The position numbers and the translations under genes were made by a program. DNA of 64,000 nucleotides from Ignavibacteriota bacterium (GTDB lineage: Bacteria > Bacteroidota > Ignavibacteria > UBA10030 > SZUA-254): NCBI GenBank assembly GCA_016212665.1, contig JACREZ010000028.1, forward strand, positions 1 through 64,000, in the 5' to 3' direction. Below are positions 1-64,000 of the stretch, piece after piece; position 1 is the first letter of the stretch; each line of letters opens with the position of its first letter. A model generated the notes under the pieces. It saw only the letters and a list, made by a program, of their open reading frames with translations. It did no database searches and was not told the DNA's origin.

Positions 1-44
1 CTCCTTGCTCAATATGATGTATATGCAAAACGACATAACTGAAT

Positions 45-81
45 AATAAAAAAGCTGATTTCATCTTCTGAAATCAGCTTT
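45..81 (-). terminator. Intrinsic terminator of the tRNA-fMet gene
   Basis: A 13-bp perfect stem (51-63 with 69-81, 5-nt loop) lies six bases past the tRNA 3' end. Read on the minus strand it is followed by a run of Ts, as in a rho-independent terminator. Confidence 0.8.
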
Positions 82-86
82 ACTTG

Positions 87-159
87 TAGCGGGGGCAGGA
101 CTTGAACCTGCAGCCTTTGGGTTATGAGCCCAACGAGCTACCAATTGCTCCACCCCGCG
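87..159 (-). tRNA. Initiator tRNA-fMet (anticodon CAT)
   Basis: The minus strand folds into a full 73-nt cloverleaf with anticodon CAT. Two initiator hallmarks are visible: three consecutive G:C pairs at the bottom of the anticodon stem (TTGGG / CCCAA) and an unpaired 1:72 position. The mismatch here is C1-U72, whereas the textbook E. coli form is C1-A72. The discriminator is A73 and no CCA is encoded. A hairpin terminator follows directly. Confidence 0.93.
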
Positions 160-206
160 ACCAAAATTGCGATGCTAAGATACGAAATTGTTCCCTGCCG
201 TCAAAA

Positions 207-1190
207 TCACTTTAACCAACCATTTTTCCTATACCATTCGACTGTTCCTCGAATTCCTTCTTCCAAATTGATAGTTTCACGGTAACCAAGTTCTTTTTTC
301 GCTTTCGTCACATCGCACGTCCACGCATCCTGAATAATGTCTTTTACTTTTTCAAGATTGAGCAGTGCCGGTTTCGAACTAAACTTGGAAAAGATTTCGG
401 CAAAGAAGCCGATGACGTAAACTCCTGCTTCGGGAATTTTCAGCCGGAGAACTTTTTTCTGCATGATGCTTGCCGTCAATTCTCCGATTTCCTTCCAATG
501 ATAGAAGCGTTCGCTGGAGATAAAATATATCTGCCCGACTCCGTTCGGATGTTCGCCGGCGAGAATAATTCCATCAACCAAACTTTTTACATGAACCAAA
601 CTGACATATTTTTTCCCGAAGCCAATCATCGGTTGTAAGCCCTTGTTCATCGTGTTGAAAAATTCAAACACGTCTTTGTCGCGGGGACCATAGACTGCCG
701 GAGGACGAGTTATCGTGATAGGAAGTTTATCGAGCAACCGTAAACATTCCTTCTCTGCTTCCATCTTACTGATGCCGTATGTCGTGATTGGATGAAACAG
801 TGTTTGTTCGTCAACTGCTTTATCACCCAAACTCGGTCCGACTGCCGCCTGACTGCTGACGTGAACAAATCGCTTCAACTCAGGATTTGTTTTCAACACG
901 ACGTGAAGGAGATTCTTTGTTGCAAGATGATTGCCGCGAAAATATTCTTCCTTTGTTTTCGCCTTCGTGACTCCGGCGAAATGATAAACATAATCAACAT
1001 CGGCGACTGCTGATTGCAATGCCTTGTCATCGAATAAATCTCCATACACGTATTCGATGGGAAGATGCTTAATGTATTCAAGCGACGATGTTTTCCGAAT
1101 CAGGCAACGTAACTGGTAACCCTTTGCGTGAAGCGATTCTGCGAGGTGACTGCCGATAAACCCGGTGGCTCCGGTGATGAAAACTTTCAT
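207..1190 (-). CDS. NAD-dependent epimerase/dehydratase (extended SDR), candidate ceramide reductase CerR
   Basis: This 327-residue extended short-chain dehydrogenase has the Rossmann motif GATGFIG (G7, G10, G13) and the catalytic pair Y138/K142 in YGISK. It has no membrane segment near the N-terminus and its length is normal for the family. It is divergent from a serine palmitoyltransferase gene, which is followed by a GNAT-like gene. The same three protein types make ceramide in Caulobacter, where the SDR (CerR) reduces the 3-keto group of oxidised ceramide. I infer that role from context; a nucleotide-sugar epimerase or another SDR activity cannot be excluded by sequence alone. Confidence 0.8.
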   Translation of the reverse strand: MKVFITGATGFIGSHLAESLHAKGYQLRCLIRKTSSLEYIKHLPIEYVYGDLFDDKALQSAVADVDYVYHFAGVTKAKTKEEYFRGNHLATKNLLHVVLKTNPELKRFVHVSSQAAVGPSLGDKAVDEQTLFHPITTYGISKMEAEKECLRLLDKLPITITRPPAVYGPRDKDVFEFFNTMNKGLQPMIGFGKKYVSLVHVKSLVDGIILAGEHPNGVGQIYFISSERFYHWKEIGELTASIMQKKVLRLKIPEAGVYVIGFFAEIFSKFSSKPALLNLEKVKDIIQDAWTCDVTKAKKELGYRETINLEEGIRGTVEWYRKNGWLK

Positions 1191-1232
1191 TTATTTTCTG
1201 ATTTCAAATAGTTTGGATGGTTCAACAACTGA

Positions 1233-1261
1233 TTGTTTTTTAAGGGATATTGGAGTATATT
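1233..1261 (+). promoter_or_regulatory. Putative promoter for the serine palmitoyltransferase gene
   Basis: TTGTTT (1233-1238) and TATATT (1256-1261) are separated by 17 bp in the divergent spacer. The expected transcript would start near 1268 and leave a leader of about 90 nt. The call rests on motif match only. Confidence 0.35.
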
Positions 1262-1359
1262 CAAAAAAAAATTTCCACACAATCCTCTCATTTTTTCAGA
1301 GAAGGTGAGTCGTTTTTCAAGGAAATCGTTCATCGAAGTACTTCGTTCAAATCATTTTT

Positions 1360-2610
1360 ATGTCACAGTCAATTCCCGAAACTCAAGAACCAATCACAGA
1401 ACAACCTAAGCAACCCGTTGACCTTTTTCAGAAGTGCTGGGATTTTACCCGCGCTGATGAAATAAAAGCCGCCGGTTTTTATCCCTACTTCCGCGCTATC
1501 GAAGAGAACGAAGGTCCCGTAGTTCAAATCGAAGGCAAGAAAGTGATTATGGCTGGCTCGAACAATTATTTGGGATTGACCGCGCACCCAAAAGTAAAAG
1601 AAGCCGCGCTCAAGGCAGTGGAAAAATACGGAACAGGTTGTTCCGGTTCGCGTTACTTGACGGGAACGCTTGACCTGCACAACGAACTTGAAGCGCGTCT
1701 TGCAAAGTACATGGGCGCGGAAGCGTGTTTGTTATTCAGTACCGGCTACCAAACGGCGCAGGGAATTATTCCGACGCTTGCACAGCGAGGCGAATATATT
1801 CTCACTGATAAAGATAATCACGCATGTATCGTTGCCGGGACTTTGATGGCAAAGGGAATGTTCGCGGAAGTCATACGTTTCAAACATAACGACATGAACG
1901 ATTTGGAGCGACAGATTTCCCGGTTGCCTGCTCATGCAGGAAAGTTGATTGTTACGGATGGCGTGTTCAGTACGACGGGTGATATTGTAGAATTGCCGCG
2001 GCTGGTGGAAATTGCCAAACAACACAACGCGCGTATTCTTGTGGATGATGCACATTCAGTCGGAGTCATTGGAAAAGGGGGGCGCGGAACAGCGAGTTAT
2101 TTTGGTCTTGAAAAAGAAATTGATATGACGATGGGAACGTTCAGCAAAACGTTTGCATCGCTCGGTGGGTTTGTCGTCGGGACAGAACGAGTGATTAATT
2201 TTATCAAACATACATCACCTGCGCTCATCTTTAGTGCAAGTCCGACTCCGGCTTCGGTTGCCGCCGCTCTTGCCGCGCTTGATATTCTCGAAGCGGAACC
2301 GGAACGCATTGACAAACTCATCTACAACGCGAACAAAATGCGGAACGGATTCAAACAACTCGGTTTCAAAATCATTGAAAGCAAAACGGCGATTGTTCCG
2401 GTTATTGTTGGAGATGACATGCTGGCATTTACATTCTGGAGAGCATTGTATGACAATGGCGTGTTTGTCAATGCGTTCATCAGTCCGGGTGTGCCGCAGG
2501 GTTTACAGATGATGCGGACAAGTTACATGGCAACGCATGAGGACGAACACCTCGACCGTATTTTGGAACTGTTTGGTATTGTCGGAAAAAAATTAGGATT
2601 GATTCCGTGA
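1360..2610 (+). CDS. spt: Serine palmitoyltransferase-like alpha-oxoamine synthase
   Basis: This 416-residue PLP enzyme of the alpha-oxoamine synthase family condenses an amino acid with an acyl-CoA and releases CO2. Visible landmarks are the histidine stacking on PLP (DNHACI, H154), the DDAHS motif (D229-S233) and the Schiff-base lysine K263 in [11 protein letters not shown]. The N-terminal segment before the core ([14 protein letters not shown]) resembles Bacteroidota serine palmitoyltransferases more than BioF or Kbl, and no biotin or threonine-degradation genes are nearby. The flanking SDR and GNAT-like genes fit sphingolipid synthesis. 8-amino-7-oxononanoate synthase or 2-amino-3-ketobutyrate ligase are the main alternatives. 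Confidence 0.8.
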
Positions 2611-2692
2611 CAGAGAGATTGAACATGCTATTCTCTCTTGTTTCCCACGTTTCTTCATCATTGTATTATCCTATCCTCGTTCTTTCCGTGTT

Positions 2693-3811
2693 ATGAGTTC
2701 AATTTCAATTCAACCGGTTCGCACAAAAAAAGAGCGGGAAGAATTCATCCGTCTTGCATGGAAAATCTATGAGCGAAATGAATTCTGGGTTCCGCCTCTT
2801 CTCATGGACAGAAGAAAGTTGATGGACAAAAAAAAGAATCCGTTCTACAAACATGCTGAAGCAGAATTTTTCATCGCACGGAGAAACGGTGAAGCGGTCG
2901 GACGAATCGGCGCAATCATCAACCATAACCATAACAAAGAACATAACGAGAACATTGGTTTCTTCGGATTCTTTGAATCAATCAACGAACAGAATGTCGC
3001 CGATGAATTGGTGAAGACCGCAAAGTCGTGGTTGAAAGAACGAGGCGTGACCGCGGTGCGTGGTCCCGCAAGTCCATCGGTGAATGATGAGTACGGATTA
3101 CTGATTGATGGTTTCATGTTGCCGCCTGTTGTGTTGATGCCGTACAACCCGGAATATTATCCGCAACTGCTTGAGCGTGCAGGATTCAAGAAGGCAAAAG
3201 ATTTATACGCGTATTTGCTTTCACAGAAAACGGTTTATACGGAAAAACTTGAGCGTGTGAATAATCTGGTGCTTCAAAAAGTCGGCATGACGTTTCGAAG
3301 TATCAACATGAAAGAGTTTGAAAACGAAGTACGGAAAATCAAACTCCTCTACAATAAGGCATGGCAATATAACTGGGGCGCAGTGCCGATGACCGATGAA
3401 GAGTTTGACGCGCTGGCAAAAGATTTGAAACCGGTCGTGGAGCCGGAATTGGTCATTATCGCCGAATACAAAGGCGAGCCAATCGGGTTTGCACTTTCTC
3501 TTCCCGATTTAAATACTCCACTGAAATACAACAAACGCGGTTATTTATTGCCGGGTTTGTATTGTTTATTTCGTTACAAAAAGTTGATTAATCAAGTACG
3601 GATTATTGTGCTTGGCGTTGTGCCTGAATATTTGAAGACAGGCGCGGCGGCGGTGCTGTTTTATGAAACTGCAAAACGCGCGAAGAAGTTAGGTTACGAT
3701 TACGGTGAAGCAAGTTGGGTACTGGAAGATAACGTGATGATGAACCGCGCCGCTGATTTGATGAACGCCAAATGCTATAAGACGTATCGTATCTATGAAC
3801 AACAACTCTAA
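2693..3811 (+). CDS. GNAT-fold acyltransferase-like protein, candidate bacterial ceramide synthase (bCerS)
   Basis: This 372-residue protein starts 82 bp after the putative spt gene on the same strand. It belongs to a family usually annotated as GNAT N-acetyltransferase or hypothetical: an N-terminal segment with EFWVPPLLMDRR and a GRIGAI strand, and a C-terminal GNAT-like half (about residues 205-370) that includes KTGAAAVLFYETAKRAKKLG, which resembles an acyl-CoA-binding loop. In Caulobacter a protein of this description N-acylates 3-ketosphinganine. The assignment is inferred from family resemblance and position between spt and ilvE. The same-strand arrangement suggests co-transcription with spt. 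Confidence 0.65.
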   Translation: MSSISIQPVRTKKEREEFIRLAWKIYERNEFWVPPLLMDRRKLMDKKKNPFYKHAEAEFFIARRNGEAVGRIGAIINHNHNKEHNENIGFFGFFESINEQNVADELVKTAKSWLKERGVTAVRGPASPSVNDEYGLLIDGFMLPPVVLMPYNPEYYPQLLERAGFKKAKDLYAYLLSQKTVYTEKLERVNNLVLQKVGMTFRSINMKEFENEVRKIKLLYNKAWQYNWGAVPMTDEEFDALAKDLKPVVEPELVIIAEYKGEPIGFALSLPDLNTPLKYNKRGYLLPGLYCLFRYKKLINQVRIIVLGVVPEYLKTGAAAVLFYETAKRAKKLGYDYGEASWVLEDNVMMNRAADLMNAKCYKTYRIYEQQL

Positions 3812-3828
3812 CTAAGAAAGAAAACCGT

Positions 3829-4755
3829 ATGCCCGTAAAACCTGTAGAAAAAATCTGGATGAATGGAACGCTCGTCAACTGGAACGATGCAAAGATTCAT
3901 ATTCTCTCGCATGTGATTCATTATGGCTCCAGTTGGTTCGAGGGAATCCGCTGTTACGACACGAAGAAAGGCTCTGCAATTTTCCGTCTCGAAAAACATC
4001 TCGAACGGTTGTATGATTCGTGCAAAATTTATCATGCGGAAATTCCATACACGAAACAACAACTTGAAGATGCTGTCATTCAAACTATTCTTGCCAACAA
4101 ACTTCCCGCATGTTATATCCGCCCGATTGTGTATCGCGGCTATGGCGATGTCGGCGTTAACCCGCTCAACAATCCGGTTGATGTTACGATTGCCGTGTGG
4201 GACTGGGGAACGTATCTCGGCGGCGAAGCGCTGAACAACGGCATTGACGTTTGCGTTTCGTCGTGGGCGCGCCCCGCGCCAAACACGATGCCGACAATTG
4301 CAAAGGCGGGAGGGAATTATCTGAACGCATCACTCATCAAAACCGAAGCGGTGAAGCGCGGGTATGTTGAGGGAATCGCTCTCGATGTTCACGGCTTTGT
4401 CAGCGAAGGAAGCGGAGAGAATATTTTTATCATCAAGAATGGAGATGTTCTTACACCTCCACTGACTTCAAGCATTTTACCTGGTGTTACACGTTCATCC
4501 GTGATGACGTTACTCCGCAACAGCGGCTACCGTGTCATCGAAGCGCCTGTTGCCCGCGAACTTCTGCATATCGCTGATGAAATCTTCTTTACCGGAACCG
4601 CGGCGGAAATTACACCGATTCGTTCCGTTGACGGATTTCCCGTTGGTGAAGGAAAACCCGGACCAATTACCAAAGAAGTTCAGCGGCAATTCTTCGATGT
4701 CGTTCACCAAGGAAACGATACGCGGGGTTGGTTGAAGTTTATCGGGAATGATTGA
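3829..4755 (+). CDS. ilvE: Branched-chain amino acid aminotransferase
   Basis: This 308-residue class IV (fold IV) PLP aminotransferase catalyses the last step of valine, leucine and isoleucine synthesis, or the first of their breakdown. The landmarks are HYGSSWFEGIR near the start, the PLP lysine K159 in TIAKAGGNYLNA, the SEGSGENIF motif, and LPGVTRSSVM. It starts 17 bp after the GNAT-like gene, so it probably shares that transcript. A hairpin terminator lies about 55 bp downstream. D-amino-acid aminotransferase and aminodeoxychorismate lyase share the fold, but the motifs and length favour IlvE. Confidence 0.93.
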   Translation: MPVKPVEKIWMNGTLVNWNDAKIHILSHVIHYGSSWFEGIRCYDTKKGSAIFRLEKHLERLYDSCKIYHAEIPYTKQQLEDAVIQTILANKLPACYIRPIVYRGYGDVGVNPLNNPVDVTIAVWDWGTYLGGEALNNGIDVCVSSWARPAPNTMPTIAKAGGNYLNASLIKTEAVKRGYVEGIALDVHGFVSEGSGENIFIIKNGDVLTPPLTSSILPGVTRSSVMTLLRNSGYRVIEAPVARELLHIADEIFFTGTAAEITPIRSVDGFPVGEGKPGPITKEVQRQFFDVVHQGNDTRGWLKFIGND

Positions 4756-4756
4756 A

Positions 4757-4798
4757 GTCAGTATTTGAGTATTGAGTAGTCAGTACTTGAGTAATCAG
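4757..4798. repeat. Degenerate 7/8-bp tandem repeat (GTCAGTA / TTGAGTA type)
   Basis: Six units of 7-8 bp read GTCAGTA, TTTGAGTA, TTGAGTA, GTCAGTA, CTTGAGTA and ATCAG. The array begins two bases after the ilvE stop codon. It belongs to the dispersed short tandem repeats seen throughout this window. Confidence 0.7.
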
Positions 4799-4809
4799 AA
4801 AATAGTACG

Positions 4810-4840
4810 AAGCCGGTTCAATGATTGAATCGGCTTTTTG
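4810..4840 (+). terminator. Intrinsic terminator after ilvE
   Basis: An inverted repeat, AAGCCGGTTCAA with TTGAATCGGCTT and a 3-nt loop, is followed by a T-rich run. It contains one G.T wobble. It ends the ilvE transcript just upstream of purU. Confidence 0.75.
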
Positions 4841-4890
4841 TTTTCATTCGACTTTCTGTATTTTCATCCAACAAACTATTCAACATATCT

Positions 4891-5751
4891 ATGAACTCCA
4901 TTATCTTTCTCATTGATTGTCCCGACCGAAAAGGATTGGTGGCAAGCATCAGCACATTTTTTTATGAACGCGGGTTTAATATTCTGCATTGCCAGCAATA
5001 CACTGATGTCGAACGAAACCAGTATTTCATGCGGCTGAAATTGGACATGAACTCACTGAACGTTTCACGCAAGCAATTGGAGGATGAATTCGCTGAGTTC
5101 GGGAAAGAGTATCAACTCCGCTGGTCTGTACATTATTCGGATTATATTCAGAAAACGGCAATTCTTGTAACGAAAGCCCCGCATTGTTTGTATGATTTGT
5201 TAGTACGTCAGCAGGAGGGAGAATTGCCATGCGAGATTCCGCTTATCGTCAGCAACCGTCCTGCGCTGGAACACATTGCAGATAAGTTCCGGATACCATT
5301 CGTTTGCCTGCCCGTAACCCCGGAAACAAAAATCAAACAAGAAGAAGAACTGCAAAAGTTGTTACGTCAATACAGGATTGATGTTGTCGTGATGGCAAGA
5401 TATATGCAAGTTTTATCAAAAGAGTTTGTTGAAGAATACGCGGGAAGAATCATCAATATCCATCATGCGTTTCTTCCGGCATTTCAGGGGGCGAGTCCGT
5501 ATCAGCAGGCGTACGAGCGCGGCGTGAAAATGATTGGCGCAACCGCACACTATGCGACTGCTGAGTTAGATGGCGGACCTATTATTGAGCAGGATGTTGA
5601 ACGGGTAAATCACGAACAGACGATAGAAGAACTCTCGCGTATCGGGATCGACATCGAACGAATTGTATTGGCGCGTGCAGTGAAAGCGCATCTCGAACGG
5701 AGAATAATTATTTCGGGAAAGCGAACGATTGTGTTTTCGACAGGTGTGTAA
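4891..5751 (+). CDS. purU: Formyltetrahydrofolate deformylase
   Basis: PurU hydrolyses 10-formyl-THF to THF and formate, balancing one-carbon pools and supplying formate for purine synthesis. The 286-residue product has an N-terminal ACT domain (residues 1-80, starting MNSIIFLIDCPDRKG) and a C-terminal formyltransferase-fold domain with NIHHAFLPAFQGASPY (H191/H192), GATAHY and the catalytic aspartate D227 in ELDGGPIIEQD. I chose the ATG at 4891 because the ACT domain begins there; an in-frame ATG at 4825 would add 22 residues translated from a terminator region. Length matches the family (about 280-290). Confidence 0.93.
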   Translation: MNSIIFLIDCPDRKGLVASISTFFYERGFNILHCQQYTDVERNQYFMRLKLDMNSLNVSRKQLEDEFAEFGKEYQLRWSVHYSDYIQKTAILVTKAPHCLYDLLVRQQEGELPCEIPLIVSNRPALEHIADKFRIPFVCLPVTPETKIKQEEELQKLLRQYRIDVVVMARYMQVLSKEFVEEYAGRIINIHHAFLPAFQGASPYQQAYERGVKMIGATAHYATAELDGGPIIEQDVERVNHEQTIEELSRIGIDIERIVLARAVKAHLERRIIISGKRTIVFSTGV

Positions 5752-5758
5752 TTTGTGT

Positions 5759-5820
5759 AGGCAGGACAAGCATTCCTGTCTGTTTCACCTAAGTATGATG
5801 TAACAGGCAAAAGCCTGTTC
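5759..5820. terminator. Paired hairpins between convergent purU and aroK
   Basis: The second hairpin (5802-5819, AACAGGC-AAAA-GCCTGTT) is perfect. The first (about 5761-5782) is an imperfect CAGGA/TCCTG stem. They sit exactly between the ends of two convergent genes and could terminate both, although neither side has a long T run. Confidence 0.5.
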
Positions 5821-5822
5821 TG

Positions 5823-6371
5823 TTATTCCTGAACGTGCTTTCGGAGAAGCCGGACTACTTTATCAACTGTCAACGCGATACTTGAGTCATCCATAGTGAT
5901 TGTTATATCTGCCTGATTGTAATAGTGCTCGCGAATTTGAAGAAGGGAAATAATTTTTTCCCGCATCGCGGTTTCGGGTAACTGTGCGCCGCTTGAATCT
6001 TTGAGGAGTGGACGATGTTGTTTTCGTCGAATGCGTTTGAGAAGAATATCCGGTTCGACTTCCAAGTAGACTAACAAGCCATTTGATTTAATTTGTTCGA
6101 GATTATTTTCAAACGCCACGGTTCCTCCCCCGAGAGCAACAACAATATTTTGTCTTGTTGAAAACTCTTGTAACAATTCCTGCTCAAGTCTGCGAAAATA
6201 CAGTTCACCATGCTGTTCAAATATTTCTGAAACAGAGTAACCGACACGATGTTCAATTTCCACATCTAAATCAAGCGAATCAAACCCAAGTACATTTGCA
6301 ACAGGTGGAGCGAGCGTACTTTTTCCGCTTCCCATAAAACCGGTGAAATATATTCTCGTGTGTTTTGTCAT
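5823..6371 (-). CDS. aroK: Shikimate kinase
   Basis: This 182-residue P-loop kinase phosphorylates shikimate at O3 in the chorismate pathway. The Walker A motif GFMGSGKS is at residues 11-18. It is followed by the shikimate-binding SLDLDVEIEHRVG segment, the FRRLE motif (residues about 59-63) and the GGG motif in VALGGGTVAF. The lid region carries RRKQHRPLL. Size and order of motifs are typical. It lies 12 bp downstream of the outer-membrane barrel gene on the same strand and may share its transcript; no other aromatic-pathway gene is in the window. Confidence 0.93.
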   Translation of the reverse strand: MTKHTRIYFTGFMGSGKSTLAPPVANVLGFDSLDLDVEIEHRVGYSVSEIFEQHGELYFRRLEQELLQEFSTRQNIVVALGGGTVAFENNLEQIKSNGLLVYLEVEPDILLKRIRRKQHRPLLKDSSGAQLPETAMREKIISLLQIREHYYNQADITITMDDSSIALTVDKVVRLLRKHVQE

Positions 6372-6383
6372 AAAAAAAAACGG

Positions 6384-7091
6384 TTAAAACTGATACACGA
6401 GTCCCGCGCCAAACTGTATTCCGTCAATACTGATTTTCGAGGGAAACGGTGTTTGTTCCGGAAGCGGAGTTGAAGGAGGGAATGTTGCATCGAGCGGAAA
6501 GACGTTGGTGGATTCAAACTGCACATCGCGAAATTTTAGTTCAGTGCGAATCGCGATACCGGATGTAAGTGCGAACTCAAATCCGCTTAATACATGAATT
6601 CCGATTCCCGGAGTTCGCTCGGTAATTTTCGACTCAACACCAGCGTAGGAATATTTTCGTTCACCGAAATACATTCCGACCCCGCCTCCCATATACATCC
6701 GAAATTTTTCCGTACTGAAGGGAATAGAGAAATATCCTGAAAGTTCAACCGGAAGCGCTCTATATCCATCGGTAGTAAGAATTTTCTTTTGATTGCCGGG
6801 AATTTCCACTTCAACCTCATTCCAAAGTAGTTCTATGTTTACTCCTACCTGAATGTTCCATCCGAGTTCACGACGGATATCAATTCCAACTCCCCAAACT
6901 CCATTGAGCGGGAGAGATTGGTTTCGTGTTACTTCGTCGGGGTCAAATGGATGATAAAATAACCGGGAGGAAGTTGTGATGGAGCCGTTGACCGACAGCG
7001 CATAGCGGGATGTTTGAGATTCAGCGGGCTGAAAACAAAAAACCATCACCACAAACGTGATGATGGTTTTCCATTGATTTGAAAATCTCAT
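6384..7091 (-). CDS. Outer-membrane beta-barrel-like protein
   Basis: This 235-residue protein begins with a clear signal peptide (MRFSNQWKTIITFVVMVFCF, cleaved probably after AES). The mature part is built of alternating-hydrophobicity strands rich in glycine and aromatics (GGGVGMYFGERKY, GIHVLSGFEFAL) and ends on phenylalanine (GAGLVYQF), as integral outer-membrane proteins do. It resembles the generic OmpA/porin-like beta-barrel family; no substrate can be named. The signal-peptide codons contain a strong hairpin followed by a T-rich tract (7032-7070). It lies downstream of the PpiD-like foldase gene. Confidence 0.75.
   Translation of the reverse strand: MRFSNQWKTIITFVVMVFCFQPAESQTSRYALSVNGSITTSSRLFYHPFDPDEVTRNQSLPLNGVWGVGIDIRRELGWNIQVGVNIELLWNEVEVEIPGNQKKILTTDGYRALPVELSGYFSIPFSTEKFRMYMGGGVGMYFGERKYSYAGVESKITERTPGIGIHVLSGFEFALTSGIAIRTELKFRDVQFESTNVFPLDATFPPSTPLPEQTPFPSKISIDGIQFGAGLVYQF
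7032..7070 (-). terminator. Terminator-like hairpin inside the signal-peptide codons of the barrel gene
   Basis: A 14-bp stem with one mismatch (7039-7052 with 7057-7070, loop AAAC) lies within codons 8-18 of the barrel gene. On the minus strand it is followed directly by TTTTTTGTTTT-like sequence. It is placed to end transcripts arriving from the upstream foldase gene, or to attenuate the barrel gene itself. Function is inferred from shape only. Confidence 0.45.
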
Positions 7092-7130
7092 AAGGTTACA
7101 TTACTGTAATCCGATTATCCAACATTCGGA

Positions 7131-9236
7131 TTAACGATACCACATGTCACGGTTGTCAACGATTTCGGCATTCTTCTTTAATTTTGTTGACCAATCGGAG
7201 AATGCCTTGTTGCGTCGTTCAGACATCAACTGAGTACGAAGATTGTTTTTCTGTGCATTATAGGCAGTCGAATCAAAATTCGATTTGCTGAGTAACTTCA
7301 CAATATAATACCCGCGTTGTCCTTCAACTACTCCCGATAATTCACCGACATTCATCTTGGAAACTGCGCCGGAGAATTTCAAATCTCTGCCAATGTTCGG
7401 AACAAATCCATTCAAGGAAAATTGACGGAGATTTTGTGCGGTAAAGCCCGGCTTAATGATTGAAATCTTACTCAAACTATCTGAAGGAGAAAATTGTTGT
7501 CGAACTTGTTCAACGGTTGATTTTATTTTCTCCATCTTCTTTTCACGCTTCACTCGGGGTTCAAGCGTCGTTTTCAGTTCTTCAAACGGACGGAGACCTG
7601 CATCTTTAATATCGGAAATCATAAATACGCCGTATCCGCCGTTGGGAAGTGTTTGAACATCGCTCACGTCGCCAAGTTTTCCGGTGAATGCAAATTTACT
7701 CAAACCAGAGTGCATTCCGATTCCGGGAATAACAGCATCTTTTTGAAATGATTGTGTTTCCGTTACCTGAAAATTCAGTTCGGTTGCATGTTTTAACAAG
7801 TCTCCGCTCTCTTTCGAAATATACGCGAGGTCTTGTGCCTGCTGGAGAATATTTTCCCGTGTTGATGAACTCAACCGAACCTGCATGTGAATGTCGGCAA
7901 TCTTCACTTCGCGCTTATCTTTTGCAGTGACTTTGATAATGTGATACCCGAACTGGCTTTTCACCGGTCCGACTATCTGTCCGACTTTTGCTTTGAAAGC
8001 AGCATCTTCAAACGGTTTCACCATTCTTCCTTTTCCAAACCAACCGAGGTCGCCGCCTTTCGCCGCCGAACCATCTTTAGAAAATTGCACGGCGAGTTGA
8101 GCGAAATCTTCCGTCTTTGTTTTGGCAAAAATATCTTTTGCTTCTTTGAGCGCTTTTACGCTGTCATTATTTTCGATGTTCACGAGAATATGACTTGCGC
8201 GTACAAATTCATCTGCGCCTTCTTTGAACTCAAGCACTTTGATGAGATGATACCCGTCGGGTTCTGTTGTTGGTCCGATTACGTCTCCGGCGTTCGCGGC
8301 GAAGACCGATGTTTCTTTGTCCGGGTTCAGTTCACCGTGTTTGAAAAATGTTTCTGCGACCGGAGTTTCGGAATATGTTTTCGCAAGTTCAACAAAGTCC
8401 GCTCCTTCCGATGCTTTTCTTTTCAGGTCAGCCATTTCATTCATGACTGCTTCTGTGTCTGCTGCTGACGGTGCAACCGGGAAATTCACATACTTTAATT
8501 TTCGCGTTGCTTCTTGTTTGAATTCCTCTGAGTTTTCGTTATAGACTTTTTTCATGTCGTCGTCTGTCACCGTAACTTCTTCATCCTTTACCATGACGTT
8601 CGGGTCGAAGAGAATACAATCAGCATCGTACTTAATATTCTGGTCAATGAAGCGTTGAAGAATTTCGTTCTCGGTAACGCGCGTTCCCGCCATAATCATG
8701 CTCTGGAGTTTTTCACGCTGGCGTTGTTTGCGGAGGTAGTCTTCAACCTTAACCCAGATTTGAGCGTTCTGCGGGTTTTGAATTGCGTTATCATACGCCG
8801 CCCGGTTAAATGTTCCGGTCGAATCGGTGAATTGTTGAACAAGAAAGGCAGGGGGATTGTCTCCCTTTACCCAGTCAATAATTTCCTGGTCGGTAACGGA
8901 AATACCGAGACGAGCAATTTCATCTTCAAACAACTTTTCTTCAACGACCTGATTCCAGATTTGGTCTCTCAACGTGCGCAACTGATTTTCATCAAGCTCC
9001 TGACCTGTCTGTGCTTTCTGATTTTCAGCCGCTTGGCGGACAAGTTCTGCAAAGTCTTTCGCAGAAATGCTGTGTCCGTTGACGTTTCCGATTTCCTGTG
9101 ATTCGATGTTGCGGGAAGCCTGTTTTCGTCCCGTGAGGTCCATTCCCCAATCGAGAACGATATAAACCACAAAAACACCTGCAAAAATTGCAAATGCTTT
9201 CGTCATGTTCTCGCGTATTCTTGTCATTAAAGGCAT
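7131..9236 (-). CDS. ppiD: PpiD/SurA-like periplasmic peptidyl-prolyl isomerase
   Basis: The 701-residue protein has one N-terminal membrane anchor (about residues 12-30, [20 protein letters not shown]), a SurA_N-type chaperone region (about 40-200) and a parvulin rotamase domain with FVRASHILV and [27 protein letters not shown] split over the usual spacing (about residues 340-450). A second, weaker rotamase-like segment precedes it and a third follows. It should fold outer-membrane proteins from the periplasmic face of the inner membrane, which suits the downstream barrel gene. The length matches Bacteroidota PpiD proteins. A divergent promoter region separates it from the TPR gene. Confidence 0.88.
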
Positions 9237-9256
9237 GCTATACCAACGTACTTATG

Positions 9257-9286
9257 TATAAAAAAGGTGAAATTTAGGGCTGTCAA
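9257..9286 (-). promoter_or_regulatory. Putative promoter for the PpiD-like gene
   Basis: On the minus strand TTGACA (9281-9286) is followed after 18 bp by TTTATA (9257-9262). The elements lie 20-50 bp upstream of the start codon. The call rests on motif match only. Confidence 0.45.
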
Positions 9287-9346
9287 TATACAAGAAAATA
9301 CCCTGATAAACAAAGCGATTTTCTTCAACAATCGTGTGTATTTTTC

Positions 9347-9376
9347 TTGACTTCTCGGTTTTTTTTTCTTTATATT
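9347..9376 (+). promoter_or_regulatory. Putative promoter for the TPR gene
   Basis: TTGACT (9347-9352) and TATATT (9371-9376) are separated by 18 bp, including a T-rich spacer. The start codon at 9418 would have a leader of about 35 nt. Confidence 0.5.
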
Positions 9377-9417
9377 AGCGCAACACCATCAATGAGTTTG
9401 AAAACGACAAAGACGTA

Positions 9418-10845
9418 ATGCAAGATTTTGATTTTGAAAATTTCGACAACGATGCTGATGCATCGAAAGCGAACAAGAATAATCCGGACGATTCGCTCAA
9501 GGAATTAGAAGAGCGATTGAGAAAAGAGAAATTCAGCCCGGGCAATGTTGAACTTCTCGAAGAAATCGTCTCGATTTATCTTCGGTACGCGAAGTACAAT
9601 GAAGCATTGCACTTTGCCAATATCCTGTTAGAATATGTTCCCTACAGTGCGGAGAACTGGTATAACAAAGGGCTGGCACTCAGCCATCTTGAGCGGCATC
9701 AGGAAGCGTTGGAAAGTTTTAGTAAAGCGGTAAGTCTCGACCCGTCAGAATCGGAGTTCTCCATCGCGTGCGGACTTTCGCTCGATAGTCTTGCCCGGTT
9801 CGATGAAGCGATTCAATGGTATGATTCCGTGCTGGAACAACACCCGGAAGATAGTGATGCGCTTATCAGCAAAGTGCTTTCGCTTGAACGAATGAATCGC
9901 TGGAACGATGCTGTAGCGTCGTTGAAATCTCTCCTTTTGATGAATCCCGAACAGACCGATGCCTGGCACGAACTCGGATTTTGTTATGATGTGCTTGAAC
10001 AGTTTGAAGAATCACTCAAGTGCTATGAACGGACGTTGGACAGCGACCCGTATAATCACGCCGCGTGGTACAATCGAGGTATTGTACTGAACAAGATTGG
10101 AAAATATATTCAGGCAATTGACAGTTACGATTTCGCTCTTGCCATCAAAGAAAATTTTTTCCATGCATGGTTCAACAAGGGAAATGCGTTCGCGAACTTA
10201 GGACGATTACATGATGCGATAGAATGTTACAAGCAATCCATCCGTATTCAGCCCGAAGATATTGCTTCATGGCACAACATGGGAAGCGCGTACGAGGATA
10301 TGGAAATGTTGAAGGAAGCAATCAAGTGTTATACGGTTGCGTTGCGCTACGAGCCGTTACATGTAGAATCGTTGTTTGCGCGCGGGTGTTGTTATGATGT
10401 GTTGGAACAGCCGAAGAAAGCGTATAATGATTTCACCAAAGCGCTCTCAGTGAAGAAGAATATTCCTGACCTGTGGTATGCGAAAGCGAATATTGCCTAT
10501 AACTTGGGTAAATGGCGAGAAGCAATTATCGCATACAAGATGGCTGTTCGATACGACCCGCTCAATCTCGAAGCGTGGCTGGACCTGGGAGAAACGTTGC
10601 TGGAGTACGGTTACTATCGCGAAGCATTGAAAGCATTCAACAAATGTATTGAGTTGAAACCGGAGTGGAGCGACGCATTCTATAGCAAAGCGAAAGTGTT
10701 ATTCCTCCAAAGGAAAACATTCGAAGCCATCGAAACACTCAAGAAAGCGTTTGAACTCAACCCAGAAAACAGAAAACGTTTTGAAAAAGAATTCCCCGGC
10801 GTTCGTTCCATCAAAGAATTTACCAATATTCTTCTAACGAAGTAG
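9418..10845 (+). CDS. Tetratricopeptide repeat protein
   Basis: This 475-residue protein is almost entirely TPR repeats of 34 residues, from about residue 50 to 460 (for example ENWYNKGLALSHLERHQEAL and AWYNRGIVLNKIGKYIQAI). The first 45 residues are acidic and probably disordered. There is no signal peptide or membrane segment, so a cytoplasmic scaffold or protein-binding role is likely. It is transcribed alone from a divergent promoter region shared with the PpiD-like gene. The family is common in this bacterial group, but the partner cannot be named from sequence. Confidence 0.88.
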   Translation: MQDFDFENFDNDADASKANKNNPDDSLKELEERLRKEKFSPGNVELLEEIVSIYLRYAKYNEALHFANILLEYVPYSAENWYNKGLALSHLERHQEALESFSKAVSLDPSESEFSIACGLSLDSLARFDEAIQWYDSVLEQHPEDSDALISKVLSLERMNRWNDAVASLKSLLLMNPEQTDAWHELGFCYDVLEQFEESLKCYERTLDSDPYNHAAWYNRGIVLNKIGKYIQAIDSYDFALAIKENFFHAWFNKGNAFANLGRLHDAIECYKQSIRIQPEDIASWHNMGSAYEDMEMLKEAIKCYTVALRYEPLHVESLFARGCCYDVLEQPKKAYNDFTKALSVKKNIPDLWYAKANIAYNLGKWREAIIAYKMAVRYDPLNLEAWLDLGETLLEYGYYREALKAFNKCIELKPEWSDAFYSKAKVLFLQRKTFEAIETLKKAFELNPENRKRFEKEFPGVRSIKEFTNILLTK

Positions 10846-10978
10846 AAACATTTAATAAAATCTGTATAAAAAATAGACTCTGATTTTAAGTCTACGGTTT
10901 GATGCGGAGACGCAACCGTAATGGTCGCGCCTACAGTGAAATTATTCTATATAAAACTATCACTCAGACATTTTTTTG

Positions 10979-11860
10979 ATGAAAGACGGAACACTCGATA
11001 TTCTCCATCACTCCATTACTCCACTTCTCCACTCGAAATATCTTAAACTAACAGAAGTGTTACGTTCGCTCGGTTCGGTAGTGATTGGCTACTCAGGCGG
11101 AGTTGACAGCACGCTTCTTCTGAAAGTTGCAACAGATGTTCTTGGGAAGAACGCGCTTGCCGTCATCGGAAAATCCGAAACATATCCGACGCGTGAATAT
11201 GAAGAAGCGGTGAACCTTGCAGAGAGTTTCGGCGCGCGCTACGAAGTAGTTACGACGGAAGAAACGGATAATCTCAAATTTCAGGAGAATCCTCCCAACA
11301 GGTGTTACTTCTGCAAGACAGAATTATTCTCGAAACTCCACATCATTGCTGAGAAAAAAAATATTCCGTGGATTGCCGACGGAACAATTACCGATGATGT
11401 CGGAGATTTCCGGCCGGGGATGAAAGCGAAGAAAGAAAACAATGTCCGCTCGCCGTTACTCGAAGCGGAACTCTCGAAAGCGGAGGTACGGGAACTTTCC
11501 AAACATCTCGGCTTGCCGACGTGGGAGAAAGGTTCGTTCGCATGTCTTGCTTCCCGCTTCCCCTATTATTTCGGAATTACCAAGGAGAACCTTATGAAAG
11601 TTGATTCGGCAGAATCGTTGCTGAGAGATTTGGGATTCAAATATTTCCGCGTTCGTCACCACGATGATAAAACCGCCCGCATCGAAGTTGCACCGGAAGA
11701 ACTTGCGCGTTTGTTTGATGCAACAGTGCGCGAACAAATCGTATCGCATCTCAAAGCGCTCGGCTTTACCTACGTTACGCTCGACTTGCAAGGCTACCGC
11801 TCCGGCTCGATGAATGAGACATTGAGTGCGAAAGAAAAATCCGGTTTTATGTCAATGTAG
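10979..11860 (+). CDS. larE: LarE-like ATP-dependent sulfur transferase (PP-loop)
   Basis: The PP-loop ATP pyrophosphatase motif SGGVDS lies near residue 40. It is followed by the LarE signatures NPPNRCYFCKTELF and GSFACLASRFPY. In Lactobacillus LarE the cysteine of the latter motif donates its sulfur to build the nickel-pincer cofactor of lactate racemase; this cysteine is present (about C189). No larB or larC is nearby. The start is uncertain: TTG at 10976 or ATG at 10979. The N-terminal residues just after it (LHHSITPLLHS) are translated from an 8-bp tandem repeat, so the original start may have been displaced. Confidence 0.82.
   Translation: MKDGTLDILHHSITPLLHSKYLKLTEVLRSLGSVVIGYSGGVDSTLLLKVATDVLGKNALAVIGKSETYPTREYEEAVNLAESFGARYEVVTTEETDNLKFQENPPNRCYFCKTELFSKLHIIAEKKNIPWIADGTITDDVGDFRPGMKAKKENNVRSPLLEAELSKAEVRELSKHLGLPTWEKGSFACLASRFPYYFGITKENLMKVDSAESLLRDLGFKYFRVRHHDDKTARIEVAPEELARLFDATVREQIVSHLKALGFTYVTLDLQGYRSGSMNETLSAKEKSGFMSM
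11003..11034. repeat. 8-bp tandem repeat (CTCCATTA family) inside the larE-like reading frame
   Basis: Four octamers, CTCCATCA, CTCCATTA, CTCCACTT and CTCCACTC, follow each other without gaps. They encode part of LHHSITPLLHS near the N-terminus. The unit CTCCATTA also occurs, on the opposite strand, in the array at 28963-29010. Confidence 0.8.
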
Positions 11861-11891
11861 TTTGATTTGTAAATGAAATAAAGTAACTTTC
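11861..11891 (+). promoter_or_regulatory. Putative Bacteroidota-type promoter (TTTG / TAnnTTTG)
   Basis: TTTG at 11861-11864 and TAACTTTC at 11884-11891 are 19 bp apart, one base off the Bacteroidota housekeeping consensus. The elements precede the T9SS cargo gene, whose ATG follows about 45 bp later. Confidence 0.4.
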
Positions 11892-11936
11892 CACCCAAAC
11901 AAATCCATACTATTCACATAACAATTAGGAGGAGCT

Positions 11937-14750
11937 ATGAAGCTTCGATTATTCAGTTGCATCATTTGTTTGTTCTTGAGTTCTATTAATTTATTTGCTC
12001 AGCACGGAGACCCGACACTGCGTAAGATGACGGTGCTGGATGGTAACAATATCGGTCTTTCAGTGTATAACGACGGACAGATTTCCGGGTTTAACACCGG
12101 TGTAGATGTTCGCGGCGAATGGCCCCGGGGTTCAGGTCAGTATTACATCGGCGATGCAATACCAATGATTGGACTTGAATTTGTTGATGCGCGCGGCGAG
12201 ACACTTCATCCTGTAATTATTAGCCGAGGTCCGAGAAATGGACAATCGAATGAAAAGCATCCGGTGTATGGGTACTTTTGGGGATTTAATCCTCTCCCCG
12301 GATTTCTCAATCCCACTACCTCAACGTTTGCAAGAAGTAATGATTCTTCTTCATGGCCCTCAACGTGGGCAGACCATCCTGAATGGGGAAGTAATGTATG
12401 GAATGGTTTCCTCGGTCCTAACCAATTTATCCCCGGTCTTGAAACATATTTTCAAATGGATGATTATTGGGATGATGAATTCAATTCGTATTTCTTACCG
12501 GACACCACTGATTCAACAAAGAAGGGATACGGCATTTCTGTTGCCGTAAGATATTTCCAGCTTGCACATCCCCTTTTCAATGATGTGTTGATAAAAATGT
12601 ATGATATCACGAATATGGGAACATACAACTATGAGAAAGTTGTCTTCGGGAAAATAACAGGGAGTATGCTTGGCGGTGATGGAGATTTGAATGATGACCT
12701 TTGCTTTATCGATAAAGAGAACAAATATATTTATTCTTACGATGCCGATGGCATTGGAAACCAAGGACAAAAAGTAGGCGTAATGTCTGAGGCATTTCTT
12801 CACACTCCAGATGAAAATAACATTGGAAGTTTCCATTATTTCCCTCTTAGTGCGAGTCCAGCTATGAATGATGATGAATTTCTCTGGAATTATCTTACAC
12901 CCGGCAAAATAGATAGTGTTATCCCCGCTCCTCAAGATGGCGACAATATCTTTGGAACAAATTATTTCTCGCTCGGTTCTCATGAAACAAAAAGAATTGT
13001 TACCGCTCTCATCATGGGATACTCGAAAGATGAGATAGGTCAGAAAGTGCTTGCGGCAAGAGCATTATGGAACTCGAAGTTTAATATTGATTCGGTTCTT
13101 CATTCTGTAGCATTTACGAACTTGAACAACCATAGAGAATTAAGTGGAACCGAAACAATCGAATGGAGTTCAACACGCTCTGGCGGAACTGTGGATATTT
13201 GGTACAGTTCTGATTATGGAGAGCATTGGACGTTAGTCGAAAAATCAATATCTAATACCGGTTCATATCAACTCGCAACGGAGAATTTTCAAGACACTCC
13301 ATTTGGTATTTTCAGGCTCTTCATCAAAGATGAGCAAGGAAATCTTTACGCTTTTGCTCAATCGCATGATGTTTCCATAAACAATATTCAGGATGGAGTT
13401 CCGTTTTTGAAAGTGTTGAATCAGGGATTTGAAAAAGGAGATACCATACAAACGAATTCACACAGCGTCGAAATATTAATTGCCGATGTAGAAACTGATT
13501 CCATGTCCATGCAACTGTTGTATAGTATTGACGAGGGAAACACGTTTTCCCTTTCCCAAACACTGACCGTTGCCTCAGATACATTACCGCAACCGGTACA
13601 TATCAATCTTGTTTCCCTCCCGAATACGAAGAAACTCACAATCAAACTATCTGTTTCGGATGGAAATTCATCATCAGAGGTTGTGTTGGATGATTTTACA
13701 AAGATACATTCGCGTGATAGTGTTGCCGCTTCGCATAGGGAAATTGTTTCAGGCTTTGCCCGAATTCCGTTGCGTGTTAACATCGTAGATTCATCTCAAT
13801 TAACAGGTCATGATTACATCATCACCTTTGACGATAAAGATTCGACAACGACGCAATACAAAAAGTATTTCTCGGTTGTTGATGCAACGTTGAGATATGA
13901 AGTGGTAAGTCAGCAACCAATACTTCCATTCAACGAATCTCCAATATTTGATGGACTATCATTATACAACGAAGATATTCTAACGGTATTGGATTCATCC
14001 CGTTCGGGATGGAATGACTCGGCTGAAAAACAATTAGATTATTCATTCTATCCGTTTTTTTGGGGGACGAGTAGTAGCAGTCTGAGATATAATGGATTCA
14101 GAATGCCGAACGATTATGCCGTTATCTTTTATCCTGAAATTGTTGATACTTCACTTGCTGATACACTCTATCCAAATACGCCATCAAATCGGATTTCTGC
14201 AAAACCAATAAGTTATCGCGTAAAGAATATAACGACCGGTGAATTCATTAAATCGGTCTATTTTAAAACAGGAAGTTCATCCACGTATTTTAATATGTAT
14301 TTCAAAGAAGAAGTAAGCGGAATGACGAGAAGAACATGGCGTGTTAATATTATTGACTACACCGCCAACGCATCGATGCCAACGGGAGATACACTCTACT
14401 TGTTGACCCGAAAGGGACTTTCGATGTTTGATACAATTCATGTCTTCAATGTAACAACCGATGTCGGAACTTCGCCGGAACTTCCTGCCAGTTATCGTCT
14501 TGAACAGAATTACCCCAATCCATTCAACCCAATGACAGTAATACATTATCAGTTACAAGCGAAAAGTAATGTTTCATTGAAAGTGTTTGATATACTCGGT
14601 CGTGAAGTAGCAACATTGGTGGATGAAATACAACAGGCTGGTTTTCAATCGGTGAACTGGAATGCCTCGAACTATTCGAGTGGAATATATTTCTATCGTT
14701 TGCAGGCGGGGAGTTTTATCGAGACGAAGAAGTTGGTGTTGATACGATAA
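11937..14750 (+). CDS. Large secreted protein with type IX secretion C-terminal sorting domain
   Basis: The 937-residue protein has a signal peptide (MKLRLFSCIICLFLSSINLFA) and ends in a textbook T9SS type A sorting domain. This starts at LEQNYPNPFNP near residue 858 and runs through VFDILGREVATLVD and GIYFYRLQ to the terminal KKLVLIR. It is therefore expected to cross the outer membrane by the Por system and be released or anchored at the surface. The middle has no domain I recognise; it is rich in beta-type sequence with Ser/Asp/Asn. The ATG is preceded by an unusually good AGGAGG ribosome-binding site (11928-11933), rare in this window. The mature function is unknown. Confidence 0.85.
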   Translation: MKLRLFSCIICLFLSSINLFAQHGDPTLRKMTVLDGNNIGLSVYNDGQISGFNTGVDVRGEWPRGSGQYYIGDAIPMIGLEFVDARGETLHPVIISRGPRNGQSNEKHPVYGYFWGFNPLPGFLNPTTSTFARSNDSSSWPSTWADHPEWGSNVWNGFLGPNQFIPGLETYFQMDDYWDDEFNSYFLPDTTDSTKKGYGISVAVRYFQLAHPLFNDVLIKMYDITNMGTYNYEKVVFGKITGSMLGGDGDLNDDLCFIDKENKYIYSYDADGIGNQGQKVGVMSEAFLHTPDENNIGSFHYFPLSASPAMNDDEFLWNYLTPGKIDSVIPAPQDGDNIFGTNYFSLGSHETKRIVTALIMGYSKDEIGQKVLAARALWNSKFNIDSVLHSVAFTNLNNHRELSGTETIEWSSTRSGGTVDIWYSSDYGEHWTLVEKSISNTGSYQLATENFQDTPFGIFRLFIKDEQGNLYAFAQSHDVSINNIQDGVPFLKVLNQGFEKGDTIQTNSHSVEILIADVETDSMSMQLLYSIDEGNTFSLSQTLTVASDTLPQPVHINLVSLPNTKKLTIKLSVSDGNSSSEVVLDDFTKIHSRDSVAASHREIVSGFARIPLRVNIVDSSQLTGHDYIITFDDKDSTTTQYKKYFSVVDATLRYEVVSQQPILPFNESPIFDGLSLYNEDILTVLDSSRSGWNDSAEKQLDYSFYPFFWGTSSSSLRYNGFRMPNDYAVIFYPEIVDTSLADTLYPNTPSNRISAKPISYRVKNITTGEFIKSVYFKTGSSSTYFNMYFKEEVSGMTRRTWRVNIIDYTANASMPTGDTLYLLTRKGLSMFDTIHVFNVTTDVGTSPELPASYRLEQNYPNPFNPMTVIHYQLQAKSNVSLKVFDILGREVATLVDEIQQAGFQSVNWNASNYSSGIYFYRLQAGSFIETKKLVLIR

Positions 14751-14760
14751 GAATACTTAG

Positions 14761-15813
14761 ATGAAAACTCGGAATTCTCGCGGATGGTTATGTATATTTT
14801 GCTGTTTAGCACTAAGTTTTTATAATTGTTCGCGAGATTCATCGCAGACTGTCAGCCCTTCCTTTTACTTTTGGAAATCTTCATTGACTATTTCAGAAGA
14901 AGAATTTCAATACTTAAAAATATTGAATGTTGAACAATTATATGTAAAGTTTTTCGATGTTGATTGGGATGATGTACAACAAATTCCTCTTCCTATAACT
15001 TCTGTTAAATTAGATACAGATTCAATTTTGGAGTATGAAATAATTCCGGTCGTTTTCATCACAAATAGAACTTTTACCCACATACGCATCGGGGAAGTAG
15101 AAGTTCTTAGCAATCGAGTTGCTAATAAAATTCAGGAGATAGCAAGTAATATTCATTCAAAAGGAATAAAAGAAATTCAGATAGATTGCGATTGGTCTGA
15201 GAAATCAAAAGAAACGTATTTTCTTTTTCTGAAAAAGATACGCACGTATTTTCACACAATTGGAATTAACACTTCAGCCACGATACGATTACATCAGGTT
15301 AAATATAAAGAAATAACCGGTGTGCCTCCTGTTGATAGAGGTGTTCTTATGTTTTATAACATGGGAAAATTGGAAGACCCGACAACACTAAACTCAATCC
15401 TGAATATTGAAACTGCGGAGAAGTATGTAGAATATCTTGGTAATTATTCACTATCTCTTGACATAGCATTACCTCTATTTTCATGGGGTGTTGTAATCCG
15501 TAAAGGACAGGTGGTTCATCTTCTTAATAATCTGACAATGGATGATATTCAGGATTCAGGGAGATTTGATGTTATTTCTTCAAATAATGTGAATGTTACC
15601 CAGAGTACGTATCACGATTATTTTTACTTGTATAAAAATGACAAAATCAGAATAGAGCAAGTATCGGTTGAGCAGTTACTCCATTCAACTGAGATATTTA
15701 AAAATTACTTTGATAGTGAAAAGAGTAAACTTATTTTCTATCATCTTGATAAAAGAATTATTAAAAGATATTCCCATGAAGACATTACGACTGTTTGCAA
15801 TTCTCTGTATTAG
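14761..15813 (+). CDS. Uncharacterised lipoprotein, TIM-barrel-like, first gene of a coupled pair
   Basis: The 350-residue product has a lipoprotein signal (lipobox ending at C23, LSFYNC). Conserved-looking blocks are VKFFDVDWDD (about 62-71), EIQIDCDWSEKS (about 138-149), SATIRLHQVKYKEITGVPP, RGVLMFYNMG and LSLDIALPLFSWGV. The strand-plus-acidic pattern DCDW recalls glycosidase TIM barrels, but I cannot name a known family. I believe similar proteins occur next to a partner like the following gene in other Bacteroidota. The next gene starts inside this one (38-bp overlap), so translation is probably coupled. The pair looks more AT-rich than its neighbours. Confidence 0.75.
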   Translation: MKTRNSRGWLCIFCCLALSFYNCSRDSSQTVSPSFYFWKSSLTISEEEFQYLKILNVEQLYVKFFDVDWDDVQQIPLPITSVKLDTDSILEYEIIPVVFITNRTFTHIRIGEVEVLSNRVANKIQEIASNIHSKGIKEIQIDCDWSEKSKETYFLFLKKIRTYFHTIGINTSATIRLHQVKYKEITGVPPVDRGVLMFYNMGKLEDPTTLNSILNIETAEKYVEYLGNYSLSLDIALPLFSWGVVIRKGQVVHLLNNLTMDDIQDSGRFDVISSNNVNVTQSTYHDYFYLYKNDKIRIEQVSVEQLLHSTEIFKNYFDSEKSKLIFYHLDKRIIKRYSHEDITTVCNSLY

Positions 15814-18091
15814 TTTTACCCTCATATTGTTTACTGCAGTTGAAACATCAAAGAGCTGTGGGTATGGTTATGAAGAAACTCCAGAGATAACGGAATTCTT
15901 TAATCCGACTATTATTCATGAACCTGAATATACTCCATTCTTTATGTTTCATGGCCAATCTAAAGATGAAGGGTTGAAAGAATCTATTCACGAGAATGAC
16001 AATATTCGGGAATGGAAAAGTTATTTTTCGAATACACCGAAGGAGGAAGATATACAATATTTGGTGTACAAGATGCCGCTTAGTGATCTCAAGCGAATAA
16101 AGGAATTTATAAATCATTCAATCCCAAATGATACAATATTGCAAAATTCATTATTGCATTATTGGTGGAAACAACACGATTCTGAATCAATCAAGTATTT
16201 ATGCTTTGCCAAAGAATGTGAACCTTTTGTGACAAATATTTGGGATTGGTCAGAAGAAGACAGAACAGTACGTTTAGCAAAGAACGGAAATTCTATGGAG
16301 ATGTTAATTGAGCAAGGAAAGCAATTTTATTCGACTTGCACATCAGATTACTTGAAAATGCGGTATGGGTACCAAATCGTCCGGCTTGCCCATTATTTAG
16401 ATAAATTTCAATCTTGCCTTGACCTTTATCAAAAATATGTTGAACCACTAACTGTTAGGAGTATTATAAAAGATTGGGCGTTAGGTCATAAGGCTGGTGC
16501 GTTGTGGAAATTAAATTCTCGAGCTGAAGCAGCATATCTGTACTCACTATTGTTTAGCCGATGTCCAAGCATGAGAGACAGAGCAATTCAAAGTTTCAGG
16601 ATTCAAAACGATAGTATATGGAGTGCATGTATAAGCTTATGCAAGTCACCGGACGAAAAAACTACATTGTATTTCTTACGAGCAACAGAATCGTTCAGCA
16701 ATTCTCTGGAGGAAATGAAAGAAATTTATTTACTTGATTCAAACTCTCCTTACCTAAATGTTCTATTAACTCGAGAAATAAATAAAATTGAAAAAATATT
16801 AGTTGATGATAACATTTTAACCAAGTTAGAATCATTTCGTGGAGTTCGAGGAATAAATGATGAAATGAAAACGGAGTGGTTTTTGTATTTAACTCAATTG
16901 CATAAGTTTATTGATAACTGTGTGCAAAAGGGTGACACAAAAAATCCCGATGTGTGGAAATTAGCGCTTGGATATACCTACCATCTTCTTGGAGATGCAA
17001 TGAGCGCGAATAAAATGTATAATGAATTATTACAGCATTCGACAGACGATGAAATGAGGAATATGGTTTACCTTTTTGAAATCATTTCAGAATTATCACA
17101 ACTTCAAAAAATTGATTATGAAGTTGAAGAGAAAATGTATGACCGTGTAGTTTCAACGGATAATAATAACCTCCTGAAATTTATGATAAATAAATTTGAA
17201 AAATTGTATGAAAAACAAGGTGATACTTTAAAAGCTTTTTTATGTTACAATAATATCGCTTCAGTAAAACTTAATCCACAAATGAACCAAATTGAAGAGT
17301 TGTTGTCGCTTGCTAAGAAAAAACCATTGTCACGGATTGAACAGTTCATACTCTTAAATACGAAACGTGCTGACCTTTCAAATTCATGGTTTGAATGGAA
17401 TTACGAAAATAGTTTTAGAAATGGTAATGAAGGTCCAATCAATTTTCTTAATGAGATAAAAGGAACCATACTATTTTCTAAAAATAAATTAGAGGATGCT
17501 TTAGCCATCTTTAGAAAACTTCCACCCGGATTGTTTGAGGAATCTGTACCAGATCCCTTTCTCAGTCGGATAAACGATTGCCGGGATTGTGATTTTGCAA
17601 TTGATATTGGTACCCATTACAATAAGTTGACTATGATACAACGAATGTTGGAATTGCAATCATTACTACAAAGCGACCCAGCAAATGCAGCAGAGTATCA
17701 TTTTCAATTAGGGAATGCGTATTACAACCTCACTCATTTTGGCAATGCGAGTGAGAAAATTGATTATCACCGAAATAGGGATGATTATCTGTTTGAGGAT
17801 ACTAATGATTTCTATGATTGTACACTCGCGTTACAACATTACGTTGAAGGGATGAATCTTGCTGAAGATCAGGGTAATAATGAATTAGCGGCAACCTGCT
17901 GTTTTATGGCAGCAAAATGTGAACAGAACAAATACTACACGGATAAACCGAATGACCAAGATGGAAATATCAAAAATCTTTCATATCGAAAATATTTCAG
18001 AATCATGAAGGACAAATACACTATGACTTCTTATTATCAGGAAGTAATCAATGAGTGTGAGTATTTCAAATCTTTTGTTGATAAATATTGA
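15776..18091 (+). CDS. Uncharacterised secreted TPR-like protein, second gene of a coupled pair
   Basis: I start this protein at the ATG at 15776, because MKTLRLFAILCISFTLILF is a clear signal peptide. An upstream in-frame ATG at 15668 would place 36 residues before it. The 771-residue mature protein begins SCGYGYEE followed by FFNPTIIHEPEYTPFFMF, which appears to be a family signature. It then contains helical repeats of TPR type, best seen in the C-terminal third (AAEYHFQLGNAYYNLTHFG and LAATCCFMAAKCEQNKYY). It is probably exported, and its function is unknown. It overlaps the upstream lipoprotein gene by 38 bp, which indicates a shared process. Confidence 0.75.
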   Translation: MKTLRLFAILCISFTLILFTAVETSKSCGYGYEETPEITEFFNPTIIHEPEYTPFFMFHGQSKDEGLKESIHENDNIREWKSYFSNTPKEEDIQYLVYKMPLSDLKRIKEFINHSIPNDTILQNSLLHYWWKQHDSESIKYLCFAKECEPFVTNIWDWSEEDRTVRLAKNGNSMEMLIEQGKQFYSTCTSDYLKMRYGYQIVRLAHYLDKFQSCLDLYQKYVEPLTVRSIIKDWALGHKAGALWKLNSRAEAAYLYSLLFSRCPSMRDRAIQSFRIQNDSIWSACISLCKSPDEKTTLYFLRATESFSNSLEEMKEIYLLDSNSPYLNVLLTREINKIEKILVDDNILTKLESFRGVRGINDEMKTEWFLYLTQLHKFIDNCVQKGDTKNPDVWKLALGYTYHLLGDAMSANKMYNELLQHSTDDEMRNMVYLFEIISELSQLQKIDYEVEEKMYDRVVSTDNNNLLKFMINKFEKLYEKQGDTLKAFLCYNNIASVKLNPQMNQIEELLSLAKKKPLSRIEQFILLNTKRADLSNSWFEWNYENSFRNGNEGPINFLNEIKGTILFSKNKLEDALAIFRKLPPGLFEESVPDPFLSRINDCRDCDFAIDIGTHYNKLTMIQRMLELQSLLQSDPANAAEYHFQLGNAYYNLTHFGNASEKIDYHRNRDDYLFEDTNDFYDCTLALQHYVEGMNLAEDQGNNELAATCCFMAAKCEQNKYYTDKPNDQDGNIKNLSYRKYFRIMKDKYTMTSYYQEVINECEYFKSFVDKY

Positions 18092-18196
18092 TTTTATTTA
18101 CTTTAATTTTTCGTAGACCTGCAATTGGTAATAACTGGTTTGCTTCTTACATTTAGGACAAATTAATACACAGAATTTCTCAATATTATATTTCCC

Positions 18197-20869
18197 ATGC
18201 GTACTTCATCAATCATAATTTTTATTACTGTTCTTTTAATTTCTGTCAATGGTGTCTCTCAACGTAAGCAAAAACCGAAGCGGGAAGTCCAGCCACAACT
18301 CGCACTCTCAGAAGTTCATCTCAAAACGTTCAAAGCACGAAGCATCGGTCCGGCGATTATGGGTGGACGTGTTTCGGAGATTGCCATTGACCCGAATGAC
18401 AGTTACACATTTTATGTTGCTCTGGGAACGGGAGGTGTGATGAAAACATCAAGCAACGGGGCAATGTTCGATGCAGTGTTTGAGAAGGAATCGGTTGCGG
18501 CGGTTGGCGCTGTTGCGGTTTCACCTGCAAACTCGAATCATGTATGGGTCGGAACCGGTGAAGCAAACGACAGAAACAGTTCGAGTTGGGGAAACGGTGT
18601 GTATCGCTCGACCGATGGTGGTGGCTCGTGGACGAATGTCGGACTGAAGGAATCAAAAACAATTGCACGCATTGTTCTGCATCCGGCAGACACCAACATT
18701 GTGTATGTCGCGGCGATGGGAGATTTGTGGTCGTTCGGTGGCGAGCGTGGTTTGTACAAAACAACTGATGGAGGAAAAACTTGGAACGTAATTCTTACTA
18801 CATCGAAACCGTTCAATGATAGAGTCGGTTGCGGCGATGTTGTGATTGACCCGTCGAATCCGAATAATGTCTATGCGGCAATGTATGCGCGACAACGCAC
18901 TCCGTGGTCGTTCGCTTCCGGTGTTGAGTTGACAGCAGGATATGATGCCGGAGGAATTTTCAAATCAACTGATGCAGGGGCGACGTGGAAGAAACTTGAG
19001 AACGATTTACCAAAACAAACTCAACGTATCGGGTTGACAATCTACAAGAACAACCCGAACATTTTATACGCAATCATCCAAAGCGATGAAGGAGGCACGG
19101 TCAGCATTGATGAAGTGAAAAGTAAAAGCGGCGGTGTGTTTCGCTCAACCGATGCAGGTGAAACATGGACACGAATGAACGCACTCAATCCCCGTTCGTT
19201 CTACTTCAGTCAGATTCGTGTTGACCCGGCGGACAGCATGAAAGTGTATGTGCTTGGTTATGCTGTTCATGTTTCGATGGATGGAGGTATAACGTTCCGT
19301 GAAGACCATTTCGGAAAAGTACATCCCGATTGTCACGCGCTTACAATTGACACGAAGAATCCCAAACGAGTTCTGCTTGGAACGGATGGTGGTGTATATC
19401 AAAGTTTCAATTCAGGGAAGAGTTGGCATTTTCTCAACAACTTTGCTGCGGGAGAATTTTATCGCATCGCTGTTGATATGAGTACGCCATATCGCATCGC
19501 GGGTGGCTTACAGGATAATCTCAATTGGGTGGGACCGAGCCGCACACGAACAAAAGACGGCATCATGAATTCCGATTGGATAAACATTGAAGGAGGCGAC
19601 GGATTTTATTGTGTATTCGACCCGCTCGATTCAAACATCGTCTATGCAGAAGCTCAACAAGGATATGTCTATCGTTTCAATTTGAAAACCGGAGAATCAA
19701 AGGGATTGCGGCCTGAACCTGCAGAAGGACAAAAGGCGTTTCGCTTTCACTGGAACTCTCCGCTTATCGGAAGTGTGCATCAGAAAGGCGCACTGTACTT
19801 AGCGGGCAATCGTGTATTCAAGTTGACAGAGAAAGGAGAAAAATTCAGCGTCATCAGTCCGGACCTTTCGACACAACATCCCGATAAAACTGTTACAACG
19901 GGAAGCGGTGCGGAGAATTTCGGCGTTGTCTATACGCTCGCCGAGTCACCAATCATGAAAGGATTGTTGTGGGCTGGAACGGATGATGGTAAACTCTGGC
20001 TCACGGAAGATGATGGAGTGAACTGGACTGACCTGACAAAGAATCTTCCGAGTGAAATTCAGGGACAGTGGTTCAGCAGAATCGAAGCGAGTCATTTTGA
20101 TACGAAGGTTGCTTATTTGGCTGTTGATGCTCATCGTGCAGGGAACTACTCTCCGCTTGCGTTCAAAACAATTGACGGAGGAAAAAGTTGGGAAAGCATC
20201 ACGAATAATTTACCGGCTGATGGTCCGGTAAAAGTTCTTCGGGAAGATTTGAAAAATCCGAATTTGTTGTTTGCCGGAACCGAGTTCAACTTGTTTGTAA
20301 GTCTCAACGGCGGCGCATCGTGGATGAAATTTGCCGATATTCCAACCGTAGCAGTTGATGATATTCTTATTCATCCCAGAGAAAATGATTTAGTGATTGC
20401 AACACACGGACGTAGTTTGTTTGTCGTTGATGATATTAATCCGTTGCAAGAACTTGCTGACAGTGTTTTAGTGAAAGAAGCGCATCTCTTTTCTATTCGC
20501 CCCGCATTTGGTTCCAATTTACTTTCGGGTTGGGTGGATTGGGGCGGTGTAGGCGAATTCCACGGGTCAAATCCGCCGGAAGGAGCAATCATTAATTATT
20601 ACATAAAAGAATTCACCGGAGAACAAGCAAGAATCTCTGTAACGAATTCTTCAGGACATGTTGTTGCCAATCTTTCCGGAGCGGGAACTCCTGGCATTAA
20701 TCGGATCATCTGGGATTTGAAATGGTCAAGAGAACTGCTAACGGATTATGGTGGAGAAGGACAGACCTTTGTAAAGTCGGGAGAATACACCGTCACTCTG
20801 AATGTTGGAAAATCGAAGAGTGAACAGAAGTTGAAGGTGGAGATTGCGGCGGGAATTGAAACCCGTTAA
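18197..20869 (+). CDS. Secreted VPS10/sortilin-like beta-propeller protein with Asp-box (BNR) repeats
   Basis: This 890-residue exported protein (signal MRTSSIIIFITVLLISVNGVS) carries repeated Asp-box motifs: STDGGGSWTNVGL, TTDGGKTWNVIL, STDAGATWKKL, STDAGETWTRM, TIDGGKSWESI and SLNGGASWMKF. Such repeats form sialidase/sortilin-type propellers. Homologues are commonly labelled glycosyl hydrolase, but the sialidase arginine triad is not obvious, so enzymatic activity should not be assumed. The C-terminal part (about 740-890) includes an immunoglobulin-like segment with IIWDLKW. Families of this kind often run past 1000 residues, so this copy is on the short side. The gene stands alone; a 7-bp repeat array follows its stop codon. 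Confidence 0.82.
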   Translation: MRTSSIIIFITVLLISVNGVSQRKQKPKREVQPQLALSEVHLKTFKARSIGPAIMGGRVSEIAIDPNDSYTFYVALGTGGVMKTSSNGAMFDAVFEKESVAAVGAVAVSPANSNHVWVGTGEANDRNSSSWGNGVYRSTDGGGSWTNVGLKESKTIARIVLHPADTNIVYVAAMGDLWSFGGERGLYKTTDGGKTWNVILTTSKPFNDRVGCGDVVIDPSNPNNVYAAMYARQRTPWSFASGVELTAGYDAGGIFKSTDAGATWKKLENDLPKQTQRIGLTIYKNNPNILYAIIQSDEGGTVSIDEVKSKSGGVFRSTDAGETWTRMNALNPRSFYFSQIRVDPADSMKVYVLGYAVHVSMDGGITFREDHFGKVHPDCHALTIDTKNPKRVLLGTDGGVYQSFNSGKSWHFLNNFAAGEFYRIAVDMSTPYRIAGGLQDNLNWVGPSRTRTKDGIMNSDWINIEGGDGFYCVFDPLDSNIVYAEAQQGYVYRFNLKTGESKGLRPEPAEGQKAFRFHWNSPLIGSVHQKGALYLAGNRVFKLTEKGEKFSVISPDLSTQHPDKTVTTGSGAENFGVVYTLAESPIMKGLLWAGTDDGKLWLTEDDGVNWTDLTKNLPSEIQGQWFSRIEASHFDTKVAYLAVDAHRAGNYSPLAFKTIDGGKSWESITNNLPADGPVKVLREDLKNPNLLFAGTEFNLFVSLNGGASWMKFADIPTVAVDDILIHPRENDLVIATHGRSLFVVDDINPLQELADSVLVKEAHLFSIRPAFGSNLLSGWVDWGGVGEFHGSNPPEGAIINYYIKEFTGEQARISVTNSSGHVVANLSGAGTPGINRIIWDLKWSRELLTDYGGEGQTFVKSGEYTVTLNVGKSKSEQKLKVEIAAGIETR

Positions 20870-20950
20870 TTTCGGATTTCGGATTGCCAATTGCGGATTG
20901 GTTCTTGATGCTTGATGCTCTCTGATTGATATGGGATGTGGGATTCAAGA
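20870..20950. repeat. 7-bp-period repeat array (TTTCGGA / CTTGATG type)
   Basis: Directly after the preceding stop codon come TTTCGGA-like heptamers, then TTGCGGA, then two CTTGATG units and degenerate GGGATGT units. The array reaches to the start of the DUF1684 gene and supplies the spurious upstream ATG at 20931. Confidence 0.7.
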
Positions 20951-20951
20951 T

Positions 20952-21581
20952 ATGAGTAAACGTGTTGTGGTTGTATTCGTAGTGTGTGTTGTATTGTTCG
21001 GTTGTCAGAAAAAGGAACAGACAAGTCAATGGTCAACAGAGGATAGTCTTCGGATTGTGAATGAGATTATCGCTCACCGTCAGGAAGCAGAATTATTTTT
21101 CAAGAATCATTCCGATTCTCCGTTCAATCAGGATACCGCGGCTCATTTTTCCGGCATCAAATGGTTCGAGCCGGATGTTCGATTTTATTTCACATCAAGA
21201 TTGTACAAGAATAATACATCAGAACAAGTAAAAGTGCTTGGGACAAAAGGTGAGGAACGGAAGTATCTGAAGTATGGATACTTCAAGATTGAATTAGGGG
21301 ATGAAGAGTTCAACCTGAACGTCTATAAAGATGCAAATGCGGCGAGTAATTATTTATCGGTCTGGTTTACCGATGAAACGACCGGGAAGGAAACGTACGA
21401 AGTCGGTCGGTATGTTGAAATCGGGAATGAAGTTGCAGACCCGAATTACAAGTACACAATTGATTTTAACAAAGCATTCAACCCGTACTGTGCTTACAGC
21501 GCGAAGTACAGTTGTGCCGTTCCGAGACGGGAGGATTTTTTGCCGTTCGCAATTCGAGCAGGAGAGAGAAAGTACCACTAA
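20952..21581 (+). CDS. DUF1684 family lipoprotein
   Basis: From the ATG at 20952 the product is 209 residues with a lipoprotein signal (MSKRVVVVFVVCVVLFGC). The body has the DUF1684 pattern: a basic-acidic start with RQEAELFFKNHSDSPF, GIKWFEPDVRFYF, LKYGYFKIEL, the FTDETTGKETYEVGRYVEI core and the closing FNKAFNPYCAYSAKYSCAVPRREDFLPFAI. The function of DUF1684 is unknown. I rejected the ATG at 20931, since its seven residues come from the repeat array and would precede the signal peptide. Confidence 0.88.
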   Translation: MSKRVVVVFVVCVVLFGCQKKEQTSQWSTEDSLRIVNEIIAHRQEAELFFKNHSDSPFNQDTAAHFSGIKWFEPDVRFYFTSRLYKNNTSEQVKVLGTKGEERKYLKYGYFKIELGDEEFNLNVYKDANAASNYLSVWFTDETTGKETYEVGRYVEIGNEVADPNYKYTIDFNKAFNPYCAYSAKYSCAVPRREDFLPFAIRAGERKYH

Positions 21582-21821
21582 TGAGTGAAATGGATGGCTT
21601 TGTAAATTCATCTTTTTTCCATATCTTTATCGCCACTCAATCACGATGCCTTGCGTTGAGTTCCTTTCCTGTGAAATAATCAGATGGAACATTAGAAAAC
21701 AACATCTGCAAAAATGCGGAAAAAGCATCGTTTGTTATAAAGGTGTCTCGAAGTTCAATCCTGATAGTTATAAGGAAACGCCAGAATGTGCCACCTCAAG
21801 AAAAGAATATAACTTATACAT

Positions 21822-21896
21822 GGTGCCCATAGTTCAGCTGGTTAGAACGCCAGGTTGTGGCCCTGGAGGTCGAGGGTTCAAGTCCCTTTGGGCACC
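21822..21896 (+). tRNA. tRNA-His (anticodon GTG)
   Basis: The gene folds as a cloverleaf with acceptor GTGCCCA/TGGGCAC and anticodon GTG. The extra G at position -1 (21822) pairs with C73 (21896), the identity feature of tRNA-His. The T-loop is TTCAAGT. CCA is not encoded. Confidence 0.95.
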
Positions 21897-21906
21897 CAAC
21901 ATAACA

Positions 21907-21973
21907 ATTGCGGATCGCGAATTTCGGATTTCGGATTGAGTCAATCCGAAATTGGCAATCCGCAATCCGCAAT
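21907..21973. repeat. 31-bp imperfect inverted repeat between tRNA-His and tRNA-Glu
   Basis: Arms 21907-21937 and 21943-21973 match over 31 positions with five mismatches around the loop GAGTC. Both arms consist of degenerate CGGATTT / CGGATTG heptamers. In a tRNA transcript this would form a long hairpin between the two tRNAs. Confidence 0.8.
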
Positions 21974-21980
21974 GGAAAAA

Positions 21981-22053
21981 GCCCCCATCGTCTAGAGGCC
22001 TAGGACACGAGCTTTTCAAGCTTGTAACACGAGTTCGAATCTCGTTGGGGGTA
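21981..22053 (+). tRNA. tRNA-Glu (anticodon TTC)
   Basis: The sequence forms a complete cloverleaf with acceptor GCCCCCA/TGGGGGT, anticodon stem CGAGC/GCTTG, loop TTTTCAA (anticodon TTC) and T-loop TTCGAAT. The discriminator is A. CCA is not encoded. It is 84 bp after tRNA-His. Confidence 0.95.
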
Positions 22054-22144
22054 CAAAACTCTCACATGGTTCTGTGTCATTCATTGACGCAGAACCAGTT
22101 TGGGAGACAGAGTACCGCATGAAAGCCACACACATAACTTCCAC

Positions 22145-23119
22145 ATGCTTGCTGTAATTCCCGTCGCCGGAGTCGGTAGCCGACTCCGTCCGCACACCTA
22201 TTCTCTTCCCAAAGTTCTTCTCAATGTCGCCGGCAAGCCAATCATCGGTCACATCCTTGATAAAATTATTGCTGATGGATTTACCGAAGCAACAATCATC
22301 GTCGGATACATGGGAGAAAAAATCAAAGAATATGTTCATGCGAATTATTCCATCAAAGTTGATTTCATAGAACAGGAAGAACGGAAGGGGTTGGCTCATG
22401 CGATTCATCTAGCAAAAGGAACGCTGACCGACGAACCGTTTCTCATCATCCTAGGCGATACAATTTTTGATGTTGACCTCAAGCCGGTGATTACAAGCGA
22501 ACACACTTCGATTGGAGTGAAGTATGTTGAAGACCCGCGCCGGTTCGGCATCACAGAGTTGCGCGAAGGATTTGTCTCGAAGTTTATTGAGAAGCCGGAA
22601 CATCCGACAAGTAACTTTGCAATTGTCGGTTTATATTGGATTAAAAATCCGAAATTACTTGAGCAATGTATTGATGAGTTGCTTGCAAAAGATATTCGGA
22701 CAAGAGGAGAGTATCAACTCACTGATGCGTTGCAACTGATGATGGAACGTGGCGACAAAATTAAAACATTTCAGGTTGATGGCTGGTACGATTGTGGAAA
22801 GCCGGAAACACTTCTCTCTACCAATCGTCATCTGCTCGATAAACAACAAGCCGTGTACAATCTTGATGGCGTTGTTGTTGTTCCGCCCGTGTATATTTCC
22901 AACAAAGCAAAGATTACTCATTCGGTCATCGGTCCGTACGCAACCATCGCGGCAAACACCGTTGTTGCAGATTCGGTGATTCGTAACTCCATCGTCAGTG
23001 AAGATGCGCAGGTGTTTCGTTCGTTGCTTGATAATTCGATTATCGGAAATCATGCAATGGTGAAAGGCGGATTCAAGCGTATTAACGTTGGCGATTCTTC
23101 AGAAATAGATTTTTATTAA
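22145..23119 (+). CDS. Sugar-phosphate nucleotidyltransferase with left-handed beta-helix tail
   Basis: The 324-residue enzyme has the nucleotidyltransferase signature VIPVAGVGSRLRPHTYSLPK at its very start, which fixes the ATG at 22145. It is followed by LGDTIFD (metal-binding aspartate) and VDGWYDCGKPETLL. The C-terminal 70 residues are hexapeptide repeats (VYISNKAKITHSVIGPYATI). The pattern matches long glucose-1-phosphate thymidylyltransferases and related UDP-sugar pyrophosphorylases; the nucleotide preference cannot be told from sequence. It stands 15 bp upstream of metK and may be co-transcribed, although the pathways differ. Confidence 0.88.
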   Translation: MLAVIPVAGVGSRLRPHTYSLPKVLLNVAGKPIIGHILDKIIADGFTEATIIVGYMGEKIKEYVHANYSIKVDFIEQEERKGLAHAIHLAKGTLTDEPFLIILGDTIFDVDLKPVITSEHTSIGVKYVEDPRRFGITELREGFVSKFIEKPEHPTSNFAIVGLYWIKNPKLLEQCIDELLAKDIRTRGEYQLTDALQLMMERGDKIKTFQVDGWYDCGKPETLLSTNRHLLDKQQAVYNLDGVVVVPPVYISNKAKITHSVIGPYATIAANTVVADSVIRNSIVSEDAQVFRSLLDNSIIGNHAMVKGGFKRINVGDSSEIDFY

Positions 23120-23134
23120 TTAAAAGGATTCATC

Positions 23135-24295
23135 ATGTCTTACCTGTTTACTTCCGAATCAGTCTCGGAAGGACATCCCGATAAAGTTTGTGACCAGATT
23201 TCCGATGCAGTGCTTGACGCGCTGTTTGAACAAGATAACACTTCACGCGTAGCGTGCGAGAGTTTTGTTACGACCGGACTTGCGCTTGTTGGCGGTGAAG
23301 TAACAACGAAAGGATACGTTGACGTTCAGAAAATTGTCCGCAATGTTATCAAAGATATTGGCTACACCGAAGCCGGTGTCGGTTTCGATGCAGATTCATG
23401 TTCGGTGCTTTCGGCGCTTCACTCACAATCTCCCGATATTGCAATGGGAGTTGACAAAGGGGGCGCAGGAGACCAAGGAATGATGTTCGGGTACGCATGT
23501 ACGGAAACACCGGAACTCATGCCGATGCCGATAATGTATTCGCATCAGTTAGTAAAGCGTCTTGCCGATATTAGGAAAAAAGAGAACGGGTTGATGCCGT
23601 ACCTCAGACCGGATGCAAAATCTCAGGTGACAATTGAGTATGATAACAAAAAGCCTGTTCGTGTTCATACCGTTGTTGTTTCAACACAGCACGCGCCGAA
23701 AATTTTGCAAAAGAAAATCAAAGAAGATGTTATCGAGAATGTTGTAAAGAAAGTGATTCCCGCGAGCATGCTTGATAAAAAGACGCGGTACTTTGTCAAC
23801 CCGACGGGAATGTTTGAAATTGGCGGTCCGCACGGCGATAGCGGATTGACGGGAAGAAAAATAATTGTTGATACATACGGCGGACGCGCACCGCACGGTG
23901 GCGGCGCTTTCTCCGGTAAAGACCCGACGAAAGTTGACCGGAGCGCGGCATACGCATCGCGGCACATTGCAAAAAATATTGTTGCCGCCGGACTCGCAAC
24001 AGAATGTTTGATTCAGGTCGCGTACGCAATCGGTGTAAAAGAACCGGTTTCGATACATGTCAATACATACAACACAGGAAGAATTCCCGACCACGAATTA
24101 GAAAAGATTGTGAAAGAACATGCGGTCGAAGGAGGAGCGATGGATTTAACTCCCCGCGGCATCATCTCCCGGCTCGACCTCCGTCGCCCGATTTACAGAA
24201 AAACTGCCGCATACGGTCACTTCGGACGAAACGAAAAAGAATTTACATGGGAAAAACTTGACCTTGTGAAAGTGTTGCAGAGAGCAGTTCGTTGA
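23135..24295 (+). CDS. metK: S-adenosylmethionine synthase
   Basis: MetK makes SAM from methionine and ATP. The 386-residue protein shows [20 protein letters not shown] at the start, [16 protein letters not shown] (ATP-binding hexapeptide region) and [19 protein letters not shown] (P-loop-like active-site block). Length and motifs are standard. An AAAGGA ribosome-binding site precedes the ATG. The gene is followed by ahcY after a small four-helix-bundle gene flanked by 7-bp repeats, so the SAM cycle genes appear to have been separated by an insertion. Confidence 0.97.
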
Positions 24296-24297
24296 TT

Positions 24298-24325
24298 GGT
24301 TAGTGGGTAATGGTGAGTTGTTAGT
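24298..24325. repeat. 7-bp tandem repeat (GGTTAGT family), left flank of the four-helix gene
   Basis: Four heptamers (GGTTAGT, GGGTAAT, GGTGAGT, TGTTAGT) begin two bases after the metK stop codon. The reverse complement of the same word family lies at 24728-24791 on the other side of the small gene. Confidence 0.75.
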
Positions 24326-24333
24326 TCGATACT

Positions 24334-24726
24334 ATGGAAGCAGAGCGACCAAAATATGGATTTGAAGAATTAGAAGTTTACAAAAGTGCAAGGGAATTCC
24401 GAGCTAAAATGTATGCTTTAACGAAGGAACTCCCAGCACATGAAAAATTCAACCTTGTGTCACAAATCAGACGAGCATCGGTTTCACTCACAAATAACAT
24501 AGCAGAAGGTCATGGACGATTTCACTATCAGGAAAATATTCAATTTATCAGACAGTCACGCGGTTCGCTTGAGGAATTAATAGATGATTTGAATATATGC
24601 CATGATGAAAAATATATTGACGAAAGTAAAATCATAGAACTAAAAAATGAAGCATACACATTGTTGAAAAGAATAAATGGATATATTGTCTATCTTCAAA
24701 ATCAAAAGCGACAACAAAACGAATAA
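24334..24726 (+). CDS. Four-helix-bundle protein of the 23S rRNA intervening-sequence (S23) family
   Basis: The 130-residue helical protein has the family signature SQIRRASVSLTNNIAEGHGR (residues about 45-64), preceded by FEELEVYKSAREF and followed by RQSRGSLEELIDDLNI. Members occur inside 23S rRNA intervening sequences and as dispersed orphan genes in Bacteroidota, and resemble the Avd protein of diversity-generating retroelements. No reverse transcriptase or variable repeat is nearby, so a DGR is not supported. The gene sits between metK and ahcY with inverted 7-bp repeat arrays on both sides, which suggests insertion as a cassette. The molecular role is unknown. Confidence 0.88.
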   Translation: MEAERPKYGFEELEVYKSAREFRAKMYALTKELPAHEKFNLVSQIRRASVSLTNNIAEGHGRFHYQENIQFIRQSRGSLEELIDDLNICHDEKYIDESKIIELKNEAYTLLKRINGYIVYLQNQKRQQNE

Positions 24727-24727
24727 A

Positions 24728-24791
24728 ACTACCCACTAACAACTCACAACTAACTTTTTTAACTAACCAATTAACCACTAACCAGTCACCA
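24728..24791. repeat. 7-bp tandem repeat (ACTAACC family), right flank of the four-helix gene
   Basis: About nine heptamers (ACTACCC, ACTAACA, ACTCACA, ACTAACT, a T-rich unit, CTAACCA, ATTAACC, ACTAACC, AGTCACC) fill the spacer up to ahcY. Their complement is the GGTTAGT/GGTGAGT type found at 24298-24325, so the two arrays are inverted relative to each other. Confidence 0.75.
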
Positions 24792-24795
24792 TAAC

Positions 24796-26076
24796 ATGGA
24801 CAACAAACCAGGACACTACAAAGTAAAAAATCTCAAACTCGCAGCGGAAGGAAAGAAACTTATCGCATGGGCGGAATCAAGAATGCCGGTCTTGATGGCA
24901 TTGCGCGAGAAGTATAAAAGAACAAAGCCGCTGAAAGGGTATCGCATCGCGGGATGCTTGCACGTAACGAAAGAAACAGCCGTGCTTGTCAAAACATTTG
25001 TTGATGCAGGTGCGAAAGTCAGTTGGAGCGGGTGCAATCCTCTTTCCACAAACGATGCTGTTTCTGCTTCGCTTGCGGCGGACGGAATTTCCATTTTCGC
25101 ATGGCATGGAATGTCGGTGAAGGAATTTTATTGGTGCATCGAAGAGACATTGAAAATCAAACCGAATTTAACGCTCGATGATGGCGCCGATTTGATTTTT
25201 ACTATTCACAACAAACATCCTGAGTTTGCAGAAAAGTATGTCATCGGCGGAACGGAAGAAACGACAACAGGCGTTCATCGGCTTCGTGCGATGGCGGCGG
25301 ATGGCGCGTTGAAATATCCGGTCATTGCCGTGAACGATGCAGAGACAAAATGGGATTTTGACAATGTGTATGGAACGGGACAATCAACACTCGATGGAAT
25401 TCTTCGCGCAACAAGTATTTTACTTGCGGGTAAGAATGTTGTGGTTGCCGGTTACGGACATTGCGGACGCGGAGTTGCAATGCGTGCAAAAGGTCTCGGA
25501 GCGAATGTCATTGTTACGGAAATAAAAGCAACGACCGCTTTGAAGGCAACGCTCGACGGAATGAGAGTGATGACAATGGATGAAGCGGCAAAAGTTGGTG
25601 ATGTATTTATCACTGCAACAGGTGTGAAGGATATTATCGTTGCACGGCATTTCAAAAAGATGAAACATGGCGCAATTGTTTGTAACACCGGACACTACGA
25701 TTGCGAAGTAAACTTGGTTGATTTGCAAGGAATATCGAAAGAAGTGAAAGACGTTCGACCGAACAATGAAGAATATGTGATGAACGATGGGAAGAGCGTA
25801 TTCGTTCTTGCAAAAGGTCGGCTTGTCAATCTTGCCGCTGCAGAAGGACATCCATCGGAAGTGATGGACATGTCGTTTGCAAATCAATTCATGTCGCAGT
25901 TACGCTTGGCAGAAGCACATAAGCAAGGAAAGAAACTCGAAAATAAAGTCTATGATATTTCCGCCGAACAAGACCAGGAAATAGCCGGAGTAAAACTTGC
26001 AACCATGGGAATAAAGATTGACAAACTCACTGCCGCACAAAGTAAATATATGAATGATTACAGCGCGGGGACGTGA
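24796..26076 (+). CDS. ahcY: Adenosylhomocysteinase
   Basis: AhcY splits S-adenosylhomocysteine, the product of SAM-dependent methylation, into homocysteine and adenosine using bound NAD. The 426-residue protein lacks the insertion of about 40 residues found in longer bacterial forms. Landmarks are GCLHVTKETAVL, GCNPLSTNDAV, the NAD-binding stretch VVVAGYGHCGRGVAMRAKGLG, VFITATGVKDII and NTGHYDCEV. With metK upstream it closes the methylation cycle; the four-helix gene separates them. A hairpin terminator follows about 20 bp after the stop. Confidence 0.96.
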   Translation: MDNKPGHYKVKNLKLAAEGKKLIAWAESRMPVLMALREKYKRTKPLKGYRIAGCLHVTKETAVLVKTFVDAGAKVSWSGCNPLSTNDAVSASLAADGISIFAWHGMSVKEFYWCIEETLKIKPNLTLDDGADLIFTIHNKHPEFAEKYVIGGTEETTTGVHRLRAMAADGALKYPVIAVNDAETKWDFDNVYGTGQSTLDGILRATSILLAGKNVVVAGYGHCGRGVAMRAKGLGANVIVTEIKATTALKATLDGMRVMTMDEAAKVGDVFITATGVKDIIVARHFKKMKHGAIVCNTGHYDCEVNLVDLQGISKEVKDVRPNNEEYVMNDGKSVFVLAKGRLVNLAAAEGHPSEVMDMSFANQFMSQLRLAEAHKQGKKLENKVYDISAEQDQEIAGVKLATMGIKIDKLTAAQSKYMNDYSAGT

Positions 26077-26095
26077 TTGGTAGGTAGTTCAGTAG

Positions 26096-26127
26096 AAAAA
26101 GGTGGTCAGAGATGGTCACCTTTTTTT
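26096..26127 (+). terminator. Intrinsic terminator after ahcY
   Basis: AAAAAGGTG pairs with CACCTTTTT around a 12-nt loop, followed by Ts. It lies between ahcY and the convergent PIN-domain gene and could act in both directions. Confidence 0.65.
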
Positions 26128-26129
26128 GT

Positions 26130-26534
26130 TTATGAATGAATTACAACAGTAAATCCTTGTTCAACAAAATGTTCATCGAAACAGAATACACCTTCTATAC
26201 TTAATTCACGCATTACCTGGAAACTGGTACAATCAACATAACTTAGTTTGCGGCGTGAAAAAGTAAGTAAATTATTTATTGCTTGTTCATGAGTGAGTTT
26301 ATCCATCCATACTATTTGGAGTAAGGGATAAATATCCTCTTGAAATACTCGTACTGATTCCAGTCCGAAGCGATGCTGGGCTAACGCTAATGTCTCAACA
26401 ATAATATAATTTGATGTTATGAGAATTTTGTCGTTTGTAATAAGTTCGTTCCAGGTATTCGTTGCCGATTCATGGTTTTCATCATCTTCATCTAATACTG
26501 CGAGAAAAGCAGAAGTATCCAAAAACACCTTCAC
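26130..26534 (-). CDS. vapC: PIN-domain toxin (VapC-type)
   Basis: The 134-residue protein carries the four acidic residues of a PIN ribonuclease: D6 in FLDTSAF, E47 in IIVETLA, D101 in SYVDCTSF and D120 in CFDEHF. It should cleave RNA, often tRNA, when freed from its antitoxin. Its ATG overlaps the stop of the upstream antitoxin gene by 4 bp (ATGA), the usual arrangement. The reading frame is intact, unlike the second PIN gene in the window at 41832-42221. Confidence 0.9.
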   Translation of the reverse strand: MKVFLDTSAFLAVLDEDDENHESATNTWNELITNDKILITSNYIIVETLALAQHRFGLESVRVFQEDIYPLLQIVWMDKLTHEQAINNLLTFSRRKLSYVDCTSFQVMRELSIEGVFCFDEHFVEQGFTVVIHS

Positions 26535-26779
26535 AGCCGTAAACTCTCCGCAAGATAGTCATCGTGTCGAGTTGATAAATCATGTAAACCGGATTTGAAA
26601 CGACCCGCAACGGATAGAGCGCGTTGTTTCTGCTGAACGTCCGGTTTTCGCGTTTCATTTAATAAAAATTGTCCAAGTTTTTCTTTAATGAATTCGATAA
26701 TTGTTAAATGACGTTTTGTAGCCATTTCTTCAATAATTTTCATTTGTTCATCAGATAATTCAATTAGCGTTTGAGTCAT
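26531..26779 (-). CDS. vapB: Antitoxin of the VapBC locus
   Basis: I start this 82-residue protein at the ATG at 26779, because an AGGAG site lies 9 bp before it and directly abuts the alternative ATG at 26788. The N-terminal half is a short DNA-binding-like helical segment (LIELSDEQMKIIEEMATKRH). The C-terminal tail GRFKSGLHDLSTRHDDYLAE matches the toxin-binding peptide of PIN-associated antitoxins. It should repress the operon and neutralise the downstream toxin. The overlap with vapC supports translational coupling. Confidence 0.85.
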   Translation of the reverse strand: MTQTLIELSDEQMKIIEEMATKRHLTIIEFIKEKLGQFLLNETRKPDVQQKQRALSVAGRFKSGLHDLSTRHDDYLAESLRL

Positions 26780-26852
26780 TTTCACCATCTCCTAAATTAG
26801 AGTTACAATAAGATGATACAATATTTTTCAATATTATCAAATCCGAAATTCA

Positions 26853-27539
26853 TTACAGCCCATACTTCACAATACACCACAACACTCGCACCCCATCTTT
26901 CCACGTAATTTTCTTTCCCTGAGCATAATCACGTCCGCTGTAGGAAACGCCGACTTCATAAATTCTGCATTTGAGTTTGGCAACCTTAGCGGTAAACTCC
27001 GGGTCGAAGCCGAAACGGTTTTCCTGAAGGGATATCTTTTTCAACACATCGGCGCGAATCATTTTGTAACATGTTTCCATATCGCTGAGGTTGAGATTGG
27101 TAACCATGTTGATGAAGAGCGTGAGAAATTTATTTCCCATGTAATGCCAGAAGTATAGCACTCGATGTTCTTCACTACCGACAAAGCGTGAACCGAACAC
27201 CACATCTGCGCGGCCGTCGAGAATTGGTTTGAGGAGTTTGTAGTAATCGTTCGGGTCGTATTCGAGGTCGGCATCCTGCACAACGACAATATCTCCCGCG
27301 ACAACGGTTGTTCCGGTTCTGAATGCCGCACCTTTTCCTTTGTTGATTTCATGGTAGAGAAATTTGATGCCTGCAGGTTTATCTTGCTCGAACTGTTTCA
27401 GGATTTCTCTTGTCCCGTCGGTTGAGTAATCATCAACAAGGATAATTTCTTTCGGAAAATCTACAGCCTGCACGCGGCGGACAAGTTCAAGAACGGTTGC
27501 ACGTTCGTTGTAAATCGGAATGATAACGGAGAGAGTCAT
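26853..27539 (-). CDS. Family 2 glycosyltransferase (dolichyl-phosphate mannose synthase-like)
   Basis: The 228-residue GT2 protein has SVIIPIYNERATVLELV at its start, the DDYSTDGT nucleotide-binding loop and the metal-binding VVQDADLEYDP motif. KITWKDGVRVLWCIVKYGL closes the protein with no extra membrane domain. This architecture matches polyprenyl-phosphate sugar transferases, which make lipid-linked sugars used by GT39-type enzymes. A GT39-like protein is encoded just upstream on the same strand, so the two may act in sequence. The donor sugar cannot be decided from sequence. Confidence 0.88.
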   Translation of the reverse strand: MTLSVIIPIYNERATVLELVRRVQAVDFPKEIILVDDYSTDGTREILKQFEQDKPAGIKFLYHEINKGKGAAFRTGTTVVAGDIVVVQDADLEYDPNDYYKLLKPILDGRADVVFGSRFVGSEEHRVLYFWHYMGNKFLTLFINMVTNLNLSDMETCYKMIRADVLKKISLQENRFGFDPEFTAKVAKLKCRIYEVGVSYSGRDYAQGKKITWKDGVRVLWCIVKYGL

Positions 27540-27609
27540 ACGAGTTTTGAGTTTTGTGTTATGAGTTTGTTGACTTTGTTTCAGGATTCATAAATCAAAT
27601 ATAGTGAGT

Positions 27610-29985
27610 TCACTTTTTATTCTGAATCAAAGTAATCAGTTCAACCGCTTCTTGATTTTTCGGATTGACGCCCACACTTCGTTCCGCTTCATCAAGCGCT
27701 TCTTCTTTCATTTCCATTTTCTGATAAAATTGAGCGAGATTGAAATGATACACTGAACGGGAATAGGAAGTTGTATCAATTCTCAGTGAATCTTTTAACG
27801 CGAGAATTTTCCGGTATGAACGGACAAGCGGGTTTGTTGAATCAATCATCCATAATTGTTGATGATAATGTCTTGCCTGTTTGAAGTCTTGTCGTTGAAT
27901 GGCAAAGTGTGTTCCCCAAAGCAATCCCTCGAAAAATTGAGAAGAGTCAGTCAGCGTATTCTTCATCAATGAGGAAGCACGATTGTAATACCCTGAGTTC
28001 CAATATCCCGATGCGGCTTTCAATTTATTGACACTTCTGATTTCATCGGAAGTCGAGGTTTTGGCTTCAAGGAGAAGACGGAGGAGTTCGAGTTGCCGTT
28101 GCGCGGGTTGAATATAAATGCCAACATCCGAGGGTAATGTGGTTAGTTGTTGATAAACCTGTTGTGCCTGCACTTCGTTTCCTTGCAAAGAAAAACAAAC
28201 TAATCTTTGAAAGATAACGTCGGGACGAGTGGGTGCAAATTGTATAATCGAATCGAGTATTCTCTCGGCGCTCTTATATTCTTCATTCAACATCAATCTT
28301 CGCGCTGTGACAAGATGCCCGGAGATGCTCGTCGTATTTTCGACATCGAATTTTTCCCGTAACGGTTCTTTCAGCAACGAATGTATTTTATAGAGATGGA
28401 GATTTCCGGCAGTATAAACATGCTCGAACGTAAATCGGGATGATTCGAGCATGTTCATTTCAAACATTGTCGCGTCTTCAATGAAATGAGGCGATAAAAG
28501 ATAATCGGTATGATTATCACGAAGAGAAATTTCAAATGGAGGAACTTCGATGTTCGGATACATCAAAAAAACTTTTCGTTCACCGCCTGAGAACAGAGCA
28601 AGGTCTTTGAGCGGGCTTGCTATAACACTATTCTCAGGAGTGTTCTCCTGAATCCATGTTCCAAGTTCGCTCCAGGGTAACGCGTTCGCTTTGTTCGAGC
28701 GAATGGTATGGTGAATCATTTCTGAAACGCTGACGGCATTAGGGATGATAACAACTCCTGCCAACAAAATAATGAAGACTTTTTGTTTGAAAAAATCAAA
28801 CCAAGAAAACCTGTTGACAATATTATTCAACCCAATCAAACAAAAGAAAAGAACGAACGGAACGAGTGGAAGCATGTAACGCATGTCGTTGAACGGGAAG
28901 ATGCACAGCACCAGAAGGTATGCGAGGATGAAGAGGAACAGCGGAGCGCGAGTGCTGTTGTACAATGGAGCAATGGAATAATGGAGTGTCGGAGTGTTGG
29001 AGTGTTGGAGCGGTGAAATGAGTCCAAGAAAAAATGTTGGAAGGAAAAGAAAGAAAATGAAATATCTGCCTGTTTCAAATATTTGCCTGATAAACTGGTA
29101 GAGCCATGATGCTTCGTTGAATATGGATGAAAGTTGTTGAGTGGCAAATGTCGGATAGAACATCATGCCGAGAAGAAAATCCGAGTAGGCTTTCAGGTTG
29201 TGCCAATAGCGAACGAGGAGTTCGTTCACGAACGATGTATCGAGTGAAGTCATGATGTGGTCGAACACCCATGGAGAATTTCCCGTTTGTGAGAACACTG
29301 TTTGTTCGACGAGGAGATGATTTCGGATATTCCATATTCCGAGAGCAACGGTAACACATCCCGCTGTGATGAACGCTCGTTTCCAATCTTTTCTCATTGC
29401 ATACATCAAGATGACGACTGCAACGAGCGATAATCCGATTTCGCGAAGTAATGTTGCAGCGACGATGCTGATGATGAGAAAAATGAAATATAAATTCTGC
29501 CGTGCTGTTTCTTCATCTTGTTTGAAGTAGAAAATAAATGTAGCGAGGATTGCAACAATGAACGGAACATCCGAGAGGACTTCCGTCGAGTAGAGAAGCA
29601 AGAGCGGATTGAAAGCGAAAAATGTAGTCGCAACTACAGTAGTTGTTTGGTGAAAGAATCGAAGGAGGAGAATGTAGAAAAGTATGATAGCAGAAATCCC
29701 GAAGAACAATGTCCACACCTTTACCGCAGGAACAGAGAGCGGGAAAATGAGTTCAACAGGTGCTATTAGAAGAGAATACAACGGACCATGATTGACGAAC
29801 TTGTCTGGTTCGGGAGTAGTATTGTCAACGAAACCTTGAAGGTGAGCGAGCGAGTTTCCCCAGAGAAGATATTGGCTACTATCGGGCGTTAATAAATTCC
29901 GGTCGCTAACGCGCAATAACCCAAAAACGAAAAACAAAAAACATACAACGAGAAGCCAAAGATGTTCTTTGAAAATCTTTCGCAT
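27610..29985 (-). CDS. GT39/ArnT-like membrane glycosyltransferase with C-terminal TPR region
   Basis: The 791-residue protein has many membrane segments in its first 450 residues, with LLTPDSSQYLLWGNSLAHLQGF in the first periplasmic loop, as in ArnT/PMT-type enzymes that use polyprenyl-phosphate sugars. Residues from about 540 to the end are soluble helical repeats of TPR type (YHFNLAQFYQKMEMKEEALD). A loop between membrane segments (about residues 325-345) contains LQHSNTPTLHYSIAPL, translated from an 8-bp tandem repeat. Neighbouring GT2 and this enzyme may form a glycosylation pair. The acceptor is unknown. Confidence 0.83.
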   Translation of the reverse strand: MRKIFKEHLWLLVVCFLFFVFGLLRVSDRNLLTPDSSQYLLWGNSLAHLQGFVDNTTPEPDKFVNHGPLYSLLIAPVELIFPLSVPAVKVWTLFFGISAIILFYILLLRFFHQTTTVVATTFFAFNPLLLLYSTEVLSDVPFIVAILATFIFYFKQDEETARQNLYFIFLIISIVAATLLREIGLSLVAVVILMYAMRKDWKRAFITAGCVTVALGIWNIRNHLLVEQTVFSQTGNSPWVFDHIMTSLDTSFVNELLVRYWHNLKAYSDFLLGMMFYPTFATQQLSSIFNEASWLYQFIRQIFETGRYFIFFLFLPTFFLGLISPLQHSNTPTLHYSIAPLYNSTRAPLFLFILAYLLVLCIFPFNDMRYMLPLVPFVLFFCLIGLNNIVNRFSWFDFFKQKVFIILLAGVVIIPNAVSVSEMIHHTIRSNKANALPWSELGTWIQENTPENSVIASPLKDLALFSGGERKVFLMYPNIEVPPFEISLRDNHTDYLLSPHFIEDATMFEMNMLESSRFTFEHVYTAGNLHLYKIHSLLKEPLREKFDVENTTSISGHLVTARRLMLNEEYKSAERILDSIIQFAPTRPDVIFQRLVCFSLQGNEVQAQQVYQQLTTLPSDVGIYIQPAQRQLELLRLLLEAKTSTSDEIRSVNKLKAASGYWNSGYYNRASSLMKNTLTDSSQFFEGLLWGTHFAIQRQDFKQARHYHQQLWMIDSTNPLVRSYRKILALKDSLRIDTTSYSRSVYHFNLAQFYQKMEMKEEALDEAERSVGVNPKNQEAVELITLIQNKK
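28963..29010. repeat. 8-bp tandem repeat inside the GT39-like gene
   Basis: Six gap-free octamers (CAATGGAG, CAATGGAA, TAATGGAG, TGTCGGAG, and TGTTGGAG twice) total 48 bp and keep the reading frame. The reverse complement CTCCATTA is shared with the array in the larE-like gene. Confidence 0.85.
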
Positions 29986-29993
29986 AGAGAAAA

Positions 29994-30935
29994 CTACCCG
30001 CGTGCGTTCAGAAGTTGCGCGTGAACTTCATCGTGACTTTCGCTCGGCTCAAGATGACTGATAATTTCCGTCTGCATCGGAAATGCTTTTTTGATTTCCT
30101 GTTCGATAACTGTTGCTTCAAGATGTGCATCGGCAATCGTAGCATTATCGGGGAAGAGAAGATGAAATTCGATGAGGAGTTTGTTTCCAGCGTTGCGGTG
30201 TCGAAGGTGATGAAATCCGATATTGAATTTTTGAGTTTGAGTTTGAAGGATTGATTGAAGTTTCGCACCGACTTCAGGGTCGGCTTCATCCATCAATCCG
30301 CCGATGGATTGACGGATGAGATTGCCGCCTGTCCACAAAATATTAATCGCGACGACGATAGCAACAAGCGGGTCAAACGGAAGCCATCCGGTAAATTTTG
30401 TCAGCAACAATCCTACGATGACACCGAGACTTGTCCAACTATCGGTAAGAACGTGCTTACCATTCGCTTCGAGAATGAGTGAGTGATTTTTCTTCCCCCG
30501 GTACAACAAATATCCGCCGAGAGCACCGTTGATGATTGTTGCCGCGACGGTGAAATAAATTCCTTGCTCGATATTCTCAATTTGCAATCCCTGAATCCAT
30601 TTGAGAATGGATTCCACTATTATATAGATTGCGGCAAGGATAATCATCGCACCTTCAAAGCCGGCAGAGAAAAAACTGATGCGGTCGTGACCATAGAGGT
30701 GTGTATCGTCTGCGGGTTTGAGACTGAGCCACAAACTGTACGCGGCAAACGAAATTGCAAGAATGTGAACGACCGATTCCGCCGCGTCAGAAAGAATTGC
30801 CGCCGAGCCGGTGACAATATACGCGTACATTTTCACCACCAGCATGAAGACGCCGACTCCAAGCGAGAGCCGCATCGCAAACTTGCTATTGGCGTTTACT
30901 TCATCGTTGCTTTGTGTTAGAACGACTTGGTCCAT
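29994..30935 (-). CDS. Cation diffusion facilitator family transporter
   Basis: This 313-residue inner-membrane protein has six predicted helices and the CDF metal-site motifs: SDAAESVVH in helix 2 and HVLTDSWTS in helix 5. A cytoplasmic C-terminal domain follows (about 205-300, with HHLRHRNAGNKLLIEFHLLFP). It should export Zn2+ or a similar divalent ion in exchange for protons; the motif alone does not fix the metal. The gene lies 8 bp from the GT39-like gene and 5 bp from the DUF255 gene, so all are likely on one transcript. Confidence 0.92.
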   Translation of the reverse strand: MDQVVLTQSNDEVNANSKFAMRLSLGVGVFMLVVKMYAYIVTGSAAILSDAAESVVHILAISFAAYSLWLSLKPADDTHLYGHDRISFFSAGFEGAMIILAAIYIIVESILKWIQGLQIENIEQGIYFTVAATIINGALGGYLLYRGKKNHSLILEANGKHVLTDSWTSLGVIVGLLLTKFTGWLPFDPLVAIVVAINILWTGGNLIRQSIGGLMDEADPEVGAKLQSILQTQTQKFNIGFHHLRHRNAGNKLLIEFHLLFPDNATIADAHLEATVIEQEIKKAFPMQTEIISHLEPSESHDEVHAQLLNARG

Positions 30936-30940
30936 CGGTG

Positions 30941-33052
30941 TTATTTCATAAGTAATTCACGCACGACCGAAATATCAGAAGTTGGAAGTTGACATGCAAA
31001 ATTTTTGCAAATGTATGCCGTCGCTTTGCCATCAATCGGTTGCATATCTTTTATGAACGGAAGGAATTTTTCAAGAGATGTTCTGTTCTTTTCATCAACC
31101 ATGAGCAATATTTTGCCCGGAATGTAGTGCGAGTGAATCTCGTTGAGCAGTGGTTTTGTTTCCCCTGCGCTCGTTCCGACAAGAATAAGTTCTTTCGGTG
31201 TGGATAAAAACCAATCGAGCGCAACAAGCATTTGGGGAAGAACGTGAGGATGCATACTCAGACTTGCACCGAAGAGATTGAGAGTTTGTTCTGCCTTTAA
31301 TTTCCAATCATTGTTCGATGTGATGTGAGAGAGTCGAAGCAGGTTGAGAACGGAAACAGAGTTTCCTGTTGGTTCGGCTCCGTCATAATCTTCCTTCAGT
31401 CGAAGAAGAAGGGACGAATCGTTTGATGCGGAATCAAAAAAGCCTCCATCAGTTTCATCCCAGAAAATTCTGATTTGTTGTTTTGTTAGATTGATTGCCG
31501 TTGTTAACCAATGCACATCGAACGATGATTCATAGAGGTCAATCAATCCTTGAATGAGGAACGCATAGTCCTGCAGCGAACCATGAAATCGTGCTTCCCC
31601 ATCCCGGTAGCGGCGGTGAAGCGCTTTTGCTTCTTTATTGTAGAGTGATTTTGTAATAAATCGTGTTGCTTTCAAAGCCGCTTTGAGATAGTGTTCTTCA
31701 TTGAAAATCTGATACGCGCGCGAAAATGCTGAAATCATCAAACCGTTCCATGCTGTGATGATTTTATCATCAAGGTGAGGGCGAGGTCGTTGTTCCCGTT
31801 TCTTAAACAAAATCTTTTTGCATGAAACGATGATTCGTTCGACTTCTTCAATCGGTTTATTGAATTGTGTTGCCGTTTCTTCGAGTGAATGTTTGATGAA
31901 CAAAACATTCTTCTTTTGGAAAACGCCAAGCGGGTCGGAGAGAGCGTTTCCTTGTTCTTCTATTCCAAAGTGAAAACAGAAAAGGTCAGCATCGTTTCCG
32001 AGCAATGTGTTGACTTCCACTTTTGTCCAGAGATAAAAGGTCCCCTCTTCTTTTTCATGAGGATGTTCGTGGGTGAATGCGCTCTCTGCATCTTCTGCAG
32101 AGTAGAAACCGCCTTCAGGAGAAGTTATGACACGCAGAACATAATCAAGAATATTTCGTGCAACATCTGCATAAAACTCATCGTGGGTAATCTGATATGC
32201 TTCAAGATACGAGCAGGCAAGTTGCCCCTGGTCGTACAACATTTTTTCAAAATGTGGAATCCGCCATTGCTCATCAACCGAGTAACGATGAAAGCCGCCG
32301 CCGAGTTGGTCGTACATTCCGCCCTCCGCCATTTTGCGAAGAGTTTGCAACGTCATTTCCAACGCGTCCTTTTTTCTTGTTTGATAATAATATCTCAACA
32401 GGAAATTGAACACGGATGGACGGGGAAACTTCGGCGCACGACCGAAGCCGGCATGAACGATGTCGAATTCGTTATGGAATAAATCGAATGCTTTCGTGAG
32501 TTGGTGAGTCGTAAGTGGTGAGTGGTGAGCGGTGTGTTTTTGGTTCGTGAGATATTCAGTAATTGAATTACTCGACTCCGTAATATTTTTCTTTTCAGAT
32601 TTCCAGAGTGTAGAAATTCGCTGAACGACCTGACGGAATCCCGGTTTCCCGTAATGCGATGTTGGCGGGAAATAGGTTCCTCCGAAGAACGGTTTCAAAT
32701 CGTGTGTGAGAAAAACGGAGAGTGGCCAACCGCCGCTACCCGTCATTGCCTGTACTGCCGACATGTAAATTCTGTCAATATCAGGTTGCTCTTCTCTATC
32801 CACTTTGATGCAGATGAGTTTTTCGTTCATCAACTTGGCGATTTCTTCATTCTCAAACACCTCACGCTCCATCACGTGACACCAGTAGCACGTCGAGTAG
32901 CCGATGGAAAGAAAAATCGGCTTGTCTTCGTTTCGCGCTTTCTCAAATGCTTCATCTCCCCACGGAAACCAATCAACGGGATTATATGCGTGTTGGAGTA
33001 AGTAAGGACTTTTTTCTTTGATGAGTCGGTTTGTAGTTGTTGATTTCTTCAT
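30941..33052 (-). CDS. DUF255 / YyaL-type thioredoxin-domain protein
   Basis: From the ATG at 33052 (a TTG at 33061 is the alternative) the product is 703 residues. The N-terminal thioredoxin-like domain contains [14 protein letters not shown] and [15 protein letters not shown] with a CxxC pair. The remainder is an alpha/alpha barrel related to N-acylglucosamine 2-epimerase and six-hairpin glycosidases (for example [21 protein letters not shown]). The family is widespread, with human SPATA20 as a member, and its activity is not established. The linker between the domains contains [12 protein letters not shown], which comes from a 7-bp repeat array. Confidence 0.9.
32496..32538. repeat. 7-bp tandem repeat (GTGAGTG family) inside the DUF255 gene
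   Basis: The units GTGAGTTG, GTGAGTC, GTAAGTG, GTGAGTG, GTGAGCG and GTGTGTT are consecutive. They encode the interdomain peptide [10 protein letters not shown] on the minus strand. The same word occurs in intergenic arrays at 33090-33110 and 33371-33401. Confidence 0.85.
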
Positions 33053-33089
33053 GAAGGACAATTAGGGAAGTGAATCTGATTTATTGAGA

Positions 33090-33110
33090 GTGAGTCGTTA
33101 GTGGTGAGTA
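33090..33110. repeat. Three 7-bp units (GTGAGTC, GTTAGTG, GTGAGTA)
   Basis: Three gap-free heptamers lie 38 bp upstream of the DUF255 start codon. They belong to the same word family as the in-gene array at 32496-32538. Confidence 0.7.
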
Positions 33111-33212
33111 AAATTTGGATTACGCTGTATGAGGTGAAATTTAACGATGTGTATTTGTTAAAAAGTTACTAACTAAAGGAAGTTACGCAAGGGTAAAAAA
33201 TACATGTATTAA

Positions 33213-33329
33213 CCCCACGATTTATCGTGGGGGGAAAAATTCTCCACACAGAAGTGGCTTTAGCCACTGACATCAGGGCTAAAGCCCAATGTTGTTCTAT
33301 TGTTTATCTCCCCATCCTAAAGGATGGGG
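33213..33329. repeat. Cluster of four perfect small palindromes (REP/MITE-like)
   Basis: Four stems with 2-nt loops lie in 117 bp: CCCCACGAT-TT-ATCGTGGGG (33213-33232), AGTGGCT-TT-AGCCACT (33253-33268), GGGCT-AA-AGCCC (33276-33287) and CCCCATCCT-AA-AGGATGGGG (33310-33329). The outer pair is G/C-capped and the two loop types (TT, AA) are complementary. There is no coding potential. Resemblance to repetitive extragenic palindromes is inferred; no transposase is nearby. Confidence 0.75.
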
Positions 33330-33370
33330 TTACTCCATTGATATTTTTTTGGTGTTTCGGAACTTCAGTA

Positions 33371-33401
33371 ACTCACCACTCACCAATTAACCACTCACCA
33401 A
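33371..33401. repeat. 7-bp tandem repeat (ACTCACC) abutting the tRNA-Ala fragment
   Basis: The units ACTCACC, ACTCACC, AATTAACC and ACTCACC end three bases before the tRNA-Ala fragment. This is the reverse complement of the GGTGAGT word seen in neighbouring arrays. Confidence 0.8.
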
Positions 33402-33403
33402 AC

Positions 33404-33490
33404 TTGTGGAGCTGAAGGTCAACGACTCGTAGAGGATTCGAACCCTCGACCTTTCGGCCTACGGCTCGTAGAGATGCGAACCGAACGCTC
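33404..33490 (-). pseudogene. Broken tRNA-Ala fragment interrupted by two 16-bp insertions
   Basis: Three blocks (33404-33418, 33435-33457 and 33474-33490) are identical to 33792-33846 of the intact tRNA-Ala locus, 55 bp in all. They cover the 3' flank, T-arm, variable region and anticodon arm. The blocks are separated by 16-bp insertions at 33419-33434 and 33458-33473 that resemble each other at 13 of 16 positions. The 5' part of the tRNA (acceptor strand and D-arm) is missing, so this copy cannot be functional. Confidence 0.88.
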
Positions 33491-33493
33491 CAT

Positions 33494-33775
33494 TTAGACT
33501 TCGGAATATTGTATAATCTTTGATTTATCAAACTTCATTATGAGTTCTTTTTTCTGTTCAGTGCTAAAGTTTTTTTTAAGATCCCATTCACGCCACATAG
33601 CTTCTGAACGAGTTAAGTAAGTCTCAAAGTAACCGAGTCTAAAAGGAGCCTTTGCTTTTGTTGATTTTCCATATCCTTTATTATGTCTTTCTAATCTTTT
33701 TTGAAGATTACTAGTTTGACCAGTATATAAGGAACCATCTACAAGACTTACGAGAATGTAAACAAAGAAGGACAT
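33494..33775 (-). CDS. Small GIY-YIG nuclease-domain protein
   Basis: The 93-residue protein is a stand-alone GIY-YIG domain: FVYILVSLVDGSLYTGQT supplies the two signature segments, followed by the helix LQKRLERHNKG with its conserved arginine. PFRLGYFETYLTRSEAMWRE then carries the metal-site glutamate region, and WDLKKNFSTEQKKELI closes it. It resembles the YhbQ/URI-type family, whose cellular role is unsettled. The gene lies in the same direction as tRNA-Ala and exactly between the intact tRNA and a 55-bp repeat of the tRNA's 3' portion, as an inserted element would. Confidence 0.88.
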   Translation of the reverse strand: MSFFVYILVSLVDGSLYTGQTSNLQKRLERHNKGYGKSTKAKAPFRLGYFETYLTRSEAMWREWDLKKNFSTEQKKELIMKFDKSKIIQYSEV

Positions 33776-33794
33776 TCAAAATTAGAAAAATTTG

Positions 33795-33867
33795 TGGAGC
33801 TGAAGGGATTCGAACCCTCGACCTTTCGGATGCGAACCGAACGCTCTCCCAGCTGAGCTACAGCCCC
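33795..33867 (-). tRNA. tRNA-Ala (anticodon CGC)
   Basis: The minus strand gives a full cloverleaf with acceptor GGGGCTG/CAGCTCC, including the G3-U70 wobble pair that identifies alanine tRNAs. The anticodon loop TTCGCAT has anticodon CGC, and the T-loop is TTCGAAT. The discriminator is A. CCA is not encoded. Confidence 0.94.
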
Positions 33868-33970
33868 AATCAATTAAAAATGATAAATTAAAAAGGAAAA
33901 AACGTTTAAGGCGGTGAAAATATACTGAAATGAGAGTGAACAACCAAAGAACATTTCCAGAGGTAGTTTG

Positions 33971-35014
33971 TCAATGGTTTTGAATTCTCCATTTGATAAA
34001 AAAACGATTCATAGGGCTTCTTCGTGCTATTGATTGCATAGAATCATAAGGTGCGCTAAAGAGAAGTGAATCCGGAACTGTTACAGAAGGGTTTTTCTGC
34101 TTAAAGTATTTTTTGATTCCTTTATCAAACGGACGAAGTGTTGGAAAAATAATTTCCGCATACTTTTTATCAATAGTAAACATGGGAAGGAAATCAAATG
34201 TATTATCCGGTATGTAACCTGCGGTATCTGAATGATAATCAAAACCGATGATGCGAAGTAAATGTTCTCCCAAAAACAATGTATCTTTGATTCGGTTTTG
34301 AGTTCTAAACATTATCTCCAAATCAAAATCTTTTGCTTGTAAAGTAGAAAAAGAAGAATCGAGTTTGTAAATGTTTTTTAACATTAAATCAAAAGCGGGT
34401 TTGAGGCTTGAATTGAGATACTTGGGTTTGATGAGTTTTAAGGTATATGAAGGATGTGGTGCTGTATCGATTCCAGCAAATTCACCAAAATACTTTTTGT
34501 CATTCGTACTGTATGCCACAGCAATTGCTTGGTCATCATTCACTTTTGTTCTCAAAGAAATATATCCCTCCATATCATGAATTATAAAATCTTGGTTTAA
34601 GACCAGTTTTCTGAAAAATCCCACTTCTGATTTGCCTTGTGTTGGATTTATAAGGGTATCGTATGTAGTATCATACAAAGAGGATGGGCTATCCTTTGAT
34701 GGAAGGTTAATGTATGCTGTTGCATAGATTAAACTTAGTTCGACCATATTTGTTGTACTAATCCAAACGTCAATTTCATTTATTGAATTAGCCATCATTT
34801 CAGAAGTTATATTTGGTGGATATGTCTGATGATAATCTTCAAAAATATGTCTGTATATAGTATCAAGGAAAAAATGTGAATCAGAGTAGTCCGCCGCGGA
34901 AATTTCAAACGGAAATTCCTGCTCGACTGGAATTGACTGAATAATTTCTTCTTCACAACTGAACGTTATGAAGAGAAGCAAAATTGAAATGCCGATTTTC
35001 CCAAAGAGTTTCAT
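33971..35014 (-). CDS. Hypothetical lipoprotein
   Basis: The 347-residue protein has a lipoprotein signal (MKLFGKIGISILLLFITFSC, cysteine at 20). The mature part is acidic and soluble, with no domain I recognise. The C-terminal segment with RRSPMNRFFIKW recalls surface lipoproteins of Chlorobi/Ignavibacteria genomes, but that is only an impression. It is transcribed divergently from hrcA, separated by 127 bp, with no partner gene on its own strand. It is probably anchored in the outer membrane. Confidence 0.7.
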   Translation of the reverse strand: MKLFGKIGISILLLFITFSCEEEIIQSIPVEQEFPFEISAADYSDSHFFLDTIYRHIFEDYHQTYPPNITSEMMANSINEIDVWISTTNMVELSLIYATAYINLPSKDSPSSLYDTTYDTLINPTQGKSEVGFFRKLVLNQDFIIHDMEGYISLRTKVNDDQAIAVAYSTNDKKYFGEFAGIDTAPHPSYTLKLIKPKYLNSSLKPAFDLMLKNIYKLDSSFSTLQAKDFDLEIMFRTQNRIKDTLFLGEHLLRIIGFDYHSDTAGYIPDNTFDFLPMFTIDKKYAEIIFPTLRPFDKGIKKYFKQKNPSVTVPDSLLFSAPYDSMQSIARRSPMNRFFIKWRIQNH

Positions 35015-35141
35015 ACTTTATCAATGTAAGTGTTGTACGATAGTAGCAAAAGCAACAGAATTATCCAAAGACAATTGCTTTGGTAAACTCATCAAAAATG
35101 ATTATTATTTTATCAAAATCAAGGCAAATTGTAGCTTATCA

Positions 35142-36176
35142 ATGGAAAAAGAACTCAACGAACGTGAACGGGAGATACTCCGCTATGTGGTGTATCGCTT
35201 TATTGATTCGGCTGTGCCGGTCGCCTCGCGTTATATTTCCAAACATCATCATTTGAATCTGAGCGCGGCAACAATACGGAACGTGCTTTCGGATTTGGAA
35301 GAGTTGGGCTATATCCATCATCCGCATACATCCGCTGGAAGTATTCCGACCGATAAGGGATATCGGTATTTTGTTGATTGGCTGATGGAAATACAACAGG
35401 TTACCCCGCGTGAAAAAGGTAATATCCGACGCCAGTTTGACCTGATGATTGAGTCGAACGAAGTTCTCCGTGAGGCGGCGCGGTTGCTTGGGACAATTTC
35501 TCATCAACTAAGTGTTGTGTCATCGCTTCATCTAAGCGCTGGTGTGCTTGAACGAATCGAATTAATCTGTATTGCTTCCCATAAAATATTAGTCGTGTTG
35601 GAAGTGAAATCGGGAATCATTAAGACAATTACGATGGAAATTCCTGTTGAAATTTCACCCATGCACCTTGCTGATGTCGGTCAGTATCTGAATGAGAAAC
35701 TTTCCGGCCTGACATTGAAGACTATTCGCGATACGTTCAGCGAGCGAGTGAAAGATTTTGCCAATGATAAATCGGGCATCATTAATCTCATGGTCAATTC
35801 GGCGGGGAGAATTTTTGATGATAGCAAGGAACGGGAAAAACTTCACATCGGCGGGACTCAGACACTCATTGAGCAACCGGAGTATGGTGAAAAGGATAAC
35901 ATTCGAACTATCATCGAACTCATTAACGATGAAACGAACCTTGCGGATATTCTGGAACAATCAGACGTGAAGGAAGTACAGCAAGGAGTCGCAGTTGCAA
36001 TCGGGGAAGAACATGGAAACACAAAGTTGAAAAATTATAGTATCATATTAAAGACGTACACCATCGGTGACGTGCAGGGAACGGTCGGAATTCTCGGACC
36101 AAAACGAATGAATTATGCAAGGGTTATTCCGTTGGTCAGTTATATGGCAGAAGAAGTATCATCATCATTAAGTTAA
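35142..36176 (+). CDS. hrcA: Heat-inducible transcription repressor HrcA
   Basis: The 344-residue repressor has an N-terminal winged-helix domain (LNEREREILRYVVYRFIDSA, then LSAATIRNVLSDLEELGYI with HPHTSAGSIPTDKGYRYFVD). A GAF-like core follows, ending in TVGILGPKRMNYARVIPLVSYMA. HrcA binds CIRCE operators upstream of chaperone genes. I saw no CIRCE motif (TTAGCACTC-N9-GAGTGCTAA) in the 127-bp spacer. The ATG at 35142 is chosen because the family begins there; the frame stays open upstream to 34968 through the neighbouring lipoprotein gene. It heads an hrcA-grpE-dnaJ operon. Confidence 0.95.
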   Translation: MEKELNEREREILRYVVYRFIDSAVPVASRYISKHHHLNLSAATIRNVLSDLEELGYIHHPHTSAGSIPTDKGYRYFVDWLMEIQQVTPREKGNIRRQFDLMIESNEVLREAARLLGTISHQLSVVSSLHLSAGVLERIELICIASHKILVVLEVKSGIIKTITMEIPVEISPMHLADVGQYLNEKLSGLTLKTIRDTFSERVKDFANDKSGIINLMVNSAGRIFDDSKEREKLHIGGTQTLIEQPEYGEKDNIRTIIELINDETNLADILEQSDVKEVQQGVAVAIGEEHGNTKLKNYSIILKTYTIGDVQGTVGILGPKRMNYARVIPLVSYMAEEVSSSLS

Positions 36177-36177
36177 C

Positions 36178-36774
36178 ATGGAAGAGAACATCATAGAGGA
36201 ACAGAACACGCCTGAAGTTTCGGAACCGATTGCTCAGGAACAACCTGAGACAGAGGTTCCCGATAATCGTATGGAAGAATTGGAAAAGACCATCGTGCAA
36301 TTGAAAGACCAATTGCTCAGGAAAGCGGCAGAGTTTGAGAACTACAAGCGTCGTACAGAAAATGATTATTTGGAACGGGTGAAGTATGCAAACGAAGATT
36401 TGATCTACGATTTACTTCCCGTGCTTGATGATTTTGAACGTTCACTTAAACTCAGTCGTGAGAAAAAAGATTTTGATTCATTCTTTCGAGGCGTGGAGCT
36501 TATCTATCAAAAATGCCTGAAACTTTTTGCAAAGCAGGGAGTTGAAGCGTACGATGTCATTGGGAAAGAATTTGACCCGCATCTGCATGATGCATTGATG
36601 CAATTACCAAAGAGCGATGTTCCGCCTCATACAATTCTCGAAGAAGTAGAGAAGGGATACATGATGCATGGAAAAGTTCTGCGTCATGCAAAAGTTGTTG
36701 TTTCGGGAGAAGTGGTCGAAGAACCTCCTCAGATCGAAAGTGTTGAACCTGCAACAACAGAAGGTGCGAATTAA
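36178..36774 (+). CDS. grpE: Nucleotide exchange factor GrpE
   Basis: GrpE releases ADP from DnaK. The 198-residue protein has an acidic disordered start (1-30), a long coiled coil with LKDQLLRKAAEFENYKRRTE (about 38-70) and the C-terminal beta-wing domain with DPHLHDALMQ and GKVLRHAKVVVSG. It starts one base after the hrcA stop and ends 3 bp before dnaJ, so all three are one transcription unit. DnaK itself is not in the window. Confidence 0.96.
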   Translation: MEENIIEEQNTPEVSEPIAQEQPETEVPDNRMEELEKTIVQLKDQLLRKAAEFENYKRRTENDYLERVKYANEDLIYDLLPVLDDFERSLKLSREKKDFDSFFRGVELIYQKCLKLFAKQGVEAYDVIGKEFDPHLHDALMQLPKSDVPPHTILEEVEKGYMMHGKVLRHAKVVVSGEVVEEPPQIESVEPATTEGAN

Positions 36775-36777
36775 GGA

Positions 36778-37947
36778 ATGGCAAAACGCGACTATTATGA
36801 AATCCTCGGACTGAATCGCGGGGTCTCACAGGATGAAATCAAAAAAGCCTACCGGCAGGCGGCAATGAAATATCATCCCGACAGGAATCCGAATAACAAA
36901 GATGCGGAGGAAAAATTCAAAGAAGCAACGGAAGCGTACGAAGTCTTGAGCGATAACGACAAGCGCGCACGTTACGACCGCTTCGGTCACGAAGGCATGA
37001 AGCCGGGAATGGACTTCCATGGTTACAGGGATGTGAATGATATCTTTGTGAATTTTCAGGATATTTTCGGACAGGCGTTTGGTGGTAGTATGTTCGGAGA
37101 TGTTTTTAATCAGGGGCGAGGAAGAGGAAGAACGGTGAGCGGAATTCCCGGCTCGGATTTAAAAATTCGCTTGAAGTTATCATTTGAAGAAATCGCGACA
37201 GGCATCGAGAAAAAGTTGAAAGTAAAACGCTATGTTGGATGTGAGATGTGTAACGGTTCGGGAGCGAAAGCGGGAAGTTCAAAAACAACCTGCCATGTGT
37301 GTGGTGGTTCGGGGGAAATTCGTCAGGCTAATCGAACCATCTTCGGTCAGTTTGTTAATATTTCTACATGTCATCAATGCGATGGTGAAGGAGAAATTGT
37401 AAAAGAACATTGCTCGAAATGTCGCGGCGAGGGGAGAGTGCAAGGTGAATCTACGGTGAAAGTAACAATACCGGCAGGTGTTGCGGAGGGAAATTATATT
37501 CAATTGGAGGGGCAAGGAAATTCAGGGCAACGTGGCGGACCTGCAGGAGATTTAATAGTTCTCATCGAGGAAGAACGTCACCCCTTGTTTGTCAGAAACG
37601 GCGAAGATGTTGTGCTTGATTTACTGATAAGTTATCCCGATGCGGTACTTGGGACAGAAGTAGAAATACCGACATTGTATGGCAAGGCATTGTTATCAAT
37701 TGATGCGGGAACACAATCGGGAAGATATTTGCGCATGAAAGATAAAGGATTCCCGCGACTTCGTGGATATGGAAAAGGCGACCAACTTGTGCGTGTCAAT
37801 GTTTGGGTCCCGACGAAAATCAATTCCAAAGAAAAAGATTTGTTAAAACAAATGAATGCCTCGGAGAATATCAAACCGAAAGAGGGTGACAAATCCGCAA
37901 ATGCAGAGAGAAGTTTTTTTGAGAAAATGAAAAACATCTTCAAGTGA
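36778..37947 (+). CDS. dnaJ: Chaperone protein DnaJ
   Basis: The 389-residue Hsp40 has a J-domain with HPD at residues 33-35. A short Gly/Phe-rich linker follows, then four CxxCxGxG-type zinc motifs ([32 protein letters not shown]) and the C-terminal client-binding domains. It stimulates the ATPase of DnaK, which is encoded elsewhere. It is the third gene of the hrcA-grpE-dnaJ operon, and the ComEA-like gene follows 3 bp later. Confidence 0.97.
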
Positions 37948-37950
37948 GGT

Positions 37951-38424
37951 ATGAAATATTTCGAGAAGTTACGTCTGCTTATCGGCTTCACCCCTAACGA
38001 AGGAAAAATTGTTTTCTTTCTAATCGGAGCGTTTCTTGTCGGGGGTACATTGAATCTTCTCGGAGTATCAACGGAACAACCGCCACAGTTTGATTATTCT
38101 TCCATTGATTCTGAGTTCAAAAGCAAGGCAAATCTTCTCAACGCTTCAAATGATAACGGAGATTCAGTTCACAATGAAACGGGAAACAATTCAACACATC
38201 AAAGTGTAAAGAACCTGAACGATACTATTCCGGTCAATATCAACACAGCAACAAAAGAAGAATTGATGAAACTTCCCGGAGTAGGTGAAGCAGTCGCCGA
38301 GAGAATTATCATGTACAGGGAGGAGAGGGGAGTATTCAAATCAGCGAAGGAATTGTTGAAAGTAAAGGGAATCGGTGAAAAGAAATTTGAAGCGCTCAAA
38401 CCAATGATTAAGATTGAGAAGTAA
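37951..38424 (+). CDS. ComEA-like helix-hairpin-helix protein
   Basis: The 157-residue protein has one N-terminal membrane segment (about residues 20-40, IVFFLIGAFLVGGTLNLLGV) and a disordered linker. A C-terminal tandem helix-hairpin-helix domain follows: VNINTATKEELMKLPGVGEA, RIIMYREERGVFKSAKELLK and VKGIGEKKFEALKP. ComEA proteins bind incoming DNA during transformation; here the protein would be anchored in the inner membrane. It follows dnaJ by 3 bp and precedes a PilM-like gene by 3 bp. The latter neighbour makes a link to pili or DNA uptake plausible but unproven. Confidence 0.85.
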   Translation: MKYFEKLRLLIGFTPNEGKIVFFLIGAFLVGGTLNLLGVSTEQPPQFDYSSIDSEFKSKANLLNASNDNGDSVHNETGNNSTHQSVKNLNDTIPVNINTATKEELMKLPGVGEAVAERIIMYREERGVFKSAKELLKVKGIGEKKFEALKPMIKIEK

Positions 38425-38427
38425 CTT

Positions 38428-39306
38428 ATGACAAAAGAAATTCGTGTTGGAATCGGGTTTTCAGGCGACAGGACACAAATCGTTGCCGCAGAATTCAGAG
38501 ACGACGGAACCGACCTGAAATATCTGGATGAAATAGTTCGCCAAGACGAACTGCCTTTTTATTTTTTGCCTGAAACGATGGTGCAGGCATTGAAACCGTT
38601 CGGAAAGATTGCTAAAGTCGGAGTGAGTATGGAAATAGACCGCGCTGTGTTACAAACATTTCCGCTTGATGCTTCATTGACAACCGATGAACGCGAGGAA
38701 CATCTTGATTGGGAATGGAAGAATTTTGTCCCTGAATTTTCTTCGGGGGAGTATCTCCGGCAAACGAGAATGTTGAAATCCAATAATGAAGAGACGCATG
38801 TTGTACTTTCAAGCATTCTCAAACATTCGTTGCTGAATGAAATAAAAGCGTCGTTTCAAAAATCAAATCTACAATGTGATACGATTGAATTACACACGTC
38901 AACTTCCGAACGTGCACTCCGCCTCGTTCATCCGGAAATTTCTACAAAAACAATTGCGCTTCTCAGTATATCTCATTTGCGGTTAGATGTTCTTGTGTTC
39001 GAATCGGGAGCGCTGACGATGCACAGGTATGCAATCGGGTTGGAACCAAAATCCGCCGTCGAGTTTTTAGCCAACGAATTACTTGACGTTTTACCCGAAA
39101 CCATGTTTGTGTTTGGCGCCGCGCTTTCGTATGAATGGATTAAAGCATTGAAGTCATCGCTGGGTGTCATTGTTCCGTTAAATCCATTTAGAAAATTCCG
39201 TGTTACACCCGAAGTAAAAAACTTTTCCCGTTTTCTCGGTCATGAACATCGGTTCAGCGCGTGCGTGGGTTGTATGTTACCTGATTCCGGACGAAATTCT
39301 AAGTAA
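38428..39306 (+). CDS. PilM/GspL-like actin-fold protein (tentative)
   Basis: I do not recognise this 292-residue protein with certainty. The layout suggests an ASKHA/PilM-type fold: an opening VGIGFSGDRTQIVAAEF strand pair, GVSMEIDRAVLQTFPLD (as in PilM/GspL), a middle KTIALLSISHLRLDVLVFES sheet and a closing TMFVFGAALSYEWIKALKSS. The ATP-binding signature is not clear, so it may not bind nucleotide. It has no signal peptide. It lies 3 bp after the ComEA-like gene and 5 bp before rsmD, within one long operon. Confidence 0.6.
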   Translation: MTKEIRVGIGFSGDRTQIVAAEFRDDGTDLKYLDEIVRQDELPFYFLPETMVQALKPFGKIAKVGVSMEIDRAVLQTFPLDASLTTDEREEHLDWEWKNFVPEFSSGEYLRQTRMLKSNNEETHVVLSSILKHSLLNEIKASFQKSNLQCDTIELHTSTSERALRLVHPEISTKTIALLSISHLRLDVLVFESGALTMHRYAIGLEPKSAVEFLANELLDVLPETMFVFGAALSYEWIKALKSSLGVIVPLNPFRKFRVTPEVKNFSRFLGHEHRFSACVGCMLPDSGRNSK

Positions 39307-39311
39307 CATTC

Positions 39312-39857
39312 ATGAGAATCATCGCAGGTGAATTCAAAGGACGCACACTTGTTTCTGTCCGGGACAATAGTGTACGCCCCGCAACCGACCGCGTAAAAAG
39401 TACAATCTTCAATATGTTACAAAATCGTCTCCGGATTCATGGAGCGAATGTTCTTGATTTGTTTGCAGGAACAGGCAATTTGGGATTTGAGGCGCTCAGC
39501 CGCGGCGCCGCAAACACGGTGTTTGTTGAATCATCAAATAATGTTGTAAGAACAATTCAAAAAAATATTGAACTGTTGAAATGCGATGAACGAGCGGAAG
39601 TCATACAATTAGATGCACTGTATTATTTAAATTCATGCCGGGAAAAATTTGATTTGATTTTTGCCGACCCGCCGTACGCATACGAACAAACAAAAGAATT
39701 ACCGTCATTAATTTTTGAAAAGAACTTGCTCAACAACGATGGTTTGCTTATCATTGAACACACGAAACACATAACATTTGAACAGTCTGACAAATTTCAA
39801 CTTTCTGTACAAAAAGAGTTTGGACAAACGAGAGTTAGTTTCTTCAATCGTCAATGA
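39312..39857 (+). CDS. rsmD: 16S rRNA (guanine-966-N2)-methyltransferase RsmD
   Basis: The 181-residue SAM-dependent methyltransferase shows [13 protein letters not shown] at the start, the [15 protein letters not shown] substrate-recognition helix, the SAM loop [19 protein letters not shown] and the catalytic motif FADPPYA. It methylates G966 of 16S rRNA in E. coli. It is commonly followed by coaD, as here. Its last codons overlap a short repeat made of GTCAATG-type heptamers. Confidence 0.94.
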
Positions 39858-39876
39858 CTCAATCGTCAATGAAACA

Positions 39877-40359
39877 ATGAAAATAAAAGCTATCTATCCC
39901 GGAACCTTCGACCCGATTACGAACGGTCATCTCGATATCATTGAGCGAGCGGCAGAGATTTTCTCTGACGTTATTGTTGCGGTCGCCCGGAACTCAACAA
40001 AGAATCCGTTGTTTACGGATGAAGAACGATTGGAAATGATTCGTTCATCGGTTCAGCATTTGAAGAATGTTCAGGTTGATTGTTTCGAAGGATTGCTTGT
40101 CGAGTACGCGAAAAAGAAAAAAGCATCCGTCGTGGTGCGAGGACTTCGCGCCGTCTCCGATTTTGAATATGAATTTCAAATGGCGCTGACGAACCGAAAA
40201 CTTGCAGGAAAACTGACCACGGTTTTCCTCATGCCACATGAAAAGTACACGTACCTCAGTTCAAGTCTTGTAAGAGAAATTGCTCAACACATTGGCGATG
40301 TATCTGACTTCGTTCCGGAAATTGTTCTCAAAAAACTCAAGAAAAAATTCAAGCGTTAA
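39877..40359 (+). CDS. coaD: Phosphopantetheine adenylyltransferase
   Basis: CoaD makes dephospho-CoA from 4'-phosphopantetheine and ATP. The 160-residue protein begins [20 protein letters not shown] with the T/HxGH nucleotidyltransferase motif and carries [17 protein letters not shown] and the [12 protein letters not shown] signature. I start at 39877, which gives the usual family length; the upstream open frame overlaps rsmD and a GTCAATG repeat. RsmD-coaD adjacency is widely conserved. Confidence 0.96.
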
Positions 40360-40379
40360 CAGTTCTTTGTAAGGGTATC

Positions 40380-41579
40380 ATGAAATCCTGTTCTCTAAAA
40401 ATCCAACAACTTGAAGAATCACAAACACTCGCGCTTACATCACTTGCCCGCAAATTAAAAGAGCAGGGAGTTGATGTTCTCAGTCTCACAGCCGGCGAAC
40501 CGGATTTTCCAACGCCTGCACATATCAAGATGGCGGCAATTCAGGCAATTGAAGAAAACTTCACTCGCTACACTGCCAACGAAGGAATTCCGCAACTCAT
40601 CAAAGCTATCACTCAAAAGTTCGAGAAGGATAATAATCTTGTTTTTCAACCCGACCAGATTGTTGTTTCAACTGGAGCGAAGCAGGCGATTTTCAATTCG
40701 TTGCAGGCAATTTGTAATCCCGGCGATGAAGTTGTTATCCCGGCGCCGTATTGGGTGAGTTATCCCGAAATGGTGAAGTTGGTGGATGCGAATCCTGTGT
40801 TTGTCAATGCGATGCATGATGCCGGTTTTAAAATTACTGCACGGCAACTTCGACAGGCAATTAATGCAAAAACAAAAGCGCTCATCTTTAACTCGCCTTC
40901 CAATCCGACCGGCGCTGTGTATTCACAAGGAGAGATTGAGGAACTTGCCGATGTGATTGCTGAAACAGGAATCTATGTTGTGTCGGATGAGATTTATGAG
41001 AAAGTTGTGTTTGACGGTGCGAAACATTTCAGCATCGGAAGCATCAAGCAAATTAAAGAGCAAGTGGTAACGGTGAATGGTGTTTCGAAAGCGTACTCGA
41101 TGACTGGATGGCGTATTGGGTATCTCGGAGCGAAGAAAGAAATTGCACAAGCAGCGGCGAAGATTCAGAGTCAGGTAACATCCAATGCAAACTCGATTGC
41201 ACAAAAAGCCGCAGTTGCTGCGCTCTCAAATCACTCTTCCGAACTTGGTGAAATGGTGACGGAATTTAAAAGGCGACGGGATTATGCAGTCGAACAACTC
41301 AAGCAGGTTCCCGAAGTCGAAGTGGATTTTCCCAAAGGAGCGTTTTTACTTTTTCCTTACGTCGGAGCGTTTGCCGGAAAGCGGCACAACGGAAAGGTGC
41401 TGAAAGATGATATGGACATCTGCCAATATTTAATTGAAGAAGAACATCTCGTGCTTGTTCCCGGCTCTGCGTTTGGAGCGAAGAATTATCTCCGACTCTC
41501 GTACGCCTGCTCAATGAAAGAACTTGAGGAAGGTGTGAAGCGGTTAAGAAGGGGATTGGAAAAGTTACGTTATCCTTGA
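40380..41579 (+). CDS. aspC: Class I aspartate/aromatic aminotransferase
   Basis: The 399-residue PLP aminotransferase has the family blocks LTAGEPDFPTPAHIK, YTANEGIPQLIKAI, APYWVSYPEMVKL, NSPSNPTGAVYS and SDEIYEKVVFD. The PLP lysine lies in VNGVSKAYSMTGWRIGYLG, and the substrate arginine in YLRLSYACS. It resembles the AspB/Thermus-type aspartate (or aspartate/prephenate) aminotransferase. The exact substrate range cannot be settled here. It follows coaD by 20 bp and may share its transcript. Confidence 0.93.
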   Translation: MKSCSLKIQQLEESQTLALTSLARKLKEQGVDVLSLTAGEPDFPTPAHIKMAAIQAIEENFTRYTANEGIPQLIKAITQKFEKDNNLVFQPDQIVVSTGAKQAIFNSLQAICNPGDEVVIPAPYWVSYPEMVKLVDANPVFVNAMHDAGFKITARQLRQAINAKTKALIFNSPSNPTGAVYSQGEIEELADVIAETGIYVVSDEIYEKVVFDGAKHFSIGSIKQIKEQVVTVNGVSKAYSMTGWRIGYLGAKKEIAQAAAKIQSQVTSNANSIAQKAAVAALSNHSSELGEMVTEFKRRRDYAVEQLKQVPEVEVDFPKGAFLLFPYVGAFAGKRHNGKVLKDDMDICQYLIEEEHLVLVPGSAFGAKNYLRLSYACSMKELEEGVKRLRRGLEKLRYP

Positions 41580-41637
41580 AGTATGTTTGTTTCTATTTTG
41601 GTTTTTAAGGATATTACTACTAGAAAAAAGCAAAATT

Positions 41638-41850
41638 ATGGATACCATAACACTTTCGATAAAAAATAAAAAAAAATTCGCTCCCTTCTTGGAATTACTC
41701 AAATTGTTTGATGTCGTAGAAGTTCAAAAAGCAAAACTTACAAAAGTCAAAAAGAAAAAGCGTGATATTTTCGAGTCAGCAGGTATGTGGGAAGGTAGAG
41801 ATATTTCAATCGAAAAAATCAGAGCTGAAGCATGGTCAAAGAAAAAATGA
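41638..41850 (+). CDS. Antitoxin of a decayed PIN-toxin locus
   Basis: The 70-residue protein starts at the ATG at 41638. An in-frame ATG at 41584-41589 would prepend a hydrophobic tail that is not typical. The basic middle (KAKLTKVKKKKRDIF) and the C-terminal peptide FESAGMWEGRDISIEKIRAE match PIN-associated antitoxins. The toxin gene overlaps its end by 19 bp but carries an in-frame stop, so the antitoxin may persist without an active toxin. Confidence 0.75.
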   Translation: MDTITLSIKNKKKFAPFLELLKLFDVVEVQKAKLTKVKKKKRDIFESAGMWEGRDISIEKIRAEAWSKKK

Positions 41851-42221
41851 TTCTTTGTGATTCGGATGTTCTCATAGAACTTTATAAGCGAAATCCGAAG
41901 GTCATTGAAATCCTCAAGCAGGTTAAACAGGAACAAATGGCAGTCAGTTCAATAACTGTTGCCGAACTTGTATATGGCGCAAGGAACAAGAAAGAGCTTA
42001 ATTAAATAATGAATGATCTGTCTGGTTTGACTATTATTCATCTTGATGAACTAATTTCAACTACATTTCTTGGATTAATGAATTCGTATGTTTTGAGTCA
42101 TCGTTTAGAAATTCCGGATGCATTGATTGCCGCAACTGCATTGGTATATGATATCAAACTCTATACGAATAATGTTCGTGATTACAGATTTATCAAGGGA
42201 CTGAAACTTTACAACTTCTGA
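41832..42221 (+). pseudogene. PIN-domain toxin interrupted by one in-frame stop codon
   Basis: Reading from the ATG at 41832, codons 1-57 encode a PIN N-terminus (LCDSDVLIELYK with the first aspartate, and TVAELVYGARNKKELN with the glutamate). A TAA follows at 42003-42005. The same frame then continues for 71 codons with the rest of the fold: HRLEIPDALIAATALVYD (third aspartate) and TNNVRDYRFIKGLKL. A single base change (for example AAA to TAA) explains it. With the stop reverted the protein would be 129 residues, normal for VapC. Confidence 0.85.
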
Positions 42222-42233
42222 TTACAATTCAGT

Positions 42234-42456
42234 TCATTGTTCAACAAACACCGGTACCTGTTCATAATAGAAAGTCGTGTCGGTAACACTCTTCAGTTCC
42301 TTACTTTCCCCATTCATCAAATAAATATCATATTCTTTTTGAGTCACTTTAGGGTCATACCGGTTCGTTTCGGAAATTTGTTTCTTGGAAATTCGGAGCG
42401 CATTTTTTTATACCACTCGGAAGCAAGTCATCTGTATTTTTTACCGGAATTGTTTT
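42234..42456 (-). pseudogene. Frameshifted remnant of a small protein gene (minus strand)
   Basis: On the minus strand two frames together read like protein: KTIPVKNTDDLLPSGIK, then a 7-A run at 42403-42409, then in the next frame ISETNRYDPKVTQKEYDIYL and SVTDTTFYYEQVPVFVEQ ending at a TGA (42234-42236). Removing one A joins them. No start codon with a signal peptide is visible, so the 5' end is also missing or mutated. The family is not recognised. A plus-strand reading of the same region is much less protein-like. Confidence 0.4.
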
Positions 42457-42520
42457 TCACTACAGCTTTTAATAGATTTACCGGCGATAGACAAGTTCAT
42501 CTTCACTACAGAACAATCAC

Positions 42521-43252
42521 ATGAAATATACTAAGCGGTCAGTCTGGTTTTTTCTGCTTTTCATTTCCGGCTTCTTGTTTCCGTTAACGAAGGCATCGGC
42601 ACAACTTACTGCAATTGAACCACGACCAATTGGTGATTCAACGTATGCAAAGTGGGGACTGTTGTTAAGTTACCAACGATTTCAAAAAGAAGAAATGAAC
42701 AATGTGTACGATGGAATTTTCGGAATTCATATCGGCAGAACTCAGTGGTTGTGGGAGATGTTTGGTTTGCGCTTAACGGGAGGAGTGGTTGGTGGAGAAG
42801 GAGTACCGATTCTCCAGGATACATCATGGCAATTTAATTCCGGCGACGTGGGATTTTGGGCGATCAATCTTCAGGCGTCAGTAGTTGCCCGATTCACCGG
42901 AGGAAATCCTCATGAAACTATCACACCCTTTTTGGGAATCGGAGTTGAAGGATATGGCGGCATAGAAAAATTATCTGTTTCCTTGATTCGGGTGGATACC
43001 AGTGTTCGCGGCGATGCGTCTGCGTTAGTCGGTCTTGCAGGCGGTCATGCAATGGCGGGAGTGTATATTCCGCTTACTGCCAATAATGCAATGCAGGTAG
43101 AAGTAAAATATCTCTACACGATTGACGGTTCTTACAAAGATATACTCTCTCAGGAAAACAAAGCAGAGTTTCAGCGGAAAATTTATTCGGTTGTAAAACG
43201 ACCGATGTTCAACTTCTCCGGTATCGGTGCGAGTTTGATGTTCTTCTTTTAG
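42521..43252 (+). CDS. Outer-membrane beta-barrel-like protein
   Basis: The 243-residue protein has a signal peptide (MKYTKRSVWFFLLFISGFLF, cleavage probably after KASA) and a mature chain of amphipathic strands with alternating glycine and aromatic residues (WAINLQASVVARFTGG, PFLGIGVEGYGG). It ends on phenylalanine after GIGASLMFF. It resembles generic outer-membrane barrel proteins with no identifiable ligand. Its TAG stop shares a base with the GTG start of mobA (TAGTG), which implies coupled translation although the products are unrelated. Confidence 0.72.
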   Translation: MKYTKRSVWFFLLFISGFLFPLTKASAQLTAIEPRPIGDSTYAKWGLLLSYQRFQKEEMNNVYDGIFGIHIGRTQWLWEMFGLRLTGGVVGGEGVPILQDTSWQFNSGDVGFWAINLQASVVARFTGGNPHETITPFLGIGVEGYGGIEKLSVSLIRVDTSVRGDASALVGLAGGHAMAGVYIPLTANNAMQVEVKYLYTIDGSYKDILSQENKAEFQRKIYSVVKRPMFNFSGIGASLMFFF

Positions 43253-43842
43253 TGAAGCGACGAACAGACATCAGCGGGGCAATTCTGGCAGGAGGAAAAA
43301 GTACTCGCATGGGAAAAGAGAAGGCTCTCCTTCATTTACATGGCATTCCATTTATCGAACGAATTGCAAACACACTCACCGAAATATTCGGAAATGTTTT
43401 TCTCGTTGCCGATGAATCTTCGCGTTTCGAATTTCTCCAACTTCCTGTTGTTCCCGATATGTACAAAGATTGTGGTCCACTTGGTGGTATTCATTCTGCG
43501 CTACTTCATGCTCCTACTGAAAGAGTATTTATTGTTTCGTGTGACACGCCGCTGATTCAATCTGAATTCATTTATTTTCTTCTTCAAAAAATTTCAGATG
43601 AAGACGTGCTTGTTCCTTCTCTTGGTTCATTTGTTCACCCGCTGTGTGGCTTCTATAAAAAATCAACCATGCAAAGTATAGAAGAACGGCTACAGGAAAA
43701 ACAGTTTTCAGTGATGGACTTTTTACAGACGCGAAATTCAAGAAAAGTTGTGTTATCTGTTCAGGAGGGGATTCGGTTTGAGCAATCATTAAGAAATGTA
43801 AATACGCCTGAGGAGTATCAACAATGTATTACCTCAACCTGA
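43252..43842 (+). CDS. mobA: Molybdenum cofactor guanylyltransferase
   Basis: MobA attaches GMP to molybdopterin to form the dinucleotide cofactor of DMSO-reductase-type enzymes. The 196-residue protein begins at GTG 43252 and shows SGAILAGGKSTRMGKEKALL (nucleotide loop), DMYKDCGPLGGIHSAL and the metal-site VSCDTPL. C-terminal FVHPLCGFYKK and FSVMDFLQ match the family. It overlaps the barrel gene by one base. No molybdoenzyme is in the window. Confidence 0.92.
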   Translation: MKRRTDISGAILAGGKSTRMGKEKALLHLHGIPFIERIANTLTEIFGNVFLVADESSRFEFLQLPVVPDMYKDCGPLGGIHSALLHAPTERVFIVSCDTPLIQSEFIYFLLQKISDEDVLVPSLGSFVHPLCGFYKKSTMQSIEERLQEKQFSVMDFLQTRNSRKVVLSVQEGIRFEQSLRNVNTPEEYQQCITST

Positions 43843-43959
43843 CTATTTCTTTCATCCATGAGAAGGGAATGTCATCTGTGAGAAGAAAATGTGTAAAAGC
43901 ATGGATTTACTTCAATCTTGATTGAAAATCAACACCATGAGCCAGTTTCTATTGGCATA

Positions 43960-44265
43960 ATGCTTGCCACTTTGAGAAAGGTTACTGACGTCTTTTCCGA
44001 CGTAGTAGCAGGAATGGATTTCACAATTACTGATTTGTTCTTTAGAATCAAAACAAGCAAACAAAGTTTGATGAGCAAACTTCAACATTATTGGTATGCG
44101 AGTGACACCCGGAGGGTATCCGGTTGTTTCGAGGGTGACGGGTGCGGAACGTGTCTGACTGATTTCGGCATCGAAGGTACGGAACAGACGCCTTTGCCAT
44201 GTTGGAAGAAGCATGTGAAATACAATCTCAACAGCAATCATCAATTCATCAATAGTTATCAATAG
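43960..44265 (+). CDS. Possible small cysteine-containing ORF upstream of the radical-SAM-like gene
   Basis: The 431-bp gap between mobA and the next gene contains an open frame of 101 codons from ATG 43960. It ends 8 bp before the radical-SAM-like gene. The C-terminal part has GCFEGDGCGTC and TPLPCWKKH. I do not recognise the family. The opposite strand is also open over the same stretch (43912-44316), so coding is uncertain. The region also contains the small inverted repeat ACGTC-TTTTCC-GACGT near 43990 and a GACACCC/GGGTATC near-palindrome near 44103, so it may instead be regulatory or a decayed element. Confidence 0.3.
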   Translation: MLATLRKVTDVFSDVVAGMDFTITDLFFRIKTSKQSLMSKLQHYWYASDTRRVSGCFEGDGCGTCLTDFGIEGTEQTPLPCWKKHVKYNLNSNHQFINSYQ

Positions 44266-44273
44266 GGAACGCA

Positions 44274-45302
44274 ATGAATTTCCGATACGAAGTAGAGCAA
44301 GAAGATTTTCGTCCACGCTTAATTATGTGGGAACTTGAACAGAGTAAAAACGGGAGCGTCGCGAGCGGAATCTTTCAAACAAAAGTTAAAACGCTGAATA
44401 CGGAAGAATGTATGCAGACGCTCGAAAGTATCGCGCGGATGGCAAAACCTATCATCGTTTTTACAGGGTCGCATCTTCTCAAGAGGGAAGATATTTTTTC
44501 GATTGTCGAGTTCGGGCAAGGGCTTGGATTGAAAATGATTCTTGAAACTCCTCCGGAAGATATTACACAGGAATTACTTCGTCAATATGCAGAGTTTGGA
44601 CCTCGGGTCTTTCGTATTTCAATTGATGGTTGCATCATTGAAGATATGGATACGCGGTTTCGGCGGACGACCGAGTTCTATACGCTCGAACGGTGCATTC
44701 GCCTCTTGAAAAGTGCAGGGTATGAAATTCATTTAGCAACAACGATTGATCGCCCCGTAGTTCGAGAGTTGGCGTTCGAGCATGATTATGCTTTTCGCCG
44801 CGCGGCACGCGGCTTATATTGTCACCTGAATTTCAATCGGGACAATCAACCCAAAGGAAAACAAAACGATTATACGGAAGAACAAATTGAAGAATATCTT
44901 GAAGCCATTGCCAAGATAAAACGGTTCAGTCCCGACAACATGTATTTTTCACCGCAATGTGTGCAATACGGATATGTCGGGTTTAATGAGTTATCATTCG
45001 AAAGCAATTCGCCTCTTGACAAAGAAAAAGGATTTCAGTGGCGGCATCTTTGTCTTGCGGGTAAACGATTTGCATACATTAGCGCGGACGGGAAGGTGCA
45101 GTTATGTAGTGGCCTCAGTGCAAATGCGGGTGATTTACGAATAACCGATTTCGATTTTCGGGAAGTATGGGAATCGTCGGATGTATTTCGAGGATTACGC
45201 GACTGCAGTAAATCGTGCAGGCAAATGCGCGAGCATATTCAGACAGAATATGCGTGTACCTGTTCTCAGTCGGAAGACCTCAGCGTAGAATACATGCTAT
45301 AG
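44274..45302 (+). CDS. Radical-SAM/SPASM-like protein lacking the radical-SAM cluster cysteines
   Basis: The 342-residue protein aligns by eye with NirJ-type radical SAM proteins: RPRLIMWE, then a strand-helix repeat, VFTGSHLLKREDIF, RVFRISIDG and HLATTIDRP. Where the family has CxxxCxxC (after WEVT) this protein has LEQSKNGSVASG (residues 21-32), with no cysteine. The SAM-binding GGxP motif is replaced by GSHL. The C-terminal SPASM-like domain keeps its cysteines (about C260, C278, C311, C315, C328 and C330). It probably binds an auxiliary Fe-S cluster but cannot perform classical radical chemistry. A scaffold or decayed maturase role is inferred. Confidence 0.72.
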   Translation: MNFRYEVEQEDFRPRLIMWELEQSKNGSVASGIFQTKVKTLNTEECMQTLESIARMAKPIIVFTGSHLLKREDIFSIVEFGQGLGLKMILETPPEDITQELLRQYAEFGPRVFRISIDGCIIEDMDTRFRRTTEFYTLERCIRLLKSAGYEIHLATTIDRPVVRELAFEHDYAFRRAARGLYCHLNFNRDNQPKGKQNDYTEEQIEEYLEAIAKIKRFSPDNMYFSPQCVQYGYVGFNELSFESNSPLDKEKGFQWRHLCLAGKRFAYISADGKVQLCSGLSANAGDLRITDFDFREVWESSDVFRGLRDCSKSCRQMREHIQTEYACTCSQSEDLSVEYML

Positions 45303-45421
45303 TTTTCTTTCCTACACAACTTTTTCTTAGAATGTATGTACAGGTTCTCTGAGATGTTTATCATTTTATAAATCTGTTATTAATCATTGTCAAATTATTG
45401 AATATCATTGAAAGAACTTTC

Positions 45422-46831
45422 GTGAAACGAATTTTATTTTTTCTTCACCTTGTTGTTGTGTTGGTTGTTGTTCAATCATGTCGGGAGGATGAACAAATCG
45501 TTACGCCTGACTATGATTCTATCGTGACGATTTCCTACTCACAGCACGTTCAGCCGATTTTGCAGAACCGGTGTGCAACTTCCGGTTGTCATGATAATTC
45601 CACAAGTTCAGCCGGACTTTCCTTATCAAGTTGGCAACGGCTTATCAAAGGCTCAACTTTCGGAAATGTTATCGTCCCGTTTCGTGCGGAGAAAAGTTTG
45701 CTCACATATTTATTCGATGGAACAACGTTGCGTCGGCAACATCCTGCAATTTCTTCTCCGTTATCTCAGGCAGAAAGTAATTTCCTGAAGCGATGGATTA
45801 CCGAAGGTGCGAAGAACGATGACGGCGCTATTCCGTTTGCACACTCGATGAAGAAAGTGTATGTCCCGAATCAACAGGAAGATAACGTTGCCATCATAGA
45901 CCAGGATAGTTTGGTTGTAACACGATTTATTTCTGTTGGAAATTCATCGGCGGCGGAAGGTCCGCATTTTATTGTTGCGAATGACCATTTCTGGTATGTC
46001 TCGCTCATTAACGCGGGGCAAGTCTGGAAATTTGATGCACATGCGGATACATTGGTAAAGAAAGCAAGCGTTCTTGGCGCGCCTGCGTTACTTGCTCTCA
46101 CCCCGGATGGAAGCAAGTTGTATGTTTCTCAGTTCATGTCATCGAGCACGAATAAAATTTCCGTCGTCAACACTTCTACCATGACACAAACGAGAACAAT
46201 AAATGTTATGACAATGCCTCACGGAATCAGGATAAGCCATGATGGTACGAAAGTGTTCGTTGCCAACATGATGTCGGATTATCTTTCAGTTATTGAAGTT
46301 GCCACCGATTCAGTCGTTGCGGAAATCCCGCTTGCCTTTGATGCAAACCCGTTCGGACCGGTAAAATACTCTCCGATGGAAGTTGCTGTCTCGCCCGATG
46401 ATAATTACTTGTTGGTAACTTGTTCGGATAATAATGAAGTGAGAATGTTTAACGCACACACGTACGCGTTAGTTGATTCGTTCCAAGTCGGACAACAACC
46501 ATGGCATTTGCAATTCACGCCCGACGGAAATTGGTGTTATGTTACCAATCGTGAGGGGCATACGGTTTCTGTCATTCATATCCCGATGCGGCATGTGATG
46601 GAAACAATCACTGCAAACTCGCCCCGCTACTTCGACTACCCGCACGGGTGTGATATTTCATCAAACGGAAAATATATTTTCATCTCGAACGAAAATGCAA
46701 CGCCCGGATATGTGCCGCGCTACGCGAACGATAACATCGGCAATGTCTGTGTTATTGATGCAGTTCTTAATCAAGTCGTCAAAGTTCTTGAGGTCGGGAA
46801 AATGCCGACCGGGCTTTGTGTTACTCAATAA
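45422..46831 (+). CDS. Lipoprotein with cytochrome-c-like domain fused to a YVTN-type beta-propeller
   Basis: I start at GTG 45422, which gives the lipoprotein signal MKRILFFLHLVVVLVVVQSC; a TTG at 45398 would add 8 residues. Residues about 40-145 resemble a Planctomycete/Bacteroidota cytochrome-c domain (VQPILQNRCATSGCHD, closing KRWITEGAKNDDG), with a CX4CH heme motif. Residues about 150-470 are a seven-bladed YncE-like propeller with repeats such as VVNTSTMTQTRTINV and HGIRISHDGTKVFVANM. It is predicted at the outer membrane. The next gene, 18 bp on, encodes a multiheme cytochrome, so the two probably work together in electron transfer. Confidence 0.82.
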   Translation: MKRILFFLHLVVVLVVVQSCREDEQIVTPDYDSIVTISYSQHVQPILQNRCATSGCHDNSTSSAGLSLSSWQRLIKGSTFGNVIVPFRAEKSLLTYLFDGTTLRRQHPAISSPLSQAESNFLKRWITEGAKNDDGAIPFAHSMKKVYVPNQQEDNVAIIDQDSLVVTRFISVGNSSAAEGPHFIVANDHFWYVSLINAGQVWKFDAHADTLVKKASVLGAPALLALTPDGSKLYVSQFMSSSTNKISVVNTSTMTQTRTINVMTMPHGIRISHDGTKVFVANMMSDYLSVIEVATDSVVAEIPLAFDANPFGPVKYSPMEVAVSPDDNYLLVTCSDNNEVRMFNAHTYALVDSFQVGQQPWHLQFTPDGNWCYVTNREGHTVSVIHIPMRHVMETITANSPRYFDYPHGCDISSNGKYIFISNENATPGYVPRYANDNIGNVCVIDAVLNQVVKVLEVGKMPTGLCVTQ

Positions 46832-46849
46832 TCAACGATGGACAACACC

Positions 46850-48160
46850 ATGAAACAATGGTTCACGTGCCTATCATTTCTTTTTGTTCTTTTGATTGCC
46901 GCCTGTAAAGAAGACGAACCGGCAATTGTACCGGTTCCTCAAACACCGAAATACAAACTCACGGATTTTACTCCGTCGTTGCAATGCTCGACCTGTCATC
47001 CGCAATACTATGATGAGTGGAGTGGTTCGATGCATCGCTATTCGACGAGCGACCCGATTTGGCGGCTTGCAAATAATTCCCTGCAAGCACACACCAACGG
47101 CGGTTTGGGGAAAGCATGTTTCCAATGTCATTCACCTATCGGCTGGCTGACTGATACGTACAAACCATCGTTTGAATTTTCAGAGTTAGACCCGCTTGTG
47201 CGTGAGGGAATCAACTGCGACATTTGCCATATTCTTCGTCCGCCGTTCAAAACAACCAATCAACAAATTGAATACACAATTCAACCCGGCAATATAAAAT
47301 ATGGTGTACTGTCGAATCCGGTTGCTAATGCCGCGCACGAAAACGGATTTGAACCGGCATACGACCGTTCGGAATCATGCAGGCAATGTCATGATTTGAT
47401 TCTCAATGGCGTTCCGTTCGAAATCACGTTCACCGAATGGCAGAACAGCGCGTGGGGAGCGATGTCGGTCGAGTGCCAGAAGTGCCACATGAAAACTTAT
47501 ACCGGTCAAGCCGCTGTCGGCGGTCCCGTTCGGAACGATTTACATCGTCACACATTCGCCGGCGCCGATGTAGCGATAACAGATTTTCCATTCAGAGCGG
47601 AACAAAAAGCGGAAGTAGATTCCTTCATGAAGAACTCCGCTTCACTCAAACTTGATGTTCCGACGCAGGCAAATCTCTCCGATAGTGTTTCTGTCCATGT
47701 TACAATTTGCAATGATAAAACCGGGCATAACTTGCCGACGTCAGTATTTTTCAATCGCCAGATGTGGATTGAAGTTACGGTCTGGAAAGGAACAGACACA
47801 GTATATCGCTCCGGCCATCTCGATGCGAACGGAGATTTGATGGACAAAAACAGCGCGCTTCGCCCGAACGAAGACAAAGACCTTGCGTTGTTCAACGGGA
47901 CACTGTACAAGGACGGACATGAAACAGGAATTCTTGTCGAACTTGATTCCGTGTACAATAAAACAATTCCGCCGTTCGGTTCGCACAAGGCAACATACAA
48001 ATTCAAAGCGAATGCAACAGGATTTTGGAACGTCAAATCCCGTTTACTCTTCCGTCCGTTCGGACCACATTTGTTCCGTGCATTGGGTACGGAGGAGTTA
48101 GCCACGGAGTTGCCAATCTTCGAAATGGAATTGGACGAGCAACAGATTCAGATTCAATAA
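46850..48160 (+). CDS. Pentaheme c-type cytochrome lipoprotein (cytochrome c554-like)
   Basis: From the ATG at 46850 (an ATG at 46838 is the alternative) the product is 436 residues with a lipoprotein signal (CLSFLFVLLIAAC). Five CxxCH heme motifs are visible: CSTCH, CFQCH, CDICH, CRQCH and CQKCH, all in the first half. The spacing with QYYDEWSGSMH recalls the cytochrome_C554 family. The second half is beta-rich and heme-free (GHNLPTSVFFNRQMWIEV). It is likely on the outer membrane with the preceding propeller cytochrome. The electron partner is unknown. Confidence 0.87.
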   Translation: MKQWFTCLSFLFVLLIAACKEDEPAIVPVPQTPKYKLTDFTPSLQCSTCHPQYYDEWSGSMHRYSTSDPIWRLANNSLQAHTNGGLGKACFQCHSPIGWLTDTYKPSFEFSELDPLVREGINCDICHILRPPFKTTNQQIEYTIQPGNIKYGVLSNPVANAAHENGFEPAYDRSESCRQCHDLILNGVPFEITFTEWQNSAWGAMSVECQKCHMKTYTGQAAVGGPVRNDLHRHTFAGADVAITDFPFRAEQKAEVDSFMKNSASLKLDVPTQANLSDSVSVHVTICNDKTGHNLPTSVFFNRQMWIEVTVWKGTDTVYRSGHLDANGDLMDKNSALRPNEDKDLALFNGTLYKDGHETGILVELDSVYNKTIPPFGSHKATYKFKANATGFWNVKSRLLFRPFGPHLFRALGTEELATELPIFEMELDEQQIQIQ

Positions 48161-48234
48161 CGCTTTGATGTGCAATCAAGAATTGGTTCGGATATGTTTT
48201 CCGAATTGATGATGACACATCAATAGGAGTATAA

Positions 48235-48276
48235 AGTTTTTGGATTGACAATTCCTTCGGTGCGTTTTTACGATGG
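48235..48276. repeat. 42-bp direct repeat, copy 1
   Basis: This sequence and 49074-49115 share 27 identical bases (AGTTTTTGGATTGACAATTC and the next seven) and then diverge slightly. Both copies contain a TTGACA box and are preceded by loosely similar sequence starting with TTGGTTCG. Confidence 0.8.
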
Positions 48277-48389
48277 AAGGAACGTTCGAACAAAGCGAAA
48301 AAGTTCTCACTCTGTATGGCAAGATGGATGATTTTATGACTGGTGAAATAACCTACACGCGGAACAAGTAACAGACCCCCTCTTTTTTG

Positions 48390-48430
48390 AAACGCACAGC
48401 GAACTAACCATGTTCACTGCGCGTTTTTTA
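48390..48430 (+). terminator. Intrinsic terminator
   Basis: A 15-position stem with two mismatches (48390-48404 with 48412-48426) is followed by a T run. It separates the cytochrome region from the convergent toxin gene. Confidence 0.65.
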
Positions 48431-48452
48431 TTTATGAAAATCGGGCAAGAAA

Positions 48453-48749
48453 TTACCTCATTCGCTTTCTTAACAACTTTGGATGTCGGCTTGTGTGTAA
48501 GATTGCAATGACAATAATTGTTTCTTCCTGAATAACGTAATAGAGCGCATACGGAAATTTTCTTAGTAATGCTCTCCTTGCAGTTCGATAAATTTCAGGA
48601 TAGAGTTTGGGGTAACGCCGGATGTTGGAAAGGCAAATATCTAAAGAACGAAGAAATTCCCTGCCAAGCCCCGCACTTCGTTCTTCATACCAACGTACAG
48701 CATCAAGAAATTCATCGGCGGCTTCTTTCCAAAATTCAACTCTGCTCAT
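48453..48749 (-). CDS. RelE/ParE-family toxin
   Basis: The 98-residue protein has the ParE/RelE layout: a helical hairpin FWKEAADEFLDAVRWYEER, then IRRYPKLYPEIYRTARRALL and the beta sheet FPYALYYVIQEETIIVIAILHTSRHP. ParE members poison gyrase and RelE members cleave mRNA; sequence alone does not decide between them here. Its ATG overlaps the stop of the upstream antitoxin gene (ATGA), so the pair is translationally coupled. Confidence 0.9.
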   Translation of the reverse strand: MSRVEFWKEAADEFLDAVRWYEERSAGLGREFLRSLDICLSNIRRYPKLYPEIYRTARRALLRKFPYALYYVIQEETIIVIAILHTSRHPKLLRKRMR

Positions 48750-48970
48750 TTCAATGAACGCGATGCATGAACTTTCAGTTCTTCCCAGGAAATAGTTTGT
48801 GAAGGAGATTTTTCTAAATCTTGAAGTCGTTGTTCGACAATTGCCTGATGTTCATCCGATAGCGGCAGTTCGTCAGGCTGTGCCTGAATACTATCCCACA
48901 AGTCTTCAACTAATTGCAACCGCTCATTCATGCTGAGTTGCATTATTTCTGTGTATAAGGGTGTGTTCAT
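48746..48970 (-). CDS. Addiction-module antitoxin
   Basis: The 74-residue protein matches the small addiction-module family that accompanies ParE-like toxins. It has TEIMQLSMNERLQLVEDLWD at the N-terminus and PDELPLSDEHQAIVEQRL in the middle, with ISWEELKVHAS at the toxin-binding end. It overlaps the toxin gene by 4 bp. The first half of this gene with its upstream region (48861-49013) is duplicated about 480 bp away at 49341-49492, where the coding sequence is broken. Confidence 0.88.
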   Translation of the reverse strand: MNTPLYTEIMQLSMNERLQLVEDLWDSIQAQPDELPLSDEHQAIVEQRLQDLEKSPSQTISWEELKVHASRSLK

Positions 48971-49073
48971 ATTTTTTCTTTAAGGTAAGAATGTCAACAT
49001 ACATTTACAAATCCAAAATAAGGCACATATCAATCTTGGTTCGATCATATGTCCTCAGAAACAGGAATGTATT

Positions 49074-49115
49074 AGTTTTTGGATTGACAATTCCTTCGGT
49101 ACGTTCTTCGGATGG
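49074..49115. repeat. 42-bp direct repeat, copy 2
   Basis: This is the partner of 48235-48276 with about five differences. It runs directly into the first 21-bp minisatellite. Confidence 0.8.
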
Positions 49116-49116
49116 C

Positions 49117-49326
49117 AAAATTCTGTCAGAGAATGGCTGTCTTCTGTTAGAGGATGATGAGTTTCTGTCAGAGGATGGCTGTCTTCTGTCAGAGGATGGC
49201 TGTCTTCTGTTAGAGGATGGCTGTCTTCTGTTAGAGGATGGCTGTCTTCTGTCAGAGAATGGCCATCTTCTGTTAGAGGATGGTTGTCTTCTGTTAGAGG
49301 ATGATGAGATTATATCGTAGGATGAT
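49117..49326. repeat. 21-bp minisatellite, about 10 units
   Basis: The core unit is TGTCTTCTGTTAGAGGATGG plus C. Units 4-7 are nearly identical and outer units diverge. Because 21 is a multiple of three, one plus-strand frame stays open and reads as heptads of the type CLLLEDG / CLLSEDG. It is flanked by the 42-bp repeat and the duplicated antitoxin fragment. Confidence 0.92.
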
Positions 49327-49340
49327 GTTCTAACGATTGA

Positions 49341-49450
49341 AGCGGTAGTTCGTCAGGCTGTGCCTGAAAACTATCCCACTGGTTTTTTACTTATTGCAAC
49401 CGCTCATTCATGCTGAGTTGCATTATTTCTGTGTATAACGGTGTGTTCAT
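49341..49450 (-). pseudogene. Truncated duplicate of the addiction-module antitoxin
   Basis: The sequence repeats the intact antitoxin gene and its upstream region (48861-49013) with about 85-90% identity by eye. On the minus strand it reads MNTPLYTEIMQLSMNERLQ, then a stop, then VKNQWDSFQAQPDELPL, so the frame is broken after codon 19. No toxin gene accompanies it. Confidence 0.85.
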
Positions 49451-49595
49451 ATTTTTTTCTTAAAGGGAAGAAGGTCAACATGTTTACAAATCAGGAAACA
49501 TGATTCTTTTCTGAACGGGTTCAGGATTCTGTTTTCTTCTTCAATGTTCATATGACACTGTTTTAGAAACACTACCACTACCCTACCGTTCTATG

Positions 49596-49805
49596 CCTTG
49601 AGAAATATTTTCTGAACTCTTAGAAACGTTTTCGAAGAACTTAACTTTCTTCCCTAAGTTCTTAGAATTCTTCTCTGAGTACTTTGGAATGGCTTCTCAG
49701 AACCTAACTTTTTTCCCAAAGCACTTAGAAATTTTTTCTGAGTACTTAGAAATGTTTTCTATGAACTTAAAAATCTTTGCTAAGTACTTAGAAATCTTCC
49801 CTAAG
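49596..49805. repeat. Second 21-bp-period degenerate tandem repeat, about 10 units
   Basis: Units such as CACTTAGAAATTTTTTCTGA G, TACTTAGAAATGTTTTCTAT G and TACTTAGAAATCTTCCCTAA G follow at exact 21-bp steps and carry a T-rich tract in phase. Sequence is unrelated to the first minisatellite. One plus-strand frame from about 49601 to 49811 stays open as heptads of the type YLEIFSE but has no start codon in place. Confidence 0.85.
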
Positions 49806-49812
49806 TTATAAA

Positions 49813-49841
49813 AACCTCAAAAATAGCCTGTTTTTGAGGTT
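49813..49841. other. 11-bp perfect hairpin
   Basis: AACCTCAAAAA pairs with TTTTTGAGGTT around a 7-nt loop, directly after the second minisatellite. It has no T run on the plus-strand side. Confidence 0.65.
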
Positions 49842-49911
49842 GTCCTGTAGTTTTGCTCGAATCCTCGAAAAGCTCACTTTAGATTGATATTTCATTCAAA
49901 GCAGATGTGTT

Positions 49912-49955
49912 TCTGCCCGACAAGTGGATTTCATAATAAACCACTCTTGGGCAGA
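49912..49955. other. Long bipartite stem-loop
   Basis: TCTGCCC (49912-49918) pairs with GGGCAGA (49949-49955). An inner AGTGG/CCACT stem continues the fold across a small internal loop. It lies about 200 bp upstream of the GHMP kinase gene, and its role is unknown. Confidence 0.5.
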
Positions 49956-50162
49956 CATGAACGTCATTTGACAAAACAAGTTTTTTTGTTCCTCGAAATC
50001 GTTCAGCGACAAACTCGAAGAATGTTGATTTGAATTATTGCCGATTGTTTTTTCAATTTTCTTTCTTTGATTTACCTCCGAGAAAAGATATATTCTTCCC
50101 GAACGAAATCCATTTTGGTCAATGAAATTGGCAGAGAATCATATCGAACAGATTCATAAGGC

Positions 50163-51254
50163 ATGAGCAAACACATACCATCGCTCACTGTCTCAACCCC
50201 CGGGAGAATTTGCCTCTTCGGCGAGCATCAGGATTATCTCGGATTGCCGGTCATTGCCGTCGCCATTTCTCTCCGCGTCTCCATCGAAGGAAAACAACGA
50301 AACGATTCCACTGTCAGAATAGAATTACCGGACATCAAATCCCGTGTCAGATTCACACTCGACAAGCAGATGCGCTACCGGAACGGACGGGATTATTTCA
50401 GAAGCGGAGTGAACGTCCTTCGTCGAAATGGATTTAGTTTTTCGCACGGTTTTGATTGTGTCGTACGTGGAGAAATTCCCATTGCGGCGGGAACATCGAG
50501 TTCTTCTGCGCTGACCGTCTCGTGGAGTAAATTTCTTGCACGAATGAGCGACCAGAAGAAATCGTTGACTGCAAGGCAATGTGCCCAATTTGCATATCAA
50601 TCCGAAGTGTTGGAGTTTCAGGAACCGGGAGGGATGATGGACCAGGTCACGACTGCGTACGGCGGGATTCTCCATCTCTCGTTTTTTCCCCGTTTGATTG
50701 TCAAACCGATTTCAGCAAACCCCGGAGCGTTCGTCCTCGGAGATTCTCAACAACCGAAGGAGACGATGAAAATTCTTGCACGGGTGAAACATCATGTGTT
50801 GGAAATTGTCGGTCGGTTGCAACAATCCAATTCGGGTTTTTCACTTCAAACGATTTCCACTGAAGAATGGAAACAAAACAACGTGAGCCTCAACAAGACT
50901 GACCAAACCTTGTTATCGGGGACGCTTCAGAATCGAGATATAACCATTGAGGCGTTGAACGTTCTTCAAAAGAAAAAACTTGATGAGCAAACGTTCGGAG
51001 CGTTGTTGTATCGTCATCAAACTATCTTACGCGATGTTTTGAAAATCTCAACAAAGAAAATTGACAGGATGCTTGATGCCGCGTTGAGTGCAGGCGCTCT
51101 CGGAGGAAAAATCAATGGCTCCGGCGGCGGCGGTTGTATGTTTGTCTATGCGCCAAGTAATACAGAACAAGTCGCAGAAGCAATCGAACGGGTAGGAGGC
51201 AAAGCATACATTATTCGGGTTGATGAAGGAACACGAATCGAGAACGTGAAATGA
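50163..51254 (+). CDS. GHMP kinase, galactokinase-like sugar kinase
   Basis: The 363-residue kinase shows the three GHMP motifs: GRICLFGEHQDYLGLPVIAV (sugar-binding, as in galactokinase GEHTDY), GTSSSSALTVSW (ATP loop) and GGKINGSGGGGCMF. It should phosphorylate a hexose or hexosamine at C1. It overlaps the following nucleotidyltransferase by 4 bp, so a kinase-plus-pyrophosphorylase salvage module is likely. It heads the glycosidase cluster and may process a sugar released by GH20, GH35 or GH27. The exact sugar is not determinable here. Confidence 0.87.
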   Translation: MSKHIPSLTVSTPGRICLFGEHQDYLGLPVIAVAISLRVSIEGKQRNDSTVRIELPDIKSRVRFTLDKQMRYRNGRDYFRSGVNVLRRNGFSFSHGFDCVVRGEIPIAAGTSSSSALTVSWSKFLARMSDQKKSLTARQCAQFAYQSEVLEFQEPGGMMDQVTTAYGGILHLSFFPRLIVKPISANPGAFVLGDSQQPKETMKILARVKHHVLEIVGRLQQSNSGFSLQTISTEEWKQNNVSLNKTDQTLLSGTLQNRDITIEALNVLQKKKLDEQTFGALLYRHQTILRDVLKISTKKIDRMLDAALSAGALGGKINGSGGGGCMFVYAPSNTEQVAEAIERVGGKAYIIRVDEGTRIENVK

Positions 51255-52114
51255 ACGAGCCGAACATTGTCATCCTTGCCGGGGGGATTTCTTCACGTAT
51301 GAAAAAAATGCCGGATAACACTAACGGCATCGAGCCGCAATTGCTGAAGGATGCGCTTGAAAAATCGAAGGCAATGATTGGAGTCGGGAACAATACTCGC
51401 CCGTTTCTCGATTATTTATTGAACTACGTTGAGCGGGCAGGTTATCGTCATGTTGTTATTGTCGTTGGTGAACGTGATGATTCGATTAGAAGGTACTATG
51501 ATTTGAACGGCAAAAATCAATTTCCACTTTTAGATATTTCCTATGCTACTCAAACAATTCCGACGGGGAGAACAAAGCCGCTCGGAACCGCCGATGCGCT
51601 TCTTGCCGCTCTTCGTTCAAAGCCGGAGTGGAAGGAACAATCATTCACGGTGTGCAACAGCGACAATCTGTACTCTGTGAACGCGTTGCAATTGCTGTTA
51701 AAAGAGACACACGCAAACGCACTCATTGATTATGACCGCGCCGCGCTTCGGTTCGATGAAGAACGAATTCTCGGATTTGCCGTCATCAAAAAAGATGAAC
51801 AAGGATTTCTCACTGACATAGTTGAAAAGCCAACCGCTGAGGAAATCAATCAAGCAGAAGATTCATCAGGAAGGATTGGCGTGAGTATGAATATTTTTCG
51901 TTTGACGTATGAGGATATTCTTCCATTTCTCGAAACGATTCCGCTGCATCCTGTTCGCAACGAGAAAGAACTTCCCGTTGCGGTGAAGATGCTTGCACAG
52001 TCTCAGCCGAAATCCGTATGGACAATTCCGCTTGCCGAGCATGTCATTGATTTGACGAACCAATCAGATATTCCGATTGTGAAGGAGTATTTACAAAAGC
52101 ATTTTTTGTCATGA
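51251..52114 (+). CDS. Sugar-phosphate nucleotidyltransferase
   Basis: The 287-residue protein starts NIVILAGGISSRMKKMP, a variant of the nucleotidyltransferase loop, with GTADALLAA, VCNSDNLYSV (metal-binding) and FLTDIVEKPT typical of NTP-sugar pyrophosphorylases. It is unusual in carrying a segment rich in polar residues right after the loop (DNTNGIEPQLLKDALEKSK). It overlaps the kinase upstream and the GH20 gene downstream by 4 bp each (ATGA junctions), so it is translationally coupled to both. It would convert the sugar-1-phosphate made by the kinase to a nucleotide sugar. Confidence 0.82.
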   Translation: MNEPNIVILAGGISSRMKKMPDNTNGIEPQLLKDALEKSKAMIGVGNNTRPFLDYLLNYVERAGYRHVVIVVGERDDSIRRYYDLNGKNQFPLLDISYATQTIPTGRTKPLGTADALLAALRSKPEWKEQSFTVCNSDNLYSVNALQLLLKETHANALIDYDRAALRFDEERILGFAVIKKDEQGFLTDIVEKPTAEEINQAEDSSGRIGVSMNIFRLTYEDILPFLETIPLHPVRNEKELPVAVKMLAQSQPKSVWTIPLAEHVIDLTNQSDIPIVKEYLQKHFLS

Positions 52115-54462
52115 AGTATTACGCGTTTTTAGTTGTCTTTTGTTTTTTCTGTTTGAATTATACCGGAGATGCAAGAACTCTCAAAATAAAAAAATATCTC
52201 CCTCCGAGCATTATACCTCAACCTGCAAAGATTGAATTCCATAAGGGACATTTCGAAATCAACAAAAGAACGATTATTGTCGCTGATGCAAATTCCCAAA
52301 CCAACAATGAATTCTTTCGCTCAATCAGGTTTCTACGTGAAAAAACAAGATTACCTTTACGGATAGCCAAAAACAATAAAACAGGAAAATCAAATTTTAT
52401 TCGTCTACAATTCGTCAACGACCAATCTTTAGGTGAAGAAGGATATAGGGTTGCAGTGCACCTCGACTCGGTAATTATACAATCACATCATTCGAAAGGA
52501 TTGTTTTATGCCGTCCAGTCTTTGTCACAATTGGCTTCGCAAGCAACAAGTATCACAATAAATAAACGAATACTGAAATGGTTTATTCCAAGTGTGTCAA
52601 TCGTTGACACTCCCCGTTTCAAATGGCGCGGAATGCATCTCGATGTCAGTCGGCATTTCTTTCCGAGAAAATTTATCTACACCTATCTCGACATGCTTGC
52701 GATGCACAAGTTCAATGTGTTTCACTGGCATTTGACTGATGACCAAGGGTGGCGAATCGAAATTAAAAAATATCCGAAGCTGACGGAAATAGGTGCGTGG
52801 CGCGTTGACAGAGAACATCAAAACTGGGATTTCCGAGACCCGCCGAAAGATAACGAGCAAGCGACCTACGGCGGATATTACACTCAGAATGAAATCAAAA
52901 AGATTGTGAAATACGCGGCGGAACGAAACATCACCATCGTTCCTGAAATTGAAATGCCCGCGCATACAACAGCAGCACTTGCCGCGTATCCCCAATATTC
53001 CTGCACGGGCGGACCGTTCAAGGTTCCTCCCGGCGGCGTTTGGCCCGTCACTGATATTTATTGTGCGGGAAACGACAGTACTTTTTATTTTCTGCAAGAT
53101 GTTCTCACGGAGGTAATGGACTTGTTTCCCGGAACGTACATCCATATCGGAGGCGATGAAGCGGATAAGAAAGAATGGCGGGCGTGTCCGAAATGTCAAA
53201 AGAGAATGAAAGATGAAGGACTGAAGGATGAATCGGAACTTCAAAGTTATCTCGTCAAACGAATTGAAAAGTTTATTGTGTCAAAAGGTCGCCGGATGAT
53301 TGGCTGGGATGAAATTCTCGAAGGCGGACTCGCACCGGACGCTACAGTGATGTCGTGGCGCGGAGTAGAAGGCGGAATAACGGCAGCGCGACAAAATCAT
53401 GATGTTGTGATGACACCCGGCTCGCATTGTTATTTCGATTATTATCAGGGACCGCGTGAAAGTGAACCGCTTGCGATTGGAGGATTCACTCCGCTTAGTA
53501 AAGTGTACTCGTTTGAACCGGTGCCTGAAAGTTTGACAACTGAACAAGCAAAGCATGTTCTCGGCGCACAGGCAAATGTCTGGACAGAATATATTCCTAC
53601 TCTGAAACACGCACAGTATATGACACTTCCTCGCATGGCGGCGATGGCGGAAGTTCTCTGGTCGCCGAAAGAGTCACGCAATTGGAATGATTTCTCCCAA
53701 CGTTTGGAAAAACAGTTTGAACGGTACGAAGCGGCGGGATACAACTATGCAACGACAGCGTACCTTGTTTCAATTGCACCGACGATAGATACGTTGACGA
53801 AACGGGTTTCGGTTTCCTTATCGAAGGAAATGGCTAACGGAGAAATCCGGTACACACTTGATGGAACAAAGCCGACAGCGCGCTCACCAATCTACAAAGA
53901 GCCGTTCATTGTAAATCAAACCTCCGTAATTCAGGCAGGAACATTTGTTGATGCCGAACTTCTCAGCAAGTTCACAGAGCGAAAAATACTTTTCCATAAA
54001 GCAATGTTCAAGAATGTTACCATCACGTATCCGTATGAGCGATATGGCGACGACCAAACATTAACAAACGGACTTCGCGGCGGAATAGCTTTCAACGACG
54101 GAAACTGGCAAGGCTACCATCAGAATGATTTTGAAGCCGTGATAGATTTGGGCGATGTAACTTCCATTTCATCCATTTCAGTGAACTTTCTTCAAAATAC
54201 CAAATCGTGGATTTTTCATCCGCAATCGGTCGAAATTTCTGTGTCAACAGACTCGGTCAATTTTCAAACAGTGCGAAGAACAGAAATACCGGTTGCAAAG
54301 AAAAACGAAGAGCCAAGTATGAAAGAAGTGCAACAGGAGTTTCCAAGTATCAACGTTCGTTACGTCCGTGTGAATGCAAAGAATGTTGGACTGTGTCCCG
54401 ACTGGCACATTGGAAGAGGGGACAAGGCGTGGTTATTTGTTGATGAAATTATTGTTGAGTAA
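52111..54462 (+). CDS. Beta-N-acetylhexosaminidase, GH20
   Basis: The 783-residue secreted enzyme has a signal peptide (MKYYAFLVVFCFFCLNYTGDA), a GH20b N-terminal domain (about 30-165) and the GH20 barrel with KFNVFHWHLTDDQGW and the catalytic pair D349/E350 in HIGGDEADKKEW. A chitobiase-type C-terminal domain follows (YTLDGTKPTARSPIYKEPF, about 590-620), then a discoidin-like module to the end. It removes terminal beta-GlcNAc or beta-GalNAc. ATGA overlap couples it to the nucleotidyltransferase gene. Confidence 0.93.
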   Translation: MKYYAFLVVFCFFCLNYTGDARTLKIKKYLPPSIIPQPAKIEFHKGHFEINKRTIIVADANSQTNNEFFRSIRFLREKTRLPLRIAKNNKTGKSNFIRLQFVNDQSLGEEGYRVAVHLDSVIIQSHHSKGLFYAVQSLSQLASQATSITINKRILKWFIPSVSIVDTPRFKWRGMHLDVSRHFFPRKFIYTYLDMLAMHKFNVFHWHLTDDQGWRIEIKKYPKLTEIGAWRVDREHQNWDFRDPPKDNEQATYGGYYTQNEIKKIVKYAAERNITIVPEIEMPAHTTAALAAYPQYSCTGGPFKVPPGGVWPVTDIYCAGNDSTFYFLQDVLTEVMDLFPGTYIHIGGDEADKKEWRACPKCQKRMKDEGLKDESELQSYLVKRIEKFIVSKGRRMIGWDEILEGGLAPDATVMSWRGVEGGITAARQNHDVVMTPGSHCYFDYYQGPRESEPLAIGGFTPLSKVYSFEPVPESLTTEQAKHVLGAQANVWTEYIPTLKHAQYMTLPRMAAMAEVLWSPKESRNWNDFSQRLEKQFERYEAAGYNYATTAYLVSIAPTIDTLTKRVSVSLSKEMANGEIRYTLDGTKPTARSPIYKEPFIVNQTSVIQAGTFVDAELLSKFTERKILFHKAMFKNVTITYPYERYGDDQTLTNGLRGGIAFNDGNWQGYHQNDFEAVIDLGDVTSISSISVNFLQNTKSWIFHPQSVEISVSTDSVNFQTVRRTEIPVAKKNEEPSMKEVQQEFPSINVRYVRVNAKNVGLCPDWHIGRGDKAWLFVDEIIVE

Positions 54463-54482
54463 CTCTCTAATGGAATAGTCTT

Positions 54483-56807
54483 ATGAAAGTGAAATCGTTT
54501 ATTCTTCTTGCATTTATTTTTTGGTGTTCCTCGTTTGGGTTAGCTCAATCAGCGAAACATTCATTTGCGCTGGGCGATAATGATTTTCTTCTCGATGGAA
54601 AACCGTTTCAAATGATTGCAGGCGAGATGCACTATGCGCGTATTCCGAAAGAGTATTGGCGGCATCGTTTGAAGATGGCGCGGGCAATGGGATTGAACAC
54701 GATAACGACATATGTTTTCTGGAATTACCACGAACCGAAACCGGGAGAATTTGATTTCACAACAGAGAACAGAAATATCACGGAGTTTATTCGCATCGCA
54801 CAGGAAGAAGGTTTGTGGGTAGTTGTACGTCCGGGTCCGTACGCTTGCGCTGAGTGGGAGTTCGGCGGTTACCCCGCGTGGCTTCTCAAAGATAAAGATG
54901 TACTTGTTAGAAGTAAGGATGCGCGGTTTCTTCAGGCAAGCGAACGCTACCTGAAACGATTCGGTGAAGAAATCGGCTCGCTTCAAATTACCAAAGGGGG
55001 ACCAGTATTGATGGTTCAGGTGGAGAACGAATACGGCTCGTACGGAGATGACAAAGAGTTTATGGGGAAGATGCGAGATTACATCCGCAGCGCAGGTTTC
55101 GATGTTCCGTTATTCACAGCCGACGGACCAAGTCAGTGCAAGAATGGATATGTGAACGAAGTTCTTCCCGGAATCAACGGAGATTACAATCCGCAGTCGG
55201 TAAAAGATACCGTGAGAAAATATAATGGCGGCAAAGGTCCCTTCTTCGTGCCGGAGTTTTATCCGGGCTGGCTCGACCATTGGGGAGAAGAAAAATCCAT
55301 CGTTCCCGTTGAATCGTTCATCGGAAAATTTGATACGTTGTTGCTCAATGGTATCTCGGTTTCGCTCTACATGTTTCATGGAGGAACAAATTTTGGATTC
55401 ATGAACGGGGCGAACTACGGTGGGAAGTTCCAGCCTCAGCCGACGTCGTACGATTACGACGCTCCGCTCGATGAAGCGGGAAGACCGACGCCAAAGTATT
55501 TCAAACTCAGAGAAATCATAGCAAAGCATCTTCCGGAAGGGACGAAATTGCCGGATGTTCCTCCGCCAAATTCGATTATCGAAATTCCAAGAACTGAACT
55601 AAGTAAATCTGCAAGTCTGTTTGAATCGCTTCCGAATGCAATTTCATCAAAAAAGATTTTGACAATGGAGGATGTCGGACAGTCGTACGGTTATATTTTA
55701 TATCGAACACAAATCAAACAACATGGCGAGGGAAAGTTAGTCATCAAGGATTTGCGCGACTATGCGGCGGTCTTTCTTGACAGAACAAAAATTGCATCGC
55801 TCGATAGAAGACACAAGCAAAGTAAAATTGATATCAACATCGAAGGATATTCAGCCACGCTTGATATTCTTATCGAGAACGGAGGACGCATCAACTACGG
55901 TAACAAACTGACAGACAACCGAAATGGAATTACCGAACAGGTGACATTCAATGGAAATGAATTAACGGATTGGGAAATCTTCTCGTTGCCGTTCGATGAT
56001 GTGTCGAATGTCAGGTTTGAGTTTCAACAAGCGTCAAGCGCGCCGGTGTTGTACCGAAGCACAATTGTACTTCCGAAAGTGGGCGATACATTTCTCGATA
56101 TGCGGGGCTGGAACAAAGGTTGTGTCTGGGTGAACGAACATAATCTTGGTCGCTTCTGGTACATTGGTCCGCAGCAAACGCTGTATGTGCCGGGCGTTTG
56201 GTTGAAAGAAGGCGACAATGAAATCACCGTGTTGGATTTGGAACAATCCGATTTTCATTCCATTCAAGGTTTGAAAGAGCCGGTTCTTAATGAATTGAAA
56301 CAGGATGAACTTGCGCCATCGTTTTCCGTGAGAGTTCCGGGAATGTTAAAACTTGATGAAACCAATATAGTGAGTTATGGAGAATTCGTTCCCGGCGATT
56401 CACTTCAAACGAAAAACTTCAAACCGACACATGCGAGATATATTTGTTTGCAATCGCTCTCGTCTTTACGGAATGACCCGTTCGCATCCATTGCCGAGTT
56501 GTTTGTGCTGGATGAAAAAGGGAAACCACTTCCGCGTGAGGGATGGAAAATCTTTGCCGTTGAAAGTGAAGAACTGAAGGCGGAAGATGGGAGAGCGGAG
56601 AACGCGTTTGATGATGACATTGAAACTATCTGGCACACCCAATGGGGAAGCGCGAAGCCGCCACATCCTCATGCTATCGCGATTGATTTGGGAAATGAGT
56701 ATGTAATTTCCGGTTTTCAATATCAATCCAGGAGTGGAAACGCTCCGGGGAAAATTAAAGAGTTTAAATTTTATGCACGCAAGCAATCGTTTGAAATTAT
56801 TAAATGA
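54483..56807 (+). CDS. Beta-galactosidase, GH35
   Basis: The 774-residue secreted enzyme (signal MKVKSFILLAFIFWCSSFGLA) contains the GH35 barrel: FQMIAGEMHYARIPKEYW, the acid/base glutamate E183 in QVENEYGSYG, the nucleophile E258 in FFVPEFYPGWLDHWGE and YMFHGGTNFGFMNGAN. Jelly-roll domains follow (about 400-620), and a C-terminal F5/8-type C (discoidin) carbohydrate-binding module with NAFDDDIETIWHTQWG. It removes terminal beta-galactose. It is 20 bp after the GH20 gene; together they can trim Gal-beta-GlcNAc units. Confidence 0.93.
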   Translation: MKVKSFILLAFIFWCSSFGLAQSAKHSFALGDNDFLLDGKPFQMIAGEMHYARIPKEYWRHRLKMARAMGLNTITTYVFWNYHEPKPGEFDFTTENRNITEFIRIAQEEGLWVVVRPGPYACAEWEFGGYPAWLLKDKDVLVRSKDARFLQASERYLKRFGEEIGSLQITKGGPVLMVQVENEYGSYGDDKEFMGKMRDYIRSAGFDVPLFTADGPSQCKNGYVNEVLPGINGDYNPQSVKDTVRKYNGGKGPFFVPEFYPGWLDHWGEEKSIVPVESFIGKFDTLLLNGISVSLYMFHGGTNFGFMNGANYGGKFQPQPTSYDYDAPLDEAGRPTPKYFKLREIIAKHLPEGTKLPDVPPPNSIIEIPRTELSKSASLFESLPNAISSKKILTMEDVGQSYGYILYRTQIKQHGEGKLVIKDLRDYAAVFLDRTKIASLDRRHKQSKIDINIEGYSATLDILIENGGRINYGNKLTDNRNGITEQVTFNGNELTDWEIFSLPFDDVSNVRFEFQQASSAPVLYRSTIVLPKVGDTFLDMRGWNKGCVWVNEHNLGRFWYIGPQQTLYVPGVWLKEGDNEITVLDLEQSDFHSIQGLKEPVLNELKQDELAPSFSVRVPGMLKLDETNIVSYGEFVPGDSLQTKNFKPTHARYICLQSLSSLRNDPFASIAELFVLDEKGKPLPREGWKIFAVESEELKAEDGRAENAFDDDIETIWHTQWGSAKPPHPHAIAIDLGNEYVISGFQYQSRSGNAPGKIKEFKFYARKQSFEIIK

Positions 56808-56821
56808 GTTAAAAAATTCCC

Positions 56822-56894
56822 TTGTCATTCCGACGTATGTCGGAATCTACCATCTCAAGTTGAAATGGATGCCGAAATAAATTCGGCATGACAA
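56822..56894. repeat. Double-hairpin REP/MITE-like element
   Basis: Two stems, ATTCCGAC-GTAT-GTCGGAAT (56827-56846) and ATGCCGAA-ATAAA-TTCGGCAT (56869-56889), are framed by a terminal inverted repeat (TTGTCAT at 56822 with ATGACAA at 56888-56894). This unit of about 73 bp lies between GH35 and GH109. It looks like a dispersed palindromic repeat; only one copy is in the window. Confidence 0.7.
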
Positions 56895-56928
56895 AACATC
56901 TTTTACTAACAATTAAAAGGAATACACA

Positions 56929-58278
56929 ATGAACGAAATTAAACGCCGTGAATTTTTAAAAATTGGAACTGCCGGATTAAGCGGCGTTCTTGCAACCCGG
57001 ATGTTGCACAACGATGCACGAGCTTCACTTTCACAAGAGAGCATGATGGGCTACAACGCTCCGCCGCTTGATGTTGTTCGCATCGGTTATATTGGTGTTG
57101 GTGGAATGGGGAGCGCACATGTCGAGAATCTTCTGAAGATTAAAGGAGCGGAAGTTCGGGCAGTCTGCGATATTGTGGAAAGCAAGGTGCAACGTGTACA
57201 AGAAATGGTGGAAAAAGCAGGATTCAAAAAGCCCGATGGATATTCTCGCGGCGACACCGACTACAAACGGATGTGCGAACGGGATGACCTCGATTTGGTT
57301 TTTATTGCATCACCGTGGGAGTGGCATGTGCCGATGTGTCTCGAAGCGATGAAGACCGGCAAGCACGCCGCAGTGGAAGTTCCCGCCGCCCTGACGATTG
57401 AACAGTGCTGGCAATTAGTTGAAACATCTGAAAAGACACGCAAGCATTGTATCATGATGGAGAACTGTAATTACGATAAAGTTGAGATGATGATTTTGAA
57501 CATGGTGAAAAAAGGAATGTTTGGTGAACTGCTTCATGCAGAGTGCGGGTATCTCCATGACTTACGCGACGTGAAGCATGACATGGAAGGTGAAGGACTC
57601 TGGCGGAGGAAACATTCGATGCAACGGAACGGAGATTTGTATCCGACGCACGGACTTGGTCCCGTCGCTCAATGTCTGGATATCAACCGGGGAAATTATT
57701 TCAATTATCTCGTTTCTGTCGGAACGAAAACCCGCGGACTGCATCTCTATGCAGTGGAAAAATTCGGCGCTGATAGTCCGCAGGCGAAAGAGGAATTTGT
57801 TCTGAGCGATGTCGTTACAACGCTCATCAAAACAATGAACGGTGAAACGATTATTCTGAAGCATGACACGAGTTCTCCCCGTCCATACAGCCGGGATATT
57901 TTAGTTCAGGGGACGAAAGGCATCGTGCGAAAATATCCTGAACCAAAAATCTACATCGAAGGAAAGAGTGAACCGCATCGCTGGGAACCGATTGAGGAAT
58001 ACATGAAACAATACATGCACCCGATTTGGGTTGAACTGGAAGAACAAAGCAAAGGTGCTGGACATGGTGGCATGGATTTCATCGAAGATTATCGTCTCAT
58101 CAATTCATTGTTGAAAGGAGTTGAGCCCGATATGGATGTCTATGATGCGGCAGTAATTTCTGCTGTAACGGAACTGAGTGGTAAATCAATTTCTCTGAAC
58201 GGCGAGCCGGTAAAGTTTCCTGATTTTACAGATGGGAAATGGAAGACGCCACGCAAGTTGCAAGTGATGGAGATGTGA
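56929..58278 (+). CDS. GH109-type glycosidase (Gfo/Idh/MocA fold, NAD-dependent), putative alpha-N-acetylgalactosaminidase
   Basis: The 449-residue protein starts with a twin-arginine signal (RREFLKIGTAGLSG). It then has an NAD-binding Rossmann motif GYIGVGGMG (about 53-61) and the GH109 core: ASPWEWHVPMCLEAMKTGK, LHDLRDVKHD, RNGDLYPTHGLGPVAQCLDI and AGHGGMDFIEDYRLI. GH109 enzymes hydrolyse alpha-GalNAc, including the blood group A determinant, by an NAD redox mechanism. TAT export fits folding with bound cofactor. Non-hydrolytic Gfo/Idh dehydrogenases are the alternative, but the motif match to GH109 is close. An AAAGGA site precedes the ATG. Confidence 0.87.
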   Translation: MNEIKRREFLKIGTAGLSGVLATRMLHNDARASLSQESMMGYNAPPLDVVRIGYIGVGGMGSAHVENLLKIKGAEVRAVCDIVESKVQRVQEMVEKAGFKKPDGYSRGDTDYKRMCERDDLDLVFIASPWEWHVPMCLEAMKTGKHAAVEVPAALTIEQCWQLVETSEKTRKHCIMMENCNYDKVEMMILNMVKKGMFGELLHAECGYLHDLRDVKHDMEGEGLWRRKHSMQRNGDLYPTHGLGPVAQCLDINRGNYFNYLVSVGTKTRGLHLYAVEKFGADSPQAKEEFVLSDVVTTLIKTMNGETIILKHDTSSPRPYSRDILVQGTKGIVRKYPEPKIYIEGKSEPHRWEPIEEYMKQYMHPIWVELEEQSKGAGHGGMDFIEDYRLINSLLKGVEPDMDVYDAAVISAVTELSGKSISLNGEPVKFPDFTDGKWKTPRKLQVMEM

Positions 58279-58284
58279 TTTTTT

Positions 58285-58354
58285 GTTTACAGTTGATGGT
58301 TTCCAGTTTACAGTTGATGGTTTCCAGTTTACAGTTTTCTGTTTCCAGTTTGTT
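58285..58354. repeat. Ten-unit 7-bp tandem repeat (GTTTACA / GTTGATG / GTTTCCA)
   Basis: Ten gap-free heptamers all begin GTT. The triplet of words GTTTACA-GTTGATG-GTTTCCA occurs twice in full, so there is also a 21-bp higher-order period. The array starts 6 bp after the GH109 stop codon. Confidence 0.92.
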
Positions 58355-58395
58355 GTTTTTTGTTTTGCTTTGATTTTTCCTACCTTGAAACAATT

Positions 58396-58704
58396 ATGTT
58401 AAACAAAGAACAAATAAAATCACGGACGATTCCTATTCTGAGAAAAAATGGCGTGAAAAAAGCCGCTTTGTTCGGTTCAGTTGTTCGGGGCGAGAATACA
58501 GACCAAAGTGATGTTGATTTTCTAGTTGAATTTCAAGAAGGTAAATCGTTATTTGATCTCGTGGGTCTTCAACTTGATTTGAATGAACTTCTCGGGATGG
58601 ATGTTGATGTTGTTACCTATAACGGTGTTCACATAAGGTTGCGGGATGCAATCCTTGACGAACAAGAAATCTTTTATCAAGAAGCACCCGGAAATTTATC
58701 TTGA
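58396..58704 (+). CDS. mntA: MntA-type nucleotidyltransferase antitoxin
   Basis: From ATG 58396 the 102-residue protein is a minimal nucleotidyltransferase with LFGSVVRGENTDQSDVDFLV (G27, S28, D39, D41), the GSX10DXD metal and nucleotide motif. In the HepT-MntA system the MNT protein AMPylates a tyrosine on the HEPN toxin and thereby inactivates it. An upstream ATG at 58360 would add 12 residues that are not typical. It overlaps the HEPN gene by 59 bp. Confidence 0.9.
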   Translation: MLNKEQIKSRTIPILRKNGVKKAALFGSVVRGENTDQSDVDFLVEFQEGKSLFDLVGLQLDLNELLGMDVDVVTYNGVHIRLRDAILDEQEIFYQEAPGNLS

Positions 58705-59035
58705 ATATATTCTGGAGAGCATTGCTCTTATTGAAGAATATACTCGAGGGATTGCTGAAACTGACTTTTTTCAATCAATCCGCATACAAGATATGGTTAT
58801 CAGAAGATTGGAAATTATCGAGGAAGCAGTGAAACGTTTACCAACGAATGTGAAGTCAATGAGTCCCGAAACTCCATGGAAGAAGATAGCAGGGATGCGG
58901 GATGTATTAATCCATGAATACTTCGGTGTGGATTTAAAATTGACGTGGCAGGTAGTTAAAAAGGAATTACAACCACTAAAGGATACAGTTGAAAAGATCA
59001 GAAATGATATTGTTGGTTTGCAATTGCAATTCTAA
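58646..59035 (+). CDS. hepT: HEPN-domain toxin (HepT-type)
   Basis: The 129-residue helical protein carries RDVLIHEY, that is R85-X4-H90-X-Y92, the RX4HXY catalytic motif of HepT ribonucleases. The tyrosine is the residue AMPylated by MntA in characterised systems. The only upstream ATG is inside mntA, which gives an N-terminal extension of about a dozen residues over the usual start (near KKHPEIYLEY). A non-ATG start closer to that point is possible. The gene follows mntA in overlapping frame. Confidence 0.88.
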   Translation: MQSLTNKKSFIKKHPEIYLEYILESIALIEEYTRGIAETDFFQSIRIQDMVIRRLEIIEEAVKRLPTNVKSMSPETPWKKIAGMRDVLIHEYFGVDLKLTWQVVKKELQPLKDTVEKIRNDIVGLQLQF

Positions 59036-59039
59036 AAGA

Positions 59040-59135
59040 TTGATATCGTGTTCAGTTGTATCTCCGAGAGTTGCAGTAATAACCGTCTATGAACCAGACG
59101 AAAATGAATGGATTAATTTTAGCATAAGGAAATAA
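59040..59135 (+). pseudogene. C-terminal remnant of a DUF4258-type toxin
   Basis: An open frame without a start codon reads RLISCSVVSPRVAVITVYEP followed by DENEWINFSIRK and a TAA at 59133-59135. The AVITVYEPDENEW block is the usual end of DUF4258 proteins, which commonly precede a YgiT-type zinc-finger antitoxin, and such a gene starts 2 bp later. The N-terminal two thirds of the toxin are missing. Confidence 0.65.
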
Positions 59136-59137
59136 TT

Positions 59138-59380
59138 ATGAACAAGTGTGTCATTTGTGGAGGAACAATTGAAGGTAAAAAAGTTACGTTCGTGTTTGAA
59201 GAAAAAGACAAGCAACTCTTCGTGGAGAATGTTTCTGCAGAAGTTTGTACACGATGCGGTGAACGAACATATTCTCCTGAAGTAACAGATGAAATTATGG
59301 CGATTGCAAAACATAAATTTCAACCGGTAAAAATTGTTTCCGTCCCCGTTTTTGATTATGAGCGGGGAGTGGCAGTATAG
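59138..59380 (+). CDS. YgiT-type zinc-finger antitoxin (MqsA N-terminal-like)
   Basis: The 80-residue protein has two CxxC pairs (C4/C7 in CVICGG and C37/C40 in CTRCGE), which would bind one zinc ion. The stretch FEEKDKQLFVENVSAEVC and the closing YSPEVTDEIMAIAKHKF are typical of YgiT-type proteins. It lacks the helix-turn-helix of full MqsA. Its normal toxin partner upstream is reduced to a fragment, so it is an orphan antitoxin. A weak AAGGAAA site precedes the ATG. Confidence 0.85.
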   Translation: MNKCVICGGTIEGKKVTFVFEEKDKQLFVENVSAEVCTRCGERTYSPEVTDEIMAIAKHKFQPVKIVSVPVFDYERGVAV

Positions 59381-59435
59381 TTTATTTTGTTGCGTGGTAT
59401 AAGTAGAACTTGTTCGATTTCTGTCAATGTTTTAC

Positions 59436-59520
59436 TTCAATAATCTTCAATCCTAAATCTCCAATCATGAATCCTGGAACTTAAGACCACAAACCGGAAA
59501 CCTCAAACCTGTAACCTCCA
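59436..59520. repeat. Degenerate 7-bp-period array (CTTCAAT / CCTCAAA words)
   Basis: Words such as CTTCAAT, CCTAAAT, CTCCAAT, CATGAAT, ACCGGAA, ACCTCAA and ACCTGTA follow with about 7-bp spacing and fill the leader of the GH27 gene. Confidence 0.55.
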
Positions 59521-59531
59521 TCGGAACATCT

Positions 59532-61532
59532 ATGAAAAACCTATTTCTCTCTCTCATCATTTCTCTGTTCTGTCTAATTTCTCCTTTGTTTTCCCAAACC
59601 ATCTGGCTTGATGAACTTGACCTTTCCGCGATGGAAATCGGTTGGGGAAGTCCGCACGCAAAGAAGTCGGTTGATGAAAACCCGCTCTCGGTCGGTGGAC
59701 AGAAATTTGAGCGAGGAGTTGGAACACACGCGGTCAGTACGTTCCTGCTGAAGTTGGATGGAAAAGGAAAACGGTTCACCGCGTTTGTAGGAGTTGATGA
59801 TGAAACAGAAAACGAAATTGCAAGCATTGAGTTCATTATCCTTGGTGATAAAAAGATTCTCTGGCAAAGCGGAATTATGAAAGCGACAGATTCGGCAAGA
59901 AAGATTGATATTGATATTTCATCTATCAACAAACTTGGGTTGCTTGTCACGGGGAGTGATGATGGAATTGATTACGACCATGCCGATTGGTGTGATGCGA
60001 AACTTGAAATGACTGAGCCGGTTTCTTCCTCTCGACTTGTCTCAAAGCGAAGTGTCGAGCCGTACATTCTCACACCAAAACCATCCGACATGCCGAAGAT
60101 AAATAGCGCAAAAGTGTTTGGCGTGCGTCCGGGGAATCCGTTCCTCTATACTATTGCGGCAACCGGCATGCGACCGATGACATTCGATGCAAAGGGCTTG
60201 CCGGAAGGATTATCTCTTGATGCATCAACAGGACAAATTACAGGAAAAATTGAAAAGCGCGGCGATTACGACGTAACTCTCGTTGCAAAGAATGAACTTG
60301 GACAAGCAGAACGTGAATTGAAAATTTCTGTCGGTGAGAAAATTTGCCTCACGCCTCCAATGGGTTGGAATAGTTGGAACTGCTGGGCGTGCGCAGTGGA
60401 TGATGGAAAGGTACGCGCTTCAGCCGATGCGATGGTTTCTTCCGGTTTGGTGAATCATGGTTGGACATATATTAACATTGATGATTGCTGGGAGATCAAA
60501 CCGGAAACAGATGATGAATTGCTGAAGGGCGAGATACGAGATGCAGAAGGAATGGTCAACACGAACAAAAAATTTCCTGACATGAAAGCGCTTAGCGATT
60601 ACGTTCATAGCAAAGGATTGAAACTGGGAATCTACTCGGGACCCGGACCACTCACGTGCGCTGGTTTTACTGCAAGTTATCAGTACGAATTGCATGATGC
60701 ACAGCGATACGGAGAATGGGGAATTGATTATTTGAAATACGATTGGTGTTCGTACGGTCGGATTGCGAAAGACAGAAGTTTGCCGGAGTTGAAGAAACCG
60801 TATCAGGTGATGCGTTCCGCGCTCGATAAAGTTCCACGCGACATCGTGTATAGTTTGTGTCAATATGGAATGGGGAATGTGTGGGAATGGGGAGAGGAAG
60901 TCGGAGGAAATCTCTGGCGAACAACGGGCGATATCACTGACACATGGTCAAGCATGTCGAAGATTGGGTTCGGTGAGTCGGGACATGAACGATATGCAAA
61001 GCCCGGACATTGGAACGACCCGGATATGCTGGTGGTTGGTCTGGTCGGTTGGGGACCGCAACTTCATCCATCGCGTCTTACTCCCGATGAACAATACACG
61101 CATATCAGTTTGTGGAGTTTGCTCGCATCGCCGCTTCTCATCGGCTGCGATTTGAGCCGCATGGATGATTTCACGCTGAACCTTCTTACGAATGATGAAG
61201 TCATCGAAATCAATCAAGACCCGCTGGGCAAACAGGCAGAACGGATCTTCAATCAAGACGGGAAACAAATTTGGGTGAAAGAGTTGGAAGACGGTTCGAA
61301 AGCGGTTGGATTGTTTTATGTTGGCGATGATGAAAAGAAATCTCCGGCGGATTATTTTGAATGGGAAAAGAAATCGAAAACTATAATATCATTGCCTGCT
61401 TCAAGTCTTGGCTTCAATGGAAGATTTACCGTGCGTGATGTGTGGCGACAGGAAGATTTAGGAATGTACGAAGAGCAGTTTGATGTGGAAGTTCCGTGGC
61501 ATGGGGTGGCTCTGGTGAGGATTAATAAATAA
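59532..61532 (+). CDS. Alpha-galactosidase, GH27, with NPCBM and Ig-like modules
   Basis: The 666-residue secreted enzyme (signal MKNLFLSLIISLFCLISPLFS) has an N-terminal NPCBM-like module (about 23-160, WGSPHAKKSVDENPLSVGG and GVGTHAVSTFLLKLDG). A putative Ig domain follows (FLYTIAATG to LKISVGEK), then the GH27 barrel TPPMGWNSWNCWAC, INIDDCW, nucleophile D404 in YLKYDWCSYG and WRTTGDITDTW with the likely acid/base D467. It releases alpha-galactose; GH27 also includes alpha-N-acetylgalactosaminidases and beta-L-arabinopyranosidases. It follows the toxin-antitoxin insert and continues the glycosidase cluster. Confidence 0.92.
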   Translation: MKNLFLSLIISLFCLISPLFSQTIWLDELDLSAMEIGWGSPHAKKSVDENPLSVGGQKFERGVGTHAVSTFLLKLDGKGKRFTAFVGVDDETENEIASIEFIILGDKKILWQSGIMKATDSARKIDIDISSINKLGLLVTGSDDGIDYDHADWCDAKLEMTEPVSSSRLVSKRSVEPYILTPKPSDMPKINSAKVFGVRPGNPFLYTIAATGMRPMTFDAKGLPEGLSLDASTGQITGKIEKRGDYDVTLVAKNELGQAERELKISVGEKICLTPPMGWNSWNCWACAVDDGKVRASADAMVSSGLVNHGWTYINIDDCWEIKPETDDELLKGEIRDAEGMVNTNKKFPDMKALSDYVHSKGLKLGIYSGPGPLTCAGFTASYQYELHDAQRYGEWGIDYLKYDWCSYGRIAKDRSLPELKKPYQVMRSALDKVPRDIVYSLCQYGMGNVWEWGEEVGGNLWRTTGDITDTWSSMSKIGFGESGHERYAKPGHWNDPDMLVVGLVGWGPQLHPSRLTPDEQYTHISLWSLLASPLLIGCDLSRMDDFTLNLLTNDEVIEINQDPLGKQAERIFNQDGKQIWVKELEDGSKAVGLFYVGDDEKKSPADYFEWEKKSKTIISLPASSLGFNGRFTVRDVWRQEDLGMYEEQFDVEVPWHGVALVRINK

Positions 61533-61590
61533 TTGTCAATGGCCTACGGCTCAGTGAGTGAATGGTCAACGGTCAATTGTTAATTAAGTT
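61533..61590. repeat. Degenerate 7-bp-period array (GTCAATG / GCCTACG / GTCAACG)
   Basis: After the GH27 stop codon come GTCAATG, GCCTACG, GCTCAGTG, AGTGAATG, GTCAACG, GTCAATT and GTTAATT. The words GCCTACG-GCTC and GTCAACG recur in the two insertions that break the tRNA-Ala fragment. Confidence 0.7.
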
Positions 61591-61706
61591 CTTCTGTGAG
61601 AACCTCGTGTGTCAATGACCGTAGATGTTGTAACACTTCTTTTTTGAGATGTTTTTTGTTGAAATAGAACGTATATTCAATTCGGAATTTCAAATATTTT
61701 ACATCT

Positions 61707-62261
61707 ATGGCAACCACAAATATTATACTCAAAGAAATAATTGAAAATAAAATTCTGCTGATACGCGGACAGAAAGTGATGTTGGATTTTCATCTTGCTC
61801 AGTTGTACGAAGTAGAAACGAAGGCGTTGAAGCGTGCAGTCAAGAGAAATAAAAATCGTTTTCCAGTAGATTTTGTCTTTCAACTTTCTCAAGAAGAATG
61901 GAATAACTTGAGGTACCAATTTGGCACCTCAAGTTGGGGTGGTACGAGATATTTACCTTATGCCTTTACAGAGCAGGGTGTAGCAATGCTTTCAAGTGTT
62001 TTACAAAGCGATAGGGCAGTGCATGTAAATGTCGAAATCATGAGAACGTTTGTTCGTTTGAGGGAGATTCTCACGGCGAATAAAGATTTAGCTCACAAAC
62101 TTGAAGAACTTGAGAAAAAATATGATGCTCAATTCAAAATAGTCTTCGATGCAATTCGTCAACTGATGATACCGCCGGAAAAGCCAAAACGTCCGATAGG
62201 ATTTCGGGTTGATGAACCATACGTTCCATATCGTACAACAAGAAAAAGCAACAAACGATGA
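61707..62261 (+). CDS. ORF6N-domain DNA-binding protein
   Basis: The 184-residue protein begins with an ORF6N domain: [40 protein letters not shown] and [20 protein letters not shown]. This domain is typical of phage antirepressors and chromosomal relatives. The C-terminal part is a coiled coil ([20 protein letters not shown]) and a basic tail. No other phage gene is nearby. Its TGA overlaps the ATG of the GH92 gene (ATGA), so a regulator-like gene appears joined to the glycosidase operon. Function is not known. Confidence 0.88.
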
Positions 62262-64000
62262 AACAATTTATTTATCTTCTTTCAGGATTTCTTTTCCTTC
62301 TCTCATTTTCATTCTCTCAGCCTGCAAACTTCACTAAACATGTCAATCCATTCATCGGAACGGACGGACACGGACATACATTTCCGGGTGCAACTGTTCC
62401 GTTCGGGATGGTGCAACTCAGTCCCGATACTCGTGTTGAAGGATGGGATGCGTGCGGCGGGTATCATTATTCCGATTCGCTCATTCTCGGATTCAGCCAC
62501 ACGCATCTGAGCGGAACAGGTGTTGCGGATTACGGCGACATTCTCTTCACACCGAGCGTTGGTGAATTGAAGGACGGTGCGTTCAGTAAGAAGTCGGTCT
62601 TCAATCATAAAACAGAACGGGCAAGTCCCGGATACTACGCGGTGAAATTGAAATCGTTCAACATCCTTGCCGAGTTGACCGCGACACAACGAGTTGGTGT
62701 GCATCGCTACACGTTTCCAAAAACCGACAGCGCGAATATCGTTATTGATTTGACACATGGACTTGGTCCCGATAAAGTACTCGATTCGAAGATTGAGTTT
62801 TCTGATTTGACGGAAGTTTCCGGTTACCGCCGCTCGGAAGGTTGGGCGAAAGACCAACGGATTTATTTCGTAGCAAAATTCTCGAAGCCGTTCAAAGCAT
62901 TCGGGATTGTCGAGAACGATTCCATCACGCCCTATTTCCCGGAATGGAAAGGGACAAATCTGAAATTTTTTATGCGATTCAAGACGGAACGAACGGAATC
63001 GTTGGTGGTAAAGGTCGGGTTGTCTTCGGTGAGCATCGAAGGGGCGAGGAAAAATCTTGAAAAAGAAATGCCGGGATGGGATTTTGATAAGGTGAAAAGA
63101 GAAGCAGAGCAGGCATGGGAAAAAGAATTGAGCAAGATTGAAGTCGAAGGTGGAACAAAGGAGCAACTCACAACATTTTACACAGCGTTATACCACGCCA
63201 TGATTGCGCCGAATATTTTTTCCGATGTTGACGGACAGTACCGCGGCATGGATGGGAAAATTCATAAAGCGAGCGGCTTCGACATGTACACGGTCTTTTC
63301 GCTGTGGGATACGTTTCGGGGCGAACATCCGCTCCTCACCATTATTGACCAAAAGCGGACGCTCGATTTTGTCAAGTCATTGTTGGCAAAGTTTGATGAG
63401 AGCGGAACGCTTCCGGTGTGGGAACTTGCTTCGAATGAAACGTGGTGCATGATTGGATATCATTCCGTTCCGGTGATTGTTGATGCGTATGTGAAAGGCA
63501 TCAACAATTTCGATTCAGAGAAAGCGATGAAGGCGATGCTCGCAAGTGCGAATGCGAATCGTTACGGTCTCGAACATTACCGGACACACGGATATATTCC
63601 CGGAGAAAAGGAGAGCGAGTCGGTTTCCAAGGTGCTCGAATATGTCTATGACGATTGGTGCATCGCTCAGTTTGCAAAATCGCTTGGCAAGAATGATGTG
63701 TTTGAGCAATTCACTGAGCGTTCTCAGTTCTATAAAAATATGTTTGATGTATCAACGGGGTTCATGCGGGCACGAGTGAACGGAATGTGGGCAACACCGT
63801 TTGACCCGACTTCGGTGACGTTTCATTTTACGGAAGCGAATTCGTGGCAATATAATTTCTTCGCGCCGCACGATGTTGATGGAATGATGAAACTCATGGG
63901 CGGAGCGAATGGATTTGTCTCGATGCTTGATTCGATGTTCAACAGTTCATCGAAGATGACGGGAAGAGAGCAGTCGGATATTTCGGGCATGTTCGGACAA
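62258..64000 (+). CDS. Alpha-mannosidase, GH92 (partial, runs off the window)
   Basis: The frame from ATG 62258 is open to the last base (581 codons). It encodes a signal peptide ([20 protein letters not shown]), then [42 protein letters not shown] and [17 protein letters not shown], all GH92 landmarks. GH92 enzymes are calcium-dependent exo-alpha-mannosidases of Bacteroidota that trim N-glycans. The family usually has about 700-770 residues, so the last quarter, with part of the active site, lies outside. The start codon overlaps the ORF6N stop codon (ATGA). Confidence 0.93.

Follow-up and report, generated by a model that had tools for sequence, protein, structure and literature searches.

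SegB, a free-standing GIY-YIG homing endonuclease of the T-even phages (T4/T6), adjoins tRNA genes and cuts tRNA-containing DNA, spreads by break repair and drives segmental amplification between short repeats (PMC2988022; PMC13096335). Its site is a tRNA intergenic region within a phage tRNA cluster (PMC2988022). In the fungal mitochondrial mobile ORFs (Allomyces atp6; Glomus atp6, atp9, cox2 and nad3), an endonuclease ORF lies at the end of a gene; the gene end is duplicated, the gene stays whole and the dead native end is left beyond the ORF, while the restored end is foreign, with 64-81% identity to the gene end of a close relative (PMC3630166). REP and REPIN sequences are short palindromes dispersed over the genome, frequently in pairs and in part nested in other repeats (PMC3116915). 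Here, we analyze a locus that brings together a small GIY-YIG gene, an intact tRNA gene, a partial copy of that tRNA and palindromic inserts, in a 64,000-nucleotide stretch of DNA from an Ignavibacteriota bacterium that is referred to as the window.

The tRNA-Ala locus

Read on the minus strand, the locus consists of tRNA-Ala(CGC), a 93-aa GIY-YIG ORF in the same direction and a 3' piece of the tRNA. The intact tRNA-Ala gene, with anticodon CGC and a length of 74 nt (33794-33867, minus strand, ARAGORN), is followed by an 18-bp spacer from the tRNA 3' end to the ATG (33776-33793, minus strand) and by the stand-alone, UPF0213-like nuclease ORF (33494-33775, minus strand; ORF call, Pfam PF01541, E 3.4e-16). 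The fragment starts 3 nt past the ORF stop codon and spans 33406-33490 on the same strand, i.e., 85 bp holding 53 tRNA nucleotides, which lie in three parts with tRNA positions 22-38 (33474-33490), 39-61 (33435-33457) and 62-74, the 3' end (33406-33418). The parts retain every tRNA base and are held apart on the minus strand by two palindromic inserts of 16 bp: CTCTACGAGCCGTAGG separates tRNA positions 38 and 39 on the 3' side of the anticodon loop (33458-33473), and CTCTACGAGTCGTTGA separates positions 61 and 62 on the 3' side of the T-loop (33419-33434). The tRNA letters of the fragment are identical to those of the intact gene (53/53, tRNA positions 22-74), and the similarity ends 2 nt beyond the tRNA end. 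The geometry of the initial annotation, an intact tRNA-Ala, a GIY-YIG ORF in the same direction and a 3' tRNA repeat, was thus confirmed by ARAGORN, the ORF call, PF01541 and the repeat itself; the size of 55 bp given there for the repeat was incorrect, and both palindromic inserts had been overlooked. Its remark on a single small nuclease gene without an integrase also holds, as the 93-aa ORF is the only one between tRNA and fragment and neither an integrase nor island genes were found near the locus, which is flanked by ordinary genes about 0.1 to 0.4 kb away.

Both inserts are members of a dispersed repeat with 30 exact pattern matches to TCTACGAGYCGTWGDC in the 3.9-Mb genome. Several of these 16-bp palindromes are nested within other palindromes of the genome, and the repeat is often located in the loop of the outer one, e.g., CCCGC/TCTACGAGCCGTAGGC/TAAAGCGGG.

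Across the whole small domain, the sequence of the window ORF resembles UPF0213-like stand-alone GIY-YIG proteins, the nearest solved chains being UPF0213 1zg2 (E 4.5e-10, residues 1-79) and 1ywl (E 1.4e-6). The catalytic residues are retained among 94 relatives (Y17 in 94/94, R27 in a fraction of 0.99, H31 in 94/94 and E63 in 0.98), and diverged nuclease pairs have dN of 0.16-0.27 at dS of about 2 or saturated, with dN/dS far below 1. No match for the nuclease was found in PHROGs and PADLOC; viral contigs yielded one weak nuclease match and phages 19 records, all below 60% identity, and the surroundings of the Rhizobium phage gene include no annotated tRNA. The position of the ORF just downstream of the tRNA and in its direction suggests that the two are probably co-transcribed.

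The tRNA-Ala(CGC) of the window is 100% identical to that of G001 and to that of G015 and G025 from another family, whereas it is only 84-88% identical to those of other members of its own family, the differences being in the anticodon arm; the anticodon-arm segment may possibly have been replaced. The adjacent 347-aa gene (33971-35014, minus strand) matches part of proteins of about 2,350 aa in all family members, with one such match elsewhere in its own genome, and we take it to be possibly a partial SprA-like paralogue. It was dropped as a synteny anchor, since its relatives are the proteins of about 2,350 aa located elsewhere and mark no orthologous site, and the neighbor with a thioredoxin domain was used as the anchor instead.

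Recurrence beside tRNA genes

In a survey of 60 genomes of the same order, with one genome per species and the window protein as seed, nuclease relatives were present in 49. Adjacency was counted for the 90 ORFs with at least 250 bp of flank on both sides; 68 of them have a tRNA gene within 250 bp, against one tRNA per 96 kb at control loci. The nearest tRNA is on the strand of the ORF at all 68 loci, the ORF reading in the tRNA direction, and at 61 of the 68 a fragment of the same tRNA lies beyond the ORF, compared with 1 of 204 decoys (tRNAs of other isotypes in the same search), which served as the control for the ad hoc chaining score behind the fragment calls. The targets include Ala, Arg, Asp, Cys, Gln, Leu, Met, Pro, Ser and Val tRNAs, and tandem units occur among the nuclease loci. 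Elsewhere in the phylum, beyond this order, a tRNA adjoins 15 of 25 ORFs; all 15 are co-directional and 13 have a fragment, and the same succession of tRNA, ORF and fragment was seen in a WOR-3 MAG and a Melioribacter MAG. The survey of small GIY-YIG genes for tRNA fragments proposed in the initial annotation therefore clearly speaks against a general lack of tRNA association among the homologues.

The genome of the window itself contains six ORFs of this nuclease family. The three most similar ones all abut tRNAs: besides the window locus, a tRNA-Pro(GGG) locus has a 3' fragment split by two 22-bp twin hairpins, and a tRNA-Cys(GCA) locus has a 5' fragment on the other side of the ORF. As two more nuclease genes of the same genome abut tRNAs with fragments, and as the relatives are far above the decoys, the geometry of the window locus is not due to chance.

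Loci without a tRNA gene were screened with Rfam and ARAGORN, which detected only a TPP riboswitch and one interrupted tRNA, and no tmRNA or other RNA target. At locus L160, a full-length tRNA-Met-like sequence (244-346, minus strand) with a T-loop hairpin of about 30 nt directly precedes the GIY-YIG gene, and a 5' tRNA fragment is found further upstream, with the contig end close by. The remaining three ORFs in the genome of the window (L004, L005 and L006, at C38:90-323, C9:35558-35779 and C44:64064-64309) are without a tRNA and amid dispersed palindromes; they are part of another tRNA-free clade, and their flanking palindromic repeats are GTCATGCCGAAC..., TCATTCTGAGGAATCC... and ATTGCGAATCCCG.

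Isotype specificity of the nuclease lineages

The tRNA-bound rows of a 94-nuclease tree require 17 changes of tRNA isotype, compared with a mean of 50.4 and a minimum of 45 after shuffling, and 38 changes of host family, compared with a shuffled mean of 46.2; with one row per locus, there are 16 isotype and 37 host-family changes. The window ORF belongs to a clade with 100% support together with nucleases at tRNA-Ala in three other families. The nuclease lineages thus follow the tRNA isotype more than the host family, and target specificity travels with the lineage. The isotype clustering is firm, while the exact branching is not, because the alignment has only 90 columns and many forks are weak. 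The side of the fragment (35 downstream and 27 upstream) shows 19 changes against 20.2 after shuffling. The fragment side, 5' upstream or 3' downstream, therefore showed no sign of being inherited along with the nuclease clade, which indicates an element without a fixed tRNA part.

A sister clade with 100% support (L080, L089, L091, L138 and L162) consists of elements of about 290-370 bp with inverted-repeat ends, TTCACCCCGTGAGATA...TATCTCACGGGGTGAA. Three of its members, L080, L089 and L138, interrupt protein genes, of which two are integrase-like and one DUF1016-like as judged by eye, and one long reading frame results when the flanks are joined. This is independent support for mobility of the nuclease family, and the sister clade could possibly be a one-gene GIY-YIG transposon.

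A proposed one-gene element aimed at a tRNA isotype

We hypothesize, with a probability of roughly 0.62 and on the basis of sequence comparison, that the window locus belongs to a family of homing-type mobile elements with a single gene, each of them directed at one tRNA isotype. The nuclease would be transcribed together with the tRNA and would cut or nick an unoccupied gene of its own tRNA in the anticodon-arm region. Repair would then install the ORF beside the tRNA and duplicate one tRNA half on either side, leaving a whole tRNA to one side of the ORF and, to the other, a dead half in which palindromic hairpins in the loops probably block recutting or keep the half from being mistaken for a tRNA. 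As in a free-standing homing endonuclease gene, a homing-nuclease domain with intact catalytic residues occurs together with empty alleles and lineage-borne specificity. The initial annotation had proposed a minimal nuclease element directed at tRNA genes that leaves the tRNA whole, and this receives strong support from adjacency, orientation, fragments, isotype clades and empty sites. Against the homing interpretation stand the fragment side, which does not follow the nuclease clade, and a duplicated half that does not look foreign; in addition, the presumed target is still present in the intact tRNA next to the ORF, which leaves self-protection unexplained.

More tentatively, the one-gene elements could be a phylum-wide class, in which an isotype-dedicated GIY-YIG nuclease invades a tRNA gene and copies half of it locally, hairpins mark or block the leftover at the cleavage positions, and sister lineages with palindromic ends enter protein genes. 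The process would be guided by structure, with the GIY-YIG nuclease as the only enzyme.

Source of the duplicated half and insertion with local duplication

In 59 fragments, 2527 of 2601 tRNA letters (97.2%) match the local intact tRNA, as compared with a mean of 83.9% for those tRNAs of other genomes that share the anticodon. For 44 fragments the local tRNA was strictly the best match, for 15 it was tied, and it was never worse. A foreign origin of the restored half was considered and not seen, as the fragment was in no case closer to the tRNA of another genome. An element with this geometry need not bring in a foreign tRNA half, since fragment and intact half match each other and not a foreign donor. 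With no foreign half seen, homing within the species, local duplication at the time of insertion or later gene conversion must be assumed. The distance between the repeat end and the mature tRNA end is at most 3 nt in 22 of 35 downstream (3') and 16 of 24 upstream (5') cases, and the remaining repeats include flank or terminator or are part of tandem units. The local identity and the repeats ending at the mature tRNA end therefore indicate that the duplicated half is local or from the same species and is trimmed to what restores a tRNA.

The 67 tRNA-fragment pairs contain 66 clean inserts of at least 10 nt, of which 56 fold much better than shuffled sequences and 46 are located in or next to the D-, anticodon or T-loop. 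Many fragments carry such hairpins, and the intact tRNA beside the ORF keeps its full sequence. The hairpins may be marks of nuclease cut sites, a protection of the dead half or separate small mobile repeats tolerated only there.

The local identity of fragment and intact half would also fit insertion with local duplication, which we regard as distinctly less probable than homing. Here, the nuclease would nick or strand-transfer on hairpin-forming DNA, i.e., tRNA arms and palindromes, and would insert there its own gene and, in trans, the small hairpins; the half-tRNA would be a long target-site duplication and not a by-product of homing. Consistent with this are the location of the hairpins mainly in tRNA loops, the presence of the 16-bp hairpin within other palindromes as well, the relatives in the same genome that lie amid dispersed palindromes, the interruption of genes by a sister clade with terminal inverted repeats, and a fragment side that is random relative to the nuclease clade. 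However, a plain target-site duplication is disfavored by the repeats that stop at the tRNA end, as such a duplication has no reason to end there and restoration of the tRNA has one. Moreover, we know of no GIY-YIG enzyme that acts as the transposase of such an element.

Empty sites and arrays without a nuclease

The homing interpretation implies unoccupied alleles, and these were found. The Gly-Cys-Leu-Val tRNA cluster, compared in 30 genomes, has the ORF precisely between the Gly and Cys tRNA genes in 3 and lacks it in 27. At an occupied tRNA-Cys locus (L202), a second unit keeps only the two ends of the ORF and is thus an ORF-deleted relic. The search for tRNA-Ala(CGC) loci without the insert, suggested in the initial annotation, was successful in that the syntenic gene of G001, G003, G005 and G006 has the ORF in none of them; in G001 and G006, fragments are present without the nuclease. 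In G005, the tRNA is clean on the 3' side and the contig ends inside the tRNA; in G006, there is one 3' fragment of tRNA-Ala type with a T-loop hairpin and no ORF. In G001, which belongs to the same genus as the window genome, the syntenic tRNA-Ala(CGC) is accompanied by three tandem 86-bp units of tRNA positions 42-74 without a nuclease, each with a twin hairpin in the T-loop; only four copies of this hairpin were found in G001, all in tRNA-Ala-like 3' fragments. An empty-site relative with the fragment and without the nuclease had been named at the outset as an argument against the element, and with its three fragment copies G001 is literally such a relative. G036 has three 82-bp repeats of a T-loop-interrupted half-tRNA beside an intact tRNA and again no nuclease. 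The loci at which half-tRNA units interrupted in the T-loop lie by intact tRNAs and without a nuclease, the repeats of G001 and G036 included, are L169 (1244-1520), L192 (1582-1821) and L207 (1322-1407).

The tandem arrays without any ORF in G001 and G036 count against the homing interpretation. They could suggest that the hairpin-bearing half-copies are small repeats in their own right, arising by tandem slippage or as miniature elements, and that the nuclease merely settled in a neutral, transcribed spot. A stricter BLAST count, in which 9 of 118 tRNAs lacking a nuclease ORF had a fragment nearby on the same strand, points in the same direction. We nevertheless consider this improbable, because nuclease lineages that are isotype-specific across families are not expected of a passenger, and fragments are far more common beside the ORF (61/68) than at other tRNAs, with the reservation that the two counts used different search settings. 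As an ORF-deleted unit is directly visible at the tRNA-Cys locus L202, the fragments without a nuclease may be derivatives that lost the ORF or never had it.

Recurrent hairpin positions and the remaining alternatives

The insert positions recur by isotype, at 22/23 of tRNA-Arg in five genera, 23/24 of tRNA-Leu in four, 35/36 of tRNA-Ser in four and 31/32 or 32/33 of tRNA-Pro at five loci, as well as in the T-loop 18 nt from the 3' end. Shared positions within an isotype amount to 65 coincidences, compared with 18.8 expected and a maximum of 34 in 1000 randomizations. The insert sequences differ between genomes, with some families shared, and CTACGA palindromes accompany Ala-clade elements in several families.

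Positions that are common within an isotype across genera while the sequences differ, together with the complete co-directionality, would be compatible with a host role of the nuclease in tRNA biology, such as the cutting of tRNA or tRNA-like RNA, with the interrupted half-tRNA as a decoy, guide or autoregulatory leader RNA. This is very unlikely, as a patchy distribution with tandem copies and relic units, and with loci of close relatives that are empty, is unlike a housekeeping function, and some of the fragments are short and uninterrupted. Finally, the possibility that the locus is what remains of a conventional integrase-type island inserted at the tRNA 3' end, for which an intact tRNA with a 3' fragment would be the classical geometry, can be practically dismissed, given the lack of integrase or island genes near the locus with its close ordinary neighbors, the same single gene recurring throughout, and fragments that are 5' nearly as often as 3' (27 versus 40 across the 67 pairs), unlike those of tyrosine-recombinase islands at tRNA 3' ends.

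Comparison with known systems

tRNA genes are landing sites for large islands; in the family described here, a gene of less than 300 bp appears to exploit chromosomal tRNA genes alone, repeatedly and in an isotype-specific way. A search of open-licence papers on GIY-YIG and tRNA genes yielded no account of such bacterial elements, which is weak evidence of novelty; the family looks like a very small, apparently undescribed type of mobile DNA that settles at essential RNA genes and leaves them intact. If this is true, part of a very common but uncharacterized group of small GIY-YIG proteins would gain a function, the recurring tRNA half-copies and hairpin repeats by tRNA genes would be explained, and tiny nucleases with a conserved RNA gene as their natural target would become available, each isotype clade predicting a specific cut.

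The nearest solved sequences are those of the UPF0213/YhbQ-YazA group, which are of the same size as the window ORF and for which we know of no function; the linkage to tRNA genes shown here refers to the relatives of the window ORF and not to UPF0213 at large. In contrast to tyrosine-integrase tRNA islands, there is neither an integrase nor cargo between the repeats. The inserts are like REP/REPIN sequences and the small dispersed repeats (SDR) reportedly described in cyanobacteria by Elhai et al. in 2008 in being short, often paired and scattered palindromes, some of them nested. They differ from REP/REPIN in that they occupy loops of the tRNA fragments, at positions that depend on the isotype, and are linked to a GIY-YIG nuclease, unlike the Y1 (HUH) transposase of REP/RAYT.

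SegB, as a stand-alone GIY-YIG gene beside tRNA genes, is the nearest precedent in action. Unlike SegB, the window family is chromosomal, encodes proteins of 80-100 aa, has one nuclease clade per isotype and a presumed cleavage activity; moreover, each gene is accompanied by a duplicated half-tRNA, and this dead half contains hairpins. In anatomy, the fungal mitochondrial mobile ORFs come closest as a precedent; their combination of a duplicated end and a whole gene is also found at 61 of the 68 loci here. Those ORFs are associated with protein genes, whereas a tRNA gene is the target here, the duplicated half may be the 5' or the 3' one, and the halves are locally 97% identical.
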